Below, piece after piece: positions 1-64,000 of a stretch of DNA of 64,000 nucleotides. The notes beneath the pieces were generated by a model that saw only the letters and a program-made list of their open reading frames with translations, ran no database searches and was not told where the DNA came from. Position 1 is the stretch's first letter. Every line of letters begins with the position of its first letter. Both the position numbers and the translations under genes were made by a program. The stretch is from Devosia sp. SL43. GTDB taxonomy: Bacteria > Pseudomonadota > Alphaproteobacteria > Rhizobiales > Devosiaceae. Where the stretch lies: the NCBI RefSeq assembly GCF_021729885.1, contig NZ_CP063401.1, forward strand, positions 496,001 to 560,000, given 5' to 3'.

Positions 1-458
1 ATGCCGGCCGCGCCGGCGATGGCTTCATTTGCACGTCGGGTAAAGGCGCCGAGCTCTATGTCGACCAGCTGCTGCCCAATGTGGATATCGGTCGCGCCGA
101 GTCCGACCGGTCCGACAAGCCGTTCGAGCGCATGATCGAGGTCAAGGTATCCTTCGACACCGACCCCGAAGCCGCACTCAACAATACGCGCGGCTGGGCC
201 GCTCTGTCGCTTTCGGCCGAAGAAAAGCACTCGGTGGAAGACCCTGAGGAAATGGAGCGGCTGGCCGCGCAATTGCCGATCGAGCGCATTGCCAAGCGCT
301 GGATCGTCTCAAGCGACCCCGACGAGCATGTGGCCGCGATCAAAACCTATATCGACTACGGTTTCGACCACCTGGTGTTCCACGCGCCAGGTGACGACCA
401 GAGCCGGTTTCTGCAGCTCTACGCTCGGGACATCCTGCCCCGGCTGCGAGCACTGTAG
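1..458 (+). CDS. F420-dependent LLM-class oxidoreductase, G6PDH family (C-terminal part)
   Basis: The gene is cut by the left edge; the open frame runs from base 3 to the TAG at 456-458, leaving about 151 residues. The visible start ([18 protein letters not shown]) matches the C-terminal part of luciferase-like TIM-barrel oxidoreductases related to F420-dependent glucose-6-phosphate dehydrogenase, where a DGFI(C/S)T segment precedes the last barrel strands. The end ([18 protein letters not shown]) is also typical of the family. Proteins of this family reduce or oxidise substrates with deazaflavin F420. It lies 29 bases before cofE, an F420 biosynthesis gene, which supports F420 rather than FMN use. 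The substrate is not deducible; the sugar-phosphate name is a family label only. Confidence 0.8.
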
Positions 459-487
459 ACGGCCCCTGCCCCACGCGGAAATTCATC

Positions 488-1324
488 ATGTCGATACCGA
501 GATACACCGTCTGGGGCGTAACAGGGCTGCCGGAGATCGATGCGGGTGATGATCTCATCGGCCTGATTGCCGATGCTGTTGCCGCCCAGGCCACTGACGA
601 TCCCGAGTTGGCCCTGCGTGACGGCGATATTCTGGTCGTTACCAGCAAGATCGTGTCCAAGGCCGAAGGTCGGCAGGTGCCCGCCGCCGATCGGGAAAAG
701 GCCATTGCCGCCGATACCGTGCGCGTCGTCGCCGAACGCGTGCATCCGGGCGGCGTGACCCAGATCGTCGAGACGCGCCAGGGGCTGATCATGGCGGCCG
801 CTGGCATCGACACATCCAACGTGCCCGACGGCATCGCGCTGCGGTTGCCGGAGGATCCGGATGCCTCCGCGCGTGCCCTCTGTACTGGCCTGCGCGAACG
901 GCTGGGCGTGCAGCTTGGCATCGTCGTCACCGATACGCTGGGCCGGCCATGGCGAGTCGGACAGACCGACGTCGCCATCGGCGCCGCCGGCATCATCGTC
1001 ACCGACGACCTGCGTGGTGGTGTCGATGCCAATGGCCGCCCGCTGCAGGTAACGATAACCGTGCTGGCAGACGAACTGGCCGGTGCCGCCGACCTGGTCA
1101 AGGGCAAGGCTTCCGGCATCCCGGTGGCCGTCGTCCGTGGCCTGGAGCGACTGGTGACAACAGTCGACGCCCCGGGTGCCCGCACGTTGGTGCGCTCGGT
1201 GGATGACGACATGTTCCGCTTTGGCTCAGCCGAAGCCTACCGCCTCGGCTATGATGCCGCGCTTGCCGAATTGCGCGACGGCGACCAGACCCCACCAAAA
1301 CGCGTCACCCAACAGCAGGATTGA
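488..1324 (+). CDS. cofE: Coenzyme F420-0:L-glutamate ligase CofE
   Basis: A 278-residue protein of the CofE/FbiB ligase family, which adds L-glutamate residues to F420-0 using GTP, giving the polyglutamylated cofactor. Family features are visible: an N-terminal block with [17 protein letters not shown] (about residues 38-54), the central [17 protein letters not shown] stretch (about 155-171), and a C-terminal [18 protein letters not shown] segment. The length fits stand-alone CofE rather than the actinobacterial FbiB fusion with a nitroreductase domain. ATG 488 is preceded by GCGGAAA. It sits between an F420-dependent oxidoreductase and a transporter of the proposed F420-0 type, so the context agrees. 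The other F420 genes (cofC, cofD, cofG/H) are not in this window. Confidence 0.9.
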
Positions 1325-1327
1325 TCC

Positions 1328-2269
1328 ATGCGTCTCCCATCCAGCGTCGCCGGCCTTGCGCTTCTGGCACTATCGTCCGGCGCGGCCTTCGCCCAGGCCG
1401 CCTACCCACTGGCTTTTGACAATTGCGGCTTCACCGTTGATCTGGGCGCCGCACCCAAGCGGGTGGTCACTATAAAGTCCACCGCTACCGAAATGCTGCT
1501 AGCGTTGGGCCTGGAAGATAGGATTGTCGGTATCGCCTTCCAGGATGGTCCGGCTCCGGAGCCTTGGAGCGCCACAGCGGCCAACCTCCAGGTGCTTTCG
1601 GACAAGCTGCCCTCGCAGGAAGTGGTGCTCGAAGTCGAGCCCGACTTCGTCTATGGCGGCTGGGAAAGCAATTTCGCCGCCGACGGCGCCGGGGAACGTG
1701 CGACGCTGGCAGGTCTGGGCGTCAACACCTACGTCTCGCCGGCCGCCTGCCGTTCGATCAAGCCGGCCAAGTTGACTTTCGACGAGCTGTTTGACGAAAT
1801 CGCCGAAGTCGGCCTTATCTTTGAGGCCACTACCGCAGCCGATACACTCATCGCCGCGCAGAAGGCAGAACTGGCCGCCATTGCGCCGGATACGCGCGGC
1901 CTGACGGCACTCTGGTACTCATCCGGCACCAAGGCACCCTATGTCGGCGCCGGCAGCAATGCTCCGGCCATGATCATGGAAGCGCTGGGCCTCAACAACA
2001 TCATGTCCGGTGTAGACGACGGCTGGGTGGCAGCCAGCTGGGAAGCCGTCGTCGATGCCAATCCTGATGTGATCGTGCTGGTCGACGCCACCTGGAATTC
2101 CGCCGAGCAGAAGAAGAAACTGCTGGCCGAAAACCCCATCACCAGCCAGCTCAACGCCGTGGTCAACGAGCGCTACCTCATCCTGCCATTCCCGGCCTCC
2201 GAAGCCGGCGTCCGCAATGTCGGCGCAACGGCCGATATGGCCGCGCAACTCGCCGCGCTCAGCTTCTAG
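1328..2269 (+). CDS. ABC transporter substrate-binding protein (proposed F420-0 type)
   Basis: 313 residues. It begins with a signal peptide (MRLPSSVAGLALLALSSG, cleavage probably after AFA or AQA) and then a periplasmic-binding fold of the BtuF/FhuD cluster, with the typical VVTIKSTATEMLLALGLEDR opening and a PDVIVLVDATW segment. Proteins of this subgroup beside cofE in actinobacteria are annotated as a proposed F420-0 ABC transporter. Here too the gene starts only 3 bases after the cofE stop, so the whole set looks like one operon. Alternatives are a cobalamin or iron-chelate binding protein, since the fold alone does not tell these apart. The ligand and the direction of transport are inferred from neighbourhood only. 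Confidence 0.75.
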   Translation: MRLPSSVAGLALLALSSGAAFAQAAYPLAFDNCGFTVDLGAAPKRVVTIKSTATEMLLALGLEDRIVGIAFQDGPAPEPWSATAANLQVLSDKLPSQEVVLEVEPDFVYGGWESNFAADGAGERATLAGLGVNTYVSPAACRSIKPAKLTFDELFDEIAEVGLIFEATTAADTLIAAQKAELAAIAPDTRGLTALWYSSGTKAPYVGAGSNAPAMIMEALGLNNIMSGVDDGWVAASWEAVVDANPDVIVLVDATWNSAEQKKKLLAENPITSQLNAVVNERYLILPFPASEAGVRNVGATADMAAQLAALSF

Positions 2270-2271
2270 CC

Positions 2272-3291
2272 ATGGCACCAGGCCGGCCCACGCGATTGCT
2301 GCTTGGTGCCGGCCTGTGGCTGTTGCTCGCTGCGAGCCTGGTCCTGGCGGTGACGTTCGGGCCTGCCGACATTGCGCCAACCGAAGTCTGGCAGACCATC
2401 GCCAACCATCTCGGTTTGCCCGTCGAGAAAACCGTCAGCCGCCTGCGCGACGCCATCATTTGGGAGCTGCGCCTGCCGCGCGTGCTGGTGGCGGCTGGCG
2501 TCGGCGCCGGCCTGGCCCTCTGCGGCGCCGTCATGCAGGCTATGACGCGCAATCCACTGGCCGATCCGTATCTATTGGGCCTGTCTTCGGGCGCATCACT
2601 CGGCGCTGTACTGTTCCTGCTATCAGGCGCCGCGCTGCTGATGCCGCTGGGCGCCTTCCTCGGCGCCGGTGCCGCCATGGCGCTGACCCTGCTGGTCACA
2701 AGCATGCTGGGTGGAGCGACGCCATCCCGCGCCATCCTGGCCGGCATCTCCATCTCGGCCTTGGCCGCCGCGGCGACGTCATTCCTCATCTTCTGGTCCG
2801 CCACCGGCGATTCCTACCGCGAAATCCTGAGCTGGCTCATGGGCTCGCTCAGCGGCGTGGTCTGGGTCGACGCCCTGATCGTCCTCGGCGCGACTCTGAT
2901 CATCGGCCTGCCGGTGTTGTTGAGTGGCCGGTCGCTGGATGCGTTCGCCTTTGGTGATGCAGCCGCGGCCACGCTGGGCATCGATGTCGAGCGCCTGCGC
3001 TGGCTGCTGCTCGGCGCCACGGCATTACTGACCGGCGTGCTAGTATCGATCGGCGGTGCCATAGGCTTCGTTGGCCTGATCGTGCCCCATATTGTGCGGC
3101 TCGCAACCGGATCGCACCATCGCACTCTGCTGCCGGTCTCTATGCTGCTGGGCGCCAGTTTCATGATCTGGACCGATACAGCCGCGCGGAGCCTGTTCGA
3201 GCCGCGCGAATTGCCAGTCGGCATCATCACCGCCTTACTCGGTGCCCCGATCTTTCTCCTCGTCCTGCTGCGCTATCGGCGGATGACATGA
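2272..3291 (+). CDS. FecCD/BtuC-family ABC permease (proposed F420-0 transporter)
   Basis: 339 residues, strongly hydrophobic with about 9-10 membrane segments, of the BtuC/FecD permease family. Diagnostic blocks are RLPRVLVAAGVGAGLALCGA (about residues 67-86), the TRNPLADPYLLGLSSGASLG element (about 92-111), and the IGFVGLIVPHIVRL coupling-helix region (about 264-277). ATG 2272 follows the binding-protein stop after 2 bases, and the stop overlaps the ATPase start (ATGA). Together with the preceding and following genes it forms a complete importer cassette directly downstream of cofE. Substrate assignment to F420-0 or a related deazaflavin is contextual; cobalamin or siderophore transport remains possible. 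Confidence 0.8.
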   Translation: MAPGRPTRLLLGAGLWLLLAASLVLAVTFGPADIAPTEVWQTIANHLGLPVEKTVSRLRDAIIWELRLPRVLVAAGVGAGLALCGAVMQAMTRNPLADPYLLGLSSGASLGAVLFLLSGAALLMPLGAFLGAGAAMALTLLVTSMLGGATPSRAILAGISISALAAAATSFLIFWSATGDSYREILSWLMGSLSGVVWVDALIVLGATLIIGLPVLLSGRSLDAFAFGDAAAATLGIDVERLRWLLLGATALLTGVLVSIGGAIGFVGLIVPHIVRLATGSHHRTLLPVSMLLGASFMIWTDTAARSLFEPRELPVGIITALLGAPIFLLVLLRYRRMT

Positions 3292-4076
3292 GCACAGGAT
3301 TGGCCGTCCGGGGCATCAGGGTCGAAATCGGCACGACAATCCTGCTCGACGACATCAGCCTTGCGGCGCCCGCCGGTTCGCTGACCGGACTGATCGGCCC
3401 CAATGGCGCCGGCAAATCGACGCTGATGCGCGCCGCCCTAGGCCTCGTGCCGCTGAGTCTGGGGTCGATCACCTTCGACAATGCGGACCTGCTCGGCATG
3501 CCCCGTCGCGACAGAGCCCGGATGGCTGCCTTTGTCGAGCAGAGCGGCACGACCGAGGCGCGCCTTTCCGCCCGCGAAGTGGTCGCGCTTGGCCGCATCC
3601 CCTTCCAGTCCGTCTGGCAATCCGCCCCCTCCCCCGCTGACGCTGCTGCGGTGGAGGAAGCGCTTGATGCCGTGGGCATGTCTGGCTTCGCTGAGCGTCC
3701 CTACCACACGCTGTCGGGTGGCGAACAACAGCGCCTGCAGATCGCCCGCGCCCTGGCCCAGCAGCCGCGTCTGTTGATCCTGGACGAACCCACCAATCAC
3801 CTGGACGTGCATGCGCAACTGGCCGTGCTGGGTCTGCTGCGCCGTCGGGCACAGGCCGGCGTCACGGTCCTCCTGGCGCTGCACGATCTCAACCTCGCGG
3901 CCGCCTTCTGCGACACGCTCGTCGTGCTCGATCAAGGCCGCCTGGTCGCGTCCGGAACGCCGGAAACGGTGCTCACCCCTGCCCTGCTGCGATCGGTCTA
4001 CCAGGTCGATGCTACCCTGCTCCGCCACCCCGTGACCGGTCGCCCGACGATCGTCTACGACTTGCCCTCGGAATAG
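3288..4076 (+). CDS. ABC transporter ATP-binding protein (proposed F420-0 transporter)
   Basis: 262 residues with all ABC ATPase signatures: Walker A GPNGAGKST (about residues 38-46), Q-loop region, the LSGGEQQRLQIARAL signature (about 142-156), Walker B RLLILDEPTNHLD and the H-loop ALHDLNLAAAFCD. It belongs to the BtuD/FepC branch. The start overlaps the permease stop by 4 bases (ATGA), implying translational coupling. With the binding protein and permease it completes a single-substrate importer. No further gene follows for 78 bases, and that gap carries a new promoter, so this is probably the end of the cofE operon. Confidence 0.82.
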   Translation: MSTGLAVRGIRVEIGTTILLDDISLAAPAGSLTGLIGPNGAGKSTLMRAALGLVPLSLGSITFDNADLLGMPRRDRARMAAFVEQSGTTEARLSAREVVALGRIPFQSVWQSAPSPADAAAVEEALDAVGMSGFAERPYHTLSGGEQQRLQIARALAQQPRLLILDEPTNHLDVHAQLAVLGLLRRRAQAGVTVLLALHDLNLAAAFCDTLVVLDQGRLVASGTPETVLTPALLRSVYQVDATLLRHPVTGRPTIVYDLPSE

Positions 4077-4079
4077 CGA

Positions 4080-4108
4080 TTGACATTCGAGCGGCGGCAA
4101 CTCAAAAT
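4080..4108 (+). promoter_or_regulatory. Sigma70-like promoter of the LLM oxidoreductase gene
   Basis: A perfect -35 hexamer TTGACA (4080-4085), a 17-base spacer and a -10 like CAAAAT (4103-4108) lie in the gap after the ABC ATPase gene. A dyad operator begins 2 bases downstream. Seen directly; promoter activity is inferred. Confidence 0.5.
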
Positions 4109-4109
4109 T

Positions 4110-4125
4110 TTGATCGACTGGTCAA
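4110..4125 (+). promoter_or_regulatory. RutR/GntR-like operator
   Basis: The 16-mer TTGATCGACTGGTCAA is a dyad. Its reverse complement begins TTGACCA and matches 12 of the 14 defined positions of the RutR-type consensus TTGACCA-NN-TGGTCAA, quoted from memory. It lies just after the -10 element of the promoter, a classic repressor position. The regulator identity is inference; other TetR or GntR regulators recognise similar dyads. Confidence 0.45.
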
Positions 4126-4154
4126 ATTTCTGATCGCGGCAGGCGGAGGGCACT

Positions 4155-5156
4155 ATGGAATTCGGCATCACCTTCAAGGGTTTCATCGAAGCCGAACGGG
4201 CACGCTACCTGGTTCGTGCCGCCGAATATGCCGGCTTCAGCTATTGCTGGTTCTACGACAGCCACATCCTTTGGCGCGACTGCTACGCTGCCATCGCCAT
4301 GTGCATGGAACACACCACCGACATGCGCTTCGGCCCGCTGGTGACCAATCCAGACGTCCGCGACTGGTCCGTCGCAGCCTCCATTTTCGGCTCCCTCTCA
4401 AAGCAGAGCGGCGGCCGCTTCGATCTGGCTGTTGGTCGTGGCGACAGCTCCATGCGCGTCATGGGCAAGAAGCCCGCGACGCTCGCCCGCGTTGCCGATT
4501 TCATCGCCAAGACCAAGGCGATGGTACGCGGAGAAGAAGTGACCTATGGCGAAATACCCGCCGCCGTGAAATTCCCATGGGCCGTGGGCCACGAGATGCC
4601 GAGCTGGATCGCAGCCTATGGCCCGCTGGCTCTCAAGACCGCCGGCGAACACGCCGACGGCGTCGTGCTGCAGCTTGCCGATCCCGGCCTCTGCAAGTGG
4701 TTCACCGACCAGTGCATCGACGCCGGCAAGGCAGCGGGCAAGGACATGTCAAAGTTTCGCTCGATGGCCGCCGCCCCCGCCTATTTTGGCGACAAGGCTC
4801 GCGCCATCGAAGCCACCAAGTGGTTCCCAGCCATGGTCGGCAACCATGTCGCCGACATCGTCGAAAAGTACGGCGCCGACAGCGACAAGGTCCCAGCCAG
4901 CCTCACCAGCTACATCGAGAAGCGCCGTGGCTACGACTATGCCAAGCACGGCCAGTCGGATAACCCGTTCCTCGATTTCATTACGCCCGACGTGGTCGAA
5001 AACTTCTGCGTCCTCGGGGAGCCGGAAGACCACATCGCCAAGATGCACGCCCTCAAGGAAGCGGGCGTCACCCAGTTCAACATCTACCTCGATAGCGGCG
5101 ACGAGGAAGAAATCATCGCGGGCTATGGCCGGCATGTGATTCCGGCGTTTCGGTAG
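4155..5156 (+). CDS. LLM-class F420-dependent oxidoreductase
   Basis: 333 residues forming a complete luciferase-like TIM-barrel protein. It starts MEFGITFKGFIEAERARY, has the VTNPDVRDWSVAASIFGSL and GRFDLAVGRGDSS segments typical of F420-dependent methylene-H4MPT-reductase-like enzymes (about residues 60-98), and ends with the substrate-side helix FCVLGEPEDHIAKMHAL. ATG 4155 has GGCGGAGG upstream. From memory, the closest named family is the F420-dependent CPS_4043 group, which I associate with pyrimidine-type catabolic neighbourhoods. The RutR-like operator in front would fit a nucleobase-responsive gene. Use of FMN instead of F420 cannot be excluded from sequence, but the adjacent cofE and transporter favour F420. 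Confidence 0.78.
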   Translation: MEFGITFKGFIEAERARYLVRAAEYAGFSYCWFYDSHILWRDCYAAIAMCMEHTTDMRFGPLVTNPDVRDWSVAASIFGSLSKQSGGRFDLAVGRGDSSMRVMGKKPATLARVADFIAKTKAMVRGEEVTYGEIPAAVKFPWAVGHEMPSWIAAYGPLALKTAGEHADGVVLQLADPGLCKWFTDQCIDAGKAAGKDMSKFRSMAAAPAYFGDKARAIEATKWFPAMVGNHVADIVEKYGADSDKVPASLTSYIEKRRGYDYAKHGQSDNPFLDFITPDVVENFCVLGEPEDHIAKMHALKEAGVTQFNIYLDSGDEEEIIAGYGRHVIPAFR

Positions 5157-5182
5157 CCGATAGACGACTTCGTCACCGATGC

Positions 5183-5307
5183 CTCAGTCGTCCACCCTTC
5201 CCCTTGTGGGGAGGGAAGCGAGATAGGGGGGACCGATCCGAGAGCTCGGTGGGCGTGGCCACCCCCACCCTTGATCCCTCCCCACAAGGGAGAGGGTATC
5301 GACTGAG
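5183..5307. repeat. Composite palindromic repeat element (REP/BIME-like)
   Basis: An imperfect inverted repeat between two convergent genes. The outer 8-mers CTCAGTCG (5183-5190) and CGACTGAG (5300-5307) are exact inverses. The inner arms are built on TCCCTTGTGGGGAGGGA and its complement (about 5199-5217 and 5274-5293). A third small palindrome, GAGAGCTC, is near the middle. It could fold as one large hairpin and act as a bidirectional terminator. A similar but different element lies at 27626-27736. Confidence 0.75.
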
Positions 5308-5327
5308 CAACCTCGGACCAAAGCGCA

Positions 5328-7202
5328 CTACCACACCACCGGATGCGTCTCCCCCGTCGCCACGTTGACGAACCCCTCGGGCGCCAGGGGCGACGGCGCG
5401 ACCAGAACCCAGCGCCATGGCGCGCAGGTCAGGGTGGCAAAGGCCAGTCGCTCGGGAAAGCCCGGCCACCAACGTGGCGAGAATGTCGGTTCATACATCC
5501 ACTCTACGCTCGCGCCTTCGCGATAGAGCGTCTGCATCTCCGCATCCAGTTCATGCGCCGGACGGCAGGTCATCAGCCCGCCGACCTCGTAGCGCACAGT
5601 CGCAACCAGTTTGCCGCGCGTCACTAATGCCCAGCCGCCCTGCGTCTCACGCAGCGCGTTGACCGCCTTGGCCATAGCCGCGTCCGACGAGCCGACGACC
5701 CAGATATTGTGCTTGTCATGGCCCATCGAGCAGGCCAGCGCCGTATCCTCGGTGCTGGGCCCGGTCCCCAGCCAGAACATCCGCGACGTTTTCCCCTCGC
5801 CCGAAAACCGATCGACGATAGCGAACTTGGTGATGTTGCGGCCGGAGTCGCGCTGCACCACACCGTCCACCACTGGTAGCTCGGTCGTGATGAACGCATC
5901 GGACCAATGGAACGGCCGCAGCAGCGCGGCGCTGACTGTATGCCGGCCTTCAGGCGCGGCGATCGCAAAGTCGGCCGCCGCCAGTTCCCGATCGATCCTG
6001 ACGGTTTGCGTCGCCCAGCTTGGCCAATCGATCTTTGGCACCGGCTTGGCATAGTCCCTGCCCCGCGACACCTGCTCGCCGTCTGCCCAGACCTCGGCGA
6101 TCGACAGGCTCGCGACATCATCCAACAGCACCAGATCGGTAAAACGCCCCGGTGCGATCGAGCCCACCCACGGCGTCAGCCGCATATGCCGCGCCGGGTT
6201 GATCGTCACCAGTTGGATGGCGATTTCCGGCGACAGGCCCGCCTCAATAGCCAACCTGACATTATGGTCCGTCGCCCCAAGCTTCATCGTGTCCGAGCAG
6301 GACCGATCGTCGGTACAGAGAGCGAACTGGCTCCAGTCCTCCTGACCGTTGGCCAGCAGCCCACCCACGATCTCCTTGAGCGAATGCGGACGTATCTCCA
6401 TGAACAGTCCGCGCCGCAGCTTGTCCGCCACTTCCTCGGGCGTCCACGCTTCATGGTCTGATGCCATGCCGGCCGCCGCAAAGGCATTGATATCGTCGAT
6501 GGCGCGCATGCCCGCCGCATGCCCCTCCACCACACCGCGCTGTTCGAACGTCGCCCGGATCATCCCCCAAAGCCGCTCGTAGGACGGATTGTCCGGGTTC
6601 CACACCGCCGGCCAATCCATGACCTCATCGAGCCCAGCCACCATCATCTGGCTAGTCAGGAATTCGCGCTGCTCGTCATAACCGAAATGGCCCCCGCCCC
6701 ACTCATAGGCTGTTGGCGGCACGGCCGAACCCGGCAGCGGGAATATCTTCATGGGCGACCCGGCGAGCCGTGCCGTCAGCCAGAATTCGAGGTTGTTCGG
6801 CCCGTTGACGTTGGAGAATTCGTGGCTGGCCTCGCAGGTCCAGGTGCAGCCATGTGGCAGCACCAGCGCCGCCTCCCATTCAGGCGTCAGGTGGCTGGAC
6901 TCGATATGCTTGTGCACCTCGCCAAAGCCAGGCACCGCCGCCAGATGTGACCGATCCACCCGCTCATCAACGGAGCCGGGATACTTGCCCGCCGGGCCGA
7001 CCCAGGCGATGCGGCGCCCAGAGATCACGATCTCCTGGTCATTATGCCAGCGCCGACCATTCACATCGAGCAAACGCCCGACCCGGACTGCGCGCGTCGC
7101 CGGACGCTTGCCCAGCGCCACAAGCGCCAGATGCTGGCGGATGCGGACCTCGTCGGCGGCATTGATGATGAGATCGTCAGGCAATTCTCTCACTCTGAAC
7201 AC
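5328..7202 (-). CDS. ade: Adenine deaminase (amidohydrolase superfamily)
   Basis: 624 residues. It converts adenine to hypoxanthine and ammonia in purine salvage, in the cytoplasm. Seen: the amidohydrolase metal motif in the context PGFGEVHKHIESSHLTP (about residues 91-107), followed by a TCEASHEFSNV block, then GHAAGMRAIDDINAF and GMASDHEAWTPEE, and a TDDRSCSDTMKLG active-site segment. These follow the order of Ade proteins (PGFIDxHVHIESS, PHEIANV, GHAP, SDHE, TDD). The C-terminal half is the conserved Ade extension, and the length is usual. The start is GTG at 7202 (CAC on the plus strand). It points away from the nucleoside-hydrolase/ABC operon, so a shared regulatory region between 7203 and 7444 is likely. 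Deamination of a different purine is possible, since some rhizobial paralogues diverge. Confidence 0.85.
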   Translation of the reverse strand: MFRVRELPDDLIINAADEVRIRQHLALVALGKRPATRAVRVGRLLDVNGRRWHNDQEIVISGRRIAWVGPAGKYPGSVDERVDRSHLAAVPGFGEVHKHIESSHLTPEWEAALVLPHGCTWTCEASHEFSNVNGPNNLEFWLTARLAGSPMKIFPLPGSAVPPTAYEWGGGHFGYDEQREFLTSQMMVAGLDEVMDWPAVWNPDNPSYERLWGMIRATFEQRGVVEGHAAGMRAIDDINAFAAAGMASDHEAWTPEEVADKLRRGLFMEIRPHSLKEIVGGLLANGQEDWSQFALCTDDRSCSDTMKLGATDHNVRLAIEAGLSPEIAIQLVTINPARHMRLTPWVGSIAPGRFTDLVLLDDVASLSIAEVWADGEQVSRGRDYAKPVPKIDWPSWATQTVRIDRELAAADFAIAAPEGRHTVSAALLRPFHWSDAFITTELPVVDGVVQRDSGRNITKFAIVDRFSGEGKTSRMFWLGTGPSTEDTALACSMGHDKHNIWVVGSSDAAMAKAVNALRETQGGWALVTRGKLVATVRYEVGGLMTCRPAHELDAEMQTLYREGASVEWMYEPTFSPRWWPGFPERLAFATLTCAPWRWVLVAPSPLAPEGFVNVATGETHPVVW

Positions 7203-7221
7203 CCACCGACGACGGAGTGCG

Positions 7222-7262
7222 TTTGTTGAAGCGTTTTATAAAACAATGCGTTGAACAACATT
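7222..7262. promoter_or_regulatory. Candidate operator in the ade / nucleoside-hydrolase divergent region
   Basis: An A+T-rich patch in a G+C-rich context contains the perfect 12-bp palindrome GTTTTATAAAAC (7233-7244). It is flanked by TTGTTGAA on the left and TTGAACAA on the right, giving a larger imperfect dyad. It sits 20-30 bases upstream of the ade GTG start. No regulator gene is in the window, so identity is unknown. Confidence 0.35.
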
Positions 7263-7456
7263 TCTAAGACGTCACCTGACAGCCATGCGTAGGGAGGGCT
7301 TGGTTTGGCGCTGAAACCGATTTATCAGCTTTGCACGTTCATCCGATCTTGTCTTGAGACCGTGCCCATTCCAAGCGGCGCGAACAAGATACCGAAGCAC
7401 AATAATCTATACCGTACAATGAGATACCATCTCCAATTGAAGCGGTGCGAAAGGTA

Positions 7457-8419
7457 ATGCAATTGACCAAGACCAAACTGATCCTGGATACCGACGGCGG
7501 CGTCGATGACGCTCAGGCGCTGCTGATGCTTATCGCCGGCGGCCGCGCGCCCGACGCCATCACCACGGTCTTCGGCAATGTCGGGCTGGACGCTGCCACG
7601 CGCAATATCCTGTCGACCCTGGCCGTCGTCGGTGCCACCATTCCGGTCCACAAGGGCGCCGGCCGTCCGCTGACGCAGCCCGTGATCGATGCCAAGTATA
7701 TCCACGGCGAGGATGGCCTGGGTGGGGCACCGCGTCCGCTCCACACCGCGGACGTAGCCAGCGACGACGCCATAGGCTTCCTGCGCACGACCTTCCGCGA
7801 AGCAGGCGATCGCGGCGAAAAGGTCGATATCTTGATGATCGGGCCGCTGACCAATCTGGCCCTGGCTTTACGACTGGAGCCGTCCATCATCAACGGCATC
7901 GGTCAGCTCACCATCATGGGCGGCACCGTCTATGGCCGCGGCAACACGACACCGGCAGCCGAGTTCAATATCTATGCCGATCCCGAAGCCGCAGCGATCG
8001 TCTTCAGCGCCGATATCGAGATTGTCGTCGCCCCCTGGGAGCCCTGCGTCACCCACAATATGAGCGGTGCCGACGTGGACAAAGCCTTCGCCAACATCTC
8101 CAGCGGCCCAGAGAAAGCGTTCTCAGAAGCGCTGGCCCACCACGCGCGGCGCACCAACGAGAGCTACGGTGGCGGCGACGTCTTCCGCTTCGTCGACCCG
8201 CTGGCCGCCGCTATCGTCATCGAACCCGGCATCGTCATCAAGTCGATCCGTGCATCGGTCGACGTTGCACTGGCTCCTGGCATCACCCGTGGCATGACCG
8301 TGGTCGACCCCTCGGGTCGTCTCGGCACGCCAATGGTCACACTGGTCGAGGAAGCCAAGATCGACCGGCTCGTTGCCCTCTACACGGCCTCGATCGCCTA
8401 CGTGCCCACCAGGAACTGA
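7457..8419 (+). CDS. Nucleoside hydrolase (inosine-uridine preferring family)
   Basis: About 320 residues of the IunH family, which cleaves the N-glycosidic bond of ribonucleosides to a base and ribose. The Ca2+-binding N-terminal motif LDTDGGVDDAQAL is present, as are GAGRPL (about residue 77), the IHGEDGLGG element (about 87-95), LMIGPLTNLALAL, and LTIMGGTVYGRGNTTPAAEFNIYADPEAA-type blocks ending in an EFN-x5-DPEAA signature. ATG 7457 is chosen with AAAGG close upstream; a GTG at 7445 adds four residues and is equally possible. It heads an operon-like run through 14562 that includes a solute importer, and a second nucleoside hydrolase closes the run. Its base specificity is not deducible from sequence. 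Confidence 0.88.
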   Translation: MQLTKTKLILDTDGGVDDAQALLMLIAGGRAPDAITTVFGNVGLDAATRNILSTLAVVGATIPVHKGAGRPLTQPVIDAKYIHGEDGLGGAPRPLHTADVASDDAIGFLRTTFREAGDRGEKVDILMIGPLTNLALALRLEPSIINGIGQLTIMGGTVYGRGNTTPAAEFNIYADPEAAAIVFSADIEIVVAPWEPCVTHNMSGADVDKAFANISSGPEKAFSEALAHHARRTNESYGGGDVFRFVDPLAAAIVIEPGIVIKSIRASVDVALAPGITRGMTVVDPSGRLGTPMVTLVEEAKIDRLVALYTASIAYVPTRN

Positions 8420-8534
8420 CAGCCGGCGAATAAACCGGCCCACCAGTCACTTAGCCTAAAGATTGGGCTTGCGGTTGCATCGCCGCAAAAATAGGCTTCG
8501 GTAACTCGGACCTGTGGACGCAAAGGAAGCTGCT

Positions 8535-9569
8535 ATGAAGAATGTCATCATTACCGTGTTGGCGGTTTCGGCCGCTGCCCTGCTGTCGGCGGTACCGGCC
8601 TCTGCCCAAGGCAAGACGCTGACCATTTCCTGGTGGGGCTTCAATGGTGAAAAGCTCGAAGCGATCGTGCTGGCGCCATTCCGCGCACAATGCGGCTGCG
8701 AGATCGTGTTCGAAACCGGCAATAATGGCGAGCGCCTGAACAAAATCCAGATTCGCAACGGCGCCGGCGTGGACGTAGCCTATTTCTCCGACAGCTTCAG
8801 CCAGCAGGGCATTGAGGCGGGTCTGTTCCAGAAAATCGACCCGTCCAAGCTGCCCAACCTCGCCGGCATCTACGACCTAGCCAAGGATCCGCAAGGCGGA
8901 TATGGCCCCGCCTACACCATCGGTCGCGTCGGCATCGTCTACGACTCGGCCAAGGTGACGACCCCGATCACCTCATGGAACGATCTGTGGCGCGAGGACC
9001 TCGCGTCGTCCCTCTCCCTGCCCGGCATCACCACTACGGCCGGTCCAATGGTCGTGATGAAGGCCGGCGAACATGCCGGCGTCGATGCTTTCGCCGATCC
9101 GGATGCGGCCTTTGCTGCGGTCGATGCGCTCAAGCCGAATGTGGTCAAGAACTACAATACCGGCTCTGAGATGATCAACCTGTTCTCGACCGGCGAGGTT
9201 AGCGCCGCCATCGCGCAGGACTTCACGCTTGGCCAGATTCAAGCTGCGGTTCCAACGGTGGTCTGGGCCGACCTTGCCGAGGGTTCGATCGCCACACTCA
9301 ACACCGTCAACATCCCGGTCGGCGCCGCCGAACCTGAGTTGGCGTATGAGTTCATCAACTTCATCCTGTCCCCGGAAATCCAGCAGCAACTGGCCGAACA
9401 GGGCGTCGATGCGCCGGTCGTGACGTCTGTCACCCTGACGCCGGAGCAAGCGGCCCTGTGGACCTATGGCGCCGACCTCATCGCCGGGCTGCAACGTATC
9501 GACTATGTCCAGATGAACGCCGCCAAGGGCGGCTGGGTCGATCGCTGGAACGAAATCTTCGGCATGTAG
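8535..9569 (+). CDS. Spermidine/putrescine-type ABC transporter, periplasmic binding protein
   Basis: About 344 residues. A signal peptide (MKNVIITVLAVSAAALLSAV, cleavage near ASA-QG) is followed by a PotD/PotF-like extracellular solute-binding fold starting KTLTISWWGFNGEKL. Other family blocks include DVAYFSDSFSQQGIEAGLF, the AYTIGRVGIVYDSAKV strand and the C-terminal PVGAAEPELAYEFINFILSP. ATG 8535 is preceded by AAAGGAAG with 5 bases of spacing, and is preferred over the GTG at 8514. A small hairpin (GCCGG/CCGGC, about 8422-8440) lies in the gap after the nucleoside hydrolase. The ligand is unknown: the fold is of the polyamine group, but the neighbours are purine/nucleoside enzymes, so a nucleobase-related or other nitrogenous ligand is plausible. 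Confidence 0.82.
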   Translation: MKNVIITVLAVSAAALLSAVPASAQGKTLTISWWGFNGEKLEAIVLAPFRAQCGCEIVFETGNNGERLNKIQIRNGAGVDVAYFSDSFSQQGIEAGLFQKIDPSKLPNLAGIYDLAKDPQGGYGPAYTIGRVGIVYDSAKVTTPITSWNDLWREDLASSLSLPGITTTAGPMVVMKAGEHAGVDAFADPDAAFAAVDALKPNVVKNYNTGSEMINLFSTGEVSAAIAQDFTLGQIQAAVPTVVWADLAEGSIATLNTVNIPVGAAEPELAYEFINFILSPEIQQQLAEQGVDAPVVTSVTLTPEQAALWTYGADLIAGLQRIDYVQMNAAKGGWVDRWNEIFGM

Positions 9570-9627
9570 CCGCCGTGGCGGGGCTGCCATTGCTGCCCCG
9601 CCGTTCTCACGTCCAAGGCCCATTTCC

Positions 9628-10452
9628 ATGAAACGCTTCGCCGGCTGGACCCTGGCCTCCCCTGCGACAGTTCTGGTCGTGGTTTTCCTCGTCCTGCCGG
9701 TCCTGGCGACCATCGTCACCACCTTCACCACGCCAGACGGTCCCTTTGCGACCTATGCTGCGTTCTTCGCCAGCAGCTTCCGCCGCACCGTCCTGTTCCG
9801 GACGATCCAGATTTCTCTCGTCACTACGGTCATTGCGTTAGTGGTCGGTTTCCTAACCGCCTACGTTGTTTCGCGTGCGCCCGGCTGGCTCAAGTCCATC
9901 CTCATCATTGCGGCCGTTTTCCCGCTCCTGACCGGCGTCGTGGTGCGCTCCTTCGCCTGGCTCATCATCCTGGGCAAGAACGGCATCCTCAATTCCACGT
10001 TGCTGAACCTGGGCTTGATCGGCGAGCCGCTGACCATGCTCTACACTCAGGGCGCCGTTATCGTCGCCATGGTCTACCTCTTCGTGCCGTTGATGATCCT
10101 GACCCTCGTCGGCGTCCTCGAATCCATCCCCGACGACCTCATTCAGGCCTCCGCCTCACTCGGCGCCAAGCCGATTGCCACCTTCATGCAAGTCACCCTG
10201 CCGCTGGCCGTACCCGGCCTTATCGTGGGCGCCGTCCTGGTCTTCACCGGAAGCTTCACCTCCTACGCCACGCCCCAGCTGCTAGGCGGCGAACAGGTGA
10301 TGATGATGGGAACCCTGATGTACCAGCAGGCCATGGTTACCTTCGACTGGGTCGCCGCCTCGACCATTGCCGCTGTCATGGTCGTGATCACCATCGCCAT
10401 CGTGCTTCTGATGACCCGCGTCGCCCGCCGCCTCAACCCGATGGTCACGTAA
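9628..10452 (+). CDS. ABC transporter permease, PotB-like
   Basis: 274 residues with about six membrane segments and a binding-protein-dependent transport inner-membrane domain. The cytoplasmic EAA-loop equivalent appears as ASASLGAKPIATFMQVTLPL (about residues 172-191), and the first helix is ASPATVLVVVFLVLPVLATI. It is the first of two permeases of a heterodimeric PotBC-type channel. The stop TAA overlaps the next ATG by one base. The tight spacing with the binding protein (58 bases) and ATPase indicates one transcript. Confidence 0.85.
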   Translation: MKRFAGWTLASPATVLVVVFLVLPVLATIVTTFTTPDGPFATYAAFFASSFRRTVLFRTIQISLVTTVIALVVGFLTAYVVSRAPGWLKSILIIAAVFPLLTGVVVRSFAWLIILGKNGILNSTLLNLGLIGEPLTMLYTQGAVIVAMVYLFVPLMILTLVGVLESIPDDLIQASASLGAKPIATFMQVTLPLAVPGLIVGAVLVFTGSFTSYATPQLLGGEQVMMMGTLMYQQAMVTFDWVAASTIAAVMVVITIAIVLLMTRVARRLNPMVT

Positions 10453-11240
10453 TGACGCGTCAGATCCATCCGCTGCTGATAGCAGGCACCGTTCTCGTCT
10501 TCATGTTCCTGGTCGGTCCGCTGATCATCGTGCTCGGCGCCGCATTGAGCGACACAACCTACCTGACCTTCCCGCCGCAGGGCCTTTCGCTGCGCTGGTT
10601 CGAGAACATCTTCCAGATCGATGCTTTCCGTCGGACGATCCTCACCAGCTTGCAGATCGCGCTACTCTCGACCACGATCGCCCTGATCATCGGCATCCCG
10701 GCCGCCTATGCCCTTAACCGCTACCGCATCCAGCTGCCCGGCTGGCTCTCGACTCTATTCGTACTGCCCGTCCTCGTGCCGGAGCTCGTACTCGGCTTCT
10801 CGCTGCTGAAAAACCTGGCTGTTCAGTTCAACAGCCCGATCTACATCGCGCTGCTGTTCGGTCACGCACTCTTGGTTTTGCCCTATGTGGTGCGGGTAAT
10901 CGGCGCTTCGCTGGCCTCGTTCGACTTTTCCATCGAGGAAGCAGCGATCAGCCTTGGTTCGCCACCGCTCAAGACGTTTTTCACGATCCTGCTGCCCAAC
11001 GTGCGCTCCGGCGTCATCGCTGCCTTCATCCTGGCGTTCATCACCTCGGTCAACGACGTGTCGATCTCGATTTTCCTGACTGGGCCGGGATTGAGCACGC
11101 TGCCGATCCAGCTGCTGGCGCATATGGAGCAGTTCTTCGACCCCACCGTGGCATCGGTCTCGGTATTGCTGATGATCCTGACCGTGGCCGTGATGGCCAT
11201 TGTCGAGCGCACGCTCGGCCTGACCTTCCTAGCCAAGTAG
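10452..11240 (+). CDS. ABC transporter permease, PotC-like
   Basis: 262 residues, about six membrane segments, the second permease of the PotBC-type pair. The EAA loop is visible as EEAAISLGSPPLKTFFTILL (about residues 160-179), and the FTSVND-like FITSVNDVSISIFL segment follows, as in polyamine-type permeases. It starts inside the upstream stop codon (1-base overlap) and is followed after 4 bases by the ATPase gene. Function follows the cassette: import of the ligand bound by the 8535-9569 protein. Confidence 0.85.
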   Translation: MTRQIHPLLIAGTVLVFMFLVGPLIIVLGAALSDTTYLTFPPQGLSLRWFENIFQIDAFRRTILTSLQIALLSTTIALIIGIPAAYALNRYRIQLPGWLSTLFVLPVLVPELVLGFSLLKNLAVQFNSPIYIALLFGHALLVLPYVVRVIGASLASFDFSIEEAAISLGSPPLKTFFTILLPNVRSGVIAAFILAFITSVNDVSISIFLTGPGLSTLPIQLLAHMEQFFDPTVASVSVLLMILTVAVMAIVERTLGLTFLAK

Positions 11241-11244
11241 AACC

Positions 11245-12306
11245 ATGACCCAGGCTCTCACACTGCACGAGATCACTGCCCACTACGGCACCACCCAGGT
11301 GCTGGAAAAGCTATCGTTGAGCGTCGCAGAGGGGGAACTCGTTTCGCTCCTCGGCGCCAGCGGCTGCGGCAAGACCACGACCCTCCGCCTGGTCGCCGGC
11401 TTCCTGCAACCGACATCGGGGACCATCACCCTTGGCGGTCGCGACCTGACCCGCCTGCCGCCGCATCAGCGCGACATCGGCCTCGTCTTCCAGAATTATG
11501 CCCTGTTCCCGCATCTGTCGGTGGCCGACAATGTCGGCTTTGGCCTCAAGCAGCGCGGCATTTCCGGTGACGCCAAGGCCAAGCGTGTCGGTGCCATGCT
11601 CGACCGCGTCGGGCTTGCACAACTGGCTGATCGCCTGCCGGCCGCGCTGTCCGGTGGCCAGAAGCAACGCGTTGCCCTCGCCCGTGCCCTGGTCATCGAA
11701 CCGCCGCTGCTGATGTTCGACGAGCCCCTGTCCAACCTCGATGCCAAGCTGCGCATCGATATGCGCGTCGAAATCCGACAACTGCAGCGCGCCAATGGCA
11801 CGACCTCGGTCTATGTGACGCACGACCAGGAAGAGGCGTTCTCGATCTCCGATCGCGTCGCCATCATGCATCAGGGCCGCATCATGCAGCTCGACACGCC
11901 GGAACGGCTCTATCAGCGCCCCGCCAACGCCTTCGTCGCCCGCTTCGTCGGCTTCGAGAACCTGATCCCCATGAGCGTGGTGGCGCGCGATGGCGCGAAG
12001 ATCACCGCCGAAGCCGCAGGCGGTGTCAGGCTGACGCTGTCGCTTGAGCAGTTTGGCACCATCCCCGACCGTTTCGTGCTGGCTTGCCGGGCCGACGGCC
12101 TGGCCGTGACCGACAATGCCGGCATGGAGGGTGTTCCAGCCAATCTGGGACTTCGCACTTATCTGGGCCGCGCCTACCAATACCAGACAGAGACGCCAGC
12201 CGGTGCGCTGGTGGCCAATGGCCCCCTCACGCGGCCGCTGGAGCCCGGCACCTTGGCCAAGCTCGTGCCGGTGCCCGAGCAATGCACCATCCTCGCGCCG
12301 GAATGA
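11245..12306 (+). CDS. ABC transporter ATP-binding protein, PotA-like
   Basis: 353 residues. The N-terminal ABC domain has Walker A GASGCGKTT (about residues 36-44), Q-loop QNYALFPHLSV, signature LSGGQKQRVALARAL (about 134-148), Walker B LLMFDEPLSNLDAKL and H-loop YVTHDQEEA. The C-terminal ~110 residues form a TOBE-type regulatory domain (from about 240), as in PotA/CysA-like ATPases. The length is as expected. The TGA stop overlaps the ATG of the amidohydrolase gene (ATGA), so the transporter and the enzyme are translationally coupled, a strong hint that the imported ligand, or a product of it, is a substrate of the enzymes in this cluster. Confidence 0.88.
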   Translation: MTQALTLHEITAHYGTTQVLEKLSLSVAEGELVSLLGASGCGKTTTLRLVAGFLQPTSGTITLGGRDLTRLPPHQRDIGLVFQNYALFPHLSVADNVGFGLKQRGISGDAKAKRVGAMLDRVGLAQLADRLPAALSGGQKQRVALARALVIEPPLLMFDEPLSNLDAKLRIDMRVEIRQLQRANGTTSVYVTHDQEEAFSISDRVAIMHQGRIMQLDTPERLYQRPANAFVARFVGFENLIPMSVVARDGAKITAEAAGGVRLTLSLEQFGTIPDRFVLACRADGLAVTDNAGMEGVPANLGLRTYLGRAYQYQTETPAGALVANGPLTRPLEPGTLAKLVPVPEQCTILAPE

Positions 12307-13628
12307 CAACGCTGCTGACGAATGCCTGGCTGCTGACCATCGACGACGCCATGACCCAGCACGCCAATGGCTGGCTGCAGATCGACGGCACAACCATCAC
12401 CGCCCTCGGCTCCGGGGCACCGCCCACTGTCTCCGGTGCCGAGCTCATCGACTGTGGCGGCGATATCGTCATGCCCGGCATGATCAATACCCACTGCCAT
12501 ATGGGCATGTCGGTGTTCCGCGGCCTGGCCGAAGATATCGATGATCGCCTCTATCGCTACATCCTGCCACTGGAGCGCAAGTTCGTCACGCCGGAGATGG
12601 TCCGGATCGGCTCTGCCCTGGCCGCGCTGGAGCTGATCGAGGGCGGCGTCACCACCGTCGCGGACATGTACTATTTCGAAACCGAAGTCGCCAATGTCGT
12701 AGCGCAGGCTGGCCTGCGCGGCATTGTCGGCCAGACACTGGCCGACTTCGACCCACCCGACCACAAGAGCTTCGACGAGGGGTTTGCCCGTGTCGAGCAA
12801 CTCGCATCCGAATTCGGCACCCACCCGCTGGTGACGCCGTCCATCGCCCCGCACGCCCCCTACTCCACCGGGCTCAAGGTGATGGAGCGGGTCGCCGACT
12901 GGTCGCATGTCCATCCTGACATACCGGTGCAGATGCATCTGGCGGAGAGCGCGCTGGAGGTCAACTGGGCGCGCGAGACGCACGGCAAATCCACCGTCGC
13001 CGTGACCCGCGATGCAGGCCTGCTCAAGCCAAACCTCATTTGCGCCCATTGCCTCCAACTTGACGATGCCGACATCACCATGATGTCCGAGCATCAGGTC
13101 TGCGTCGCCACCAACCCGCGCTCTAACGGCAAGGCCGGCCGCGGCATCGCGCCGGTCGATAAGCTGCGCAATGCCGGCCTGCCTGTCGGCATTGGCAGCG
13201 ACGGCGCCATGAGCGGCAACACGCTCGACCTGTTCAGCCAGCTTGCCCCGGTCTCGATGTTTGCCAAGCTGCTTGGCGGCTCGCGCAAGCCGCTGCCGGC
13301 GATCGACGTGGTCCGCATGGCAACCATCGAAGGCGCGCGCGCTCTCAGCCTCAATCTCAAGACCGGCTCGCTCGAAGCGGGCAAGCAGGCCGACCTGATT
13401 CGTGTCAGCCTTGTTGCGCCCCGCCTGCACCCGATCTACGACCCCTATTCAATGCTGGTCTTCGCCGCCAGCCCGAGCGACGTCACCGATGTCATCGTCG
13501 CTGGCCGCTGGTTGAAGCGCGATGGCACCGTGCAGACGCTGGAGCCGAAGAAAGTCTTGCGCGACGCCATGCAGATCGCCCATGCCTTCCAGACCGAAAT
13601 GAAACTGATCGACAGGGGCGGCCCATGA
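12303..13628 (+). CDS. Amidohydrolase, MTA/SAH-deaminase / chlorohydrolase-like
   Basis: 441 residues from the ATG that overlaps the ATPase stop; the frame is open further upstream, but that part overlaps the ATPase gene. It is a cytosine-deaminase-like (TrzN/AtzB/SsnA) metal-dependent hydrolase. Motifs include NTHCHMGM (first metal His pair, about residues 62-69), APHAPYS, HLAESALE (about 213-220), ICAHCLQL and GSDGAMSGNTLDLF (metal Asp, about 299-312). Such enzymes deaminate purine-type rings or cleave related C-N bonds. Given the adenine deaminase, two nucleoside hydrolases and the importer around it, a purine or modified-purine deaminase is likely; guanine, 8-oxoguanine, SAH/MTA and triazine substrates cannot be separated by eye. 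Confidence 0.82.
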   Translation: MTTLLTNAWLLTIDDAMTQHANGWLQIDGTTITALGSGAPPTVSGAELIDCGGDIVMPGMINTHCHMGMSVFRGLAEDIDDRLYRYILPLERKFVTPEMVRIGSALAALELIEGGVTTVADMYYFETEVANVVAQAGLRGIVGQTLADFDPPDHKSFDEGFARVEQLASEFGTHPLVTPSIAPHAPYSTGLKVMERVADWSHVHPDIPVQMHLAESALEVNWARETHGKSTVAVTRDAGLLKPNLICAHCLQLDDADITMMSEHQVCVATNPRSNGKAGRGIAPVDKLRNAGLPVGIGSDGAMSGNTLDLFSQLAPVSMFAKLLGGSRKPLPAIDVVRMATIEGARALSLNLKTGSLEAGKQADLIRVSLVAPRLHPIYDPYSMLVFAASPSDVTDVIVAGRWLKRDGTVQTLEPKKVLRDAMQIAHAFQTEMKLIDRGGP

Positions 13629-13671
13629 CGTCAGCTTGTAAAACCTGCCGAAATCGGGCTGGCTCCGCGTC

Positions 13672-14562
13672 ATGAACAGACGAGTCGTCATTGACACAGA
13701 TCCCGGCCTCGACGATGCGGTCGCCATCCTCTTCGCGTTGAACAGCGGGCGTTTCGACGTTCTCGGCATCACTACGGTCGCTGGGAACATCGGCCTCGAG
13801 CGGACGACGCGCAATGCCGGCGGGCTGCTGGCGCAACTAAGTCTCAGCGACATCCCCGTGATCTCGGGCTCCAGCGAGGCCATGCTGCGCACCAATATAG
13901 ACGCCCTGGTCATCCATGGCAGCGATGGCCTACGTGGCGTCACCTTCCCCGAGCCGCTGACGCCGCCGCGCACTGGCGCCGTGGCCTGGCTCGCCGAGAC
14001 CCTGGTGAATGCACCGAGTGGCTCCATCGACATCCTGGCGCTGGGACCGCTCACCAATATCGGCCGGCTGATCAACGAGTATCCCGAGGCCGCCGCTCGG
14101 ATCGGCCGGGTTATCTGCATGGGCGGCACCATCCATGAGCCGGGCAACGCCGGCCCCGGCTCGGAGTTCAATTTTGCCTCCGATCCCGAAGCGACGGCAA
14201 TCGTGCTGCATGCCGCGATCAAGTGCGTGGTCATCCCGCTCGACGTGACACGCAAGGTCCGCGCTAGCGCTGCCTATGTCGAGGCCCTGCGCGTCACGCA
14301 GGCCGGGACCGTGGCAGCCGATCTGCTGCTGGCCTACATGCAGGACGGCAAGCAGAGCCGCCCTCTGCACGACCCCTGCGTCATGCTGTTGGCCTTGGCG
14401 CCAGAATTGTTTGACATCGAAATGCGTCGCCTGGCCGTCGATCTCAGCGACGGTGCGGATGCCGGTGCCTTGCTGGAGCGATCCACTGGCCAGCCGGTGT
14501 CCATTGCCATGCGCGTCGATGCGGATGGCGCACTCGACCTCCTGGCCAGCGGCTTCCGCTAG
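13672..14562 (+). CDS. Nucleoside hydrolase (second paralogue)
   Basis: 296 residues of the same IunH family as the 7457-8419 gene, but only distantly alike. Motifs are IDTDPGLDDAVAI at the N-terminus, GSSEAML, VIHGSDGLRG (about residues 80-89), ILALGPLTNIGRL, and an EFNFASDPEATA signature (about 165-176). It cleaves ribonucleosides into free base and ribose. It follows the aminohydrolase by 43 bases and is the last plus-strand gene of the cluster; its stop overlaps the convergent M20 hydrolase stop by 4 bases. Having two paralogues in one run suggests different nucleoside preferences. Confidence 0.87.
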   Translation: MNRRVVIDTDPGLDDAVAILFALNSGRFDVLGITTVAGNIGLERTTRNAGGLLAQLSLSDIPVISGSSEAMLRTNIDALVIHGSDGLRGVTFPEPLTPPRTGAVAWLAETLVNAPSGSIDILALGPLTNIGRLINEYPEAAARIGRVICMGGTIHEPGNAGPGSEFNFASDPEATAIVLHAAIKCVVIPLDVTRKVRASAAYVEALRVTQAGTVAADLLLAYMQDGKQSRPLHDPCVMLLALAPELFDIEMRRLAVDLSDGADAGALLERSTGQPVSIAMRVDADGALDLLASGFR

Positions 14563-15725
14563 CGCAACTGCTGCTCGACCAGGGCCGTCCAGCAACGCGC
14601 ACCCGTCATGATGGCGGCATCGTTGAAGTCGTAGCGCGAATTGTGATGCAGCGCGCCATCCACAGCCGGACCATTGCCTAGCCAGACGTAGCAGCCCGGC
14701 ACACGCTTGCTGAACTCGGCAAAGTCGTCCCCGGCCGTGGATGGCGGAAAATCGGTAACGATGGCTCCACCTGTTGCGGTCTGTGCCGCTGCTAGTGCGG
14801 CGGCCGTGGCCGTGGTGTCGTTGACCACAGGCGGGATACGGCGCTGAAAGCTATAACTTGCGCTGATGCCGAAAGCGGCGGCGATGCCTGTCGCCAGCAG
14901 GCCAATTTCGGCTTCGAGCTGATCCCGCACGGCGGCTGAATAGGCACGAGCCGTGCCGCCGATGCGGACATCATCAGGGATGACGTTGAGCGCCCGGAAA
15001 TCGCCCGCAGCAATAGCGCAGGCGCTGACGACAGCCGGCTGCAGCGGATCGACGCGGCGGGCAACGATGGTGTGGAGTGCGCCAAGGAACTGGGCAGCCG
15101 CCGTGATCGCGTCACGCCCCAGATGCGGCTTGGCGCCATGCGTGCCGACACCATGAAAGGTCACCTCCCAGCTATCGGACGATGCCAGTTGCGGCCCGGC
15201 AACCACGGCCATTTCGTCAGGCGCCAGACCCGGCATATTGTGCAGACCATAGACGGCGTCCGTTGGGAAGCGATCGAAGAACCCATCTTCGATCATCGCC
15301 CTGGCGCCACCGCGCCCTTCCTCGGCAGGTTGGAAGATGAAATGCACCGTGCCGGAAAACCGCTTCGTCCGCGCCAGATGCCGCGCGGCGGCCAGCAGCA
15401 TGACGGTATGACCATCGTGGCCGCAGGCATGCATGGTGTTCGGCGTGGTCGATTTGTAGGCCGGCTCGCCGAGTTCGGGCATGGCCAGCGCATCCATATC
15501 CGCCCGCAATGCGATGCGACCGCTACCGTCACCTACCTTGAGCGTGCCGACGACACCGGTCTTGCCGAGCCCCAGATGCACCTCGATACCCGCCTCGGCC
15601 AGAAGCCTGGCGACAATCTCGCTGGTCCTGTGCTCCTCGAAGCCGAGCTCGGGATGGGCATGCAGATCACGCCGCAGTGCGATCATCGCCTCCAGCTCGA
15701 ATGGATCGTTGTCGCCATGGGCCAT
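14559..15725 (-). CDS. M20 family amidohydrolase (hippurate hydrolase / N-acyl amino acid hydrolase type)
   Basis: 388 residues. The M20D layout is plain: LRRDLHAHPELGFEE (about residues 17-31), RADMDALAMPE (about 74-84), MHACGHDGHTVMLL (metal ligands, about 98-111), FIFQPAEEGRGGARAM with the catalytic Glu pair, and GDDFAEFSKRVPGCYVWLGNG near the C-terminus, with the dimerisation domain from about residue 185. The family removes acyl groups from amino acids or related amides. It is on the opposite strand from the purine operon and starts 75 bases from the phosphoribosyltransferase start, so the role in purine metabolism is uncertain. Carbamoyl- or ureido-compound hydrolysis would fit the neighbourhood but is only inference. 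Confidence 0.85.
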   Translation of the reverse strand: MAHGDNDPFELEAMIALRRDLHAHPELGFEEHRTSEIVARLLAEAGIEVHLGLGKTGVVGTLKVGDGSGRIALRADMDALAMPELGEPAYKSTTPNTMHACGHDGHTVMLLAAARHLARTKRFSGTVHFIFQPAEEGRGGARAMIEDGFFDRFPTDAVYGLHNMPGLAPDEMAVVAGPQLASSDSWEVTFHGVGTHGAKPHLGRDAITAAAQFLGALHTIVARRVDPLQPAVVSACAIAAGDFRALNVIPDDVRIGGTARAYSAAVRDQLEAEIGLLATGIAAAFGISASYSFQRRIPPVVNDTTATAAALAAAQTATGGAIVTDFPPSTAGDDFAEFSKRVPGCYVWLGNGPAVDGALHHNSRYDFNDAAIMTGARCWTALVEQQLR

Positions 15726-15800
15726 CGGTTGCTAAGCTCTTGAAAATCCAGTCGTGCCAGCATCCCTCATTTGCCGGCGAAAGCCAAGGAAGAGCAGCCT

Positions 15801-16487
15801 TTGCCCCTCGAACCGCACCAGTTCTGGCAAATCATCGAGCCACCTGGCACGTTCGAAACTGCCCCACCGGAAGGGTTCGCCGATGGCTACCCGGCCACCC
15901 TGCCCGACGGCCGGCAGCTCCTGCTGCCGATCCGCGAACTCCCCGGCGATGGCCTGTCGGCTGTCGCCTCGCTCATCATCAACCAAGCCAGCTTTGCAGT
16001 GGAAGACGATTTAGCGAGTGCGCTGGCGCAATTGCTGCAGCCATTCGCACCCGAGGTGATCGTCGGCGTACCGACCCTGGGACTGCCGCTGGCAAACAAC
16101 GTCGCGCGCCGGCTGGGCCATGGGCGCATGGTCGCCCTCGGGACTTCGCGCAAATTCTGGTATCGCCAGGACCTATCGGCCCCGATCTCCTCCATCACCA
16201 GCCCCGATCAGCAGAAAACGATCTTCCTTGATCCTCGCTCCCTGCCGTTGCTCGCGGGACGGCGGGTGGTCGTAGTCGACGACGTGATCAGTTCCGGCAC
16301 ATCCATGGCCGCCGTGCTGACGTTACTGGACAAGGCCGGCATTGAGCCCGTGGCCGTTGTTGCGGCCATGCTGCAGGGCAGCCGATGGCGCAGCGGACTG
16401 GCCCATTGGCAGGAACGCATTGTGGCGCCGTTAGCCTCGCCGCGACTGGCACGGACCGACACCGGACGCTGGTTGCCTACCGATTGA
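15801..16487 (+). CDS. Phosphoribosyltransferase family protein
   Basis: About 228 residues with a type I PRTase core: the PRPP-binding loop is VVVVDDVISSGTSMAA (about residues 157-172), preceded by a strand VIVGVPTLGLPLANNVARRL and a flexible-loop region RKFWYRQDLSAPISS. It transfers phosphoribose to a nucleobase-like acceptor, probably a purine in this setting. Start: TTG 15801 has a strong AAGGAAGAG 6 bases upstream and is preferred; a TTG at 15771 would add ten residues but lacks a ribosome-binding site. The stop overlaps the convergent MBL-hydrolase stop. Adenine or hypoxanthine salvage is plausible, but the acceptor-specific hood is not recognisable. Confidence 0.78.
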   Translation: MPLEPHQFWQIIEPPGTFETAPPEGFADGYPATLPDGRQLLLPIRELPGDGLSAVASLIINQASFAVEDDLASALAQLLQPFAPEVIVGVPTLGLPLANNVARRLGHGRMVALGTSRKFWYRQDLSAPISSITSPDQQKTIFLDPRSLPLLAGRRVVVVDDVISSGTSMAAVLTLLDKAGIEPVAVVAAMLQGSRWRSGLAHWQERIVAPLASPRLARTDTGRWLPTD

Positions 16488-17313
16488 GGATCGTCCCGGT
16501 CAGCACGTCGATCTGCAAGCCATCGAAAGCCGGCGTCACGCTATCCGGCGTTTTGGCCTCGACCTGCCGGTAGTCCAGGTCGATATGCATATTGGTCAGC
16601 ACCGCCTGCTTTGGCGCGAACCGCTCGATCCAGTCCAGCGTCTCGGGCAGGCTCAGATGGCTCGGATGTGGCGTGGGCCGAAGCGCATCAATGACCCAGA
16701 GATCCAGCCCCGAAATGGCTGAATAAGAGGCCTCAGGAAACCCCGATAGATCACACGAATAGGCGAAATTGCCGACGCGGAACCCCAGCGACGTGATGTT
16801 GCCATGCGTCTGCTCGAAAACCATGACGGAGATGCTGCCGCCAGGCCCGTCGATTTCGAGCACATCACCAGAGTCGATTTCATGGGCGTTGAGGATCGGC
16901 GGATAGTCGCTGCCCTTGGGCGCCTCAAAGCAATAGCCGAACGCTTCTCGGATACGCGCGCCAGCGGGCGCCGAGAAATACACATCCACCCGCTTGCGAT
17001 TATGCAGTGCGAGCACCCGCAGGTCGTCTATCCCGTGCGTGTGGTCGGCATGCTCGTGGGTATAGAGCACTGCCTCGACGCGATCGACAAGGGCATCGAG
17101 CAGTTGCTCGCGAATGTCGCAGCCGGTGTCTATGACAATGCGCGTCGGCGCCTCGCTGCCCTCGGTCCAACCCTCAAGCAGCAGCGCGCAGCGGCGGCGG
17201 CGGTTGCGCGGTTCATCGGGGTCGCAGGCGCCCCAGACGTTGCCGATGCGCGGAACGCCGCCGGACGAACCGCAGCCCAGGATGGTCGCAATGATCCGTT
17301 GGGCCGCGGGCAT
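16477..17313 (-). CDS. MBL-fold metallo-hydrolase (PhnP-like)
   Basis: 278 residues of the metallo-beta-lactamase fold, PhnP/lipoate-protein-ligase-associated type. It starts with LGCGSSGGVPRIG (about residues 12-24), has the metal motif THEHADHTHGIDDL (about 84-97), later metal His in EQTHGNITSLGF, Asp in AYSCDLSGFPE and a terminal NMHIDLDY. These enzymes hydrolyse cyclic phosphate or related phosphoesters. It is the last gene of a minus-strand run with TatD immediately upstream (3 bases), the common alphaproteobacterial order metG-tatD-MBL. The substrate is unknown. Confidence 0.85.
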   Translation of the reverse strand: MPAAQRIIATILGCGSSGGVPRIGNVWGACDPDEPRNRRRRCALLLEGWTEGSEAPTRIVIDTGCDIREQLLDALVDRVEAVLYTHEHADHTHGIDDLRVLALHNRKRVDVYFSAPAGARIREAFGYCFEAPKGSDYPPILNAHEIDSGDVLEIDGPGGSISVMVFEQTHGNITSLGFRVGNFAYSCDLSGFPEASYSAISGLDLWVIDALRPTPHPSHLSLPETLDWIERFAPKQAVLTNMHIDLDYRQVEAKTPDSVTPAFDGLQIDVLTGTILNR

Positions 17314-17316
17314 AAC

Positions 17317-18096
17317 TCAAGCCAGCCCAGTCTTGGCGAACAGTCGGGCGAAATTGGCGGTAGTTTCGGCACCCAGCTGCTCAAGGCTAATGCCGCGGAC
17401 CTCGGCGACCTTCTCGGCCGTATGGCGCACGAAGCTGGGCTCATTGGATTCGCCGCGATGGGGTATCGGCGCCAGATAAGGTGCATCAGTTTCAACGAGA
17501 TAGCGGTCGGCCGGAACGAATTTGGCGACGTCGCGGATTTCCTCGGCATTGCGGAAGGTGATGATGCCGGAGAACGAGATATAGCCGCCCAGGTCGAGCG
17601 CCGTGCGAGCCAGGTCTGCCCCGGCGGTGAAGCAATGCAGCAGAAACGGGAAGGCCCCCTGCCCGGCTTCTTCCCTGAGGATGGCGGCCATGTCGTCGTC
17701 GCATTTTCGGCTGTGGATAACCAGTGGAAGACCGGTGATCCGGGCAGCCGCGATGTGGCGGCGCAAGCCGGTGGCCTGCGCCTCGCGCGGGGCGTTGTCG
17801 TAGAAGTAGTCAAGCCCGGCTTCGCCGATAGCAACGCAGCGTGGATGGGCACTTAGCCGGACAAGATCATCCGTTGTGATATGGAGTTCCTGATCGGCAT
17901 GGTGCGGATGCGTCCCCACCGAGCACCAGACGTTCGCGAAGCGTTCCGCGAGCGCGGCATAGGTGGAGAACTTTTCCACATGTGTGGATATCGTCACCAT
18001 TCCGGTGACGCCGGCTGCAGCCGCGCGCGCCATTACCCCATCGATATCATTGGCCAAGGCCTCGAAATCGAGGTGGCAATGGCTGTCGATCAGCAT
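17317..18096 (-). CDS. TatD family metal-dependent hydrolase / DNase
   Basis: 259 residues with the TatD signatures: IDSHCHLDFEAL at the N-terminus (metal His pair), IGEAGLDYFYD (about residues 92-102), LVIHSRKCDDD (about 126-136), HCFTAGADLA (about 154-163) and ETDAPYLAPIPHRG (about 202-215). Such proteins are Mg-dependent 3'-5' exonucleases or D-Tyr-tRNA/other ester hydrolases in the cytoplasm. Directly follows metG (2 bases), the usual arrangement, so co-transcription is likely. Confidence 0.9.
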   Translation of the reverse strand: MLIDSHCHLDFEALANDIDGVMARAAAAGVTGMVTISTHVEKFSTYAALAERFANVWCSVGTHPHHADQELHITTDDLVRLSAHPRCVAIGEAGLDYFYDNAPREAQATGLRRHIAAARITGLPLVIHSRKCDDDMAAILREEAGQGAFPFLLHCFTAGADLARTALDLGGYISFSGIITFRNAEEIRDVAKFVPADRYLVETDAPYLAPIPHRGESNEPSFVRHTAEKVAEVRGISLEQLGAETTANFARLFAKTGLA

Positions 18097-18098
18097 GG

Positions 18099-19649
18099 CT
18101 ACTCGGCCTTGCGTTCGATGCGGGCAAACACGCCCTGCGGCACCGGCAATTCGGTCCCCGGCACCAGCATGCTGGACGTCTTGCTGTCAGCGAGCAGGCG
18201 CTTGTCTTCCGGCACGGCGAGCTGGTCGAGCAGCCGCGCCGCCGACGCCGGAACGAAGGCGAGCATCGGGATAGTGAGGCGACGAACCGTGTCGGCCGTA
18301 ACGTAGAGTACGGTCGCCATGCGCTCGGGATCGGTCTTCTTCAGTGCCCAGGGCTCCTGCCCGGCGAAATAGTTGTTGGCGGAGCTCAGCGCCGCGACGA
18401 TGGCGCCGGTCGCTTCATGGACGAGCTGTTCGTCCATTGCCCGCTGTGCTGCCTCGATGGCCTCGCCCACTTCGGCGATGATCGCCTCGTCGGCCTCGGT
18501 CAGCGCGCCGGGCTGCGGCACCTTGCCGTCGCAGTTCTTGTTGATCATCGACAGCGAGCGCTGCGCCAGGTTGCCCAGGTTGTTGGCGAGGTCGGCATTG
18601 ACGCGGTTGGTCAGCTTTTCGCGGCTATAGTCGCCATCCTGCCCAAACGAGACTTCGCGCAGGAAGAAGTAGCGCGCTGCGTCCTGGCCGAACTCTTCGA
18701 TCAGCTCGAACGGATCGATCACATTGCCCAGCGACTTGCTCATCTTGTGGCCGTCCACCGTCAGGAAGCCATGGGCAAAGACGCGATGCTGCACCTCGAT
18801 GCCGGCGCTCATCAGGAAGGCCGGCCAGTACACCGTGTGGAAGCGGATGATGTCCTTGCCGATGACGTGCAGGTCCGCGGGCCAGAACTTCTTGAACAGC
18901 TCGCTGGCCTCATCGGGGAAGCCGACGCCGGTAATGTAGTTGGTCAGCGCATCGACCCACACATACATCACGTGACCGGGCGCACCGGGAACCGGAATGC
19001 CCCAGTCGAAGGTGGTGCGGGAGATCGACAGGTCCTGGAGGCCGCCCTTCACGAACGAGATGATCTCGTTGCGGCGTTCCTTCGGGGCGATGAAGTCGGG
19101 GTTGGCCTCGTAGAGATCGAGCAGCTTCTGCTGATAGGCCGAGAGGCGGAAGAAGTAAGTCGGCTCTTCGACCCAGCTGACTTCGGCGCCCGAGGGGGCA
19201 AACTTCTTGCCGTCCTTGTCAGTCAGCTCGTCCTCGTCGAAGTAAGCCTCGTCGCGGACGGAATACCAACCCTTGTAGGTCGACTGGAAAATGTCGCCAT
19301 TGTTGCTGGCGGCCATCTTGTTCCAGATCGCCTGGCTGGCCTCGTGGTGGCGCTGCTCGGTGGTCCGGATGAAGTCGTCATTGGAAATATTCAGCGCCTC
19401 CGCCAGCTTGCGGAACTCGGCTGAGTTGGTGTCGGCCAGCTGGCGCGGCGTCACGCCCTGCGCGGCGGCCGTCTGCACCATCTTGATGCCGTGCTCGTCG
19501 GTGCCGGTGAGGAAATAGACCTCGCGGCCCTCCAGCCGCTTGAAGCGGGCAATGGCGTCGGTCGCGATCATCTCATAGGCATGCCCGATATGAGGGGCGC
19601 CATTGGGATAGGAGATCGCGGTCGTGACGTAGAAGGGCTTGCTGGTCAT
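18099..19649 (-). CDS. metG: Methionine--tRNA ligase
   Basis: 516 residues. It charges initiator and elongator tRNA-Met. Class I signatures: the HIGH motif as [17 protein letters not shown] (about residues 21-37) and KMSKSLGN (about 303-310), plus the [11 protein letters not shown] segment in the connective region. The length corresponds to the short, single-domain-tail form without a C-terminal EMAP-type dimerisation domain. The stop codon lies 2 bases from TatD, and its own ATG overlaps the holB stop by 4 bases, so it sits inside the tmk-holB-metG-tatD transcript. Confidence 0.95.
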
Positions 19650-20674
19650 TGGGGCTCGGCGGAAACAGGGGCAGTCAGTGAAGCATGCTTCCGGATCGCG
19701 TCGAAAATCGCGACGAGGGTCTGCTTCATGTCCAGATTGATTTCATCGGCCTCGGTGAGGAGGGCATGGGCCTTGTCCCATAGCTCGTTTGCCGAGGCAA
19801 GGCGCATCCGGTTGCCCTTCTGCATGGCCGCGTTGCGGGCCTCGTCAGCAATCCAGTCGTCGAGCATTTCGCGGGCGAAGGACAGTTCCGGGCTCTGCGT
19901 GTTGGCGCCGAGCGCATCGGCCAGCGACAGCGCGACGCTGGCAGGATGCTGACTTGGATTGAGCAGCCAGGCCTGCAGGGCGCCGAGAGCAGACTCCGGC
20001 TCCAGCGCCAGCGTCTCGAAGGCCCGGCGCGGACGGCCTCCGGAGAGGGCAACGGCTCGATCGAGCTCGGCCTGACCCAGCGACGGATCGTGCTCCGTCA
20101 ATACCGCACGCACCAGATCGCTGGCGATCGGTCGCAGGGCCAGGTTGTGGCAGCGCGACTTGATGGTGGGCAGCAATTGGCCTGGGCGATGTGACACCAG
20201 CAGGAACGTCGTATCGGCCGGGGGCTCTTCCAGCGTCTTGAGCAGCGCATTGGCGGACGAGGGGTTGCAGTCGTCGATGCTGTCGATGATGGCGACGCGG
20301 TGCCCGGCCCGGCCGCGGGTGTGATGCAGCGAGTCCCTGATATCGCGGACGTCTTCCACCCGAATGACGGTGTAGTAGCCTTTGCCGTCCTTGGGCCTGC
20401 GGCGGAGCAGGAAGAGATTGGGGTGGGAAAGCGCCCCGACCTGTTCCTCGACCCGATGGCCGTCTTCATCGCCCGTGGCGGTCAGGATCGCTGCTGCGAG
20501 TTCGAAGGCAAACGTCGCCTTGCCGATGCCCTGCGGTCCATGCAGCAGGATGGCGCCGGGCAGCCTGCCACTGGCAATCTGGCTGCGGATAGCGCTGCGG
20601 GCGGCGTCATGCCCCTTCGCCCGCTGCCGGCGCTCCGGCGGCGTCGCGCCCTCGATGGCATCGGGATCAGTCAC
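19646..20674 (-). CDS. holB: DNA polymerase III delta' subunit
   Basis: 342 residues. It is the clamp-loader delta' subunit. Walker A-like [15 protein letters not shown] (about residues 42-56) and sensor-type [20 protein letters not shown] plus [27 protein letters not shown]-type blocks with the SRC motif (about 170-190) are visible. The cysteines expected for the zinc module of the E. coli protein after the P-loop are missing here (the segment reads through [19 protein letters not shown]). It overlaps both neighbours by 4 bases (tmk upstream, metG downstream). Confidence 0.92.
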
Positions 20675-21357
20675 GCCTGCGAACCGCGCAGCAGCTCGGG
20701 GAACCGCTGGCTCACGGCCTCCCAGATGGCCGCCTCAAGCGATTCCTCCGACTGCGCCGCCGAGATGACGATGCAACGATCGGCATTGTCCCTGGCGATG
20801 GCCAGAAAGCCATCACGCAGCCGCTTGTGCCACTCGAGCTCTTCCTTCTCGAAGCGATCACCGGTCAAGGCGAGGCCATCTTCGACGGCGCGTTCGGCGA
20901 CGCGCTTGAAGGCGTCCTCGGGATCCATGTCAAGAATGATGGTCAGGTCGGGCGCGTGCCCGTCGAGCGCCAGCGTTTCGAGCGCGGCGATAAGCTTATC
21001 GTCGACGCCCCCGGTCAGGCCCTGATAGGCGCGGGTCGAATCGTGAAATCGATCCGACAACACCCAGGTGCCGTTGCGCAGATTCGGCGCGATCAGCTGA
21101 TTGACGTGGTCAAGGCGAGCGGCAGCGAACAGCACCGCCTCGGCCCCGGGGCCCCAGCTTTCCGAGCGGCCCTGCAGGATGAAGGAGCGGATGGCTTCGG
21201 CCTTGGCGGTCCCACCAGGCTCGCGCGTGCGTACGGCCTCGACCGCATGCCGCTGCAGGTTCTGCAGCAGGCGCTTGACCTGTGTGGACTTGCCGACACC
21301 TTCACCACCCTCAAAGGTGATGAAACGGGCGCGACTGGCTTTGGGCGCTTCGAGCAT
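20671..21357 (-). CDS. tmk: Thymidylate kinase
   Basis: 228 residues; phosphorylates dTMP to dTDP. P-loop FEGGEGVGKSTQVKRL (about residues 16-31), the DRY-like DRFHDSTRAYQG (about 102-113), REPGGTAKAEAIR substrate motif (about 46-58) and LID region after FKRVAERAVEDG are present. The length is normal. It overlaps holB (ATGA-type) and is preceded by dacA at 20 bases; all lie on the minus strand as one likely operon. Confidence 0.94.
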   Translation of the reverse strand: MLEAPKASRARFITFEGGEGVGKSTQVKRLLQNLQRHAVEAVRTREPGGTAKAEAIRSFILQGRSESWGPGAEAVLFAAARLDHVNQLIAPNLRNGTWVLSDRFHDSTRAYQGLTGGVDDKLIAALETLALDGHAPDLTIILDMDPEDAFKRVAERAVEDGLALTGDRFEKEELEWHKRLRDGFLAIARDNADRCIVISAAQSEESLEAAIWEAVSQRFPELLRGSQA

Positions 21358-21377
21358 AGGAGCGTTGTATCCGAGTC

Positions 21378-22565
21378 TCAGAGCCAGCCAAGGGCCAGTT
21401 GCTTGAGCGCATCGGTGGCCTGGCGAACGATATCGCCCTTTTCGACGCTTTCGGCGGCATAGAGGGGCGCGACCTGCACCAGTTGCTCGTCGCAGAACAC
21501 GCGAAGCTCGGCAACCTCATCGCCCTGCGCGACCGGCGGCAGCAAGGGTCCGCTATACACCACCTGCGCGTTGAGGCATTTGCGCGAGCCACGCGGCAGA
21601 TAGAGCGCAACCTCGCCCTGCCCGACCAGCCCGACACTGCCGGTGACGCCGCCATAGACGTTTGCATAGGCCACGACCGCGCCATCCGGGTAGGCCGCGA
21701 CGCGCTCGAAAGCGCGGGCGCCCCAGGTGATCAGCTTGCGTCCTTCCTCGGTGCGCTCGGCCATCGAAGTCAGCCCGTGGATGACGGCAACCAGACGACG
21801 ACCGCCCTCTGCAGTGGAGATGACCGAACCATAGCCCGCAGCTTCGGTATGACCGGTCTTGAGACCATCGACACCGATCCCGAGCTCAACCAGCGAGTTG
21901 CGGTTGGCCTGCTTGATGCCGTTCCACTCCATCTCGGGCTCTGAGAAGTAGTGGTAATATTCGGGGAATTCGCGAATGAGATAACGCGCCAGATCGGCCA
22001 GGTCGCGGGCGGTGACATACATGTTCGGATCGGGCAGCCCGACCGGATTGGTGAAATGCGAGCCGGTCAGCCCGATTTCCTCGGCCAGTTCGTTCATCAT
22101 CGCGGCGAAGCTGCTTTCCGATCCGGCAATGCCTTCCGCCAAGACGATGGCGGCGTCATTGCCCGACTGGATGATGACCGAGCGAACCAGATCCTCCACT
22201 TTGATCTTGGAATTGAGATCGGCAAACATGGTGGAACCGCCCGATGAGGCACCACCGGTGCGCCAGGCGTGTTCGGAGACAAAGAACTCGTCGGTGAGCT
22301 TGACGCGACCGCTGCGGATTTCATTGAAAACCACCGCAACGGTCATGAGCTTGGCCATGCTGGCCGGCTCCATCGGCAGATCGGCATCCTTCTGGAAGAT
22401 CACCGTGCCGGATTGCTCGTCCATCAAAATGGCGAACTTGGCCTTGGTGTCGAAGTCGGCCTGCGCGGCGGCCGGCGCCACCAGCGAGAGCATTGCCGCC
22501 AGAATGAGCCAGATCCGTTTCACGTCGCGCCTATCCCGTCTATTGCCGGCATTCTTGCCAGCCAT
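21378..22565 (-). CDS. D-alanyl-D-alanine carboxypeptidase (DacA/PBP5-like)
   Basis: 395 residues. A signal peptide after a basic start (KRIWLILAAMLSLVAPAAA) leads into an S11 peptidase. Active-site motifs are SMAK (SxxK, about residues 68-71), SGN (SxN, about 133-135) and KTG (about 238-240). A C-terminal PBP5-type beta domain follows (about 290-395), ending in an amphipathic DALKQLALGWL anchor helix. It trims the terminal D-Ala of peptidoglycan pentapeptides in the periplasm. It begins 5 bases after the rlpA stop, so both wall-remodelling genes are co-expressed. Confidence 0.92.
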   Translation of the reverse strand: MAGKNAGNRRDRRDVKRIWLILAAMLSLVAPAAAQADFDTKAKFAILMDEQSGTVIFQKDADLPMEPASMAKLMTVAVVFNEIRSGRVKLTDEFFVSEHAWRTGGASSGGSTMFADLNSKIKVEDLVRSVIIQSGNDAAIVLAEGIAGSESSFAAMMNELAEEIGLTGSHFTNPVGLPDPNMYVTARDLADLARYLIREFPEYYHYFSEPEMEWNGIKQANRNSLVELGIGVDGLKTGHTEAAGYGSVISTAEGGRRLVAVIHGLTSMAERTEEGRKLITWGARAFERVAAYPDGAVVAYANVYGGVTGSVGLVGQGEVALYLPRGSRKCLNAQVVYSGPLLPPVAQGDEVAELRVFCDEQLVQVAPLYAAESVEKGDIVRQATDALKQLALGWL

Positions 22566-22570
22566 AAGAA

Positions 22571-23605
22571 CTAATAGAGAATTATGTCATTGAGGCCAAG
22601 TTGCCGTGCCAGGTCGAGAGCGTCAATTCTGGCCACGCCGGGCTTCAAATGTGTGAGAGTGAGCCGTGTCGCCGGCTTGCCATTGACGGTGACTTGTTCT
22701 TCGTCGACCGAACCAAGCAACGCAAACTGTTCTGCCAGGGCCACCGCATTGGTCTGATCGGCGAAGATACCGAGGCCAAGCTTGATGTCGCGGGCGTCAA
22801 CATCGACCGACTGCACCCACCCGTCGAGACTGCCAGTCTGCGCGGCCACGGCATTCACTGCGGCGAAGGCTGTACCGATATTGGCATCCTGCGCCTCGGG
22901 CGTCGTGTCGGCGTAGGAGAACAGACCACCAAAGAAGTCGCCTGCCATATCCGTCAGGCTGTTGGTGCCGTCGGCATAGCGGGTCGTGCTTTGCACCGGC
23001 GGACCGGAATAGCTGGCCAACAGCATGCGCGTGTCGTCGCCTTCCAGCGGCGCGCGGCCCACATACTCGGCCTTGATCGAGGCATGGCCATTGTTGACAT
23101 AGCCCAGCATCTCGGCGGCGCGATGCGACAGATCCATGATGCGACCGGGCATGTAAGGCCCACGATCATTGACGCGGACAATCACCGAGCGGCCATTTTC
23201 CTGATTGGTGACGCGAACATACGACGGAAGCGGCAAAGTCGGGTGAGCGCCAGTAATGGCGTTAGCCGAGAATATCTCGCCATTGGCCGTCCGGCGGCCG
23301 TGGAAGTCGGCGCCATACCACGAGGCATCGCCGGTCGCGACATAGCCCGGTTGCTCGGCGGGCGTATAGACGCGGCCATTGACGGTGTAGGGCCGTCCAA
23401 CCTGGTAGCGTCCGCCGCCCTTGGGTGGATTGGGATTGTTGGTCACGCGCGGCGAGGACGAGCCGTATTCGGAGCCGAAGGCCGCACGTTTCACAGTGGC
23501 GCCCAGACCACCCCCGCCGCAGGCTGCGATCATGGGTGCGACAAGGGCCGCGAGGGCGACAAAGCGGATGGCATGGCGCCAAGGGGTCGTCGTCACGGTA
23601 CGCAT
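22571..23605 (-). CDS. rlpA: RlpA-family septal ring lytic transglycosylase, lipoprotein with SPOR domain
   Basis: 344 residues from ATG 23605. The N-terminus is a lipoprotein signal, with the lipobox cysteine in MIAACGGGG. A double-psi beta-barrel domain follows: TGDASWYGADFHGRRTANGE, then VIVRVNDRGPYMPGRIMDLS with the catalytic-type Asp. The C-terminal ~75 residues (WVQSVDVDARDIKLGLG onwards) look like a SPOR domain for septal glycan. A GTG at 23653 would extend it, but the ATG at 23605 gives a proper signal peptide. It is the first gene of the minus-strand envelope/replication run. Confidence 0.88.
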   Translation of the reverse strand: MRTVTTTPWRHAIRFVALAALVAPMIAACGGGGLGATVKRAAFGSEYGSSSPRVTNNPNPPKGGGRYQVGRPYTVNGRVYTPAEQPGYVATGDASWYGADFHGRRTANGEIFSANAITGAHPTLPLPSYVRVTNQENGRSVIVRVNDRGPYMPGRIMDLSHRAAEMLGYVNNGHASIKAEYVGRAPLEGDDTRMLLASYSGPPVQSTTRYADGTNSLTDMAGDFFGGLFSYADTTPEAQDANIGTAFAAVNAVAAQTGSLDGWVQSVDVDARDIKLGLGIFADQTNAVALAEQFALLGSVDEEQVTVNGKPATRLTLTHLKPGVARIDALDLARQLGLNDIILY

Positions 23606-23800
23606 TACTCTTACGCTGGTCACAGATGAGAATGCCCATGATATCGCGATCACGCGGCATTCGATCCTAAAGAACAGATTTCTGGTTTCGGTCAGGTTAA
23701 GGGGAACAAAGTGTTAGCGCCGCGAGTCGCATTTTCAGCAGCATGGCGGCCGAGAGCTGATTGCTGGAAAGCGTGACCGCAACCTTGCGCTAAGCGGGAT

Positions 23801-23816
23801 ATAAAGATATCTTTAT
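23801..23816. promoter_or_regulatory. Perfect 16-bp palindrome in the metH promoter region (candidate SahR/ArsR-type operator)
   Basis: ATAAAGATATCTTTAT is an exact 16-bp palindrome centred 44 bases before the preferred metH ATG, in a short A+T-rich patch. Proteobacterial methionine-cycle genes, metH among them, are known to be controlled by SahR, an ArsR-family sensor of S-adenosylhomocysteine with GATATC-centred dyads (recalled, not checked). No other gene starts here on the plus strand, and rlpA starts 196 bases away on the minus strand. Confidence 0.6.
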
Positions 23817-23852
23817 GTCATCGGATAACCGATCGAACCGAGGTGAATGGCG

Positions 23853-26800
23853 ATGAGCCCTTCTGACAAGCTGCCCCACATCCCCGACTGGAACGAAGTC
23901 CGTGCCACGTTGGCGCAGACGATGCGCGAGCGCATCCTGATCCTGGACGGGGCCATGGGCACCATGATCCAGCGGCTCAAGCTCGAGGAAGAGAACTTTC
24001 GCGGCGACCGGTTTAGGGATTGGAAGCTGCCGCTCAAGGGCAATAACGACCTGCTGATCCTGACCGAGCCGCAGCGGATCGAGGACATCCATCTCGAATA
24101 CTATCTGGCCGGCGCTGACATCGTCGAGACCAACACCTTCTCGGCCACCTGGGTGGCGCAGGCCGACTACGCCTGCGAAGAAGCGGTTTATGATCTGAAC
24201 TATCACGGCGTGCTGGTCGCACGTCGCGCGGCCAAGCGGGCCGAGGCCATCGACGGCAAGCGCCGCTATGTTGCCGGGGCGCTAGGGCCAACCAACAAGA
24301 CCTCGTCCATGTCGACGGACGTCAACAGCCCGGGCCATCGGGCGATCACCTTTGACGAGTTGGTCGACGCCTATGGCGAGGCGATCCGCGGCCTGGTCGA
24401 TGGCGGCGCCGATCTGCTGCTGTTCGAGACCATCACCGACACGCTCAACACCAAGGCCGGCATTTTCGCGGCGCAGCGGCTGTTCGAAGAGCGCGGCATC
24501 GACGTGCCGATCATGATTTCGGGCACCATCACCGACCTGTCCGGCCGCACCCTGTCTGGCCAGACGCCGACAGCGTTCTGGTATTCGGTGCGTCACGCCA
24601 ATCCGCTGACCATCGGGCTCAACTGCGCACTCGGCGCCGACCTGATGCGCGATCACATTGCCGAGCTGTCGGCTGTCGCTGACACGTTCATCTGTGCCTA
24701 TCCCAATGCCGGCCTGCCCAACGAATTCGGCGGCTATGACGAGACGCCCGAACTGATGGCGGCGCAGTTGGAAACCTTCGCCCGCGAAGGCCTGCTCAAC
24801 ATCGTGGGCGGCTGCTGCGGCTCGACGCCCGACCATATCCGCGCCATTGCCGAGATGGCCGAGCAGCACAAGCCGCGCCAGGTGCCGGAAATCGAACGCC
24901 TGCTGCGCCTGTCGGGCCTCGAAGGCTTCACGCTGACGCCGGAAATCCCCTTCGTGAATGTGGGCGAGCGCACCAATGTCACCGGCTCGGCCCGGTTCCG
25001 GAAGCTGATCACCGCGGGCGACTATAATGCCGCGCTCGAAGTGGCGCGCGACCAGGTGGCCAATGGCGCCCAGATCATCGACATCAACATGGATGAGGGC
25101 CTGATCGACTCCAAGCAGGTGATGATCGAGTATCTCAACCTGCTCGCCGCCGAACCCGATATCGCCAAGGTGCCGCTGATGATCGACTCCTCCAAATGGG
25201 AGGTGATCGAAGCCGGTTTGAAGTGCGTCCAGGGCAAGGCGCTGGTCAATTCCATCTCGATGAAGGAAGGCGAAGAGCAGTTCCTGCACTATGCCCGGCT
25301 GGTGCGGGCCTATGGCGCCGCCGTGGTGGTGATGGCATTCGACGAGCAGGGCCAAGCCGATACGCTGGAGCGCAAGGTCGAGATCTGCACCCGCGCCTAC
25401 CAGCTTCTCACTGAGGTCGTCGGCTTCCCGCCGGAAGACATCGTATTCGACCCCAACGTCTTTGCGGTCGCCACCGGCATCGAGGAGCATAACGGTTATG
25501 GCGTCGCCTTCATCGAGGCGACCAAGATCATCACCGACACCCTGCCCCATGTGCATATTTCGGGCGGTATCTCCAACCTCAGCTTCTCGTTCCGCGGCAA
25601 CGAGCCGGTGCGCGAGGCCATGCACGCGGTGTTTTTGTACTATGCCATCCAGAACGGCATGGACATGGGCATCGTCAATGCCGGGCAACTGGCGGTCTAC
25701 GAATCCATCGATCCGGAACTGCGCGACGCCTGCGAGGACGTGATCCTCAACCGTAACCCTGAGGCTACCGATCGCCTGCTGGCTTTGGCCGAGCGCTATC
25801 GGGGTACGGCGGGCAAGGATGTTGCCGCCAAGGATTTGAGCTGGCGCGAGAAGTCAGTCGAAGACCGCATCGCCCATGCACTGGTCAACGGCATCACCGA
25901 ATATATCGATGCCGACACCGACGAGGCCCGCCTCAAGTCCGCACGACCGCTGCATGTCATCGAAGGCCCGCTGATGGCGGGCATGAGCATCGTCGGCGAC
26001 CTGTTCGGCTCGGGCAAGATGTTCCTGCCGCAGGTGGTCAAATCCGCCCGCGTGATGAAGCAGGCCGTGGCCTTGCTGCTGCCCTACATGGAAGCCGAGA
26101 AGAATGCCGACGGCAACGCCACCGGCCGCAAGAGCGCCGGCAAGGTGCTGATGGCGACGGTCAAAGGCGACGTGCACGATATTGGCAAGAACATCGTCGG
26201 CGTCGTCCTGAGCTGCAACAACTACGAGATCATCGATCTCGGCGTAATGGTGCCGACTGCCAAGATCTTGCAGACGGCCAAGGAGCAGAATGTCGACATC
26301 ATCGGCTTGTCCGGCCTGATCACGCCGTCGCTCGACGAGATGGTCCATGTGGCCGCTGAGATGGAGCGCGAGGGTTTTGACATCCCGCTGCTGATCGGCG
26401 GGGCGACGACCAGTCGCGTCCATACGGCGGTGAAAATCCACCCACGCTACGAGCGCGGCCAGACCGTCTATGTCAACGACGCCAGCCGCGCCGTGGGTGT
26501 CGTGGGCAACCTGCTGTCATCAGACACCAAGGTCGCGTTCATCGAAGATATCCGCGCCGAATATGCCAAGGCGGCGGCGGCGCACCTGCGGGCTGAGGAC
26601 GAAAAGCAGCGCATTCCGCTGGCCAAGGCTCGCGCCAACGCGTTCAAGGCCGATTGGGCGAGTTACACCCCGCCCAAGCCGAGCTTCCTTGGCACCAAGG
26701 TTTTCGAGGATTTCGATCTCAAGGAGCTGTCGAGCTTCATCGACTGGACCCCGTTCTTCCAGACCTGGGAACTCAAGGGCCGCTACCCAGCCATTCTCGA

Positions 26801-27614
26801 AGATGAGCGCCAGGGCGAGGCCGCACGGCAGTTGTTTGCCGATGCGCAGAAGATGCTGGCCCAGATCATCGACGAAAACTGGTTCAAGCCACGCGCGGTC
26901 GTTGGCTTCTGGCCGGCCAATGCCGTGGGCGATGACATCCGACTCTACACCGACGAAGGCCGCGCCGAGGAACTGGCCACGCTGTTCACCCTGCGCCAGC
27001 AGCTGACCAAGCGTGATGGCAAGCCCAACATGGCGCTCAGCGACTTCGTGGCGCCGGAGGGCATCGATCGCCCCGACTATATGGGTGGGTTCGTCGTCAC
27101 CGCGGGCATCGAGGAAGTGGCGATCGCCGAACGCTTCGAGAAGCAGAATGACGACTATTCGTCCATCCTGGTCAAGGCGCTGGCCGACCGTTTCGCGGAA
27201 GCCATGGCCGAATACATGCACCTGCGCGTCCGCAAGGAGTTCTGGGGCTATGCGGCCGATGAGACGCTGAGCAATGATGACTTGCTCGGCGAAACATATC
27301 GCGGCATCCGTCCAGCCCCCGGCTACCCTGCTCAGCCCGATCACACCGAGAAGACGACGCTGTTCCGCCTGCTCGACGCCGAGAAGAATGCCGGCGTAAC
27401 ACTGACCGAAAGCTATGCCATGTGGCCGGGTTCGTCGGTATCGGGCGTCTATTTCGCTCACCCGGACGCGTACTATTTCGGCGTCGCCAAGGTGGAGCGC
27501 GACCAGGTGGTGGACTATGCCCAGCGCAAGGGTATGGCGTTGGCCGAGGTCGAACGCTGGCTCGGGCCGATCCTGAATTATATTCCGGGTCCGGCGATCG
27601 TCGCGGCGGAGTAG
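23853..27614 (+). CDS. metH: Methionine synthase, cobalamin-dependent
   Basis: 1253 residues from ATG 23853, which has AGGTGA with 6 bases of spacing; ATG 23847 lies too close to it. It transfers the methyl group of 5-methyl-THF to homocysteine via B12. All four modules are in order: homocysteine domain with [11 protein letters not shown] at the start and zinc cysteines in LNCALGA and [10 protein letters not shown] (about residues 250 and 315); pterin domain from [13 protein letters not shown] (about 370); B12 domain with DVHDIGKN carrying the cobalt-ligand His (about 771-778); and AdoMet-reactivation domain with [12 protein letters not shown] near the C-terminus. The length is as in E. coli MetH. 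A REP-like element follows the stop. Confidence 0.97.
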
Positions 27615-27625
27615 CGTTCTTAGCG

Positions 27626-27736
27626 CCCCCACCTAACCTCCCCCTAATAGGGGGAGGAATCCGGGCGGTGGCTCTGGCGTGATCGTGCCAGACACTCGAT
27701 CAGTCCCTCCCCCTTCAGGGGGAGGTTAGGTGGGGG
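27626..27736. repeat. Palindromic repeat element with 20-bp perfect arms
   Basis: CCCCCACCTAACCTCCCCCT (27626-27645) is repeated exactly in inverse orientation at 27717-27736. Each arm is adjoined by its own small hairpin (CCCCCT-aat-AGGGGG and CCCCCT-tc-AGGGGG). The middle contains TGGCGTGATCGTGCCA, another small dyad. It lies between the metH stop and a gene that begins 11 bases later. It probably acts as a terminator or attenuator and is likely one copy of a dispersed family. Confidence 0.8.
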
Positions 27737-27746
27737 TATCCTTACT

Positions 27747-28097
27747 GTGGCACGCATTGAACCCATCCCCGTGACCGTCGTCACCGAACCCCGTCGCCTG
27801 CTCGCGCTCGACGCCGATACCGCCCTGCTCCGCCTGCCCGCCAATACCGGGCATGGCCACGAGGACGGCGGCAACTGCATAGCCTGCGCCACGCGGACCG
27901 ATGTCCGGGCGCTGCTCTACGACATGCTGGAAGGCGCCAAACTGGGCTTGCGGCCGGCGTTCAAGCGCGTCGTGGTGGATGCGAGCGCCGTGCCGGATAC
28001 GTCAGTGGTGATCGCGGCTTTGACCGGCAAGCTGCCAGCCCAGGCGCTGCGCGACCACACCGTCGCGCGGCTCTTCTATCTGGCCGGAGCCGCCTAG
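27747..28097 (+). CDS. Small CobW/G3E-GTPase-like protein lacking a P-loop
   Basis: 116 residues. The N-terminal strand IPVTVVTEP aligns with the start of CobW/YjiA GTPases (IxVTLLTGFLGAGKT), but the GxxGxGKT loop is absent and replaced by RRLLALDAD. A His-rich spot GHGHEDGGN is followed by CIACATRTDVRALLYDML (residues 44-61), the counterpart of the CxCC metal motif with the middle Cys replaced by Ala. RVVVDASAVPD (74-84) matches Walker B VIECTGMADP. The real start is uncertain: GTG 27747 lacks a good ribosome-binding site except G-rich bases of the palindromic element just upstream. It follows metH, a cobalamin enzyme, so a metal- or cofactor-related role is possible. Its stop overlaps the convergent gene by 4 bases. 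Confidence 0.6.
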   Translation: MARIEPIPVTVVTEPRRLLALDADTALLRLPANTGHGHEDGGNCIACATRTDVRALLYDMLEGAKLGLRPAFKRVVVDASAVPDTSVVIAALTGKLPAQALRDHTVARLFYLAGAA

Positions 28098-28675
28098 AGG
28101 TTCCAGCGCACACCGACTGATGCCGCGTTCGCGCCATCGCGCATATTGCCCAGGCTCTCCCATCCGCCTGAGCGATGATGGACGCGGGCAAAATACTCGA
28201 GGTCAGGATTGTTGGCGAAGGACACGCTGACTTCCGGCGCGAGATAGTACAGCAACGTGGAATCGCCACCCATTTCAATTTCGCGCGCGCGCTCGATGCC
28301 GATTGTGTCCGTTGTGACCGACAGTCCGGCCGTGACGCTGACGGAAACCTTGACCTGATGGGTCTGAATGAGCCCATCGGCGCGGAGGACCGGACCAACC
28401 CAAAGCTCACCAGAGGTCTGGTTACCCAAACGCAAGGCGGCGCCCAGCTCAACGCCCAATTTGAGGCCACCATCATGCCCTAGCGCGAACTGCTGGTAGC
28501 CTGCGCCCAAGACATAATTGTCCTCGTAACCCACCGTGAATGGGTTGAACGTGTATTCAAAATACTGATTGGTGTAGCGGCCGCCGAAAGCGAAAATGTT
28601 CTGCTCATCGGCAAAAGCGTGGCCCGTGGCGGCCGCGACGCAGCACGCCAACACACAGCGATAAATGTGTCTCAA
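28094..28675 (-). CDS. Outer-membrane beta-barrel protein, PagL/acyloxyacyl-hydrolase-like
   Basis: 193 residues with a signal peptide (MRHIYRCVLACCVAAATGHA, cleavage near AFA-DE). The rest is alternating polar/hydrophobic beta-strands rich in Tyr, Gly and Phe, ending in SVGVRWNL, an outer-membrane C-terminal signature with an aromatic near the end. The segment RVHHRSGGWESLGNMRDGAN resembles the His-x-Ser-Asn catalytic region of lipid A 3-O-deacylase PagL (here HRSGG), so lipid A or another acyl chain is a possible substrate. Similarity is weak; an uncharacterised porin-like protein is the alternative. Confidence 0.6.
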   Translation of the reverse strand: MRHIYRCVLACCVAAATGHAFADEQNIFAFGGRYTNQYFEYTFNPFTVGYEDNYVLGAGYQQFALGHDGGLKLGVELGAALRLGNQTSGELWVGPVLRADGLIQTHQVKVSVSVTAGLSVTTDTIGIERAREIEMGGDSTLLYYLAPEVSVSFANNPDLEYFARVHHRSGGWESLGNMRDGANAASVGVRWNL

Positions 28676-28737
28676 AATTCAACCTCTCGCCGCCCCCGGC
28701 AAGAGGCCAATGGTTCGAGGCGTCGATAGTTCCCAGC

Positions 28738-29298
28738 TTAAGTGCTGATGTGATCGGGATATTTAATGAGCGGCGTATCGGTCCGCAGGTAGAGCGGATG
28801 CTTGGGCGAACCATCAGCATTGGTGCCGAAACACCAGAGCTCAACCCCGTCGGCCCGCAGCGCATCGACCACCGATCGTCCCCCAGCAGCCAGCGCCTTA
28901 TTGAGCTTGCCGTGGCACAGCACCACCCTGTCCGCCCTTGCGGCCGCCGCGCGGATTGCGGGCAGATTGGCATCCGACACCGCCACCACGCCAGGCGCCA
29001 GCAGCACCTTGGGGTCGGTGGCGCGATAGTCTCCGACATTGGCCTTGACCATAGCTGAATAGCCCTCACGCTTGGCAAAGGTCCATTCCCGCGCACAGGT
29101 CGGATCGTTGACCGTGGCATCGGCCGTGCTCGGATTCATCCCGATGAACATGATGTAGCGATCGGGGAATGCATCGCCCGTCCAGCGGCGCATCAGCTGG
29201 CGATGTTCCCTGTCGCTGAATACGGCGTCACCCTTGACGCCAGGCATCAAGGGCAAGCGGACCTTGCCGCCTGGGTCGTGCCCGACGCCATCACTCAT
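28738..29298 (-). CDS. DUF1643 domain-containing protein
   Basis: 186 residues. The signature block [20 protein letters not shown] (about residues 49-68) with a following [20 protein letters not shown] is typical of DUF1643 proteins. Their function is unknown; they are often encoded on phages and in accessory regions, but also on chromosomes. The C-terminal part [16 protein letters not shown] and [13 protein letters not shown] is also as in the family. Its stop is 62 bases from the signal-peptide protein and its start overlaps the folD stop by 4 bases, suggesting co-transcription with folD. Confidence 0.82.
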
Positions 29299-30197
29299 GC
29301 GGTGAGGTCGCTAGGCGGCACGAGACCGTTGATGAGCGAGGCGGTGGTGACGGTATTGGCCAAGAGGCAGGCAATGGTCATCGGGCCGACGCCGCCGGGG
29401 ACCGGCGTGATGGCGCCTGCGACTTCCTTGGCCGAAGCGAACTCGACATCGCCCAAGAGGCGCGTCTTGCCCGCGCCGCGCTCCGGCGCATCGATACGGT
29501 TGATGCCAACATCGATCACCGTGGCGCCCGGCTTGATCCAGTCGCCCTTGATCATCTCGGGGCGCCCGACGGCGGCGATGACGATATCGGCCTGCCGGAT
29601 GATGTCAGGCAAATCCCGGGTGCGCGAGTGCGCCATGGTCACGGTGCAATTCTCGCGCAGCAGCAATTGGGCAATCGGTTTACCGACGAGGTTGGAACGG
29701 CCCACCACGACGGCATGCAGCCCGGACAGATCGCCAAGCACATCGCGCAGCAGCATCAGGCAACCCAATGGCGTGCAGGACACCGGACCCGGTAGGCCGA
29801 TGGCGAGTTTGCCGACGCTTGCCGGCGTGAAGCAGTCCACGTCCTTGGCGGGGTCGATCGCGTTGATGATCTTGAGCGGATCGATCTGCTGGGGCACCGG
29901 CAGTTGCACCAGAATACCGTGGATGGCCGGATCGGCATTGAGCTTCTGCACTAGGGCCAGCACGTCCGCCTCACTGGTGTCCTCGGGCAGTTCATACTTT
30001 TCCGAATGCATGCCCATTTCAACGGTCTGCTTGGCCTTTTGCGCCACATAGACCTGACTGCCGGGATCATTGCCCACAATCACCACGGCCAGCCCGGGTG
30101 TGATCCCGTGATCCGCCTTGAGGCGCGCCACATGGGCCGCGATACGGCCGCGCAGGCCCTGGGCAAAGGCTTTGCCGTCAATGATCGTGGCTGTCAT
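29295..30197 (-). CDS. folD: Bifunctional methylene-THF dehydrogenase / methenyl-THF cyclohydrolase
   Basis: 300 residues from ATG 30197, which has GGAG 6 bases upstream; the longer frame to 30263 is not favoured. It interconverts methylene-, methenyl- and 10-formyl-THF with NADP. Motifs: catalytic Lys segment [18 protein letters not shown] (about residues 48-65), [10 protein letters not shown] (about 99-108), the Rossmann turn [14 protein letters not shown] (about 164-177) and [15 protein letters not shown] at the C-terminus. The upstream 420 bases carry a candidate structured RNA ending in a terminator oriented toward folD. Confidence 0.95.
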
Positions 30198-30283
30198 GGG
30201 GGCTCCGGGTCGGAATGAACTGAGTGCGACGCACCAATAGAAAAAGCCGCGCCCTTCGTCCACAGCCCCTCGGCATTGGCCGC

Positions 30284-30320
30284 AAATAAAAGGACCGCAG
30301 TGACTGGGTCACTGCGGTCC
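30284..30320 (-). terminator. Strong intrinsic terminator upstream of folD (minus strand)
   Basis: A perfect 13-bp stem GGACCGCAGTGAC / GTCACTGCGGTCC (30292-30304 and 30308-30320) with a 3-base loop. Read on the minus strand it is followed by TTTTATTT (30291-30284), a rho-independent tail. It would end a transcript coming from about 30460 and stop read-through into folD, marking a discrete upstream RNA. Confidence 0.75.
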
Positions 30321-30460
30321 TGGGGAATGCCGGCCTGCCGCGCTGTTGAGGGCTTGGGGGACAAGCGGCCTGCACAGCACTCCTCGCTCACCGGTTGCAT
30401 GGGTCGCTTGCCGTGCCAGTGAACTGCATAGGAAGATGGTGGCGAAATGCGGCGAGAAAA
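30284..30460 (-). ncRNA. Candidate structured small RNA (6S-like?) ending at an intrinsic terminator
   Basis: About 135-175 nt between amn and folD have no convincing gene but contain ordered pairing on the minus strand: CAAGCG (minus, from 30410) with CGCTTG (minus, from 30367) enclosing ~37 nt, a GCCGC/GCGGC closing pair (about 30449-30453 with 30337-30341), and a GTCCCCCAAGCC single-stranded-looking segment resembling the conserved bubble GTCCCCTGAGCC of E. coli 6S RNA. It ends in a strong terminator. In some alphaproteobacteria 6S RNA lies next to a folate gene, and folD is next here. The long apical arm expected after the bubble is not evident, so the 6S label is tentative. Confidence 0.42.
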
Positions 30461-30620
30461 GAGCCCATCACTGCCTTGTGAAATGGGCACCCGCTCAGCC
30501 CGTCAGTTGATGCCGCGTCGGGAAGCTGTCATTCAAAGAGGCTAGACGCAGCGCGACATGCAACGCGATTCCGCCGATGGCGGGCTCAATCCGGAGCCCG
30601 CATGATGATGAAAGAGAAAC

Positions 30621-32089
30621 ATGACCACGATCAGTCCGCCCCGTCTCGAAAAGCAGTCCTTCACCGACCCCGAGCAGGCATGGCAGTACCTGGCCGATCT
30701 CTATCATCGCAATACCGGCTTCATCCGCCAGCACCTGGCCGACCTCGCCAAGGGCGTCGTGCCAGAAGGCCGTGTGCGGGCCTGCTACCCGCAGGTTGAG
30801 GTGCGCTCCACCAGCTTCGGCAAGGGCGAGAGCACCCTGCCCTATGGCTACCTGCACACGCCGGGGCTGTATCGTACCACGGTGACAGCACCCGATCTGT
30901 TCAAGCAGTATTTCCAGGAACAGTTCACCGTCATCCTGAAAAACCACGGCGGCACGATCGACATCGCCGAGAGCGATACGCCGATCCCGTTGCATTTCGC
31001 GGTCAATCCAAGCGAGCGCATCGATGGCGAGGCGCTCAACGCCCTCAACATCCCGCTCCGCGACGTGTTCGATGCACCAGACCTCGGCAATACCGACGAC
31101 GAGATCGCCAATGGCACCTTCGTGCCCCCCAAGGGCGGCCCCTACCCGCTATCGGCGTTCACCGCGCCACGGGTGGACTACTCGCTGTTCCGGCTGAGCC
31201 ACTATACCGGCACCGATGCCAGCCATTTCCAGAACTTCGTCATCTTCACCAATTACGCGTTCTACGTCGAGGAATTCTGCCGCGTGGCCAAGCGCTACAT
31301 GGCGGATGGGCATCCGCATTACGAGAGCTTCATCGAGCCGGGCAATGTCGTCACCGACAATGCGCTGAAGGGCGGCAATACGGCGGGCTCAGCGCCGGTG
31401 CGCGCGCCTCAGATGCCGGCCTATCACCTGACGGCCGATCGCGGGCGGGGCATCACCATGGTGAATATCGGCGTAGGCCCATCCAACGCCAAGACGATCA
31501 CCGACCACATCGCGGTGCTGCGTCCGCATGCCTGGATCATGCTGGGTCACTGCGCCGGCCTGCGCAATTCGCAGGAGCTGGGCGACTATGTGCTGGCCCA
31601 TGCCTATGTGCGCGAAGACCACGTGCTCGACGCCGACCTGCCGCTGACCGTGCCGGTCCCGGCCTTGGCCGAAGTACAGGTGGCGCTGGAGCAGGCGGTG
31701 GAGGAGATCACCCAGACCGAGGGCATCGAGACCAAGAAGATCATGCGCACCGGGACCGTAGCGACGTTTGATAATCGCAACTGGGAACTGCGCGACCAGG
31801 CCGAGATCACCCAGCGACTTAGCCAGTCGCGCGCCGTGGCGCTCGATATGGAAAGCGCAACGATCGCGGCCAACGGGTTCCGGTTCCGCGTGCCGTATGG
31901 AACGCTGCTGTGCGTGTCGGACAAGCCGTTGCATGGGGAACTCAAGCTCCCGGGCATGGCGTCGGACTTCTACCGCACGCAGGTCAACCGGCATTTGCAG
32001 ATCGGGCTGCGGGCGATGGAAATCCTGCGCGATCAACCGGCGGAACGGCTGCATTCGCGCAAGCTCAGGAGCTTTGCGGAGACCGCGTT

Positions 32090-32096
<7 letters not shown>
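30621..32096 (+). CDS. amn: AMP nucleosidase
   Basis: 491 residues. It hydrolyses AMP to adenine and ribose 5-phosphate, balancing adenylate pools and feeding adenine to salvage. The N-terminal regulatory domain (about residues 1-170) includes the YGYLHTPGLYRTTVTAPDLF block; the C-terminal catalytic part is a nucleoside-phosphorylase fold with GRGITMVNIGVGPSNAKTIT (about 275-294), MLGHCAGLRNSQELGDYV and the DMESATIAANGFRF signature (about 412-425) with the base-recognising Glu. The length matches. ATG 30621 has AAAGAG upstream. Adenine released here would be a substrate for the adenine deaminase at 5328-7202. Confidence 0.94.
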
Positions 32097-34973
<2,877 letters not shown>

Positions 34974-34981
<8 letters not shown>

Positions 34982-35159
34982 GCGTCTCATCCTTCTTGTG
35001 GCCATCGATATGCTTGTCGGCCAAGGCCCTCTCCGCCGCCTGCTGCAACTTCTCGGCCTTGGTGCGTCCGAACAGCACGCGGTTCTGCTGCGCCTGCGCG
35101 TCCTTGTCGGCGCGGGCCTTCTGCTTGCGGACGTTGCGAAGATTGATGATGTCGGCCAT
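34974..35159 (-). CDS. DUF4169 family small protein
   Basis: 61 residues from ATG 35159. MADIINLRNVRKQKARADK and FGRTKAEKLQQAAERALAD are hallmarks of DUF4169, a short, highly charged, mostly helical alphaproteobacterial protein family with unknown function. The predicted long coiled helix with many Lys/Arg/Ala residues ends in HKKDETHE. An in-frame GTG upstream (35186) is less likely. It overlaps the start of the epimerase gene. Confidence 0.85.
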
Positions 35160-35204
35160 GGCGGGACTCGTGGTTCGTCCCACCATTCATAGCACAAGGT
35201 AGCG

Positions 35205-35573
35205 TCAGTAGATGAAGAGGCAATAGACCGGAATGATGTCGCCCTTCTTGGTCCGGACCTCGACCGCGTAGGCGAATTCATCTTCGAGCATCCGGGCGCC
35301 TTGCACGACGGCGCCGAACGAAATGTGTTCGGTGAACGCATCGTCGAACTTCACGTCGTCCGGGTTGGAAAGGTCCAGTGGAAACCAGGCATCCACGGTG
35401 GCCGCCTGGGTGAGGAAGCCAAAGCTGGTGGGCTCCTCAATCCGAGGTGTGCCTTCGTAGGTTTCGGGGCCTTGACGGTCGGATACGCATTCGAAATCGC
35501 CCAGCAGCGGCGCGGCATTCGCACTGACGATCGCGCCCGTCAGGATACTGGCAACAAGCAAGCTACGGATCAT
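35205..35573 (-). CDS. Hypothetical secreted protein
   Basis: 122 residues from ATG 35573, which has GAGGAGAGG just upstream. A clear signal peptide (MIRSLLVASILTGAIVSANA) precedes a mature part starting APLLGDFECVS, with two cysteines far apart (in FECVS and VYCLF) that could form a disulphide. No family is recognised. It lies alone between GNAT genes and the DUF4169 gene. Confidence 0.7.
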   Translation of the reverse strand: MIRSLLVASILTGAIVSANAAPLLGDFECVSDRQGPETYEGTPRIEEPTSFGFLTQAATVDAWFPLDLSNPDDVKFDDAFTEHISFGAVVQGARMLEDEFAYAVEVRTKKGDIIPVYCLFIY

Positions 35574-35621
35574 GAGACCTCTCCTCTTCGGTCGGACCAT
35601 GGGCCGGCGCAGCCTGTCCGG

Positions 35622-36134
35622 CTACCCCTGTTCCGGGGGACGGGACAGTGCGAGATAGATGCTGTCGCACCATTCGTCGCCTAGCAGGAACGTGCGCTCG
35701 GCACGGCCTGTTTCCGCGAAACCGAGACGGGCCAGGACACGCAAAGATGCGACGTTGCGGGGATCGACATCGGCCAGCAGTTCGGTAGCGGTTGTGTTAC
35801 GGAATGCGTAGTCGATGAAGGCACGCGATGCTTCTGTGGCAAACCCCTTGCCCCAGCAATCCTGCCGCAGCATGAAGCCAAAATCGGGCAGGCGCCCCGC
35901 CCCGACATCGCCGATGACGCGACCTTCATGCTCGATGATGAAATCCTCGCCGCCTGCGGCGGTGCGGGCGATCATCCGTTCCAGCCAGGGCCGCGTGACG
36001 TCCTTGCTGGCATGGGGCAGCGTCGACCAGTAGCGCATGGCCAGCGGGTCGGACATGATCTCAAACATGGCGTCGAGATCGTCCATACGCGGACGACGGA
36101 GCAGCAAACGATCGGTGGTAATCACGGGAGGCAT
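35622..36134 (-). CDS. GNAT family N-acetyltransferase (RimJ/RimL-like)
   Basis: 170 residues from ATG 36134. It starts with ITTDRLLLRRPRMDDLDAMF, usual for RimJ/RimL-type acetyltransferases, has FGFMLRQDCWGKGFATEAS as the acetyl-CoA motif (about residues 87-105), and DVDPRNVASLRVLARLGF as the motif B. The substrate may be an N-terminal amine of a protein or a small amine. It is followed 10 bases upstream by another GNAT gene on the same strand; the two resemble tandem paralogues but differ in sequence. Confidence 0.84.
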   Translation of the reverse strand: MPPVITTDRLLLRRPRMDDLDAMFEIMSDPLAMRYWSTLPHASKDVTRPWLERMIARTAAGGEDFIIEHEGRVIGDVGAGRLPDFGFMLRQDCWGKGFATEASRAFIDYAFRNTTATELLADVDPRNVASLRVLARLGFAETGRAERTFLLGDEWCDSIYLALSRPPEQG

Positions 36135-36144
36135 GATGAAATCC

Positions 36145-36663
36145 TCACACGAGGCCGAGGGCGAGATGATATCTCGTGTAGGTCTCGAACCTGGCCACAG
36201 ACACGAAGCCGACGCGCTCCAGTAGCGCGCTGCTCCGCAGATTGCCATGTGTCACCCCGGCGTAAAAATCGGACATGCCGGCATCACCTTGAGCAAAGAC
36301 TATCAAGGCACGCAGCGCTGCGGAGGCATAGCCATGCCCTGTGGCATTTTCGGCCAACCAGTATCCGATGCCGTATCTGGGCGGATCGACAGCGATAAGG
36401 TCCACCCTGCCTATCAGCTGCCCTTTGAGCAGGATGCCAAAGCGCAGATGGTCACCGCCGTCGCCCGACAGCTCGGTTTTAAGGTCCGCGCGGGACAGCG
36501 CAACAAGATCCATGTAGTCGCCATGACGCGTAAGGTGCGTCGCGTTTTCTGCAACGAGGCGGTGGAGCAGAGGTGCGTCCGCAGTCGTCAGAAGTCGTAG
36601 CTGTAGATTAGGCCGGTCGGTTTGGAGCGAGCGGGCCGAAGGCGCACCTTTGGCCTGCACCAT
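36145..36663 (-). CDS. GNAT family N-acetyltransferase
   Basis: 172 residues. N-terminal LQLRLLTTADAPLLHRLVAE and the acetyl-CoA binding YGIGYWLAENATGHGYASAA (about residues 97-116), followed by THGNLRSSALLERVGF (motif B), identify the fold. It is adjacent to the 35622-36134 paralogue (10 bases) and downstream of pyrG (6 bases), all on the minus strand. The substrate is unknown. Confidence 0.84.
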   Translation of the reverse strand: MVQAKGAPSARSLQTDRPNLQLRLLTTADAPLLHRLVAENATHLTRHGDYMDLVALSRADLKTELSGDGGDHLRFGILLKGQLIGRVDLIAVDPPRYGIGYWLAENATGHGYASAALRALIVFAQGDAGMSDFYAGVTHGNLRSSALLERVGFVSVARFETYTRYHLALGLV

Positions 36664-36669
36664 CTTGTT

Positions 36670-38304
<1,635 letters not shown>

Positions 38305-38356
38305 TCACCTTAATCACATCAGCGTCGATTCGTAGAGCTGGCAAGCGGCTCTACAC

Positions 38357-38390
38357 AAAAAGAAGAAGGGGATGTTTCCATCCCCCTCTT
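38357..38390 (-). terminator. Intrinsic terminator after secG (minus strand)
   Basis: A stem GGGGATG / CATCCCC (38368-38374 and 38379-38385) with a TTTC/GAAA loop. On the minus strand it is followed by TTCTTCTTTTTG (AAAAAG-rich on the plus strand, 38357-38367). It lies 20-50 bases beyond the secG stop and separates it from pyrG. Confidence 0.75.
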
Positions 38391-38409
38391 TGGTCTCGCC
38401 TCGCGGCGC

Positions 38410-38937
38410 TTAGTTCGTCGTCGGCGTAGCCGGCGACTCTGCCGGAGCGGCCGGTGTTTCGGTCGGGGCCTCGGGCACCGGCAGATCGCTGCTGGTTGCC
38501 GGGGCAGCCGCATCGGCAGCAGGCGCAGTTTCAGTGGCGGGAGCCACGTCTTCAGTCACCGGGTCAGTGCCGGCAGGTGCAGCCGGGTCACCAGCCGGAA
38601 CCGGCAGGTCGGTGGTTGTGCCGCCATTGAGCGAATTGAGGGCATCGAGCACGCTGGTCGGCGCCGTACCGTCTTCGGTTGCCGTGGCACGATCGAGAAT
38701 GCTCGATGTGCCGCGATCCAGTTCACTCAGAATCGTCAGGCCGATCGCCGTGGCAAAGAACAGGGTCGCCAGGATCGCCGTGGTCCGGGTCAGCAGGTTT
38801 GCCGAGCCGCGCGCGGTCATAAAGCCACCGCCACCGCCACCAATGCCCAGCGCGCCGCCCTCGGAGCGCTGCAGCAGGATGACTGCAATCAGCGCCAGGA
38901 CGATCAGCAGATAGGCCACAATCAGGACATTCGCCAT
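38410..38937 (-). CDS. secG: Preprotein translocase subunit SecG
   Basis: 175 residues. The first ~75 residues contain two membrane segments, with LIVLALIAVILLQRSEGG and the conserved GGGFMTARGSANLLTRTTAI loop, as in SecG of the SecYEG channel. The remaining ~100 residues form a low-complexity Ala/Pro/Thr/Asp tail (from about residue 85), common in alphaproteobacterial SecG and absent in E. coli. It lies between tpiA and pyrG, the usual order for the group. Confidence 0.93.
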   Translation of the reverse strand: MANVLIVAYLLIVLALIAVILLQRSEGGALGIGGGGGGFMTARGSANLLTRTTAILATLFFATAIGLTILSELDRGTSSILDRATATEDGTAPTSVLDALNSLNGGTTTDLPVPAGDPAAPAGTDPVTEDVAPATETAPAADAAAPATSSDLPVPEAPTETPAAPAESPATPTTN

Positions 38938-39047
38938 CGTGTCTCAGTCTAAAAAGCTATGCAAAAGATGGCGCGTCATACACGCCTCGCATGGCAAAGG
39001 CCAGAGCCCAGCCGGAATTTCCGGCCGGTCTCGGGTTTGCGGTTGAA

Positions 39048-39803
39048 CTACACCGCGGAGATAATGGTGTAGAAGTCCTTTGCCAAGAGGCTGGCACCAC
39101 CGACGAGCCCACCATTGACGTTCTCGACCTGCAGGATCTCCCGCGCATTCTGCGGCTTCAGCGAACCACCATAGAGAATGCGGACCGTAGCGCCCTTGTC
39201 GCCGAAGCGCTCGACCAGCTTGTGGCGGATCGAGGCATGCATCTTGGCGATGTCGTCATTGGTCGGCGTGCGACCGGTGCCGATAGCCCAGACGGGCTCA
39301 TAGGCCACGATGACTTCATGCTGGCTGGCGGCATCGGGAATCGAGCCGGCGAGCTGACCGGCCACGATAGTCTCGGCCTGCCCGCTGTCGCGCTGCGCTT
39401 CGGTTTCGCCCACGCAGATGATCGGCTTCAATCCGGCGCCAATGGCAGCCTCGGCCTTGAGCCGCACCAGGTCGTCGGTTTCCGCGTGATTGGCGCGGCG
39501 TTCGGAGTGACCGACGATCACATATTGGGCACCCGCATCGGCCAGCATGCCTGCCGCAAGATCGCCGGTGTGGGCACCCGACGCCGCCGGATGGCAGTCC
39601 TGCCCGCCAGCCTGAATGCCGGCTGACGCACCCTGCCGGGCGACGGCCGCAAGGATGGTTGCAGGTGGGCAGATAACGACCAGGGCGCGCGGGGCTTCCC
39701 CCGTGGTGAGCATGCCGGCCAGGGCCGTCAACTCGTCGAGCGAGGCCCGGGTACCGTTCATTTTCCAGTTGCCCGCGATCAGCGGCGAGATTGTTGTCGT
39801 CAC
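39048..39803 (-). CDS. tpiA: Triose-phosphate isomerase
   Basis: 251 residues; it interconverts dihydroxyacetone phosphate and glyceraldehyde 3-phosphate. Seen: the opening [17 protein letters not shown] (substrate Lys; about residues 10-26), the catalytic His in [15 protein letters not shown] (about 98-112), the catalytic Glu in [19 protein letters not shown] (about 165-183), and [14 protein letters not shown] near the end. The start is GTG at 39803, with AAAGAG nearby. Its promoter region is shared with the divergent ppiD. Confidence 0.96.
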
Positions 39804-39925
39804 TCTTTGCTACTCCTGCCTCTTGCACCGGAACTGGGATTGCCCTAACCCCGGCAGTCAAATTGGATTACTAGTGCCTTGCCGCCATTGCGGTAAAGCC
39901 TGGGTTGCTGAACGGAACGTCTGAA

Positions 39926-41797
39926 ATGCTCGATAGTTTGCGTGGTTTTGCAAAATCCTGGCCCGGCAAGATCATGGGCGGCTTCCTTCTGGTGGGTATC
40001 GCCGGATTCGGCATCAACAATGTGATCACCGATCTGGGCACCAATACCGTCGCGCGCGTTGGCAATGAGGAGATCAACTCCCGCCAGTTTCTGCGCGCCT
40101 ATCAGAGCCAGCTCAACGAAGTCGCCCAGCAGATCGGCTCCGTGCCGACCACCGAGCAGGCAACCAGCCTCGGCATCCCCGGTATGGTGCTGCAGAATCT
40201 GGCGCAGGACGCGGCCCTCGATCAGATGGCCGACACTTTCGGCCTCGGTGTCTCGGACGACAAGCTGAGCGAAATGCTCCGCGCCGATCCATCCTTCCAG
40301 GGCACTCTGGGCACGTTCGATCCCAACGCCTTCACCCAGGTTCTGCAGATGAGCGGCCTCACCGAGGCCGAGTATTTCAAGGACCAGGGCGACGCCGCCC
40401 GGCGCCAGCAGCTGATCCTGAGCCTGTTCGGCGATACCGAGCTGCCGGCAACGGCATCGCAATTGATCAACCGCTACTCGGCCGATCAGCGCACGGTCGA
40501 CTATTTCGTGCTCGACTCGTTCAACATCGAAACGCCCGCTGCCCCGACCGAAGCAGAGCTTGCGGCCTACCTGACCGAGCACCAGACCGAGTTCCGCACC
40601 GTCGAAACCCGCTCCGTGCAGATGCTGCGCCTGTCGCCCGCTGACCTCGCCAAGAACAAGGTCATTTCGGACGACGCCATCGCCGCCGAATATGAGCGCA
40701 CCAAGGCCAACCTGACCAAGCCTGAGCGCCGCACCATCCAGCAGGTCGTACTCACGCCCGAGCAGGTCACCGCCTTCGAGGCCGGCCTCACCGCCGGCAC
40801 ACCATTCGAAACCCTGGTGACCGATGCCGGCCTCACCGCCACCGATCTGGGCACGCTGGCACAGGCCGACATCACCGATGCGAGCCTCGCCACCGCCGCC
40901 TTCGGCGTGGCGCAGGGCGGTTTCGTCATCATCGACGGCGCGACCGGCAAACGCGCGATCCACGTCTCCGCTATCGAGGCCGGTGGCGTGCCGACACTGG
41001 ACGAAGTCCGCGACCAGATCGCGCAGAACCTGGCGCTGACCGAAGCCCGCAACGAGCTGGCCGACGTGCAGGACGGCATCGAGGAACTGCGCGCCGCCTT
41101 CCGGCCGCTGTCCGAAATCGCCGAGCGCTACAAGCTCGACCTCTATGAGGCCAATGTCACCGCCAACGGCACCGAGCTGGCCGTGCTGCCCGACCTGGCC
41201 GCCGAAGACACGCCGCGCGTTTCGCAGGCCATCTTCAAGGCCACCGAGGGTGCCCTCACGGCTGCCATCCCGCTGGCCGGCAACGGCAACCTCTATTTCG
41301 ACCTGACCAAGGTGGAACCCGCCCGCGACCAGACCCTGGACGAAGTCCGTGATGCAGTGACCGAAGCAATGACCACCGAACGCACCAATGACGCGATCCT
41401 GGCGGCCACCGAAGAGGCAGTAAAGCGCCTCGACGCCGGTGAGGCGCTGGCCGATATCGCCGCCTCCTACAACGTGTTCCCGCAGCTCAGCGCCCCCTTC
41501 ACGCGCTTCGGCGCCGCCGATGGCAGCATCGATGGCACGGTGGCCTCTGCGGTCTTTGCCGGTGACGCCACCCATCACGGCTCGGCTGTGAGCGGCAATG
41601 GCGAGTTCATCGTGTTCCAGGTCGTCGATCTCGTGCAGGCCGAAGGGCCGCTCGAAGCGGCGGCCAACGATCAGCTCGAGAACGAAGTGCGCATCGGCCT
41701 CTATGGCGATTTCGTTTCCGCCGTCCGCGACGAAGCCGGGCTGCGCATCAACCAGCAGGCTTTGAGCCAGGCGCTGGCACTCACCACCGGCCAGTAG
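39926..41797 (+). CDS. ppiD: Peptidylprolyl isomerase / SurA-N domain chaperone (PpiD-like)
   Basis: 623 residues from ATG 39926. A short cytoplasmic start (MLDSLRGFAKSWPGK) precedes a membrane anchor (IMGGFLLVGIAGFGI). A SurA-like N-terminal chaperone domain with VARVGNEEINSRQFLRAY-type opening follows. A parvulin-like domain is plausible around residues 240-370 (ERRTIQQVVLTPEQVTAFEA then FVIIDG), and a second helical C-terminal segment ends with ALALTTGQ. It helps fold outer-membrane and periplasmic proteins. The active-site residues of parvulin are not clear, as in E. coli PpiD, so it may be mainly a chaperone. It is upstream of trpE by 39 bases. Confidence 0.87.
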   Translation: MLDSLRGFAKSWPGKIMGGFLLVGIAGFGINNVITDLGTNTVARVGNEEINSRQFLRAYQSQLNEVAQQIGSVPTTEQATSLGIPGMVLQNLAQDAALDQMADTFGLGVSDDKLSEMLRADPSFQGTLGTFDPNAFTQVLQMSGLTEAEYFKDQGDAARRQQLILSLFGDTELPATASQLINRYSADQRTVDYFVLDSFNIETPAAPTEAELAAYLTEHQTEFRTVETRSVQMLRLSPADLAKNKVISDDAIAAEYERTKANLTKPERRTIQQVVLTPEQVTAFEAGLTAGTPFETLVTDAGLTATDLGTLAQADITDASLATAAFGVAQGGFVIIDGATGKRAIHVSAIEAGGVPTLDEVRDQIAQNLALTEARNELADVQDGIEELRAAFRPLSEIAERYKLDLYEANVTANGTELAVLPDLAAEDTPRVSQAIFKATEGALTAAIPLAGNGNLYFDLTKVEPARDQTLDEVRDAVTEAMTTERTNDAILAATEEAVKRLDAGEALADIAASYNVFPQLSAPFTRFGAADGSIDGTVASAVFAGDATHHGSAVSGNGEFIVFQVVDLVQAEGPLEAAANDQLENEVRIGLYGDFVSAVRDEAGLRINQQALSQALALTTGQ

Positions 41798-41836
41798 TCA
41801 CTGGCCGGACCACCCTCGAAACTGGACACAACACCG

Positions 41837-43345
41837 ATGGGCGACGACGTCTTTCAGCGCTTCTCCGAGCAATATGCTGCTGGAAAGTCGCAGATCGTCT
41901 GGCGTCGCATCGTGGCCGACCTGGAGACGCCCATCGGCACCTATCTCAAGCTCGCCGAGGGCCGCAAGAACACGTTCCTGCTCGAATCCGTGCAGGATGC
42001 GGCGGTGCGGGGTCGCTATTCGATCATCGGTACCCAGCCCGACGTGATCCTCAAGGTCGAAGCCGGGTCCGCCGCCATCAACCGCTCGGCCCAGATCGAC
42101 GAGACCGCATTCGAGCCCCTGCCCGATCTGCCGCTCGATGCGCTGCGCGGCCTCGTGGCCGACAGCAAGATCGATGTTCCCGCCGGTCTGCCGCCGCAGT
42201 CCGCCGGCGTCTACGGCTATCTCGGCTACGAGATGGTCCGCTACATGGAAGTGCTGCCCGACAGCAATCCGGACCACCTGCAGACGCCCGAAGCGGTATT
42301 GATGCGGCCATCGCTGCTGGCCATCTTCGATACGCTCAAGGACGAGCTCTATCTGACCGCGCCTGTTTACGTTCGAGACGGAGTCTCAGCGAAGCAGGCT
42401 TACGAGGCTGCCGAGGCGCGCATCGACGATGCCATCGGTCGGCTCGGTCGAGCCATGCCAACCACGCCTGCCCTGCCCGATCTTGAGTCTATCGCGGTCA
42501 CCAGCAACACTTCGAAAGACCAGTATTTCGCGATGGTCGCCAGGGCCAAGGACTACATCACGGCCGGGGATATCTTCCAGGTCGTACTGAGCCAGCGCTT
42601 CTCGGCCGATTTCACCCTGCCCCCGACAGCGCTCTACCGCGCCCTGCGCCGCACCAATCCCAGCCCCTACATGTATTTCCTCGATTTCGGTGGCTTTGCC
42701 GTTGCCGGATCGAGCCCGGAAATCCTGGTGCGGGTGCAGGATGGCGAAGTCACCATCCGCCCCATTGCCGGCACCCGCAAGCGCGGCTCGACACCGACCC
42801 GCGACCAGGAACTGGCGGCAGAATTGCTCGCCGACCCCAAGGAACTGGCCGAACACCTGATGCTGCTCGATCTGGGCCGCAACGATGTCGGCCGCGTCGC
42901 CAAGACGGGCACCGTCAAGGTCACCGACAAGTTCTTCCTGGAATACTATTCCCACGTCATGCACATCGTTTCCAACGTCGTGGGCGTGCTCGATCCGAAA
43001 TACGACTTCGTCGACGCTCTCTCCGCCGGCTTCCCCGCCGGCACCGTCTCCGGCGCCCCCAAGGTGCGGGCCATGGAGATCATCGACGAGCTCGAAAAAT
43101 CCCGTCGCGGCATCTATGGCGGCTGCGTGGGCTATTTCGGCGCCGACGGCACCATGGATACCTGCATCGTGCTGCGCACCGCCATCCTCAAGGACGGCAA
43201 GCTCTATGTGCAGTCCGGCGCCGGCATCGTTGCCGACAGCGTGCCTGAACTCGAGCAGATGGAATGCGAAAACAAGGCCCGCGCCCTTTTCAGCGCCGCC
43301 GAGGAAGCGCTACGCTATGCCGGCGAGGCGAGGATCGGGCAATGA
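41837..43345 (+). CDS. trpE: Anthranilate synthase component I
   Basis: 502 residues; chorismate to anthranilate with TrpG. The N-terminal feedback-binding region has the LESVQDAAVRGRYSIIG block (about residues 48-64), and the chorismate-binding domain has SPEILVRVQDGEVTIRPIAG, followed by TRKRGSTPTRD (about 292-325), LDLGRNDVGRVAKTG (about 346-360) and AGFPAGTVSGAPKVRAMEII (about 397-416). It is not fused to TrpG, unlike in many rhizobia. Only 39 bases separate it from ppiD, too short for a usual trp leader/attenuator, so it may be read with ppiD or from a promoter inside it. Confidence 0.96.
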   Translation: MGDDVFQRFSEQYAAGKSQIVWRRIVADLETPIGTYLKLAEGRKNTFLLESVQDAAVRGRYSIIGTQPDVILKVEAGSAAINRSAQIDETAFEPLPDLPLDALRGLVADSKIDVPAGLPPQSAGVYGYLGYEMVRYMEVLPDSNPDHLQTPEAVLMRPSLLAIFDTLKDELYLTAPVYVRDGVSAKQAYEAAEARIDDAIGRLGRAMPTTPALPDLESIAVTSNTSKDQYFAMVARAKDYITAGDIFQVVLSQRFSADFTLPPTALYRALRRTNPSPYMYFLDFGGFAVAGSSPEILVRVQDGEVTIRPIAGTRKRGSTPTRDQELAAELLADPKELAEHLMLLDLGRNDVGRVAKTGTVKVTDKFFLEYYSHVMHIVSNVVGVLDPKYDFVDALSAGFPAGTVSGAPKVRAMEIIDELEKSRRGIYGGCVGYFGADGTMDTCIVLRTAILKDGKLYVQSGAGIVADSVPELEQMECENKARALFSAAEEALRYAGEARIGQ

Positions 43346-43429
43346 TGGCGCAGCCAGTGTTTCAACATCGATGGCGGAACTGGTTCTGAGCACTGAACCC
43401 GTTTCCCACAGCCGCGCTGGAGCCACCAA

Positions 43430-44029
43430 ATGACCCGCACGCTCGTCATCGATAACTACGACAGCTTTACCTACAATCTCGTCCACTTCCTGGGCGAACT
43501 CGGCGCCGATATCACGGTGCACCGCAACGACAAGATCACCCTCGACGAAGTCGCGGCCATGGCGCCCGACGCCATCGTGCTGTCGCCCGGTCCCTGCACG
43601 CCGAATGAGGCCGGCATCTGCCTGGCACTCATCGAGCGCTTCGCCTCCACCACACCGATCCTGGGGGTCTGCCTCGGCCACCAGGCCATCGGTCAGGCCA
43701 TGGGCGGCGACGTGATCCGCGCGCCGCACCTGGTGCATGGCAAGACCAGCAAGATCCACCATACCGGCAAGGGCCTGTTCCGCGGCCTCAACAACGATTT
43801 CGAAGCGACACGCTATCACTCGCTGATCGTCAAGCAGGACACCCTGCCCGCGACGCTCGAAGTCACGGCCACAACCGCTGACGGCCTGATCATGGGCATG
43901 CAGCACAAGACGCTGCCAGTCCACGGCGTGCAGTTCCACCCCGAAAGCATTGCCAGCGAAAACGGCCATGCCCTGCTGCAGAACTTCCTGAACCTCGCCC
44001 GCGACTTCAACCAGAAGCGAGCAGCGTGA
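43430..44029 (+). CDS. trpG: Anthranilate synthase component II (glutamine amidotransferase)
   Basis: 199 residues, class I glutamine amidotransferase giving ammonia to TrpE; such subunits sometimes also serve p-aminobenzoate synthase. Motifs: [20 protein letters not shown] at the start, the nucleophile block [18 protein letters not shown] (Cys, about residues 77-94) and the QFHPESIAS catalytic His-Glu region (about 167-175). It is separated from trpE by 84 bases and overlaps trpD by one base (TGATG), suggesting coupled translation from here to moaC. Confidence 0.95.
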
Positions 44030-45045
44030 TGGATATCAAGGCAGCCCTCCACAAGATCGCCGACCGCCGCGACCTGACCGGCGAGGAAATGCGCGGCGTC
44101 ATGCGCGTCATCATGGCGGGCGAAGCAACGCCCAGCCAGATCGGCGCCTTCCTGATGGGTATGCGCGTCAAGGGCGAGACTGTGGTCGAGATCGCTGCGG
44201 CCGTCTCGATCCTGCGCGAGCAGATGGTCCCGGTTTCGGCCCCCGAACACGCCATCGACATCGTCGGCACCGGCGGCGATGGTGCCGGCACGCTCAATAT
44301 ATCCACCGCCAGCGCCATCGTGGTTGCCGCATCGGGCGTTCCCGTGGCCAAGCATGGCAATCGCGCCTTGTCGTCCAAATCTGGCGCATCGCAGGTGCTG
44401 GAAGCGCTTGGCGTCAAGCTCGACCTGACCCCGGAGCAGATAGGCGCCTCGATCGACAAGGCCAGCATCGGCTTCATGTTCGCGCCCAGTCACCACCCGG
44501 CGATGAAGCATGTCGGCCCGTCACGCGCCGAAATGGGCACGCGCACACTGTTCAACCTGCTTGGTCCACAATCCAACCCGGCCGGCGTCCGCCGCTACCT
44601 GCTCGGCGTCTATGACGAACAATGGGTCGAGCCCGTGGCCGCGGCCTTGCTGGCCAACCGGGCCGTCAAAGCCTGGGTTGTCCATGGCAGTGATGGCCTT
44701 GACGAAATTACCACGACAGGGCCGACGCATGTTGCCCAGATCGCGGGCGGGAGCCTCACCACGTTCGAGATCAGCCCCGAGCAGTTCGGCCTGCCCCGCG
44801 CCACGCTCGACGACCTGCGCGGCGGCGATCCGGCCGACAATGCGCTGGCCCTGACGGCCCTGCTCGATGGTGCGCCCGGCGCCTACCGTGATATCGTCCT
44901 GCTCAACAGCGCCGCAGCCTTGTTCGTGGCGGACCGTGTAGACACCATAGACACCGGCATTGCCCTGGCGCGCGCCGCCATTGATTCAGGCAAGGCCAAG
45001 CAGACCCTCGCCCACCTCGTGGCGGTATCCAACGGACGAGATTGA
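44029..45045 (+). CDS. trpD: Anthranilate phosphoribosyltransferase
   Basis: 338 residues from ATG 44029. It transfers phosphoribose from PRPP to anthranilate. Family blocks: [19 protein letters not shown] (about residues 39-57), the glycine-rich [17 protein letters not shown] (about 80-96) for [24 protein letters not shown] (about 107-126) and [19 protein letters not shown] (about 148-166). It overlaps both neighbours by one base within TGATG junctions. Confidence 0.96.
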
Positions 45046-45857
45046 TGACCGACATCCTCAAGCAGATCGAAGCCTATAAGCGCGAGGAAATCGCCGCCGC
45101 CAAATCCATGCGCCCCTGGGCCGAAGTGGTGGCGCAGGCGCATGATCAGCCGCCGACGCGGGGCTTCGTCAAAGCCATCAAGGCCAAGCGCGCCCAGGGC
45201 AAATATGCCCTGATCGCCGAGGTGAAGAAGGCAAGCCCGTCCAAGGGCCTGATCCGCGCCGATTTCAATCCGTCCGAGATTGCCCGGTCCTACGAACTGG
45301 CAGGCGCCGCCTGCCTCTCCGTGCTCACCGATCGCCCCAGCTTCCAGGGCTCGCCCAGCTATCTGATCGAGGCCCGCGCTGCCACTCAGCTCCCCGTGCT
45401 GCGCAAGGACTTCCTCTTCGAGACCTACCAGGTCGCCGAAGCCCGCGCCTGGGGCGCAGACTGCATCCTTATCATTCTCGCTGCCGTGGGTGACGACGTC
45501 GCCCGCTACCTGCTCGACGCCGCCGAAGAGTGGAAGATGGACGCGCTGGTCGAAGTGCACGACCAAACCGAGCTCGATCGCGCCGTGGCGCTTGGCGCGG
45601 AGTTCATCGGCATCAACAACCGCAACCTGCGCACCTTCGAGACCACGCTCGAAACCTCGGTGAACCTGGCCATAGGCGTGCCGAAAAGCACGCTGCTGGT
45701 CAGCGAGAGCGGCATCGTCAATCATGACCATGTCGTGATGCTCGACCAGCGCGCCGGCATCGGCACCTTCCTCGTCGGCGAAAGCCTGATGCGCCAGGAG
45801 GACGTCACAGCCGCTACCCGCGCCCTGTTGATGGGCGCCCCGCAGGCCGTCCGCTGA
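45045..45857 (+). CDS. trpC: Indole-3-glycerol phosphate synthase
   Basis: 270 residues from ATG 45045. It closes the indole ring of the tryptophan precursor. Visible are [18 protein letters not shown] (catalytic Lys, about residues 51-68), [19 protein letters not shown] (about 78-96), [12 protein letters not shown] (about 121-132), [13 protein letters not shown] (about 169-181), [10 protein letters not shown] (about 189-198) and SESGI. No TrpF is fused. It starts in a TGATG overlap with trpD and ends in the same type of overlap with moaC. Confidence 0.96.
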
Positions 45858-46333
45858 TGGCCGCAGGCCTGACCCATCTCAACGCCAAGGGCGAAGCCCA
45901 TATCGTCGATATCGGTGACAAGGCGGTTACGCGTCGCCGCGCGGTGGCCCAGGCCCGCATCGTCGCCCGGCCCGAAACCGTCGCCACCATCATGGCCGGC
46001 GGCCTCAAGAAGGGCGACGCTCTTGCTGTGGCCCGCATCGCCGGCATCATGGCCGCCAAGAAGACATCCGACCTGATCCCGCTCTGCCATCCCATCCCCC
46101 TGACCAAGGTCAGCGTCGAGATCGAAGCGGATGGCACCGAGGCGATCCTGATACACGCCACCGCCGAAACCACAGGCCAGACCGGCGTCGAGATGGAAGC
46201 GCTCGTCGCTGCCTCCACGGCTGCGCTCACGCTCTACGACATGGCCAAGGCCATCGACCGCGCCATGGTGGTGACCGACATCTGCCTGCTGGAAAAATCC
46301 GGCGGCAAGTCTGGCGACTTCGTCCGCGCATGA
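45857..46333 (+). CDS. moaC: Cyclic pyranopterin monophosphate synthase
   Basis: 158 residues. It forms cyclic pyranopterin monophosphate with MoaA in molybdenum cofactor synthesis. Motifs: [19 protein letters not shown] (about residues 15-33), [19 protein letters not shown] (about 64-82) and [20 protein letters not shown] (about 111-130), then [20 protein letters not shown]. It overlaps trpC and moeA, so cofactor and tryptophan genes share a transcript; this order is common in Rhizobiales. Confidence 0.96.
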
Positions 46334-47532
46334 GCCTGCTCCCGGTCGACGACGCCATCGCCGCCATTCTTGACCGAGTGCCGACGTCGCAGGCGGAGAC
46401 AGTACCGCTGACCGAAGCCATCGGCCGCGTCCTGCTCGAGCCCGTCATAGCCACCCACGACCAGCCCCCCTTCAATGCCAGCGCCATGGACGGCTACGCC
46501 ATGCGCGCCGCCGATGTGGTGGACGGGCACCGCCTCGCCGTCATCGGCACCTCGCAAGCCGGCATGGGCTTCGAGGGCACCGTCGAGCCCGGCCTGGCCG
46601 TCCGCATCTTCACCGGCGCGCCGCTGCCAACCGGCTCCGATACCGTGATCATGCAGGAAGAAGCCCGCGCCGCCGACGGCTTCGTCAGCTTCACCGCCCC
46701 TGCCCGCCTTGGCCACAGCGTCCGCCCTAGGGGTAACGACTTCGCTACCGGTCAGGAACTGCTCGCTGCCGGCACCCGCCTCACCCCCATGCAGATCGCC
46801 GTGGCCGCCGCCGCCAATGCCGCCCACCTCACCGTCGCCCGGCGGCCGCGCATCGCCATCCTGGCCACCGGCGACGAACTCGTGCTCCCCGGCTCCCCCC
46901 TCGGCCCCGACCAGATCGTCGCCTCCAACAGCATCGGCCTCGCGCCGCTCCTCGCCCCCTATGCGGAAGAGATCGTCGACCATGGCATTGCCCGCGACGA
47001 CCGCGATCACCTCCGCGCCAAGTTGACCGCCATCTTCGCCACCGAGCCCGACATCGTCATCACCACCGGTGGCGCCAGCGTCGGCGATCACGACATCGTC
47101 CAGCAGCTGCTCGTCGAACTGGGAGTCGGCGTCGATTTCTGGCGCATCAACATGCGCCCGGGCAAACCGCTGATGTTCGGCACCCGCGGCAAGACGCTGA
47201 TCTTCGGCCTGCCGGGCAATCCCGTCTCGGCCCTTGTCACCGCCCATGTCTTCATCAAGCCGGCTTTGCGGCACTGGCTGGGCCATGCCGAACCGCAAGC
47301 CTGGCAGTTGCCGCTGGCCAGCCCGACGCCGCCCAACACCGCCCGCCGCCACTTCATGCGCGCCCAGCTCGTCCACACGCCCTCGGGCCCCGAGCTGCAG
47401 CCCATCTCCCAGACCGATAGCGGCCACACCTCGTCCCTAGCCCATGCCGACATGCTGATCGTCCAGCCGGAAAACGATCCCGGCCAGGCCGCCGGAACGA
47501 TCGTCGAAGCCCGCCCCATCGACGCCTTCTGA
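46330..47532 (+). CDS. moeA: Molybdopterin molybdenumtransferase
   Basis: 400 residues; inserts molybdate into adenylated molybdopterin. Seen: the opening [29 protein letters not shown] (about residues 44-60), [20 protein letters not shown] (about 122-142), [17 protein letters not shown] (about 165-181), [17 protein letters not shown] (about 230-246) and [10 protein letters not shown] (about 260-269) with [12 protein letters not shown]. Starts in an ATGA overlap with moaC. The end is 104 bases before lexA. Confidence 0.96.
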
Positions 47533-47574
47533 TATCGGCGGCATCTACTACGCGGTGTTTCTTGGGATATTGCA

Positions 47575-47589
47575 GAACATAACTAGAAC
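47575..47589. promoter_or_regulatory. SOS box 1 (GAAC-N7-GAAC)
   Basis: GAACATAACTAGAAC is the reverse-complement form of the alphaproteobacterial LexA consensus GTTC-N7-GTTC. It lies 47 bases before the lexA ATG and 10 bases before a second box in the opposite orientation. Matching is exact in all eight fixed bases. Confidence 0.8.
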
Positions 47590-47599
47590 AAGTATAACT

Positions 47600-47614
47600 G
47601 TTCTGCCTACGTTC
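47600..47614 (+). promoter_or_regulatory. SOS box 2 (GTTC-N7-GTTC)
   Basis: GTTCTGCCTACGTTC fits the alphaproteobacterial LexA consensus exactly and is 22 bases before the lexA ATG. Together with box 1 it forms two inverted sites spaced by 10 bases, a layout for autorepression. Confidence 0.8.
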
Positions 47615-47636
47615 CGATTCTCTCCCCGAGGGGCCC

Positions 47637-48350
47637 ATGCTAACGCGCAAACAACACGAGCTGCTGATGTTCATCCACGAACGGATGAAGGAAAGCGGCA
47701 TCCCGCCATCGTTCGACGAGATGAAGGATGCGCTCGATCTGGCGTCCAAGTCGGGCATTCACCGGCTTATCACGGCGCTGGAAGAACGCGGCTTCATCCG
47801 ACGCCTGCCCAATCGGGCGCGAGCCCTCGAAGTGGTGAAGCTGCCGGACTCGATGAACCCGTCGCTCGGCGGCCGCAAGGCGCGCTTCGAGCCATCGGTG
47901 ATCGAAGGCAATCTGGGCAAGGTGGCGTCACCGCCATCCCGCGTGACATCCATGGACGACTATGCCCGTCCGATCGCCATTCCGGTCATGGGCCGCATCG
48001 CGGCCGGTACGCCGATCGAGGCCATCCAGACCCATTCGCACACCATCATGGTCCCACCCGAAATGCTGGGATCAGGCGAACATTATGCGCTCGAAGTGCG
48101 CGGCGACTCGATGATCGACGCCGGCATCTTCGATGGCGACACCGTGCTCATCAAGAAGCAGGACGCTGCCTCGACCGGCGAGATCATCGTCGCTCTCGTG
48201 GATGATGAGGAAGCCACCCTCAAGCGCCTGCGCCGCAAGGGCAATACGGTTGCCCTCGAAGCCGCCAACCCGGCCTACGAAACCCGCATCTTCCCGCCTG
48301 ATCGGGTCAAGGTCCAGGGTCGGCTGGTCGGGTTGCTGCGCAAATATTGA
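47637..48350 (+). CDS. lexA: LexA repressor
   Basis: 237 residues; represses SOS genes until RecA* triggers self-cleavage. An N-terminal winged helix ([34 protein letters not shown]) includes the DNA-reading [20 protein letters not shown] helix (about residues 41-60). The cleavage site is Ala-Gly in [11 protein letters not shown] (about 120-130); the catalytic Ser is in [17 protein letters not shown] (about 157-173) and the Lys in [14 protein letters not shown] 47637 has GAGGGG just upstream. Two SOS boxes and a downstream terminator frame it as a single-gene unit. Confidence 0.96.
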
Positions 48351-48361
48351 TGTAGAAAGGC

Positions 48362-48392
48362 AAGGCCACGCACCAGCGTGGCCTTTTTGTTT
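48362..48392 (+). terminator. Intrinsic terminator after lexA
   Basis: A 10-bp perfect stem AAGGCCACGC / GCGTGGCCTT (48362-48371 and 48376-48385) with loop ACCA and a T-rich tail (TTTTTGTTT). It lies 12 bases after the lexA stop and just before the convergent DUF2155 gene. Confidence 0.88.
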
Positions 48393-48394
48393 GC

Positions 48395-48823
48395 CTAGTC
48401 CCGCGCATCCGGTGGCGGCACGTCTGAACTGACCTTGCACTCGATCAGCCACACATCATAGACGGCATGGTCGACCGCATTCAGCGCCGGGCTGTCGGCG
48501 AACATCCAGCCGGTGAAGATGCGCCTGGATGTGCCGGTCAGGCTGCGCTGGTCGACTTCAAGAAAGGCCGACACACGCTGGGTCTCGGTTGGCGGGCGGC
48601 TGTAGCAGGCCCGTGGCGTGATCTCGAGCGCGCCGAACAGCACCGTCTCATCGATATAGACATCGAAGCGGGTGATGCGGCCGGTGATCTTGTCGAGGCC
48701 GGCAAAGGTCGCCACCGGGTTGGCGATCGGCTGCGCCATAATGGGAACGACAAGGCCAGACACCGCCAGCGCTGCCGACAGCGCCAGGCCCTTCAGCATT
48801 GAAAACGGGGCGATGCGGCGCAA
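48395..48823 (-). CDS. DUF2155 domain-containing exported protein
   Basis: 142 residues. A signal-peptide-like start (LKGLALSAALAVSGLVVPIM, cleavage near AQP) leads to the DUF2155 core: FAGLDKITGRITRFDVYIDE (about residues 41-60), FGALEITPRACYSRPP, and RIFTGWMFADSPALNAVDH followed by YDVWLIECK. DUF2155 proteins are alphaproteobacterial, often encoded beside the NDUFA12 homologue as here (10 bases). The function is unknown, possibly linked to respiratory complex assembly. ATG at 48799 is an alternative start. Confidence 0.88.
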   Translation of the reverse strand: MRRIAPFSMLKGLALSAALAVSGLVVPIMAQPIANPVATFAGLDKITGRITRFDVYIDETVLFGALEITPRACYSRPPTETQRVSAFLEVDQRSLTGTSRRIFTGWMFADSPALNAVDHAVYDVWLIECKVSSDVPPPDARD

Positions 48824-48833
48824 GGCGCCGTCC

Positions 48834-49232
48834 TTATTCCGGCGACCAGGCGTCGTAATCGCCGGTCACGCGCGGGCGCTCGCCGGATTTGAGCAGGCTG
48901 CCTTCCGGGCGATAGGCGGCGGCCGTACCGGTCAAGTTGGCCTCATGCGGCTTTTCCCAAGCCTTGGCGACATACTTGGCCTGGCTGGGAACGACGTCCG
49001 TGCGGTGGTGCATCCAGCCGTGCCAGCCCGCGCCAATGGTCGAGGCATCGGCATAGCCGGCATAGGTCACATAGCGCCGGTCGGCCTTGCGATCCTGGTA
49101 GTATTTGTTGCCGAACTCGTCGCTGCCGACATAGTCGCCGAAGCGCCAGATCCACAGCCGCGTCCCCCAGGTCTGCCCGCTCCACCAGGAGAAGATTTCA
49201 GTGAGGAACTGGGTGATACCGGATTTGGCCAA
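48834..49232 (-). CDS. NADH:ubiquinone oxidoreductase accessory subunit, NDUFA12 (B17.2) family
   Basis: 132 residues. The core WGTRLWIWRFGDYVGSDEFG, YYQDRKADRRYVTYAG and GWHGWMHHRTDVVPSQ are hallmarks of the mitochondrial NDUFA12 subunit and its alphaproteobacterial homologues, which bind the complex I peripheral arm. The end RPRVTGDYDAWSPE fits the family. It is followed by DUF2155 on the same strand after 10 bases. The nuo genes themselves are not in this window. Confidence 0.9.
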   Translation of the reverse strand: MAKSGITQFLTEIFSWWSGQTWGTRLWIWRFGDYVGSDEFGNKYYQDRKADRRYVTYAGYADASTIGAGWHGWMHHRTDVVPSQAKYVAKAWEKPHEANLTGTAAAYRPEGSLLKSGERPRVTGDYDAWSPE

Positions 49233-49409
49233 TTGTCGATTCCGCCGTCGAGATATTCGAGTTGAGGCGGTTTAGCATGGTCGCTCCCGTCAGCATAGGG
49301 CCGCCGGGATGGTGTGATCCGGAAATCATGCCTGCAATCTCAGTCGCCCCATGACCTTGGCCGGTACGGTCAAGTCTGCGACAAGGCAACACGCACCTGG
49401 GAGGCAATG

Positions 49410-50486
49410 ATGCAGGGTATCGAGCTGTCGCGCCACTTCTACGTCGATGTCGTCTGCCCATGGCTCGACGCAGCTGCCCCTAACCTCCAGCATGCGGCCG
49501 CGCTGATCGGCTACGGTTCAGAGCTCCTCGGCTTTGACGACGAGATGTCACAGGACCACAATTGGGGCGCCCGGGTGCATCTCTTCCTCTCGCAGGATGA
49601 CTTCGATGTGCATGCCCATCGCTTGGTCGATGCTTTCACCACCGAGGCGCCCAGGCAGTTTATGGGCGAGCCGATCCAATGGCGCAGTCGGCCCCATCCC
49701 GCGGCCAGCGGACGCTGGGCCGCAGGCGCGGTAGAGCACGGCCTCGAAATTCACACCATCGAGGCGCGCCTTGCCGGGGGTCTGGCCCTTGAGTCCGTGG
49801 ATTCGATCACGCCGCTGCAATGGCTCGGCCTGTCCGAGCAACGCCTTCTCGGCTTCACGGCGGGTGCCGTCTTTCATGACGATGGCGACCGCCTCGGCAA
49901 GGTCCGTTCGGCCCTGTCCTACTTTCCCCGCGACATCTGGCTGTACAAGATCGCCTGCCAGTGGCGCCGCATCGGCGAAGAGCAGGCCTTCGTGGGCCGC
50001 ACGGGCATGGTGGGAGATGAAATCGGCTCCCGCGTCATCGCGGCCCGCCTGGTGCGTGATGTGATGCGCATGGGCTTTCTGCTTGATCGTCGCTATGCGC
50101 CCTACCCCAAATGGTTTGGCAGCGCATTCGCCAGGCTGCCCATTGCGACGACCCTGTCGCCCCTGCTGGAACGCGTCCTGGTGGCGCCCGACTGGCAGGA
50201 GCGCGGCGAGGCCCTGGCCGCCGCTTACCTCGCCTTGGCGAACCGCCAGCGGGCCGACGGCATCGGTGATGTGTTTGAGCCGGTCATTGGGCCGTATCAC
50301 GAGCGTCCCTTCGCGACGATCAACGTGGACGAGATCGGCGCGGCGACGGCAAGACCAATCGAGGATCCCTTCCTCAAAGCCCTCCCCATTGTCGGCTCAT
50401 TGGACCAGGTGACGGACCTGACGCCTGTGATCGAAGACCCGGCCGGCGCACAACGGATGATGCATGCTCTGCTTGGCCCTTCTTGA
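49410..50486 (+). CDS. DUF4037 domain protein, nucleotidyltransferase-like
   Basis: 358 residues from ATG 49410, with GGGAGG 5 bases upstream. The N-terminal GYGSELLGFDDEMSQDHNWG (about residues 31-50) has the GS...D-x-D-like layout of a nucleotidyltransferase fold. A DUF4037 region follows with SALSYFPRDIWLYKIACQWR (about 170-189), and the C-terminal part is helical (EVLAPDWQERGEALAAAYLALANRQ-type, about 250-275). The role is unknown. It opens a three-gene plus-strand set with an APH(3')-type phosphotransferase (14-base gap) and an MFS transporter, so modification of a small molecule, perhaps an aminoglycoside-like compound, is an attractive but unproven idea. Confidence 0.75.
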   Translation: MQGIELSRHFYVDVVCPWLDAAAPNLQHAAALIGYGSELLGFDDEMSQDHNWGARVHLFLSQDDFDVHAHRLVDAFTTEAPRQFMGEPIQWRSRPHPAASGRWAAGAVEHGLEIHTIEARLAGGLALESVDSITPLQWLGLSEQRLLGFTAGAVFHDDGDRLGKVRSALSYFPRDIWLYKIACQWRRIGEEQAFVGRTGMVGDEIGSRVIAARLVRDVMRMGFLLDRRYAPYPKWFGSAFARLPIATTLSPLLERVLVAPDWQERGEALAAAYLALANRQRADGIGDVFEPVIGPYHERPFATINVDEIGAATARPIEDPFLKALPIVGSLDQVTDLTPVIEDPAGAQRMMHALLGPS

Positions 50487-50500
50487 GGGGAAATAGTTTG

Positions 50501-51295
50501 ATGGGGACCGATTCCATCGTTCGCCTCGCCCCTATGTTGCCAGCCCGGCTGGCGCATCTGGCGGACTGGTCCTGGCATCAGGTCACGCTCGGCCGCTCCG
50601 ATGCGACCGTCTGGCGCGCCGACAAGGGTGACGATCGGGTGTTTCTCAAGATTGCACCAATCCACCTGCTGAGCGAGATGCCCGGCGACATTGCCCGGCT
50701 GCAATGGCTGGCCACCGCCACGACCATCAAGGCGCCCCGTGTTCGCGAGGCCTTTGATGCGGATGGCTGCCACTGGTTGCTGATGAGCGCCCTGCCCGGC
50801 AGCGACCTCAGTCAATTGTCGGACCGGCCCGATGATCTGATCCTAGCCTTGGCGAGCGGCCTTCGCGCCCTGCACGACCTCGACATCGCCACCTGCCCCT
50901 TCGATCACGCCCTCGATGCCAAACTTGCAGCCGGCGCTGCCAATGTCGCTGCCGGGCTCGTGGACGAAACCGATTTCGACGACGCCTTCGACGGCTGGAC
51001 CGCAACGGCCGTGCTCGACTGGCTGCTGGCACACCGACCCGCCGCCGAAGACCTCGTCGTCTGCCATGGCGATGCCAGCCTGCCCAATCTTATGGCCGAT
51101 GGCGCTAACCTCACCGGGATCATCGACTGCGGCCGGCTGGGCGTTGCCGATCGCTGGCAGGACCTAGCCATTGCCTGCCGCAGCATCATCTGGAATTGCG
51201 GCCAGGAGCATGTCGCCCCGTTCCTGGCAATCTACGGCGCAGCCTGGGACGAAGACCGCTACCGCTACTATTGCGCGCTCGACGAGCTGTTCTGA
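50501..51295 (+). CDS. APH(3')-type aminoglycoside phosphotransferase
   Basis: 264 residues, exactly the usual APH(3') length, from ATG 50501 with GAGGGG upstream. Family motifs: ATP-site Lys in FLKIAP (residue 50), LPGSDLS hinge region (about 99-105), catalytic loop VVCHGDASLPN (about 186-196, Asp191), metal Asp in GIIDCGRLGVADRWQDLA (about 206-223, Asp209) and the terminal CALDELF, where the C-terminal Phe carboxylate contacts the drug in known enzymes. Such kinases phosphorylate the 3'-hydroxyl of kanamycin/neomycin-like antibiotics. Here it is chromosomal and not next to mobile genes, so it looks intrinsic. The stop overlaps the MFS start (TGATG). Confidence 0.88.
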   Translation: MGTDSIVRLAPMLPARLAHLADWSWHQVTLGRSDATVWRADKGDDRVFLKIAPIHLLSEMPGDIARLQWLATATTIKAPRVREAFDADGCHWLLMSALPGSDLSQLSDRPDDLILALASGLRALHDLDIATCPFDHALDAKLAAGAANVAAGLVDETDFDDAFDGWTATAVLDWLLAHRPAAEDLVVCHGDASLPNLMADGANLTGIIDCGRLGVADRWQDLAIACRSIIWNCGQEHVAPFLAIYGAAWDEDRYRYYCALDELF

Positions 51296-52476
51296 TGGCG
51301 ATGCGGCGGTTCCTCGGCACCTACTACGCCTATGTGTTCCTCTTCGACTTCATGCTGGCCTACGCCATCTACACGGCCTTGTTCGAGCTCAAGGGCATAT
51401 CGATTGCCGAGATCGGCATGCTGCTGGCCTTCTGGTCGGCGTCGGCCATCGTGCTCGAAATGCCCTCCGGCGCACTGTCCGACCATTTCGACCGACGCGT
51501 GCTGCTGGTCATCGCGCCGCTCCTCAAGGCGTTGACCTTTGTCTGCTGGGGCGTCGCCAATGGCAATTTCTGGCTCTATGGCCTGGGCTTCCTGTTCTGG
51601 AGCGCCGGTCAGGCCCTGCAGTCAGGGACGCGTGAGGCCCTGCTCTATGAGCGACTCGCCGAAGCCGGCCGGAGTGACGAGTTCGACAATATCCTGGGGC
51701 GCGACGCGGCGGCGGAGGGCATTGGCATCGGTGCCGGCACATTGTTCGGCGGCCTCGTCGCCCACTTCAATATGGATTGGGCCATCTGGCTTTCCATTCC
51801 GCCTTTGCTGCTGGGCGCGGGCCTCGCGATCGGCCTGCACGACAATCGCCGAACTTACGCGGCAGACGACGGCGAAACCCCCACCACCTATCTCTCTCAC
51901 TTTGCCGACGCTATCGGCGAGTTTCGGCGCCACGCCGACCTGCGCTTCGTCACGGTCTATATGGCCGTCGGCCTCATCACCTTCGAGCTGCTGGAGGAAT
52001 TCGACCAGCTCTACTATTTGGCCGTGGCAGTGCCGATCTGGCTGTGGGGCGTGTTGGGCGGTGCGGTGGAACTGCTCTACGCGGCAGCCAGCGTCTGGGC
52101 ACACCGCCTGTCCGGCCGCCCGTGGCTCGCCTGGGCCTTGCCGCTGCTGGGCGGCGCCTTGCTGGTCGCGGCCTCGCTCGGCGACAACCCGTGGTATGTG
52201 CTGCTGCTCGAACTGGCCTATGTCGCTATCGCCCCTGTAGCCGTCCTGGCTGAAGCCCGTTTCCACCGCATCATGGATGGCCGCAGCCGGGCGACGACCA
52301 CGTCAGCGCTGGTGGTCGCCCAGAATGTGGCGGGTATCGCCGCCACGCTGATGTTCGGATTTGTTGCCGATTGGCTCGGTATCCTGCCAGCCTATGGCTG
52401 GGCCGGCTTGGCCATGTTGCCCATCGCACTCTGGGTGTGGCTCGGGCAGCGCCGGGGTATGCGCGCCATCGACTAG
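51295..52476 (+). CDS. MFS transporter
   Basis: 393 residues from ATG 51295, which overlaps the APH stop by one base. About twelve membrane segments; the loop 2-3 signature reads PSGALSDHFDRRVLL (about residues 60-74), normal for major facilitator efflux proteins. The central loop (about residues 185-205, ETPTTYLSHFADAIGEFRRH) joins the two halves. With the phosphotransferase and DUF4037 gene it likely forms one transcript, so drug or sugar-like compound efflux is plausible. The last base of its TAG stop is the first base of a long inverted repeat. Confidence 0.86.
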   Translation: MAMRRFLGTYYAYVFLFDFMLAYAIYTALFELKGISIAEIGMLLAFWSASAIVLEMPSGALSDHFDRRVLLVIAPLLKALTFVCWGVANGNFWLYGLGFLFWSAGQALQSGTREALLYERLAEAGRSDEFDNILGRDAAAEGIGIGAGTLFGGLVAHFNMDWAIWLSIPPLLLGAGLAIGLHDNRRTYAADDGETPTTYLSHFADAIGEFRRHADLRFVTVYMAVGLITFELLEEFDQLYYLAVAVPIWLWGVLGGAVELLYAAASVWAHRLSGRPWLAWALPLLGGALLVAASLGDNPWYVLLLELAYVAIAPVAVLAEARFHRIMDGRSRATTTSALVVAQNVAGIAATLMFGFVADWLGILPAYGWAGLAMLPIALWVWLGQRRGMRAID

Positions 52477-52608
52477 TGCCACGCCCTCGTGGTTCGAGGC
52501 GCTGAAGAAGCGCACCTCACCATGAGGGCTGTTCTTAACTCGGTATACTAGTAGTCCTCATGGTGAGGTGCGAGCTCTTGCGAGCCTCGAACCACGAGGG
52601 CGTGGCAC
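52476..52608. repeat. 133-bp inverted-repeat element (REP/BIME-like)
   Basis: The 25-bp arm running 52476-52500 (starts GTGCCACGCCCTCGTGG) recurs exactly inverted at 52584-52608. Inside are a second pair of arms, GCACCTCACCATGAGG (52511-52526) and CCTCATGGTGAGGTGC (about 52556-52571). It begins in the MFS stop codon. Large palindromes of this form are dispersed in alphaproteobacterial genomes and can act as terminators. Confidence 0.85.
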
Positions 52609-52620
52609 GATGCGCCTATG

Positions 52621-52636
52621 GCGCTAGTACTAGCGC
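52621..52636. other. Perfect 16-bp palindrome GCGCTAGTACTAGCGC
   Basis: An exact palindrome with two CTAG tetranucleotides, 12 bases after the large inverted repeat, within a region of unusually frequent CTAG. The function is unknown; it may be a protein-binding site. The remaining bases from 52637 to 52900 show no gene, only shadow frames. Confidence 0.5.
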
Positions 52637-52903
52637 TAGTGGTCAAACCCACAGGTGCCACTATCTTGCCAAAATTTCTTCGCTTGACACCCCCTGACCG
52701 TCGCGATTCTGTCATCTGCGACCATGGTTACCACCCCGTTAAGGCGCATCGGCAACAGGCGATCATCAAGGATTCCCGTGGCCTTAGCGGCACTTTCTCG
52801 GCTCACATATCGCCACTTCACGCACCGGCTCAAGGCACATAAATCGCGCCTCGCAACACCGCGTTTTCCTTGCAGTTTGTCCCCGTAATCCACATATTAG
52901 GCC

Positions 52904-52948
52904 TACTAGTGGTTGTCGTGACGAGCACCCCTACCACTAGACCTTGTG
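52904..52948 (+). promoter_or_regulatory. Tandem NrdR-like boxes upstream of nrdJ
   Basis: Two 14-mers, TACTAGTGGTTGTC (52904-52917) and CACTAGACCTTGTG (52935-52948), share ACTAG and TTGT at identical positions and are spaced exactly 31 bases centre to centre (three helical turns). That is the known architecture of NrdR boxes in ribonucleotide reductase promoters. They lie 245-290 bases before the nrdJ ATG, implying a long leader. The nrdR gene is not in the window. Confidence 0.6.
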
Positions 52949-53192
52949 ATTTCTGGCGTTGACGCGTCGTTTGAATCGGCAGAGTGTTTTCGACGGCCCC
53001 CAGCACTCCCTGTTGTGGGCAAGTCCTCGGTAGGAGCGCTGGCATTTAGACCGGCGCGCATCGGGGCACAGGCAAGATTTTGGGTCCGCCACACGGGCCC
53101 GGTTGGTGAAGCGTCAACACAGATTTGGATGAGAAGCCGGGTTCCGGCTCGCGGGCATTTGTGTGCCCGTCATATTGGGGAATACGACGACA
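52949..53192 (+). other. Long nrdJ leader with hairpins
   Basis: The 244 bases between the NrdR-like boxes and nrdJ have no reading frame that looks coding. Local hairpins are GGGTCC-GCCACAC-GGGCCC (about 53082-53100), GCCGG-GTT-CCGGC (about 53136-53148) and CGGGCA-TTTGTG-TGCCCG (about 53152-53169), the last just before the ribosome-binding region. It may be a cis-regulatory RNA or simply spacer; cobalamin-riboswitch signature sequences were not found. Confidence 0.4.
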
Positions 53193-56100
53193 ATGCGCAT
53201 TGAACGCCGCTTTACGACCGCCGACCAGGATCGCTACGGCTCGATCGAATTCCGCTCGGCCACCAGCGAGATTCGCAATCCTGATGGCTCGGTGGTCTTC
53301 AAGCTCGAGAACATCGCCATCCCCTCGACCTGGAGCCAGGTCGCGGCCGACATCATTGCGCAGAAGTATTTCCGCAAGGCCGGCGTCGCCAAGGTTCTGA
53401 GGAAAGTCGAAGAAAACTCCGTGCCGTCCTGGCTGTGGCGCTCCGTCCCCGACGAAGCTGCGCTCGCCAAGCTGCCGGAAGCCGAACGCTACGGCTCGGA
53501 AATGGACAGCCGCCAGGTGTTCGATCGCCTGGCCGGCACCTGGACCTATTGGGGCTGGAAGGGCGGTTATTTCGCCTCCGAGGAAGATGCCCGCGCCTTC
53601 TTCGACGAACTCGCCTTCATGCTCGCCACCCAGCGCGTTGCCCCCAACAGCCCGCAATGGTTCAACACCGGCATGCACTGGGCCTATGGCATTGATGGCC
53701 CCGGCCAGGGCCATTTCTATGTCGACCCCTTCACCCACAAGCTGACCAGCTCCAAATCGAGCTACGAGCATCCGCAGCCGCATGCCTGCTTCATCCAGTC
53801 GGTCAATGACGACCTGGTCAACGAAAACGGCATCATGGACCTGTGGGTTCGCGAGGCCCGCTTGTTCAAGTACGGTTCGGGCACCGGCACCAATTTCTCG
53901 GCCCTACGCGGTTCGGGCGAAAAGCTCTCCGGCGGCGGTCGCTCGTCGGGCCTGATGAGCTTCCTCAAGATCGGCGATCGCGCTGCTGGCGCCATCAAGT
54001 CGGGTGGTACCACCCGTCGCGCCGCCAAGATGGTCGTCCTCGATATCGATCACCCCGATGTGGAAGAATACATCAACTGGAAGGTCAAGGAGGAGCAGAA
54101 GGTCGCCGCGCTCGTGACCGGCTCCAAGGTCGTCTCCAAGCACCTCAAGCTCATCATGAAGGCCGCCGTGAACTGCGAAGGTTCGGGCGACGACTGCTTC
54201 GACGTGGCCAAGAACCCCGCCCTCAAGCGCGAAGTCCGCGCCGCCAAGAAAGCCCTGGTGCCGGAGAACTACATCTTCCGCGTCATCCAGTTCGCCAAGC
54301 AGGGCTATACCGATATCGAATTTCCGGTCTACGACACCGATTGGGACAGCGAGGCCTACCTCACCGTCTCCGGCCAGAATTCCAACAATTCCGTCCGCGT
54401 CACCGATGATTTCCTGCGCGCCGTCGAAGGCGACAGCGACTGGAACCTGACCTCCCGCAAGGATGGCAAGACCGTCAAGACGCTGAGGGCCCGCGATCTC
54501 TGGGAACAGGTCGGCTATGCCGCCTGGGCCTCGGCCGATCCCGGCATCCAGTATCACACCACCATCAACGAGTGGCACACCTCGCCCGAAGCCGGTCCGA
54601 TCAATGCATCGAACCCCTGCTCGGAATACATGTTCCTCGACGACACCGCCTGCAACCTGGCCTCGGTCAACCTGCTGCCCTATCGCAATGCCGATGGCTC
54701 GTTCGACACGTCATCCTACGAGCACACCGTCCGCCTCTGGACCATCGTGCTCGAAATCTCGGTGATGATGGCGCAGTTCCCGTCCAAGGCCATTGCCGAA
54801 CGCTCGTTCGAATACCGCACGCTGGGCATCGGCTACGCCAATATCGGCGGCTTCCTGATGACCTCAGGCATTCCCTATGACTCGGCCGAAGGCCGCGCCA
54901 TTGCTGGTGCCGTGACCGCCATCATGACCGGCGTCAGCTACGCCACCTCGGCCGAAATGGCCAAGGAGCTCGGCCCGTTCAAGGACTACAAGCGCAACGC
55001 CAAGCACATGCTGCGCGTCATCCGCAACCACCGCAACGCCGCCCACGGCAATGCTGATGGCTACGAGAACCTCAGCATCAATCCGGTGCCGCTCGACCAT
55101 GCCAGCCTGATCGACGGCGCTCTCTCCGAGCGCGCCAAGGCCGCCTGGGACAATGCCCTCGCCCTCGGCGAGAAGCATGGCTACCGCAATGCGCAGGTCT
55201 CGGTGATCGCCCCGACCGGCACGATCGGCCTGGTCATGGATTGCGACACCACGGGCATCGAGCCCGATTTCGCCCTGGTCAAGTTCAAGAAGCTCGCCGG
55301 TGGCGGTTACTTCAAGATCATCAACCGCGCCGTGCCGCCGGCTCTGCGCACCCTCGGCTATGCCGAGCACCAGATCGCCGAAATGGAAGCCTATGCCGTC
55401 GGCCATGGCAACCTGAACCAGGCTCCGGGCGTCAATCCCTCGACCCTCAAGGCCAAGGGCTTCACCGACGACAAGATATCAGCGCTCAATGCCGCGACCG
55501 CCTCGGCCTTCGACATCAAGTTCATCTTCAACCAGTGGACCCTGGGTGTCGATTTCCTCAAGTCCCTCGGCGTCACCGAAGAGCAGATGAACGACTTCTC
55601 CTTTGAGCTGCTGCCCTTCCTGGGCTTCAGCCGCAAGGACATCGAAGCCGCAAACCTGCACGTCGTCGGCGCCATGACGCTCGAAGGCGCGCCGCACCTC
55701 AAGGCCGAGCATCTGCCGGTCTTCGATTGCGCCGCCCCCTGCGGCAAGATCGGCAAGCGCTCGCTCTCGATCGAGTCGCACATCCTGATGATGGCTGCCG
55801 CTCAGCCCTTCATCTCGGGCGCCATCTCCAAGACCATCAACATGCCCAATGATGCGACGGTGGAAGACGCCAAGGAAGCCTACATGCTCTCCTGGCGCCT
55901 GGCCCTCAAGGCCAACGCGCTCTATCGCGACGGCTCCAAGCTTTCCCAGCCGCTCAACTCCTCCGTTCTCGCCGCTGCTGACGAGGACGACGATGAGGAT
56001 CACGTCGAAGAGCTGATGAGCATGAATGCGGCCGCCCGCGTGCCGCAGATTGCCGAAAAGATCGTCGAGCGCATCATCGAGCGCGAAGTGGAAGTCCGCT

Positions 56101-56915
56101 CCCGCGAAAAGATGCCCGATCGCCGCAAGGGTTACACCCAGAAGGCGGTCGTTGGCGGCCACAAGGTCTATGTCCGCACCGGCGAATATGACGATGGCCG
56201 CATCGGCGAGATCTTCATCGACATGCACAAGGAAGGCGCCGCCTTCCGCGCCATGATGAACAATTTCGCCATCGCGATTTCGCTGGGCCTGCAATATGGC
56301 GTGCCGTTGGACGAATATGTGGAGGCCTTCACCTTCACCCGCTTCGAGCCTGCCGGCATGGTCATGGGCAATGATCGCATCAAGAGCGCGACGTCGATCC
56401 TCGACTACGTGTTCCGCGAACTGGCCGTCTCCTATCTGGACCGGGATGACCTCGCCCATGTCAATCCGGACAGCCCGACCTCGCTCGGCAAGGGCGTTGC
56501 CGAGGACAAGGCCGCGCGCATCGCTGCGCCCGCCCCTGCCCCGGTGCCCGCCGAGCGCTTTGTCTCCCGCGGCATGACCCGTGGCCGCGTCGCCAACAAG
56601 AACCTGATGATCGTCTCGGGCGATCACCAGACCTACAATCCCGTCCAGGCGATGCAGACCTCAACCGTGACGGCGCTCCGCTCCGCCACCGCATTGAAGC
56701 AGGAAACCCAGCTCGCCCCGGCAGCGTTTGCTCCCGCCGAACTGAGCCCCATCCCAAGCCCACCCCCGGGCAAGGACACAGGCCTGCTCCGCGCCGAAGC
56801 CCAGATGAAGGGCTACACGGGCGACCAGTGCACCGAGTGCCATAACTTCACGATGGTGCGGAACGGCACGTGCCTGAAGTGCGATACTTGTGGGACGACG
56901 ACTGGGTGTAGCTGA
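53193..56915 (+). CDS. nrdJ: Vitamin B12-dependent (class II) ribonucleoside-diphosphate reductase
   Basis: 1240 residues from ATG 53193. It makes deoxynucleotides using adenosylcobalamin, independent of oxygen. N-terminal landmark [20 protein letters not shown]; substrate-loop [18 protein letters not shown] (about residues 151-168); the active-site block [20 protein letters not shown] (about 469-488), then [20 protein letters not shown] (about 671-690). The linker [14 protein letters not shown] and the Asp/Glu-rich [11 protein letters not shown] (about 930-940) are also seen. The C-terminal cysteine-rich tail is [20 protein letters not shown], typical of the NrdJ zinc-ribbon. The length fits the long alphaproteobacterial form. 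The start at 53193 is favoured over GTG 53163 by family start. Confidence 0.96.
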
Positions 56916-56968
56916 GGGTCGGAGTAGTAACAACAGAGAGCTCCTCCGCCGCAGAGATATCAAAATTC

Positions 56969-56993
56969 ATGCCCGGGCCAAACGCCCGGGCAT
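56969..56993 (+). terminator. Hairpin after nrdJ (possible terminator)
   Basis: A perfect 10-bp stem ATGCCCGGGC / GCCCGGGCAT with loop CAAAC, 54 bases after the nrdJ stop. The tail TGTCATG is not T-rich, so termination would be weak or Rho-assisted. It marks the left border of the accessory segment. Confidence 0.45.
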
Positions 56994-56997
56994 TGTC

Positions 56998-57342
56998 ATG
57001 CCGGGATGCCAAAAGATGCTTGAGGTGATCTCAGACCTTGCTTCCATAGCGACCGCGTTAATCGCAATGGCAGCGTCTGGACTGTACTTAGTCGACAAGC
57101 GGAAGAAGCTGCGCCGGCTGGAGAGCTACTTAAAGGAACAGAAGACCAAGCCACTAGGCAGTGCCGATCAAGGCCAAAGAACCTTGCTTCACCTTGTAGC
57201 CAATTTAGGCATGACGGAGGGTGAAGTGATGGACGCGAGTTTCAGAAGAAAAAAAATACGACGATTGGTCGGCCAAGATGCTCGTGGTTACGCAAGCCAC
57301 CTTCTTCTAGAGTATTATGAGGTGCCTAAAGAGAAGGGCTAG
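56998..57342 (+). CDS. Small membrane-anchored hypothetical protein
   Basis: About 114 residues from ATG 56998; ATG 57016 is another possible start. A membrane segment (LASIATALIAMAASGLYLV, about residues 11-29) is followed by a basic, helical cytoplasmic part: DKRKKLRRLESYLKEQK, then LVANLGMTEGEVMDASFRRK and RRLVGQDARGYASHLLLEYY. The second part resembles a small winged or helical recognition module (LGMTEGEV...R.KIRRLVG), but no family is recognised. Codon use is more A+T-rich than in the neighbours. It is convergent with the D12 methyltransferase (stops overlap by 3 bases). Its function is unknown; it may belong to the same accessory unit. Confidence 0.55.
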   Translation: MPGCQKMLEVISDLASIATALIAMAASGLYLVDKRKKLRRLESYLKEQKTKPLGSADQGQRTLLHLVANLGMTEGEVMDASFRRKKIRRLVGQDARGYASHLLLEYYEVPKEKG

Positions 57343-58283
57343 GCGGCAGGCACCATCGCGCCCTCCTGCTGCTGAATCTGCCTCTTGTGTTTCGCGCTGC
57401 TGTAGATCTGTTTTGGCTTTGCAAGCCCATCAGAAAATATCATGACCTCTTGCCCCAGACCGTGATTCCTAGCGCTATAGCCAATAGCAAATTGCTCCTG
57501 CACGTATTCACTATACAGGTCGCGAATGGCCTCGGCGTTGTCGTACGATGTAACCCAACGATGCGTAAGGCCGTCAATGGCAGATTTAAGAATTGCGTGA
57601 TCCCACGATGAGTAGTTATTTTCGTAAAGGTAAGCACCCTTAACAAAATACGGCGGATCAATGTATACGAAGCAATCATCCTCAACGTGATTTAGGGATG
57701 ATATAAATTCGGCTGCATCTCGATTGCTGACATGTATTCTCGACGAAAAAAATCCAATTCTGGCTATCTTGGATATCAAGGCGGACTTGTTGAATCTGCA
57801 ATCAAGTTTATAGGTTCCGGCCTGATTCAAGCCGCCAATCATCCCGCCATTTAGGATGCCAGATTGGTTGGTCCTATTAAGGAAGAACGCCGCAAATCCC
57901 AACTCCACACGGTCGGAACCCATTGGATTGCGCTTCACTTCTCGTGCAGTTAGCCAGTTTTCAATCGTGACTGGTGTTTCCGCTATTCTAGAAATCAACC
58001 GGTCAGTTTGATGCACTGCACTATGCCAAAAGGCGAAAACAGCGGGATCGATATCGTTGATATAGATGTGCGAAACCCGTTCGGAAAACAGAAGGTCTAG
58101 CGCAACGCCAGCGCCCCCAGCAAACGGCTCAGCGTATCTTGACCCCAACAGCCCGTTTAGTTCCAGAATCTCGGTGAGGTACGGCCCAAGCTTGCCTTTT
58201 CCGCCTGGATATCGCAACGGCGACGCGTTTCTCATAGAGACCCTCGCAAGTCCGCCAGGGTTTTGGCGGTCGAGAGCAATCAT
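57339..58283 (-). CDS. D12-class N6-adenine DNA methyltransferase
   Basis: 314 residues. Dam/D12 class motifs are in order: PLRYPGGKGKLGPYLTEILE (about residues 22-41), SAM site AEPFAGGAGVALDLLF (about 51-66), NDIDPAVFAFWH (about 76-87), and catalytic motif IV as YIDPPYF (about 216-222). The start at 58283 forms an ATGA overlap with the stop of the upstream ParB-like gene, so the two are translationally coupled. The target sequence is not deducible. There is no endonuclease-like restriction gene next to it, which makes it a solitary methyltransferase or part of a non-classical system. Codon use is unlike that of the core genes. Confidence 0.88.
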   Translation of the reverse strand: MIALDRQNPGGLARVSMRNASPLRYPGGKGKLGPYLTEILELNGLLGSRYAEPFAGGAGVALDLLFSERVSHIYINDIDPAVFAFWHSAVHQTDRLISRIAETPVTIENWLTAREVKRNPMGSDRVELGFAAFFLNRTNQSGILNGGMIGGLNQAGTYKLDCRFNKSALISKIARIGFFSSRIHVSNRDAAEFISSLNHVEDDCFVYIDPPYFVKGAYLYENNYSSWDHAILKSAIDGLTHRWVTSYDNAEAIRDLYSEYVQEQFAIGYSARNHGLGQEVMIFSDGLAKPKQIYSSAKHKRQIQQQEGAMVPAA

Positions 58284-59713
58284 GGCTTAGACTTTTCAAT
58301 AGCTTCGAAAAGCTCGTGGAGATATGGGTGAAAACGATCCCATATGGTTAGTATTTCACTTCCTGCCGGTAGGTCTGCGTGATCATGAATGGCACGGTTT
58401 AGCTGGTCGAGCGTATGAAGTCGCCCATGCACACCATTGGCGACATCACGTGCCGCGGCCAGCTTCGGCGCACTGCCGGATGGATCAATCTGCCTTAAAG
58501 CAGTCGCGACCTTGTCCTTCAGTTTCACGCCGTAGTCGTGCCAAGTAGCGCCTGCCGTGGTATTCAGTGTAGGGACGCTCATCTCCTCCAAGAACAGCGT
58601 TGTCGCCTTCTCGAGGAAGACTCGAACAACCGCTGCGCAGACGAAAGGATTCTTCTGTACAGAGAGCTTTCGCAGCTCGGCATAAAACTTATTTAGGCCG
58701 GAGTTTGAGATCCGCAGTCCCTTGTCGGCCAAGTATTTTCTTGGAGCCGACGGCTTTGACTTCGACGATGTCGACGCTGGCGTGGTGGTTGCCGCTGGCT
58801 GCGTGGCGGTTGTCGTTGCAGCGGTGCCGCCTGTCGCGGCCGTCGTAGAAGCCGTTGTGGTAACGGGATCAGGCTTTTTTACATTTAGATGTACAAACTT
58901 CTCCAGCCACTCCCTTTGTTGGTCGGCAGTGCTAACCACCGTCTCTTTAAACGTACTCTCGGCCATGGCCTGCAACATAGCCAAAAGCAGCTTTAGGGCA
59001 GCCTCGTCGTCACCATTCTCCGGCACCAAACTGCCGTCTGTGCCAAATTGCAGACCCAAGAGCGTCGACATCTGGCTAGACAAAAGGACGCGTTCGACTG
59101 TGGTTGTCTTACCTGCAATTCGGTCCCGAAGATCCTCGGCGTCGGTTCCATGGCTTTCGACGAAAGCCAAAGAGGTCATCCACCTCGAAAATCTACCCTC
59201 GCTGGCATCACTCCGTGCGGTCGCTACGGCGTTCCAAGCCATAGTGCCTCGGCCACCCATACCCTTGTAATGCTTGCGCTTGATCCAAATTGCTGCATCA
59301 GTGCGGCTCAGCAACACGCACTCCACCTTCTTGATGTTCAGCGCAAGAAATGGATCGTGCAATTTTTTGAAGGTCTGGTGAACGGGCAGTCCCTCGGCCA
59401 GCGCAGGCGTCATCATCGTTTTAAGCGCAGTGATCCTACGGTTACCCTCGAGTGCGACATACTCGCCCTCGCGATCACCGTTTGTGACAATGAGGAGAGA
59501 CGACGGATCAAGCCCCCTTTGGTCAATGATGTCTTGGGCCAACTCCGAGACTTTGTGTACCTTCTCGTCACCGAGGAGCATACGGATTGCGTCTCGCTCG
59601 TGCGATACTTTGGCGTGCCGAAAATTGGCCACATCAAGTGAAATTGCTGCAATGTCGACTTCCATTGGCCCCTCAGTCGAATCGTTGTCGGCCGAGGCAA
59701 TATACACTTGCAT
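58280..59713 (-). CDS. ParB N-terminal-like protein with low-complexity linker and helical C-terminal domain
   Basis: 477 residues from ATG 59713. Residues about 20-175 look ParB/Srx-like: VANFR near 28-32, VALEGNRRITALK (about 86-98) matching the ExNRR-type core, and a KRKHYKGMGGRGTMAWNAVATARSDA-like region (about 145-170) that in related proteins reads (R/K)HTG...G..W...KARFD. Residues 280-325 are a Thr/Ala/Pro/Ser linker. The C-terminal ~125 residues are helical (NPFVCAAVVRVFLEKATTLF, then LNRAIHDHADLP and IWDRFHPYLHELF), resembling the HEPN-like/RNase-type tail seen in some defence proteins. It overlaps the methyltransferase gene (ATGA). Role unproven: DNA-associated nuclease or NTP-dependent protein working with the methyltransferase. 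Confidence 0.7.
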   Translation of the reverse strand: MQVYIASADNDSTEGPMEVDIAAISLDVANFRHAKVSHERDAIRMLLGDEKVHKVSELAQDIIDQRGLDPSSLLIVTNGDREGEYVALEGNRRITALKTMMTPALAEGLPVHQTFKKLHDPFLALNIKKVECVLLSRTDAAIWIKRKHYKGMGGRGTMAWNAVATARSDASEGRFSRWMTSLAFVESHGTDAEDLRDRIAGKTTTVERVLLSSQMSTLLGLQFGTDGSLVPENGDDEAALKLLLAMLQAMAESTFKETVVSTADQQREWLEKFVHLNVKKPDPVTTTASTTAATGGTAATTTATQPAATTTPASTSSKSKPSAPRKYLADKGLRISNSGLNKFYAELRKLSVQKNPFVCAAVVRVFLEKATTLFLEEMSVPTLNTTAGATWHDYGVKLKDKVATALRQIDPSGSAPKLAAARDVANGVHGRLHTLDQLNRAIHDHADLPAGSEILTIWDRFHPYLHELFEAIEKSKP

Positions 59714-59811
59714 TGGATGGAGCCCCGGTCCTTTTCGATCGTCAGCGCGCCAGCGAGCATCTCGGCCCCCAATAGCGCGTTGGAATCCCAACTCCGGCGA
59801 AAGGCCCGCCC

Positions 59812-60043
59812 CATGAACATCTCCGTCTTCGGCACCGGTGAAGTCGGCTCCGCCGTCGCCACCAAGCTCAAATCCCTCGGTCACGCCGCCGTCTTCGGCT
59901 CGCGCCATCCCGGCAGCGACCGCGACGGCATCCCCGTCCTGAGCGATGCCAATGCCGCCGCGCATGGCGAAGCTGGTGCCGCTCTACCTCGCCGGCAAGC
60001 TGCCGGTCGATTTGGGCAACCGGCGCTCCGCCATCGACAGCTG
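59812..60043 (+). pseudogene. Broken F420-dependent NADP oxidoreductase-like gene with alcohol-dehydrogenase-like tail
   Basis: ATG 59812 opens a Rossmann start MNISVFGTGEVGSAVATKL and GSRHPGSD, like the N-terminus of NADPH:F420 oxidoreductase-type proteins, but the similarity ends after ~45 residues. In another frame, 59954-60043 reads MPPRMAKLVPLYLAGKLPVD and then a stop; it resembles the C-terminal LVDLYLAGKLPVD of zinc-dependent alcohol dehydrogenases. So two gene remnants seem joined, and neither is complete. It lies just outside the accessory segment. An alternative is one small unknown protein (the frame stays open to 60139). Confidence 0.5.
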
Positions 60044-60117
60044 ATCTCACCACGCTTGCCACAACCACCCCTCCACCCCACATACACATCGCGCCTGCCT
60101 TGGCGCTGGGGGATGAC

Positions 60118-60594
60118 ATGCGCTTTGCGGGGAACGTGATCTGGTTTGTCCTGGGCGGCTGGTACATTGCCCTGCTGTGGTTGCTGGGCGCGGCGCTGTT
60201 CGCGCTGTCCATCGTCGGCATCCCCCTGACCATTGCCGCCCTGCAAATGGCGTCGCTGTCGGCCTGGCCGTTCGGGCGCGAAGTGGTCCATGTCCGTGAA
60301 CTCGACGGCCGGGGCGTGTCCGCGACAACGGCGGTGACCGGCACGATCGGCTTCATCGTCAACGTGATCTGGGCCCTGACCTTCGGCTGGGTGCTGTTCC
60401 TGGCCTACCTGGTCGCCGGCCTGCTCTGCTGCCTCACCCTCATCGGCATCCCCTTCGGCCTCCAGGCCTTCAAACTCGCCGGCATCTCCTTCTGGCCCGT
60501 CGGCCGCCGGGTCGTCACCTCGGAACTGGCGACACTGGCGCGCGAGCAAGCCGCCAAGGCCAAGTTCGCCAGCTATCGCGGGGCCACGACCTGA
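60118..60594 (+). CDS. YccF domain-containing inner-membrane protein
   Basis: 158 residues from ATG 60118, with GGGGG upstream. Two copies of the YccF-type module are visible: the first GNVIWFVLGGWYIALLWLLG with IVGIPLTIAALQMASL (about residues 5-45), the second VIWALTFGWVLFLAYLVAG with LIGIPFGLQAFKLAGISFWP (about 82-130). About four membrane segments. YccF proteins are uncharacterised inner-membrane proteins. It follows the broken gene and is followed by REP-like repeats. Confidence 0.85.
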   Translation: MRFAGNVIWFVLGGWYIALLWLLGAALFALSIVGIPLTIAALQMASLSAWPFGREVVHVRELDGRGVSATTAVTGTIGFIVNVIWALTFGWVLFLAYLVAGLLCCLTLIGIPFGLQAFKLAGISFWPVGRRVVTSELATLAREQAAKAKFASYRGATT

Positions 60595-60606
60595 CCCACA
60601 CCCACC

Positions 60607-60850
60607 ATGTCATTCCGGCGCAGGCCGGAATCCATCCTGAGATGACAGGGCGGACGGTGGACGCGGAATGTCCTCAGGATGGACCCCGGCCTTCGCCGGG
60701 GTGACACCGTGGGTGAGGCAAGCATAGAGGCTGATAGGTCCACCGCGCGCTCAACACCCAGCGTGTCATTCCGGCGAAGGCCGGAATCCATCCTGAGATG
60801 CCTCACCCCGTGACAGCGGCAAGACCTCAGCCTGCGCCGGGATGACATCG
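60607..60850. repeat. Cluster of REP-like palindromes (left set)
   Basis: Direct and inverse copies of GTCATTCCGGCGCAGGCCGGAATCCATCCTGAG-like units. Good copies start at about 60609 and 60764 (plus orientation) and about 60673 and 60822 (inverse, with CCCCGGC...GCCGGGGTGAC and CCTCAG). Each unit is a hairpin TCCGGC...GCCGGA with an attached CATCCTGAG. They sit between yccF and the GIY-YIG gene. Confidence 0.85.
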
Positions 60851-60864
60851 GAATTGGGGCGGCG

Positions 60865-61161
60865 TCAGAGACCGACATCACCAGACAAATCCCGCCAGTC
60901 CGGGTTCATCGCCTCAATGAGCCGCTCCTTCCAGGGACGGTGCCAGTCCTTGATGCGCTTCTCGCGTGTGATGGCCGCCGCGACATCCCCATGCACCTCG
61001 TACCAGACCAGCTTGTCGCAGCCATAGCGGTCGGTGAAGCTGCCCTCAAACACATGGTTCTTGTGCTGCCAGACCCGGCGCTCGGGAAAGCCGGTCACGC
61101 CGGTATAGATCGCGCCATGCTTGCGATTGGCCATGATGTAGACGAGGTAGGTCTTGCTCAT
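60865..61161 (-). CDS. GIY-YIG nuclease family protein (small, COG2827-type)
   Basis: 98 residues from ATG 61161. The single GIY-YIG domain reads YLVYIMANRKHGAIYTGVTG (about residues 5-24) with ERRVWQHKNH and FTDRYGCDKLVWYEVHGDV, then AITREKRIKDWHRPWKERLI and a short end. It is a stand-alone small GIY-YIG protein without a zinc finger; such proteins are common in alphaproteobacteria and have unknown substrates. The frame is open upstream to 61314, but that part is translated REP sequence (RMDSGLRRND-type), so it is excluded. REP units lie on both sides. Confidence 0.85.
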   Translation of the reverse strand: MSKTYLVYIMANRKHGAIYTGVTGFPERRVWQHKNHVFEGSFTDRYGCDKLVWYEVHGDVAAAITREKRIKDWHRPWKERLIEAMNPDWRDLSGDVGL

Positions 61162-61204
61162 GTGCCGAACAAAGCATGAACAATCCATATTTTCAACACT
61201 CACG

Positions 61205-61306
61205 GTGTCATTCCGGCGCAGGCCGGAATCCATCCTGAGATGATTGGACGCGTTGCGGCCGTGGAAAAACCTCAGGATGGATCCCGGCCTGCGCCGGGAT
61301 GACATC
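61205..61306. repeat. REP-like palindrome pair (right set)
   Basis: One plus-oriented unit (about 61207-61241) and one inverted unit (about 61271-61306), again GTCATTCCGGC...CATCCTGAG and its complement. They are the same family as at 60607-60850. The pair forms a larger hairpin with a loop at about 61242-61270. Confidence 0.85.
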
Positions 61307-61398
61307 GAGGTCATGCAAACACCAGCGTGAGCGACCCGTCCACTTGTCCCCGTCCCCCCAACACCGCGCTACACTGGCCATGTCACTGGGGGACGACA

Positions 61399-61725
61399 AT
61401 GACGGCACCACTGGGTCCGCGCACCATCCGCGCCTATCGCCGCTTCGCCAAGCCGCTCGCCGCCTTGATGAAGGTCACGCGCGGCAAAGCCGCGGGTCCG
61501 GTCGGGGCGACCACGGTGGCCCGCTGCAATGCCCTCATCGTCGCCGCCAACAGGCTCTTCGCCCGCGAGCCCGATATCGGCCGCCTGCCGCCGCTGCCAG
61601 CCCATGCCACCCTGTCCGCGATCGATCTGGCGCTGGTGGTCGATGAACTCACCATCGCCACCCTGCGCTTCGAGGAACGCTATCCCGAACTCGATTCCCA
61701 CAAGCCGCCGCCGCTGCCCCGCTGA
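61399..61725 (+). CDS. Hypothetical small protein
   Basis: 108 residues from ATG 61399, with GGGGGA 5 bases upstream. Opening MTAPLGPRTIRAYRRFAKPL, a positively charged helical first half (LMKVTRGKAAGP, RCNALIVAANRLFARE), and a second half with LSAIDLALVVDELTIATLRFEERYPELDSHK. No family is recognised; it looks like a soluble helical protein. It is isolated, with no obvious operon partner. Confidence 0.65.
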   Translation: MTAPLGPRTIRAYRRFAKPLAALMKVTRGKAAGPVGATTVARCNALIVAANRLFAREPDIGRLPPLPAHATLSAIDLALVVDELTIATLRFEERYPELDSHKPPPLPR

Positions 61726-62092
61726 CGCCCAAAAAACTTATCCCCGCCCCTTGTCGCCATGGCATCATCGGTTCATTCCCGCCGCTCACGCGGTGCTGAC
61801 GAGGCATCGGGCGGGGAGATGGGTGGATCGGGGTCGCCTGGTCCAGGCAGGGGGAACCCGGCAGCTGCGCTTGCGATACAGCGTACCTGATCCGAACCTG
61901 CCCAAAACCCCAGTCGTGTGAAGCGGCTTTCGCCTCTTCAATAACCAATGTGGCGGCGCAAGCCGTCGGGGCGAAAGCCGCTTTACACCGTGTAACCGCA
62001 GGCGCACGCGCCATGCGGACAATTGGCATGCGGCGGACTGGGCTGAGCGCCACAAGCAAAGCGACGGGCCGCAAAGGCCCGCCGCGCAATCG
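61726..62092. other. Intergenic region with a near-perfect inverted repeat
   Basis: No gene is supported in these 367 bases. GTGTGAAGCGGCTTTCGCC (61916-61934) and its inverse GGCGAAAGCCGCTTTACAC (61970-61988) differ by one base and are spaced by 35 bases. A 15-codon frame (61948-61995) lies over the right arm but has no ribosome-binding site. It may be a hairpin at the end of the FKBP transcript (minus strand) or another repeat element. Confidence 0.55.
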
Positions 62093-62530
62093 TCACGCCG
62101 CCTGGACGATCTCGACCAGTTCGACATCGAACACCAGGTCCTGCCCGGCCAGTGGGTGGTTGGCGTCAACCTTGACGATGCTGTCATCCACTTCGACCAC
62201 CGTGATCGGCAGCAGGCCGCCATCGGCGGTTCGGGCCTTCAATTGCGTGCCGGGCCGCACATCGATGCCCGATGGCACCTTGGCGCGGTCCAGCGTCTGG
62301 ATGGCCTCCTTGCGATGCGGGCCATAGGCCTGGTCGCAGGGGATGGTCACGGTGGACTTGCTGCCCGGCTCCATGCCGGCGACCTGGGCTTCGAGCCCCT
62401 TGATCACCTGGCCCAGGCCAATGGTGAATTCGAGCGGCTCCTTGCCCGACGAGCTGTCGAACTGCGTCCCGTTGGTCAGGCGGCCGGTATAATTGATGCG
62501 AACAACGTCGCCCATCTTGGCTTCCGTCAT
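62093..62530 (-). CDS. FKBP-type peptidyl-prolyl cis-trans isomerase, SlpA/SlyD-like
   Basis: 145 residues. The FKBP half is VVRINYTGRLTNGTQFDSSS (about residues 9-28) and LEFTIGLGQVIKGLEAQVAGM (about 33-53), followed by an IF (insert-in-flap) domain region PCDQAYGPHRKEA (about 64-76), and the SlyD-type end NHPLAGQDLVFDVELVEI (about 123-140). There is no metal-binding His-rich tail. It catalyses prolyl isomerisation and can act as a chaperone. It stands alone on the minus strand with gaps of more than 350 bases on both sides. Confidence 0.93.
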   Translation of the reverse strand: MTEAKMGDVVRINYTGRLTNGTQFDSSSGKEPLEFTIGLGQVIKGLEAQVAGMEPGSKSTVTIPCDQAYGPHRKEAIQTLDRAKVPSGIDVRPGTQLKARTADGGLLPITVVEVDDSIVKVDANHPLAGQDLVFDVELVEIVQAA

Positions 62531-62894
62531 GGCTGTTTCCTTCTGTGAGTGCGGGCGGAAAAATCGACGCCCTTCCAGTCAAGGCCGCGCACATCTGCGC
62601 ACGACAGCGAGGGTCTAATGTAGGGACTGAGCCCGGGATGTAAACCGCAGCGGCCAAATTAGGCCCTTCGCTCCGTCGGCTGAAAGCGGCCTAGATTATC
62701 CGCCGGGCACCCGCAGTCCCGTTTGCGTCCAGCGAAAGCCCGATTTGCCCGCTCCGGATTCGAGCACGTCGCAGTGGCCCGCCATCAGCAGTTCGCGCGG
62801 TCCTGTGCGCCGGGATGGTACGAGTGCGGACTGATTGGCCGCCCCAAGCCGAAACCAACCCGCAATTGCAGCCGCCCAGTATCGCCCTAGGCGG
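62531..62894. other. Intergenic region without recognisable features
   Basis: 364 bases between the FKBP gene and the glycosyltransferase. An open frame on the minus strand (62696-62959) is present but overlaps the glycosyltransferase and shows no domain or codon-use support. No tRNA-like or repeated element was recognised. Confidence 0.4.
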
Positions 62895-63974
62895 CTAGAG
62901 GTTTCTAGACCTGATAGAAGCCTGGTCCAGCACATGACTGACAATCGGTTCGGTCTCATTCCAGCTGTTCAGCTGTCGTCCGGCCTGGGCTGACAGCCTG
63001 GACATCTCTTGCCGTACCGGCGTCTGGGTCAACACCAAGCGGAGAGCTTGGGCAAATCCGTCGACATCGTCCACCGCGACAAGAATGCCTGCGCCCTTTG
63101 CAACAGTATCTGGCACAGCACCAGTGTTGCAGGTGACGATGGGAAGACCGTGCAACATGGCCTCACCCAGCACGATGCCGTAGCCCTCGTAGCGCGTGGC
63201 CAGGGCAAATAGCGTGGCCTGCCGATAGTGTTCAATCACCGCCTCGTCGCTCAGAAGGCCGGAAAGGATGATGCGATCCTCAAGGCCCAGATCCGCTATC
63301 TGCCGGCGCAGCGCTCGTTCAACTGATGCATCATGGGTCTTGCCAACAATCGCCGCCTGCCAATCAAGCTCCCTGATGCGGCCGAGTGCGGCGACCAGGA
63401 CATCATGCCCTTTTCGCTCGGCCAATATCCCCACGGACAGGATCAGAGGCGGCGACTGTGGCCTGTGCTCGGGGTCAGCAGCACGAAAGCCGGGTGGCGC
63501 CACGGTAATCTTGCCGTCGGGGACATTGAACTGTTGCACCAGGATGCGCGCCGTGTGCGGGCTGGGGACCAGTACGGCCTGCGCCAGTTGCAGGTTATCA
63601 GCCTCGCGCTCCAGCAGAAATTGCGCCGGCGCCGGCGCCAACCCCGTTTCGAGCCCGAGCGGGTGATGGATCATGGCGATGATGGGTGCCGCGACAGTGC
63701 GCAGTCCAGCGGTGTCGATGGACCCATAAACCAGGCCATCAATGATCAAAGGCATATCCGGCGGGAGAGCCGCCATGGCGGCGATAGCGGCAGCAGTCTC
63801 ATCGGCGCTCGGGTTTGGAAAGCCGGCGCCCAGTTCCAGATGGTGCATTGTGCGCCCACTACGGCGCAGGGCCTGCAGCAGCTCATACTCGTAGATATAG
63901 CCACCGGTTTTCTGCGTGGCATCGCCGGGAATGGCGAAGGCCGCGGCTGTGAACATGGGCGCTGGTTCGGTCAT
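62895..63974 (-). CDS. Glycosyltransferase family 4 (GT-B) protein
   Basis: 359 residues. An N-terminal GT-B half with GDATQKTGGYIYEYELLQAL (about residues 18-37) and MIHHPLGLETGLAPAPAQFL (about 101-120), the donor half with LSVGILAERKGHDVLVAALG (about 185-204), IVGKTHDASVERALRRQIAD, and the E-x7-E region as ATRYEGYGIVLGEAML (about 266-281) followed by TCNTGAVPDTVAKGAGILV. It transfers a sugar from a nucleotide donor, acceptor unknown. The ATG at 63974 overlaps the stop of an upstream frame (ATGA), so it is part of an operon that continues past the window edge. Confidence 0.88.
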   Translation of the reverse strand: MTEPAPMFTAAAFAIPGDATQKTGGYIYEYELLQALRRSGRTMHHLELGAGFPNPSADETAAAIAAMAALPPDMPLIIDGLVYGSIDTAGLRTVAAPIIAMIHHPLGLETGLAPAPAQFLLEREADNLQLAQAVLVPSPHTARILVQQFNVPDGKITVAPPGFRAADPEHRPQSPPLILSVGILAERKGHDVLVAALGRIRELDWQAAIVGKTHDASVERALRRQIADLGLEDRIILSGLLSDEAVIEHYRQATLFALATRYEGYGIVLGEAMLHGLPIVTCNTGAVPDTVAKGAGILVAVDDVDGFAQALRLVLTQTPVRQEMSRLSAQAGRQLNSWNETEPIVSHVLDQASIRSRNL

Positions 63975-64000
63975 AGGGCTAGTTGCTCGCTGGCGAAGGT
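63971..64000 (-). CDS. C-terminal end of an upstream gene (partial)
   Basis: On the minus strand the last bases read TFASEQLAL then TGA at 63973-63971, in an ATGA overlap with the glycosyltransferase start. Only nine codons are visible, so nothing can be said about the product beyond probable co-transcription. Confidence 0.3.
   Translation of the reverse strand, partial: TFASEQLAL

Follow-up and report, generated by a model that had tools for sequence, protein, structure and literature searches.

The segment behind nrdJ in the window, the 64,000-nucleotide stretch of DNA analysed here, is a horizontally acquired, recent copy of the anti-phage defence system PD-λ-5, accompanied in a variable slot by an unrelated gene for a small membrane protein. 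The methyltransferase gene and the ParB-like gene of this segment, which on sequence grounds are that already described system, had originally been suggested as a possible, previously undescribed defence or epigenetic unit. The defence part of this suggestion stands and its novelty does not, as PADLOC, one of the checks proposed at the outset, names the pair PD-Lambda-5, a system published in 2022 (PMC9519451), and the idea of an undescribed system was rejected on that identification. The pair being known already, two points are added here: component A, judged from its structural model, seems to be an overlooked protein of the ParB/Srx fold whose nucleotide motif is intact, and the slot behind nrdJ appears to be a site for the exchange of defence genes within the genus.

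The segment behind nrdJ and its absence from relatives

The features of the region are as follows.

56970..56992: hairpin just 3' of the nrdJ stop codon, TGCCCGGGC-loop-GCCCGGGCA, read directly from the sequence
56998..57342, plus strand: small protein of 107-114 aa with an N-terminal hydrophobic segment; member of the low-GC segment, convergent with the methyltransferase gene and overlapping it by 4 bases
57339..58283, minus strand: PD-λ-5 component B, D12-class DNA adenine methyltransferase (PADLOC PD-Lambda-5_B, Pfam MethyltransfD12)
58280..59665 (or to 59713), minus strand: PD-λ-5 component A, predicted ParB/Srx-fold protein with a low-complexity linker and a helical C-terminal domain (PADLOC, fold match)
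59666..59774: leader of the A-B operon, reaching the segment's right edge; similarity to relatives is back at about 59775-59809
59775..59969, plus strand: remnant of an F420/NADP-oxidoreductase-like gene, with its ORF start at 59813 (blastn to relatives G058 and G010)

As originally described, three genes lie between nrdJ, whose stop codon is at 56915, and the gene remnant that starts at 59813. The higher A+T content and the different codon use that had been claimed for them were both borne out. The segment (56916-59774) has 52.6% GC compared to 63.0% in the whole window, and the GC3 values of the genes for the small protein, the D12 methyltransferase and component A are 0.56, 0.54 and 0.60, respectively, while the 34 other window ORFs of at least 250 aa, which were picked mechanically, have a mean of 0.79 (sd 0.054, minimum 0.63) and none of them (0/34) is as low as the segment genes. 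The search of the whole window for tRNAs found none and neither an integrase nor a transposase is among the segment's three genes, which agrees with what had been stated. The right edge of the segment falls at about 59775, roughly 38 bases before the end originally given. Beyond it, the remnant matches G058 at 92.5% over 161 bases and G010 at 87.5% over 104 bases by blastn, and the F420/NADP-oxidoreductase-like gene is the right-hand neighbour in these two relatives too. That the ORF at 59813 is a broken gene, as had been proposed, is plausible: relatives match residues 1-44 only, and the weak Pfam F420_oxidored match (E 0.011, residues 2-34) lies below the cut-off.

Neither the segment DNA nor any of the three proteins found a match in the nrdJ 3' flanks of 49/49 relatives, a search whose positive control, the nrdJ end itself, was recovered in 48 of these 49 flanks; comparison with relatives thus upheld the claim of an accessory segment. 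A relative of component A was present in only 4/100 other genomes searched, at an identity of at most 35%, and the three such relatives from the same genus sit far from the nrdJ of their genomes. An origin from a phage or a plasmid that would be legible from DNA matches was considered and dropped, since the search of plasmid DNA with the whole segment gave no match and the relatives that component A has in 4 phage and 3 plasmid records are all partial. Viral contigs scanned with single proteins, component A and the small protein in turn, yielded none. Entry of the segment via exchange through its flanking genes is plausible, and it would probably have arrived by recombination in these genes, without an integrase of its own.

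The methyltransferase and its ParB-like partner

In PADLOC, component A matched PD-Lambda-5_A with an E-value of 7.2e-174 (residues 18-474) and component B matched PD-Lambda-5_B with 1e-113, alongside 6.7e-92 for the generic MTase_II model. A is located upstream of B on the same strand, and the start codon of B overlaps the stop codon of A by 4 bases (58280-58283). This order, with a methyltransferase gene directly after A on the same strand at a gap of -115 to +78 bases, occurs in 28/46 viral-contig loci retrieved with A and in the two closest rhizobial contigs, and is missing in the other 18 viral loci. The D12 adenine methyltransferase of the original prediction was confirmed by Pfam (MethyltransfD12, PF02086, E 4.5e-19); its motifs DPPY and EPFAGG are intact, and DPPY is invariant in 18/18 aligned homologues, component B here included. 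We assign the pair to PD-λ-5 because both components are family members, adjacent with a 4-base overlap, and have their conserved residues intact.

PD-λ-5 was described in E. coli in 2022 by Vassallo et al. (Nat Microbiol, PMC9519451) and is, in excerpts of that paper, an experimentally validated defence system that contains a methyltransferase, the original being termed a prophage version; excerpts of two other papers locate the system in islands as well (PMC12629846, PMC12824646). The copy described here resembles it in that both components match, the methyltransferase among them, and differs in that it occupies the slot behind nrdJ, where no phage genes were noticed beside it and a small unrelated gene adjoins. 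The mrr detail of PD-λ-5 suggests, in our reading, that component B truly modifies DNA.

For component A, the ATG at 59665 (461 aa, with GAGGGG just upstream) was preferred over the alternative ATG at 59713 (477 aa), based on where the ORFs of the two closest relatives begin and on the upstream sequence. The structural model of the protein has a pLDDT of 87.4, with a linker of low confidence. Its best Foldseek match, and the only one at E<0.001, was Noc (E 3.8e-4, prob 1.00), followed by ParB (E 3.5e-3), sulfiredoxin (E 0.09) and the free serine kinase (E 0.65), the latter two with prob 0.99-1.00; the TM-scores by target against ParB/Noc are low (0.29-0.38 in the first nine matches listed), the domains sitting differently. 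An hhalign comparison with 15 ParBs gave E 5.8e-4 and a probability of 29% over 65 columns, and six column-shuffled controls gave E 0.13-0.83; the alignment omits one wrong-strand ORF and one divergent row, and with both kept the values are E 2.3e-4 and 44%. Pfam ParB matched none of 27/27 component A members at E<=0.01, component A had no match to PF02195 or to NCBIfam TIGR00180 at the thresholds used, for which reason we file it as a relative of the ParB fold and not as a family member, and a search of its own genome with PF02195 found the canonical ParB alone. Nor did searching PDB sequences with alignment A1 bring up a meaningful match. The label 'ParB-like' therefore holds at the level of the fold, where the model matches Noc and ParB, and fails at the level of the family.

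Within component A, GNRR, a G-x-R-R nucleotide-binding motif, is invariant in 27/27 members. We conclude with moderate confidence that component A is a predicted ParB/Srx-fold protein that Pfam misses. Its N-terminal part would have its fold in common with the ParB/Noc CTPases, sulfiredoxin and the free serine kinase, whereas the missing Pfam ParB match, the helical C-terminal domain that follows the low-confidence linker and the absence of parA from the three genes of the segment set it apart from ParB/Noc. Among the papers searched here, none has 'PD-lambda-5' and 'ParB' together.

The C-terminal domain was modelled with a pLDDT of 95.2 and is all-helical except for one residue, and its residues E346, R364, E368 and H443 are invariant in 27/27 component A members. 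Among the 50 PDB matches listed, the best TM-score (0.51/0.59) belongs to the HEPN protein 2hsb, a match that falls short of significance (E 3.8, prob 0.35). The canonical motif of HEPN ribonucleases is R-x4-6-H. Component A differs from these enzymes in that it lacks this motif: five residues ahead of the invariant H443 stands L, F or M in 27/27 members, and no invariant R occurs in columns -1 to -8 before it. Scanned with Pfam, the 27 C-terminal domains showed no HEPN family. An R-x4-H at RAIHDH was rejected as a catalytic HEPN motif, as neither its R nor its second H is conserved.

A possible mechanism and its alternatives

Taken as a whole, the locus is probably best explained as an acquired PD-λ-5, with a self-marking B and a DNA-surveying A that carries an effector domain, next to an unrelated small gene in the nrdJ slot. 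According to this explanation, B would methylate adenines within a sequence motif and thereby mark the host DNA as self, while A, as a predicted NTP-binding protein or clamp of the ParB fold that surveys DNA, would engage unmarked DNA or sense the loss of the mark. The C-terminal helical domain of A may then act as the effector, halting the phage and, probably, its host cell, so that the overall logic would be a self/non-self discrimination similar to restriction-modification with an abortive outcome. The ParB/Srx-fold reading of A makes the mechanism directly testable, by NTP binding and by mutation of GNRR, R364 and H443. A more specific version, which we put forward tentatively, is that PD-λ-5 could be an NTP-switched DNA-clamp immune sensor, in which A loads on unmethylated DNA and, once clamped, activates its HEPN-like domain so that the cell is killed or arrested. 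Such loading on mark-less DNA would resemble the loading of ParB at parS, and the system, if this holds, would represent a ParB-fold-based class of abortive defence that reads methylation.

We regard it as unlikely that the pair is a compact restriction-modification system instead, in which A, by a ParB-like nuclease activity, would cut phage DNA without the methyl mark of B and no abortive infection would occur. The pairing of a methyltransferase with a DNA-binding-type fold is in line with such a system, and restriction-modification is invoked by the PD-λ-5 authors in the excerpts of their paper (PMC9519451), but Pfam, NCBIfam and PADLOC give no restriction-nuclease family in A, none of its fold matches (ParB/Noc, Srx and SerK) is a restriction nuclease, and the all-helical character of its conserved C-terminal domain speaks against this idea as well.

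Far less probable is an epigenetic regulatory pair, in which B would methylate and A would bind methylated or hemimethylated sites and control genes of the host or of a mobile element, not phage; even though regulators exist among ParB-fold proteins, as in the DndB case described in excerpts of PMC12704722, the pair here is directly homologous to an experimentally validated defence system and several relatives carry other defence genes in the same slot. DndB-type partners are similar in that a ParB-fold protein is tied to a DNA-modification system (PMC12704722, excerpts), and differ in the modification, which here is predicted adenine methylation and not phosphorothioation.

The small membrane protein gene and the nrdJ slot

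Family searches with the small protein yielded none above the cut-off. The protein was present in 0/67 loci retrieved with A (A being called in 63 of these, and 19/67 extending no further than about 1.5 kb on either side), and its relatives were found in many unrelated contexts; on these two grounds it is placed outside the defence system and, as far as gene neighbourhoods tell, is not part of the PD-λ-5 unit. The idea of a three-gene defence unit with the small membrane protein as effector or regulator, suggested by the low GC and the slot that it has in common with A-B and by plasmid loci in which defence genes occur no more than about 1 kb away from a relative (3/4 read, with PD-Lambda-4_A; GajA/GajB and SduA; and MkoA, four further plasmid records with a relative standing outside this count), is highly improbable and was dropped given the 0/67 loci, its position on the strand opposite to A-B, and the placement of its relatives in one related order between the same two housekeeping-type genes in 7/7 loci read (8 genomes matched).

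In other members of the genus, the nrdJ slot carries the defence genes AbiU, a CBASS cyclase and PDC-M34/M50/M70, a count based on hand-picked ORFs that were chosen in part for their low GC (33 listed, of which 30 were scanned, from 22/49 flanks). Control ORFs located 6-12 kb further on (57/58 listed, from 19/20 loci, not GC-matched, after removal of a single very long ORF that was alone at its locus) also matched 13 PADLOC families at E<=1e-8, with 18 members in total, chiefly mad3 (4 members) and mad8 (3). The slot 3' of nrdJ resembles a defence hotspot of the genus, free of an integrase, in which genes are swapped, and as an apparent site of this kind it may be a place to find undescribed systems. 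The hairpin at 56970..56992, which is terminator-like albeit lacking a T run, forms the left edge of the variable segment.

A known defence system in a low-GC segment

The segment directly behind nrdJ (56916-59774), bordered on the other side by the remnant of an F420-like gene, has the following layout, starting from the nrdJ stop just outside it:

56915: stop of nrdJ, left neighbour of the three low-GC genes
56998-57342, + strand: small protein (107-114 aa) with an N-terminal hydrophobic segment, first gene after nrdJ
57339-58283, - strand: D12 adenine methyltransferase (component B)
58280-59665, or to 59713, - strand: long protein (component A, 461-477 aa)

Of the two candidate starts of A, 59665 is favoured: the two closest relatives' ORFs start at the matching position, and a GAGGGG stretch lies just before it. 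The original prediction of an accessory island with more A+T and different codon use was borne out, as the segment has a GC content of 52.6% compared to 63.0% for the window, and its three genes have a GC3 of 0.56, 0.54 and 0.60, lower than that of each of 34 other, mechanically picked window ORFs of at least 250 aa (mean 0.79, sd 0.054). ARAGORN detected no tRNA anywhere in the window.

PADLOC identified the long protein as PD-Lambda-5_A (E 7.2e-174) and the methyltransferase as PD-Lambda-5_B (E 1e-113). Given that both components are named and that PD-λ-5 was published in 2022 (Vassallo et al. 2022, PMC9519451), the A-B pair almost certainly belongs to this known defence system; the idea of a previously undescribed unit was therefore overturned by the very PADLOC check proposed along with it. 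According to two further sources, PD-λ-5 is also carried by genomic islands (PMC12629846, PMC12824646).

The presence/absence comparison proposed at the same time supported the accessory status of the segment. nrdJ was matched at E≤0.001 in 70 of the 75 genomes of the genus, some of these being just weak matches to related genes, and 3′ flanks of nrdJ were collected from 49 relatives (1.6-13 kb each). Neither the segment DNA nor any of its three proteins had a match in any of the 49 flanks; the nrdJ end itself, used as a positive control, was recovered in 48. Of 100 other genomes, just four have a relative of A (≤35% identity), and in the three that belong to the same genus it is located far from nrdJ. 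The island is real and recently acquired. It is a new example of an already known defence system, and of an ordinary kind.

The variable site behind nrdJ

Judged by eye, most relatives diverge from one another past the nrdJ stop, apart from a few small groups with similar sequence, and low-GC genes are often next after nrdJ. When 30 hand-picked proteins from 22 of the 49 flanks were scanned with PADLOC, 12 matched at E≤1e-8, in 9 flanks, and the other 18 gave weaker matches or none. These 12 matches included:

AbiU: relative's nrdJ flank, 1e-138
CBASS cyclase: 2.3 kb behind nrdJ, 9e-106
PDC-M34A/B: relative's nrdJ flank, E≤1e-8
PDC-M50A/B: relative's nrdJ flank, E≤1e-8
PDC-M70A with exonuclease effector: relative's nrdJ flank, E≤1e-8

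A control of 57 proteins encoded 6-12 kb further on yielded 13 families at the same threshold, with member counts summing to 18, the strongest being PDC-S49, with a single member at 2e-163, and mad3, whose four members reach 1e-37 at best. Most clear-cut is a common frame, nrdJ / X / F420-like remnant, in which X differs between three genomes: here it is PD-λ-5 together with the small gene, in relative G010 it is AbiU, and in relative G058 it is a three-gene low-GC cassette (locus L076, 698-2377), whose first two genes, the two that were scanned, matched no PADLOC family at E≤0.01. This frame fits entry of the segment by recombination through the flanking genes, in line with the exchange originally suggested, but is no proof of it. 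The nrdJ slot is worth following.

In G047, the relative with the highest nrdJ identity (locus L073), the first gene of the slot encodes a 543 aa protein weakly matching a methyl-directed restriction enzyme (E 1.2e-4). If real, such an enzyme could conflict with a methyltransferase-based system, and the two may exclude each other.

Component pairing and the predicted architecture of A

An alignment of 11 A members led to 46 viral-contig loci, in 28 of which a methyltransferase directly follows A on the same strand. Among the remaining 18, A was short or distant with the methyltransferase ~1 kb further in 13 (none being found in one), the methyltransferase was 1.8 kb off in one, two had A without a methyltransferase, and the last two had no called A. 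The best two bacterial-contig relatives of A, from Mesorhizobium and Rhizobium (54% identity), both carry the A-B pair, and the DPPY motif of B is intact and invariant (18/18).

A variant layout was seen in viral contigs L148, L150, L152, L154, L155, L157, L158, L163, L166 and L167, where a short A relative (371-433 aa) is followed by a 331-348 aa gene (10/10) and, in nine of the ten, by a D12 methyltransferase, on the opposite strand in seven of these nine. The C-terminal domain profile of A had no match at E≤10 in these ten stretches. Possibly, this arrangement is a three-gene sister of PD-λ-5.

A had been described as a ParB-like protein; although Pfam, NCBIfam and a PF02195 search of the genome saw no ParB domain in it, its predicted fold does match Noc and ParB. 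A structure model built from 27 sequences (pLDDT 87.4) matched Noc at E 3.8e-4, the sole structural match under 0.001, and ParB at E 3.5e-3, with sulfiredoxin and free serine kinase scoring weaker. Profile comparison with 15 canonical ParBs gave E 5.8e-4 over 65 columns with a probability of just 29%. The E-values were 0.13-0.83 for six column-shuffled controls, and 0.29 and 0.51 for two unrelated alignments. Residues N30, R32 and GNRR (90-93) are invariant (27/27). Among the papers searched, none mentioned PD-lambda-5 together with ParB or with sulfiredoxin, and the main text of a ParB-fold survey (PMC12704722) contains neither 'PD-lambda' nor 'Lambda-5'. The ParB-fold reading of PD-λ-5 is worth following.

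After a low-confidence linker (288-316), the model of A has a helical domain (326-477; pLDDT 95.2 when modelled alone) with invariant E346, R364, E368 and H443. This domain had no significant match in the PDB; among the best 50 of 65 matches, the HEPN protein 2hsb had the top TM-score (0.51/0.59, E 3.8), with a toxin-antitoxin chain further down. Since these matches are non-significant and the canonical HEPN R-x4-6-H motif is absent, the modelled domain would be HEPN-like at most.

The analysis shows family membership, gene order, intact motifs, the predicted fold of A and a helical domain with invariant polar residues. As to mechanism, we tentatively favour the following: B would mark host DNA, A might act as an NTP-binding DNA surveyor that answers to unmarked DNA, and its C-terminal domain would carry out the response.

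The small gene and other sites

The small gene is independent of A-B. Its protein matched no family above cut-off and was present in 0 of the 67 loci brought in by A (19 of which span only ~1.5 kb on each side). Relatives occupy diverse places: in its own order, the protein was found in 5 other genomes of 296, with varied neighbourhoods, and in one related order in 8 of 24 genomes, between the same two genes in 7/7 loci read, which we take to be nicotinate phosphoribosyltransferase and NAD synthetase. Eight plasmid records matched; four were read and neighbours were scanned in three (the fourth being L038). In these three, the relative lies near PD-Lambda-4_A, between GajB and SduA (where the match is in two pieces) or directly before MkoA. 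Two viral contigs that share the same genes carry a relative upstream of what is presumably a serine recombinase. The family, with its hydrophobic N-terminus, is a conserved part of a housekeeping locus in one order, whereas on some rhizobial plasmids it sits near different defence systems.

At 60600-61400, a short palindromic repeat seems to recur in the intergenic sequence, with a GIY-YIG gene in its midst (60865-61314, Pfam E 7e-13); relative G008 has one full and one split copy, with similar repeats. A second D12 adenine methyltransferase of the own genome (G000) is encoded on the small 44.6 kb contig C2 (31008-31628, L034).
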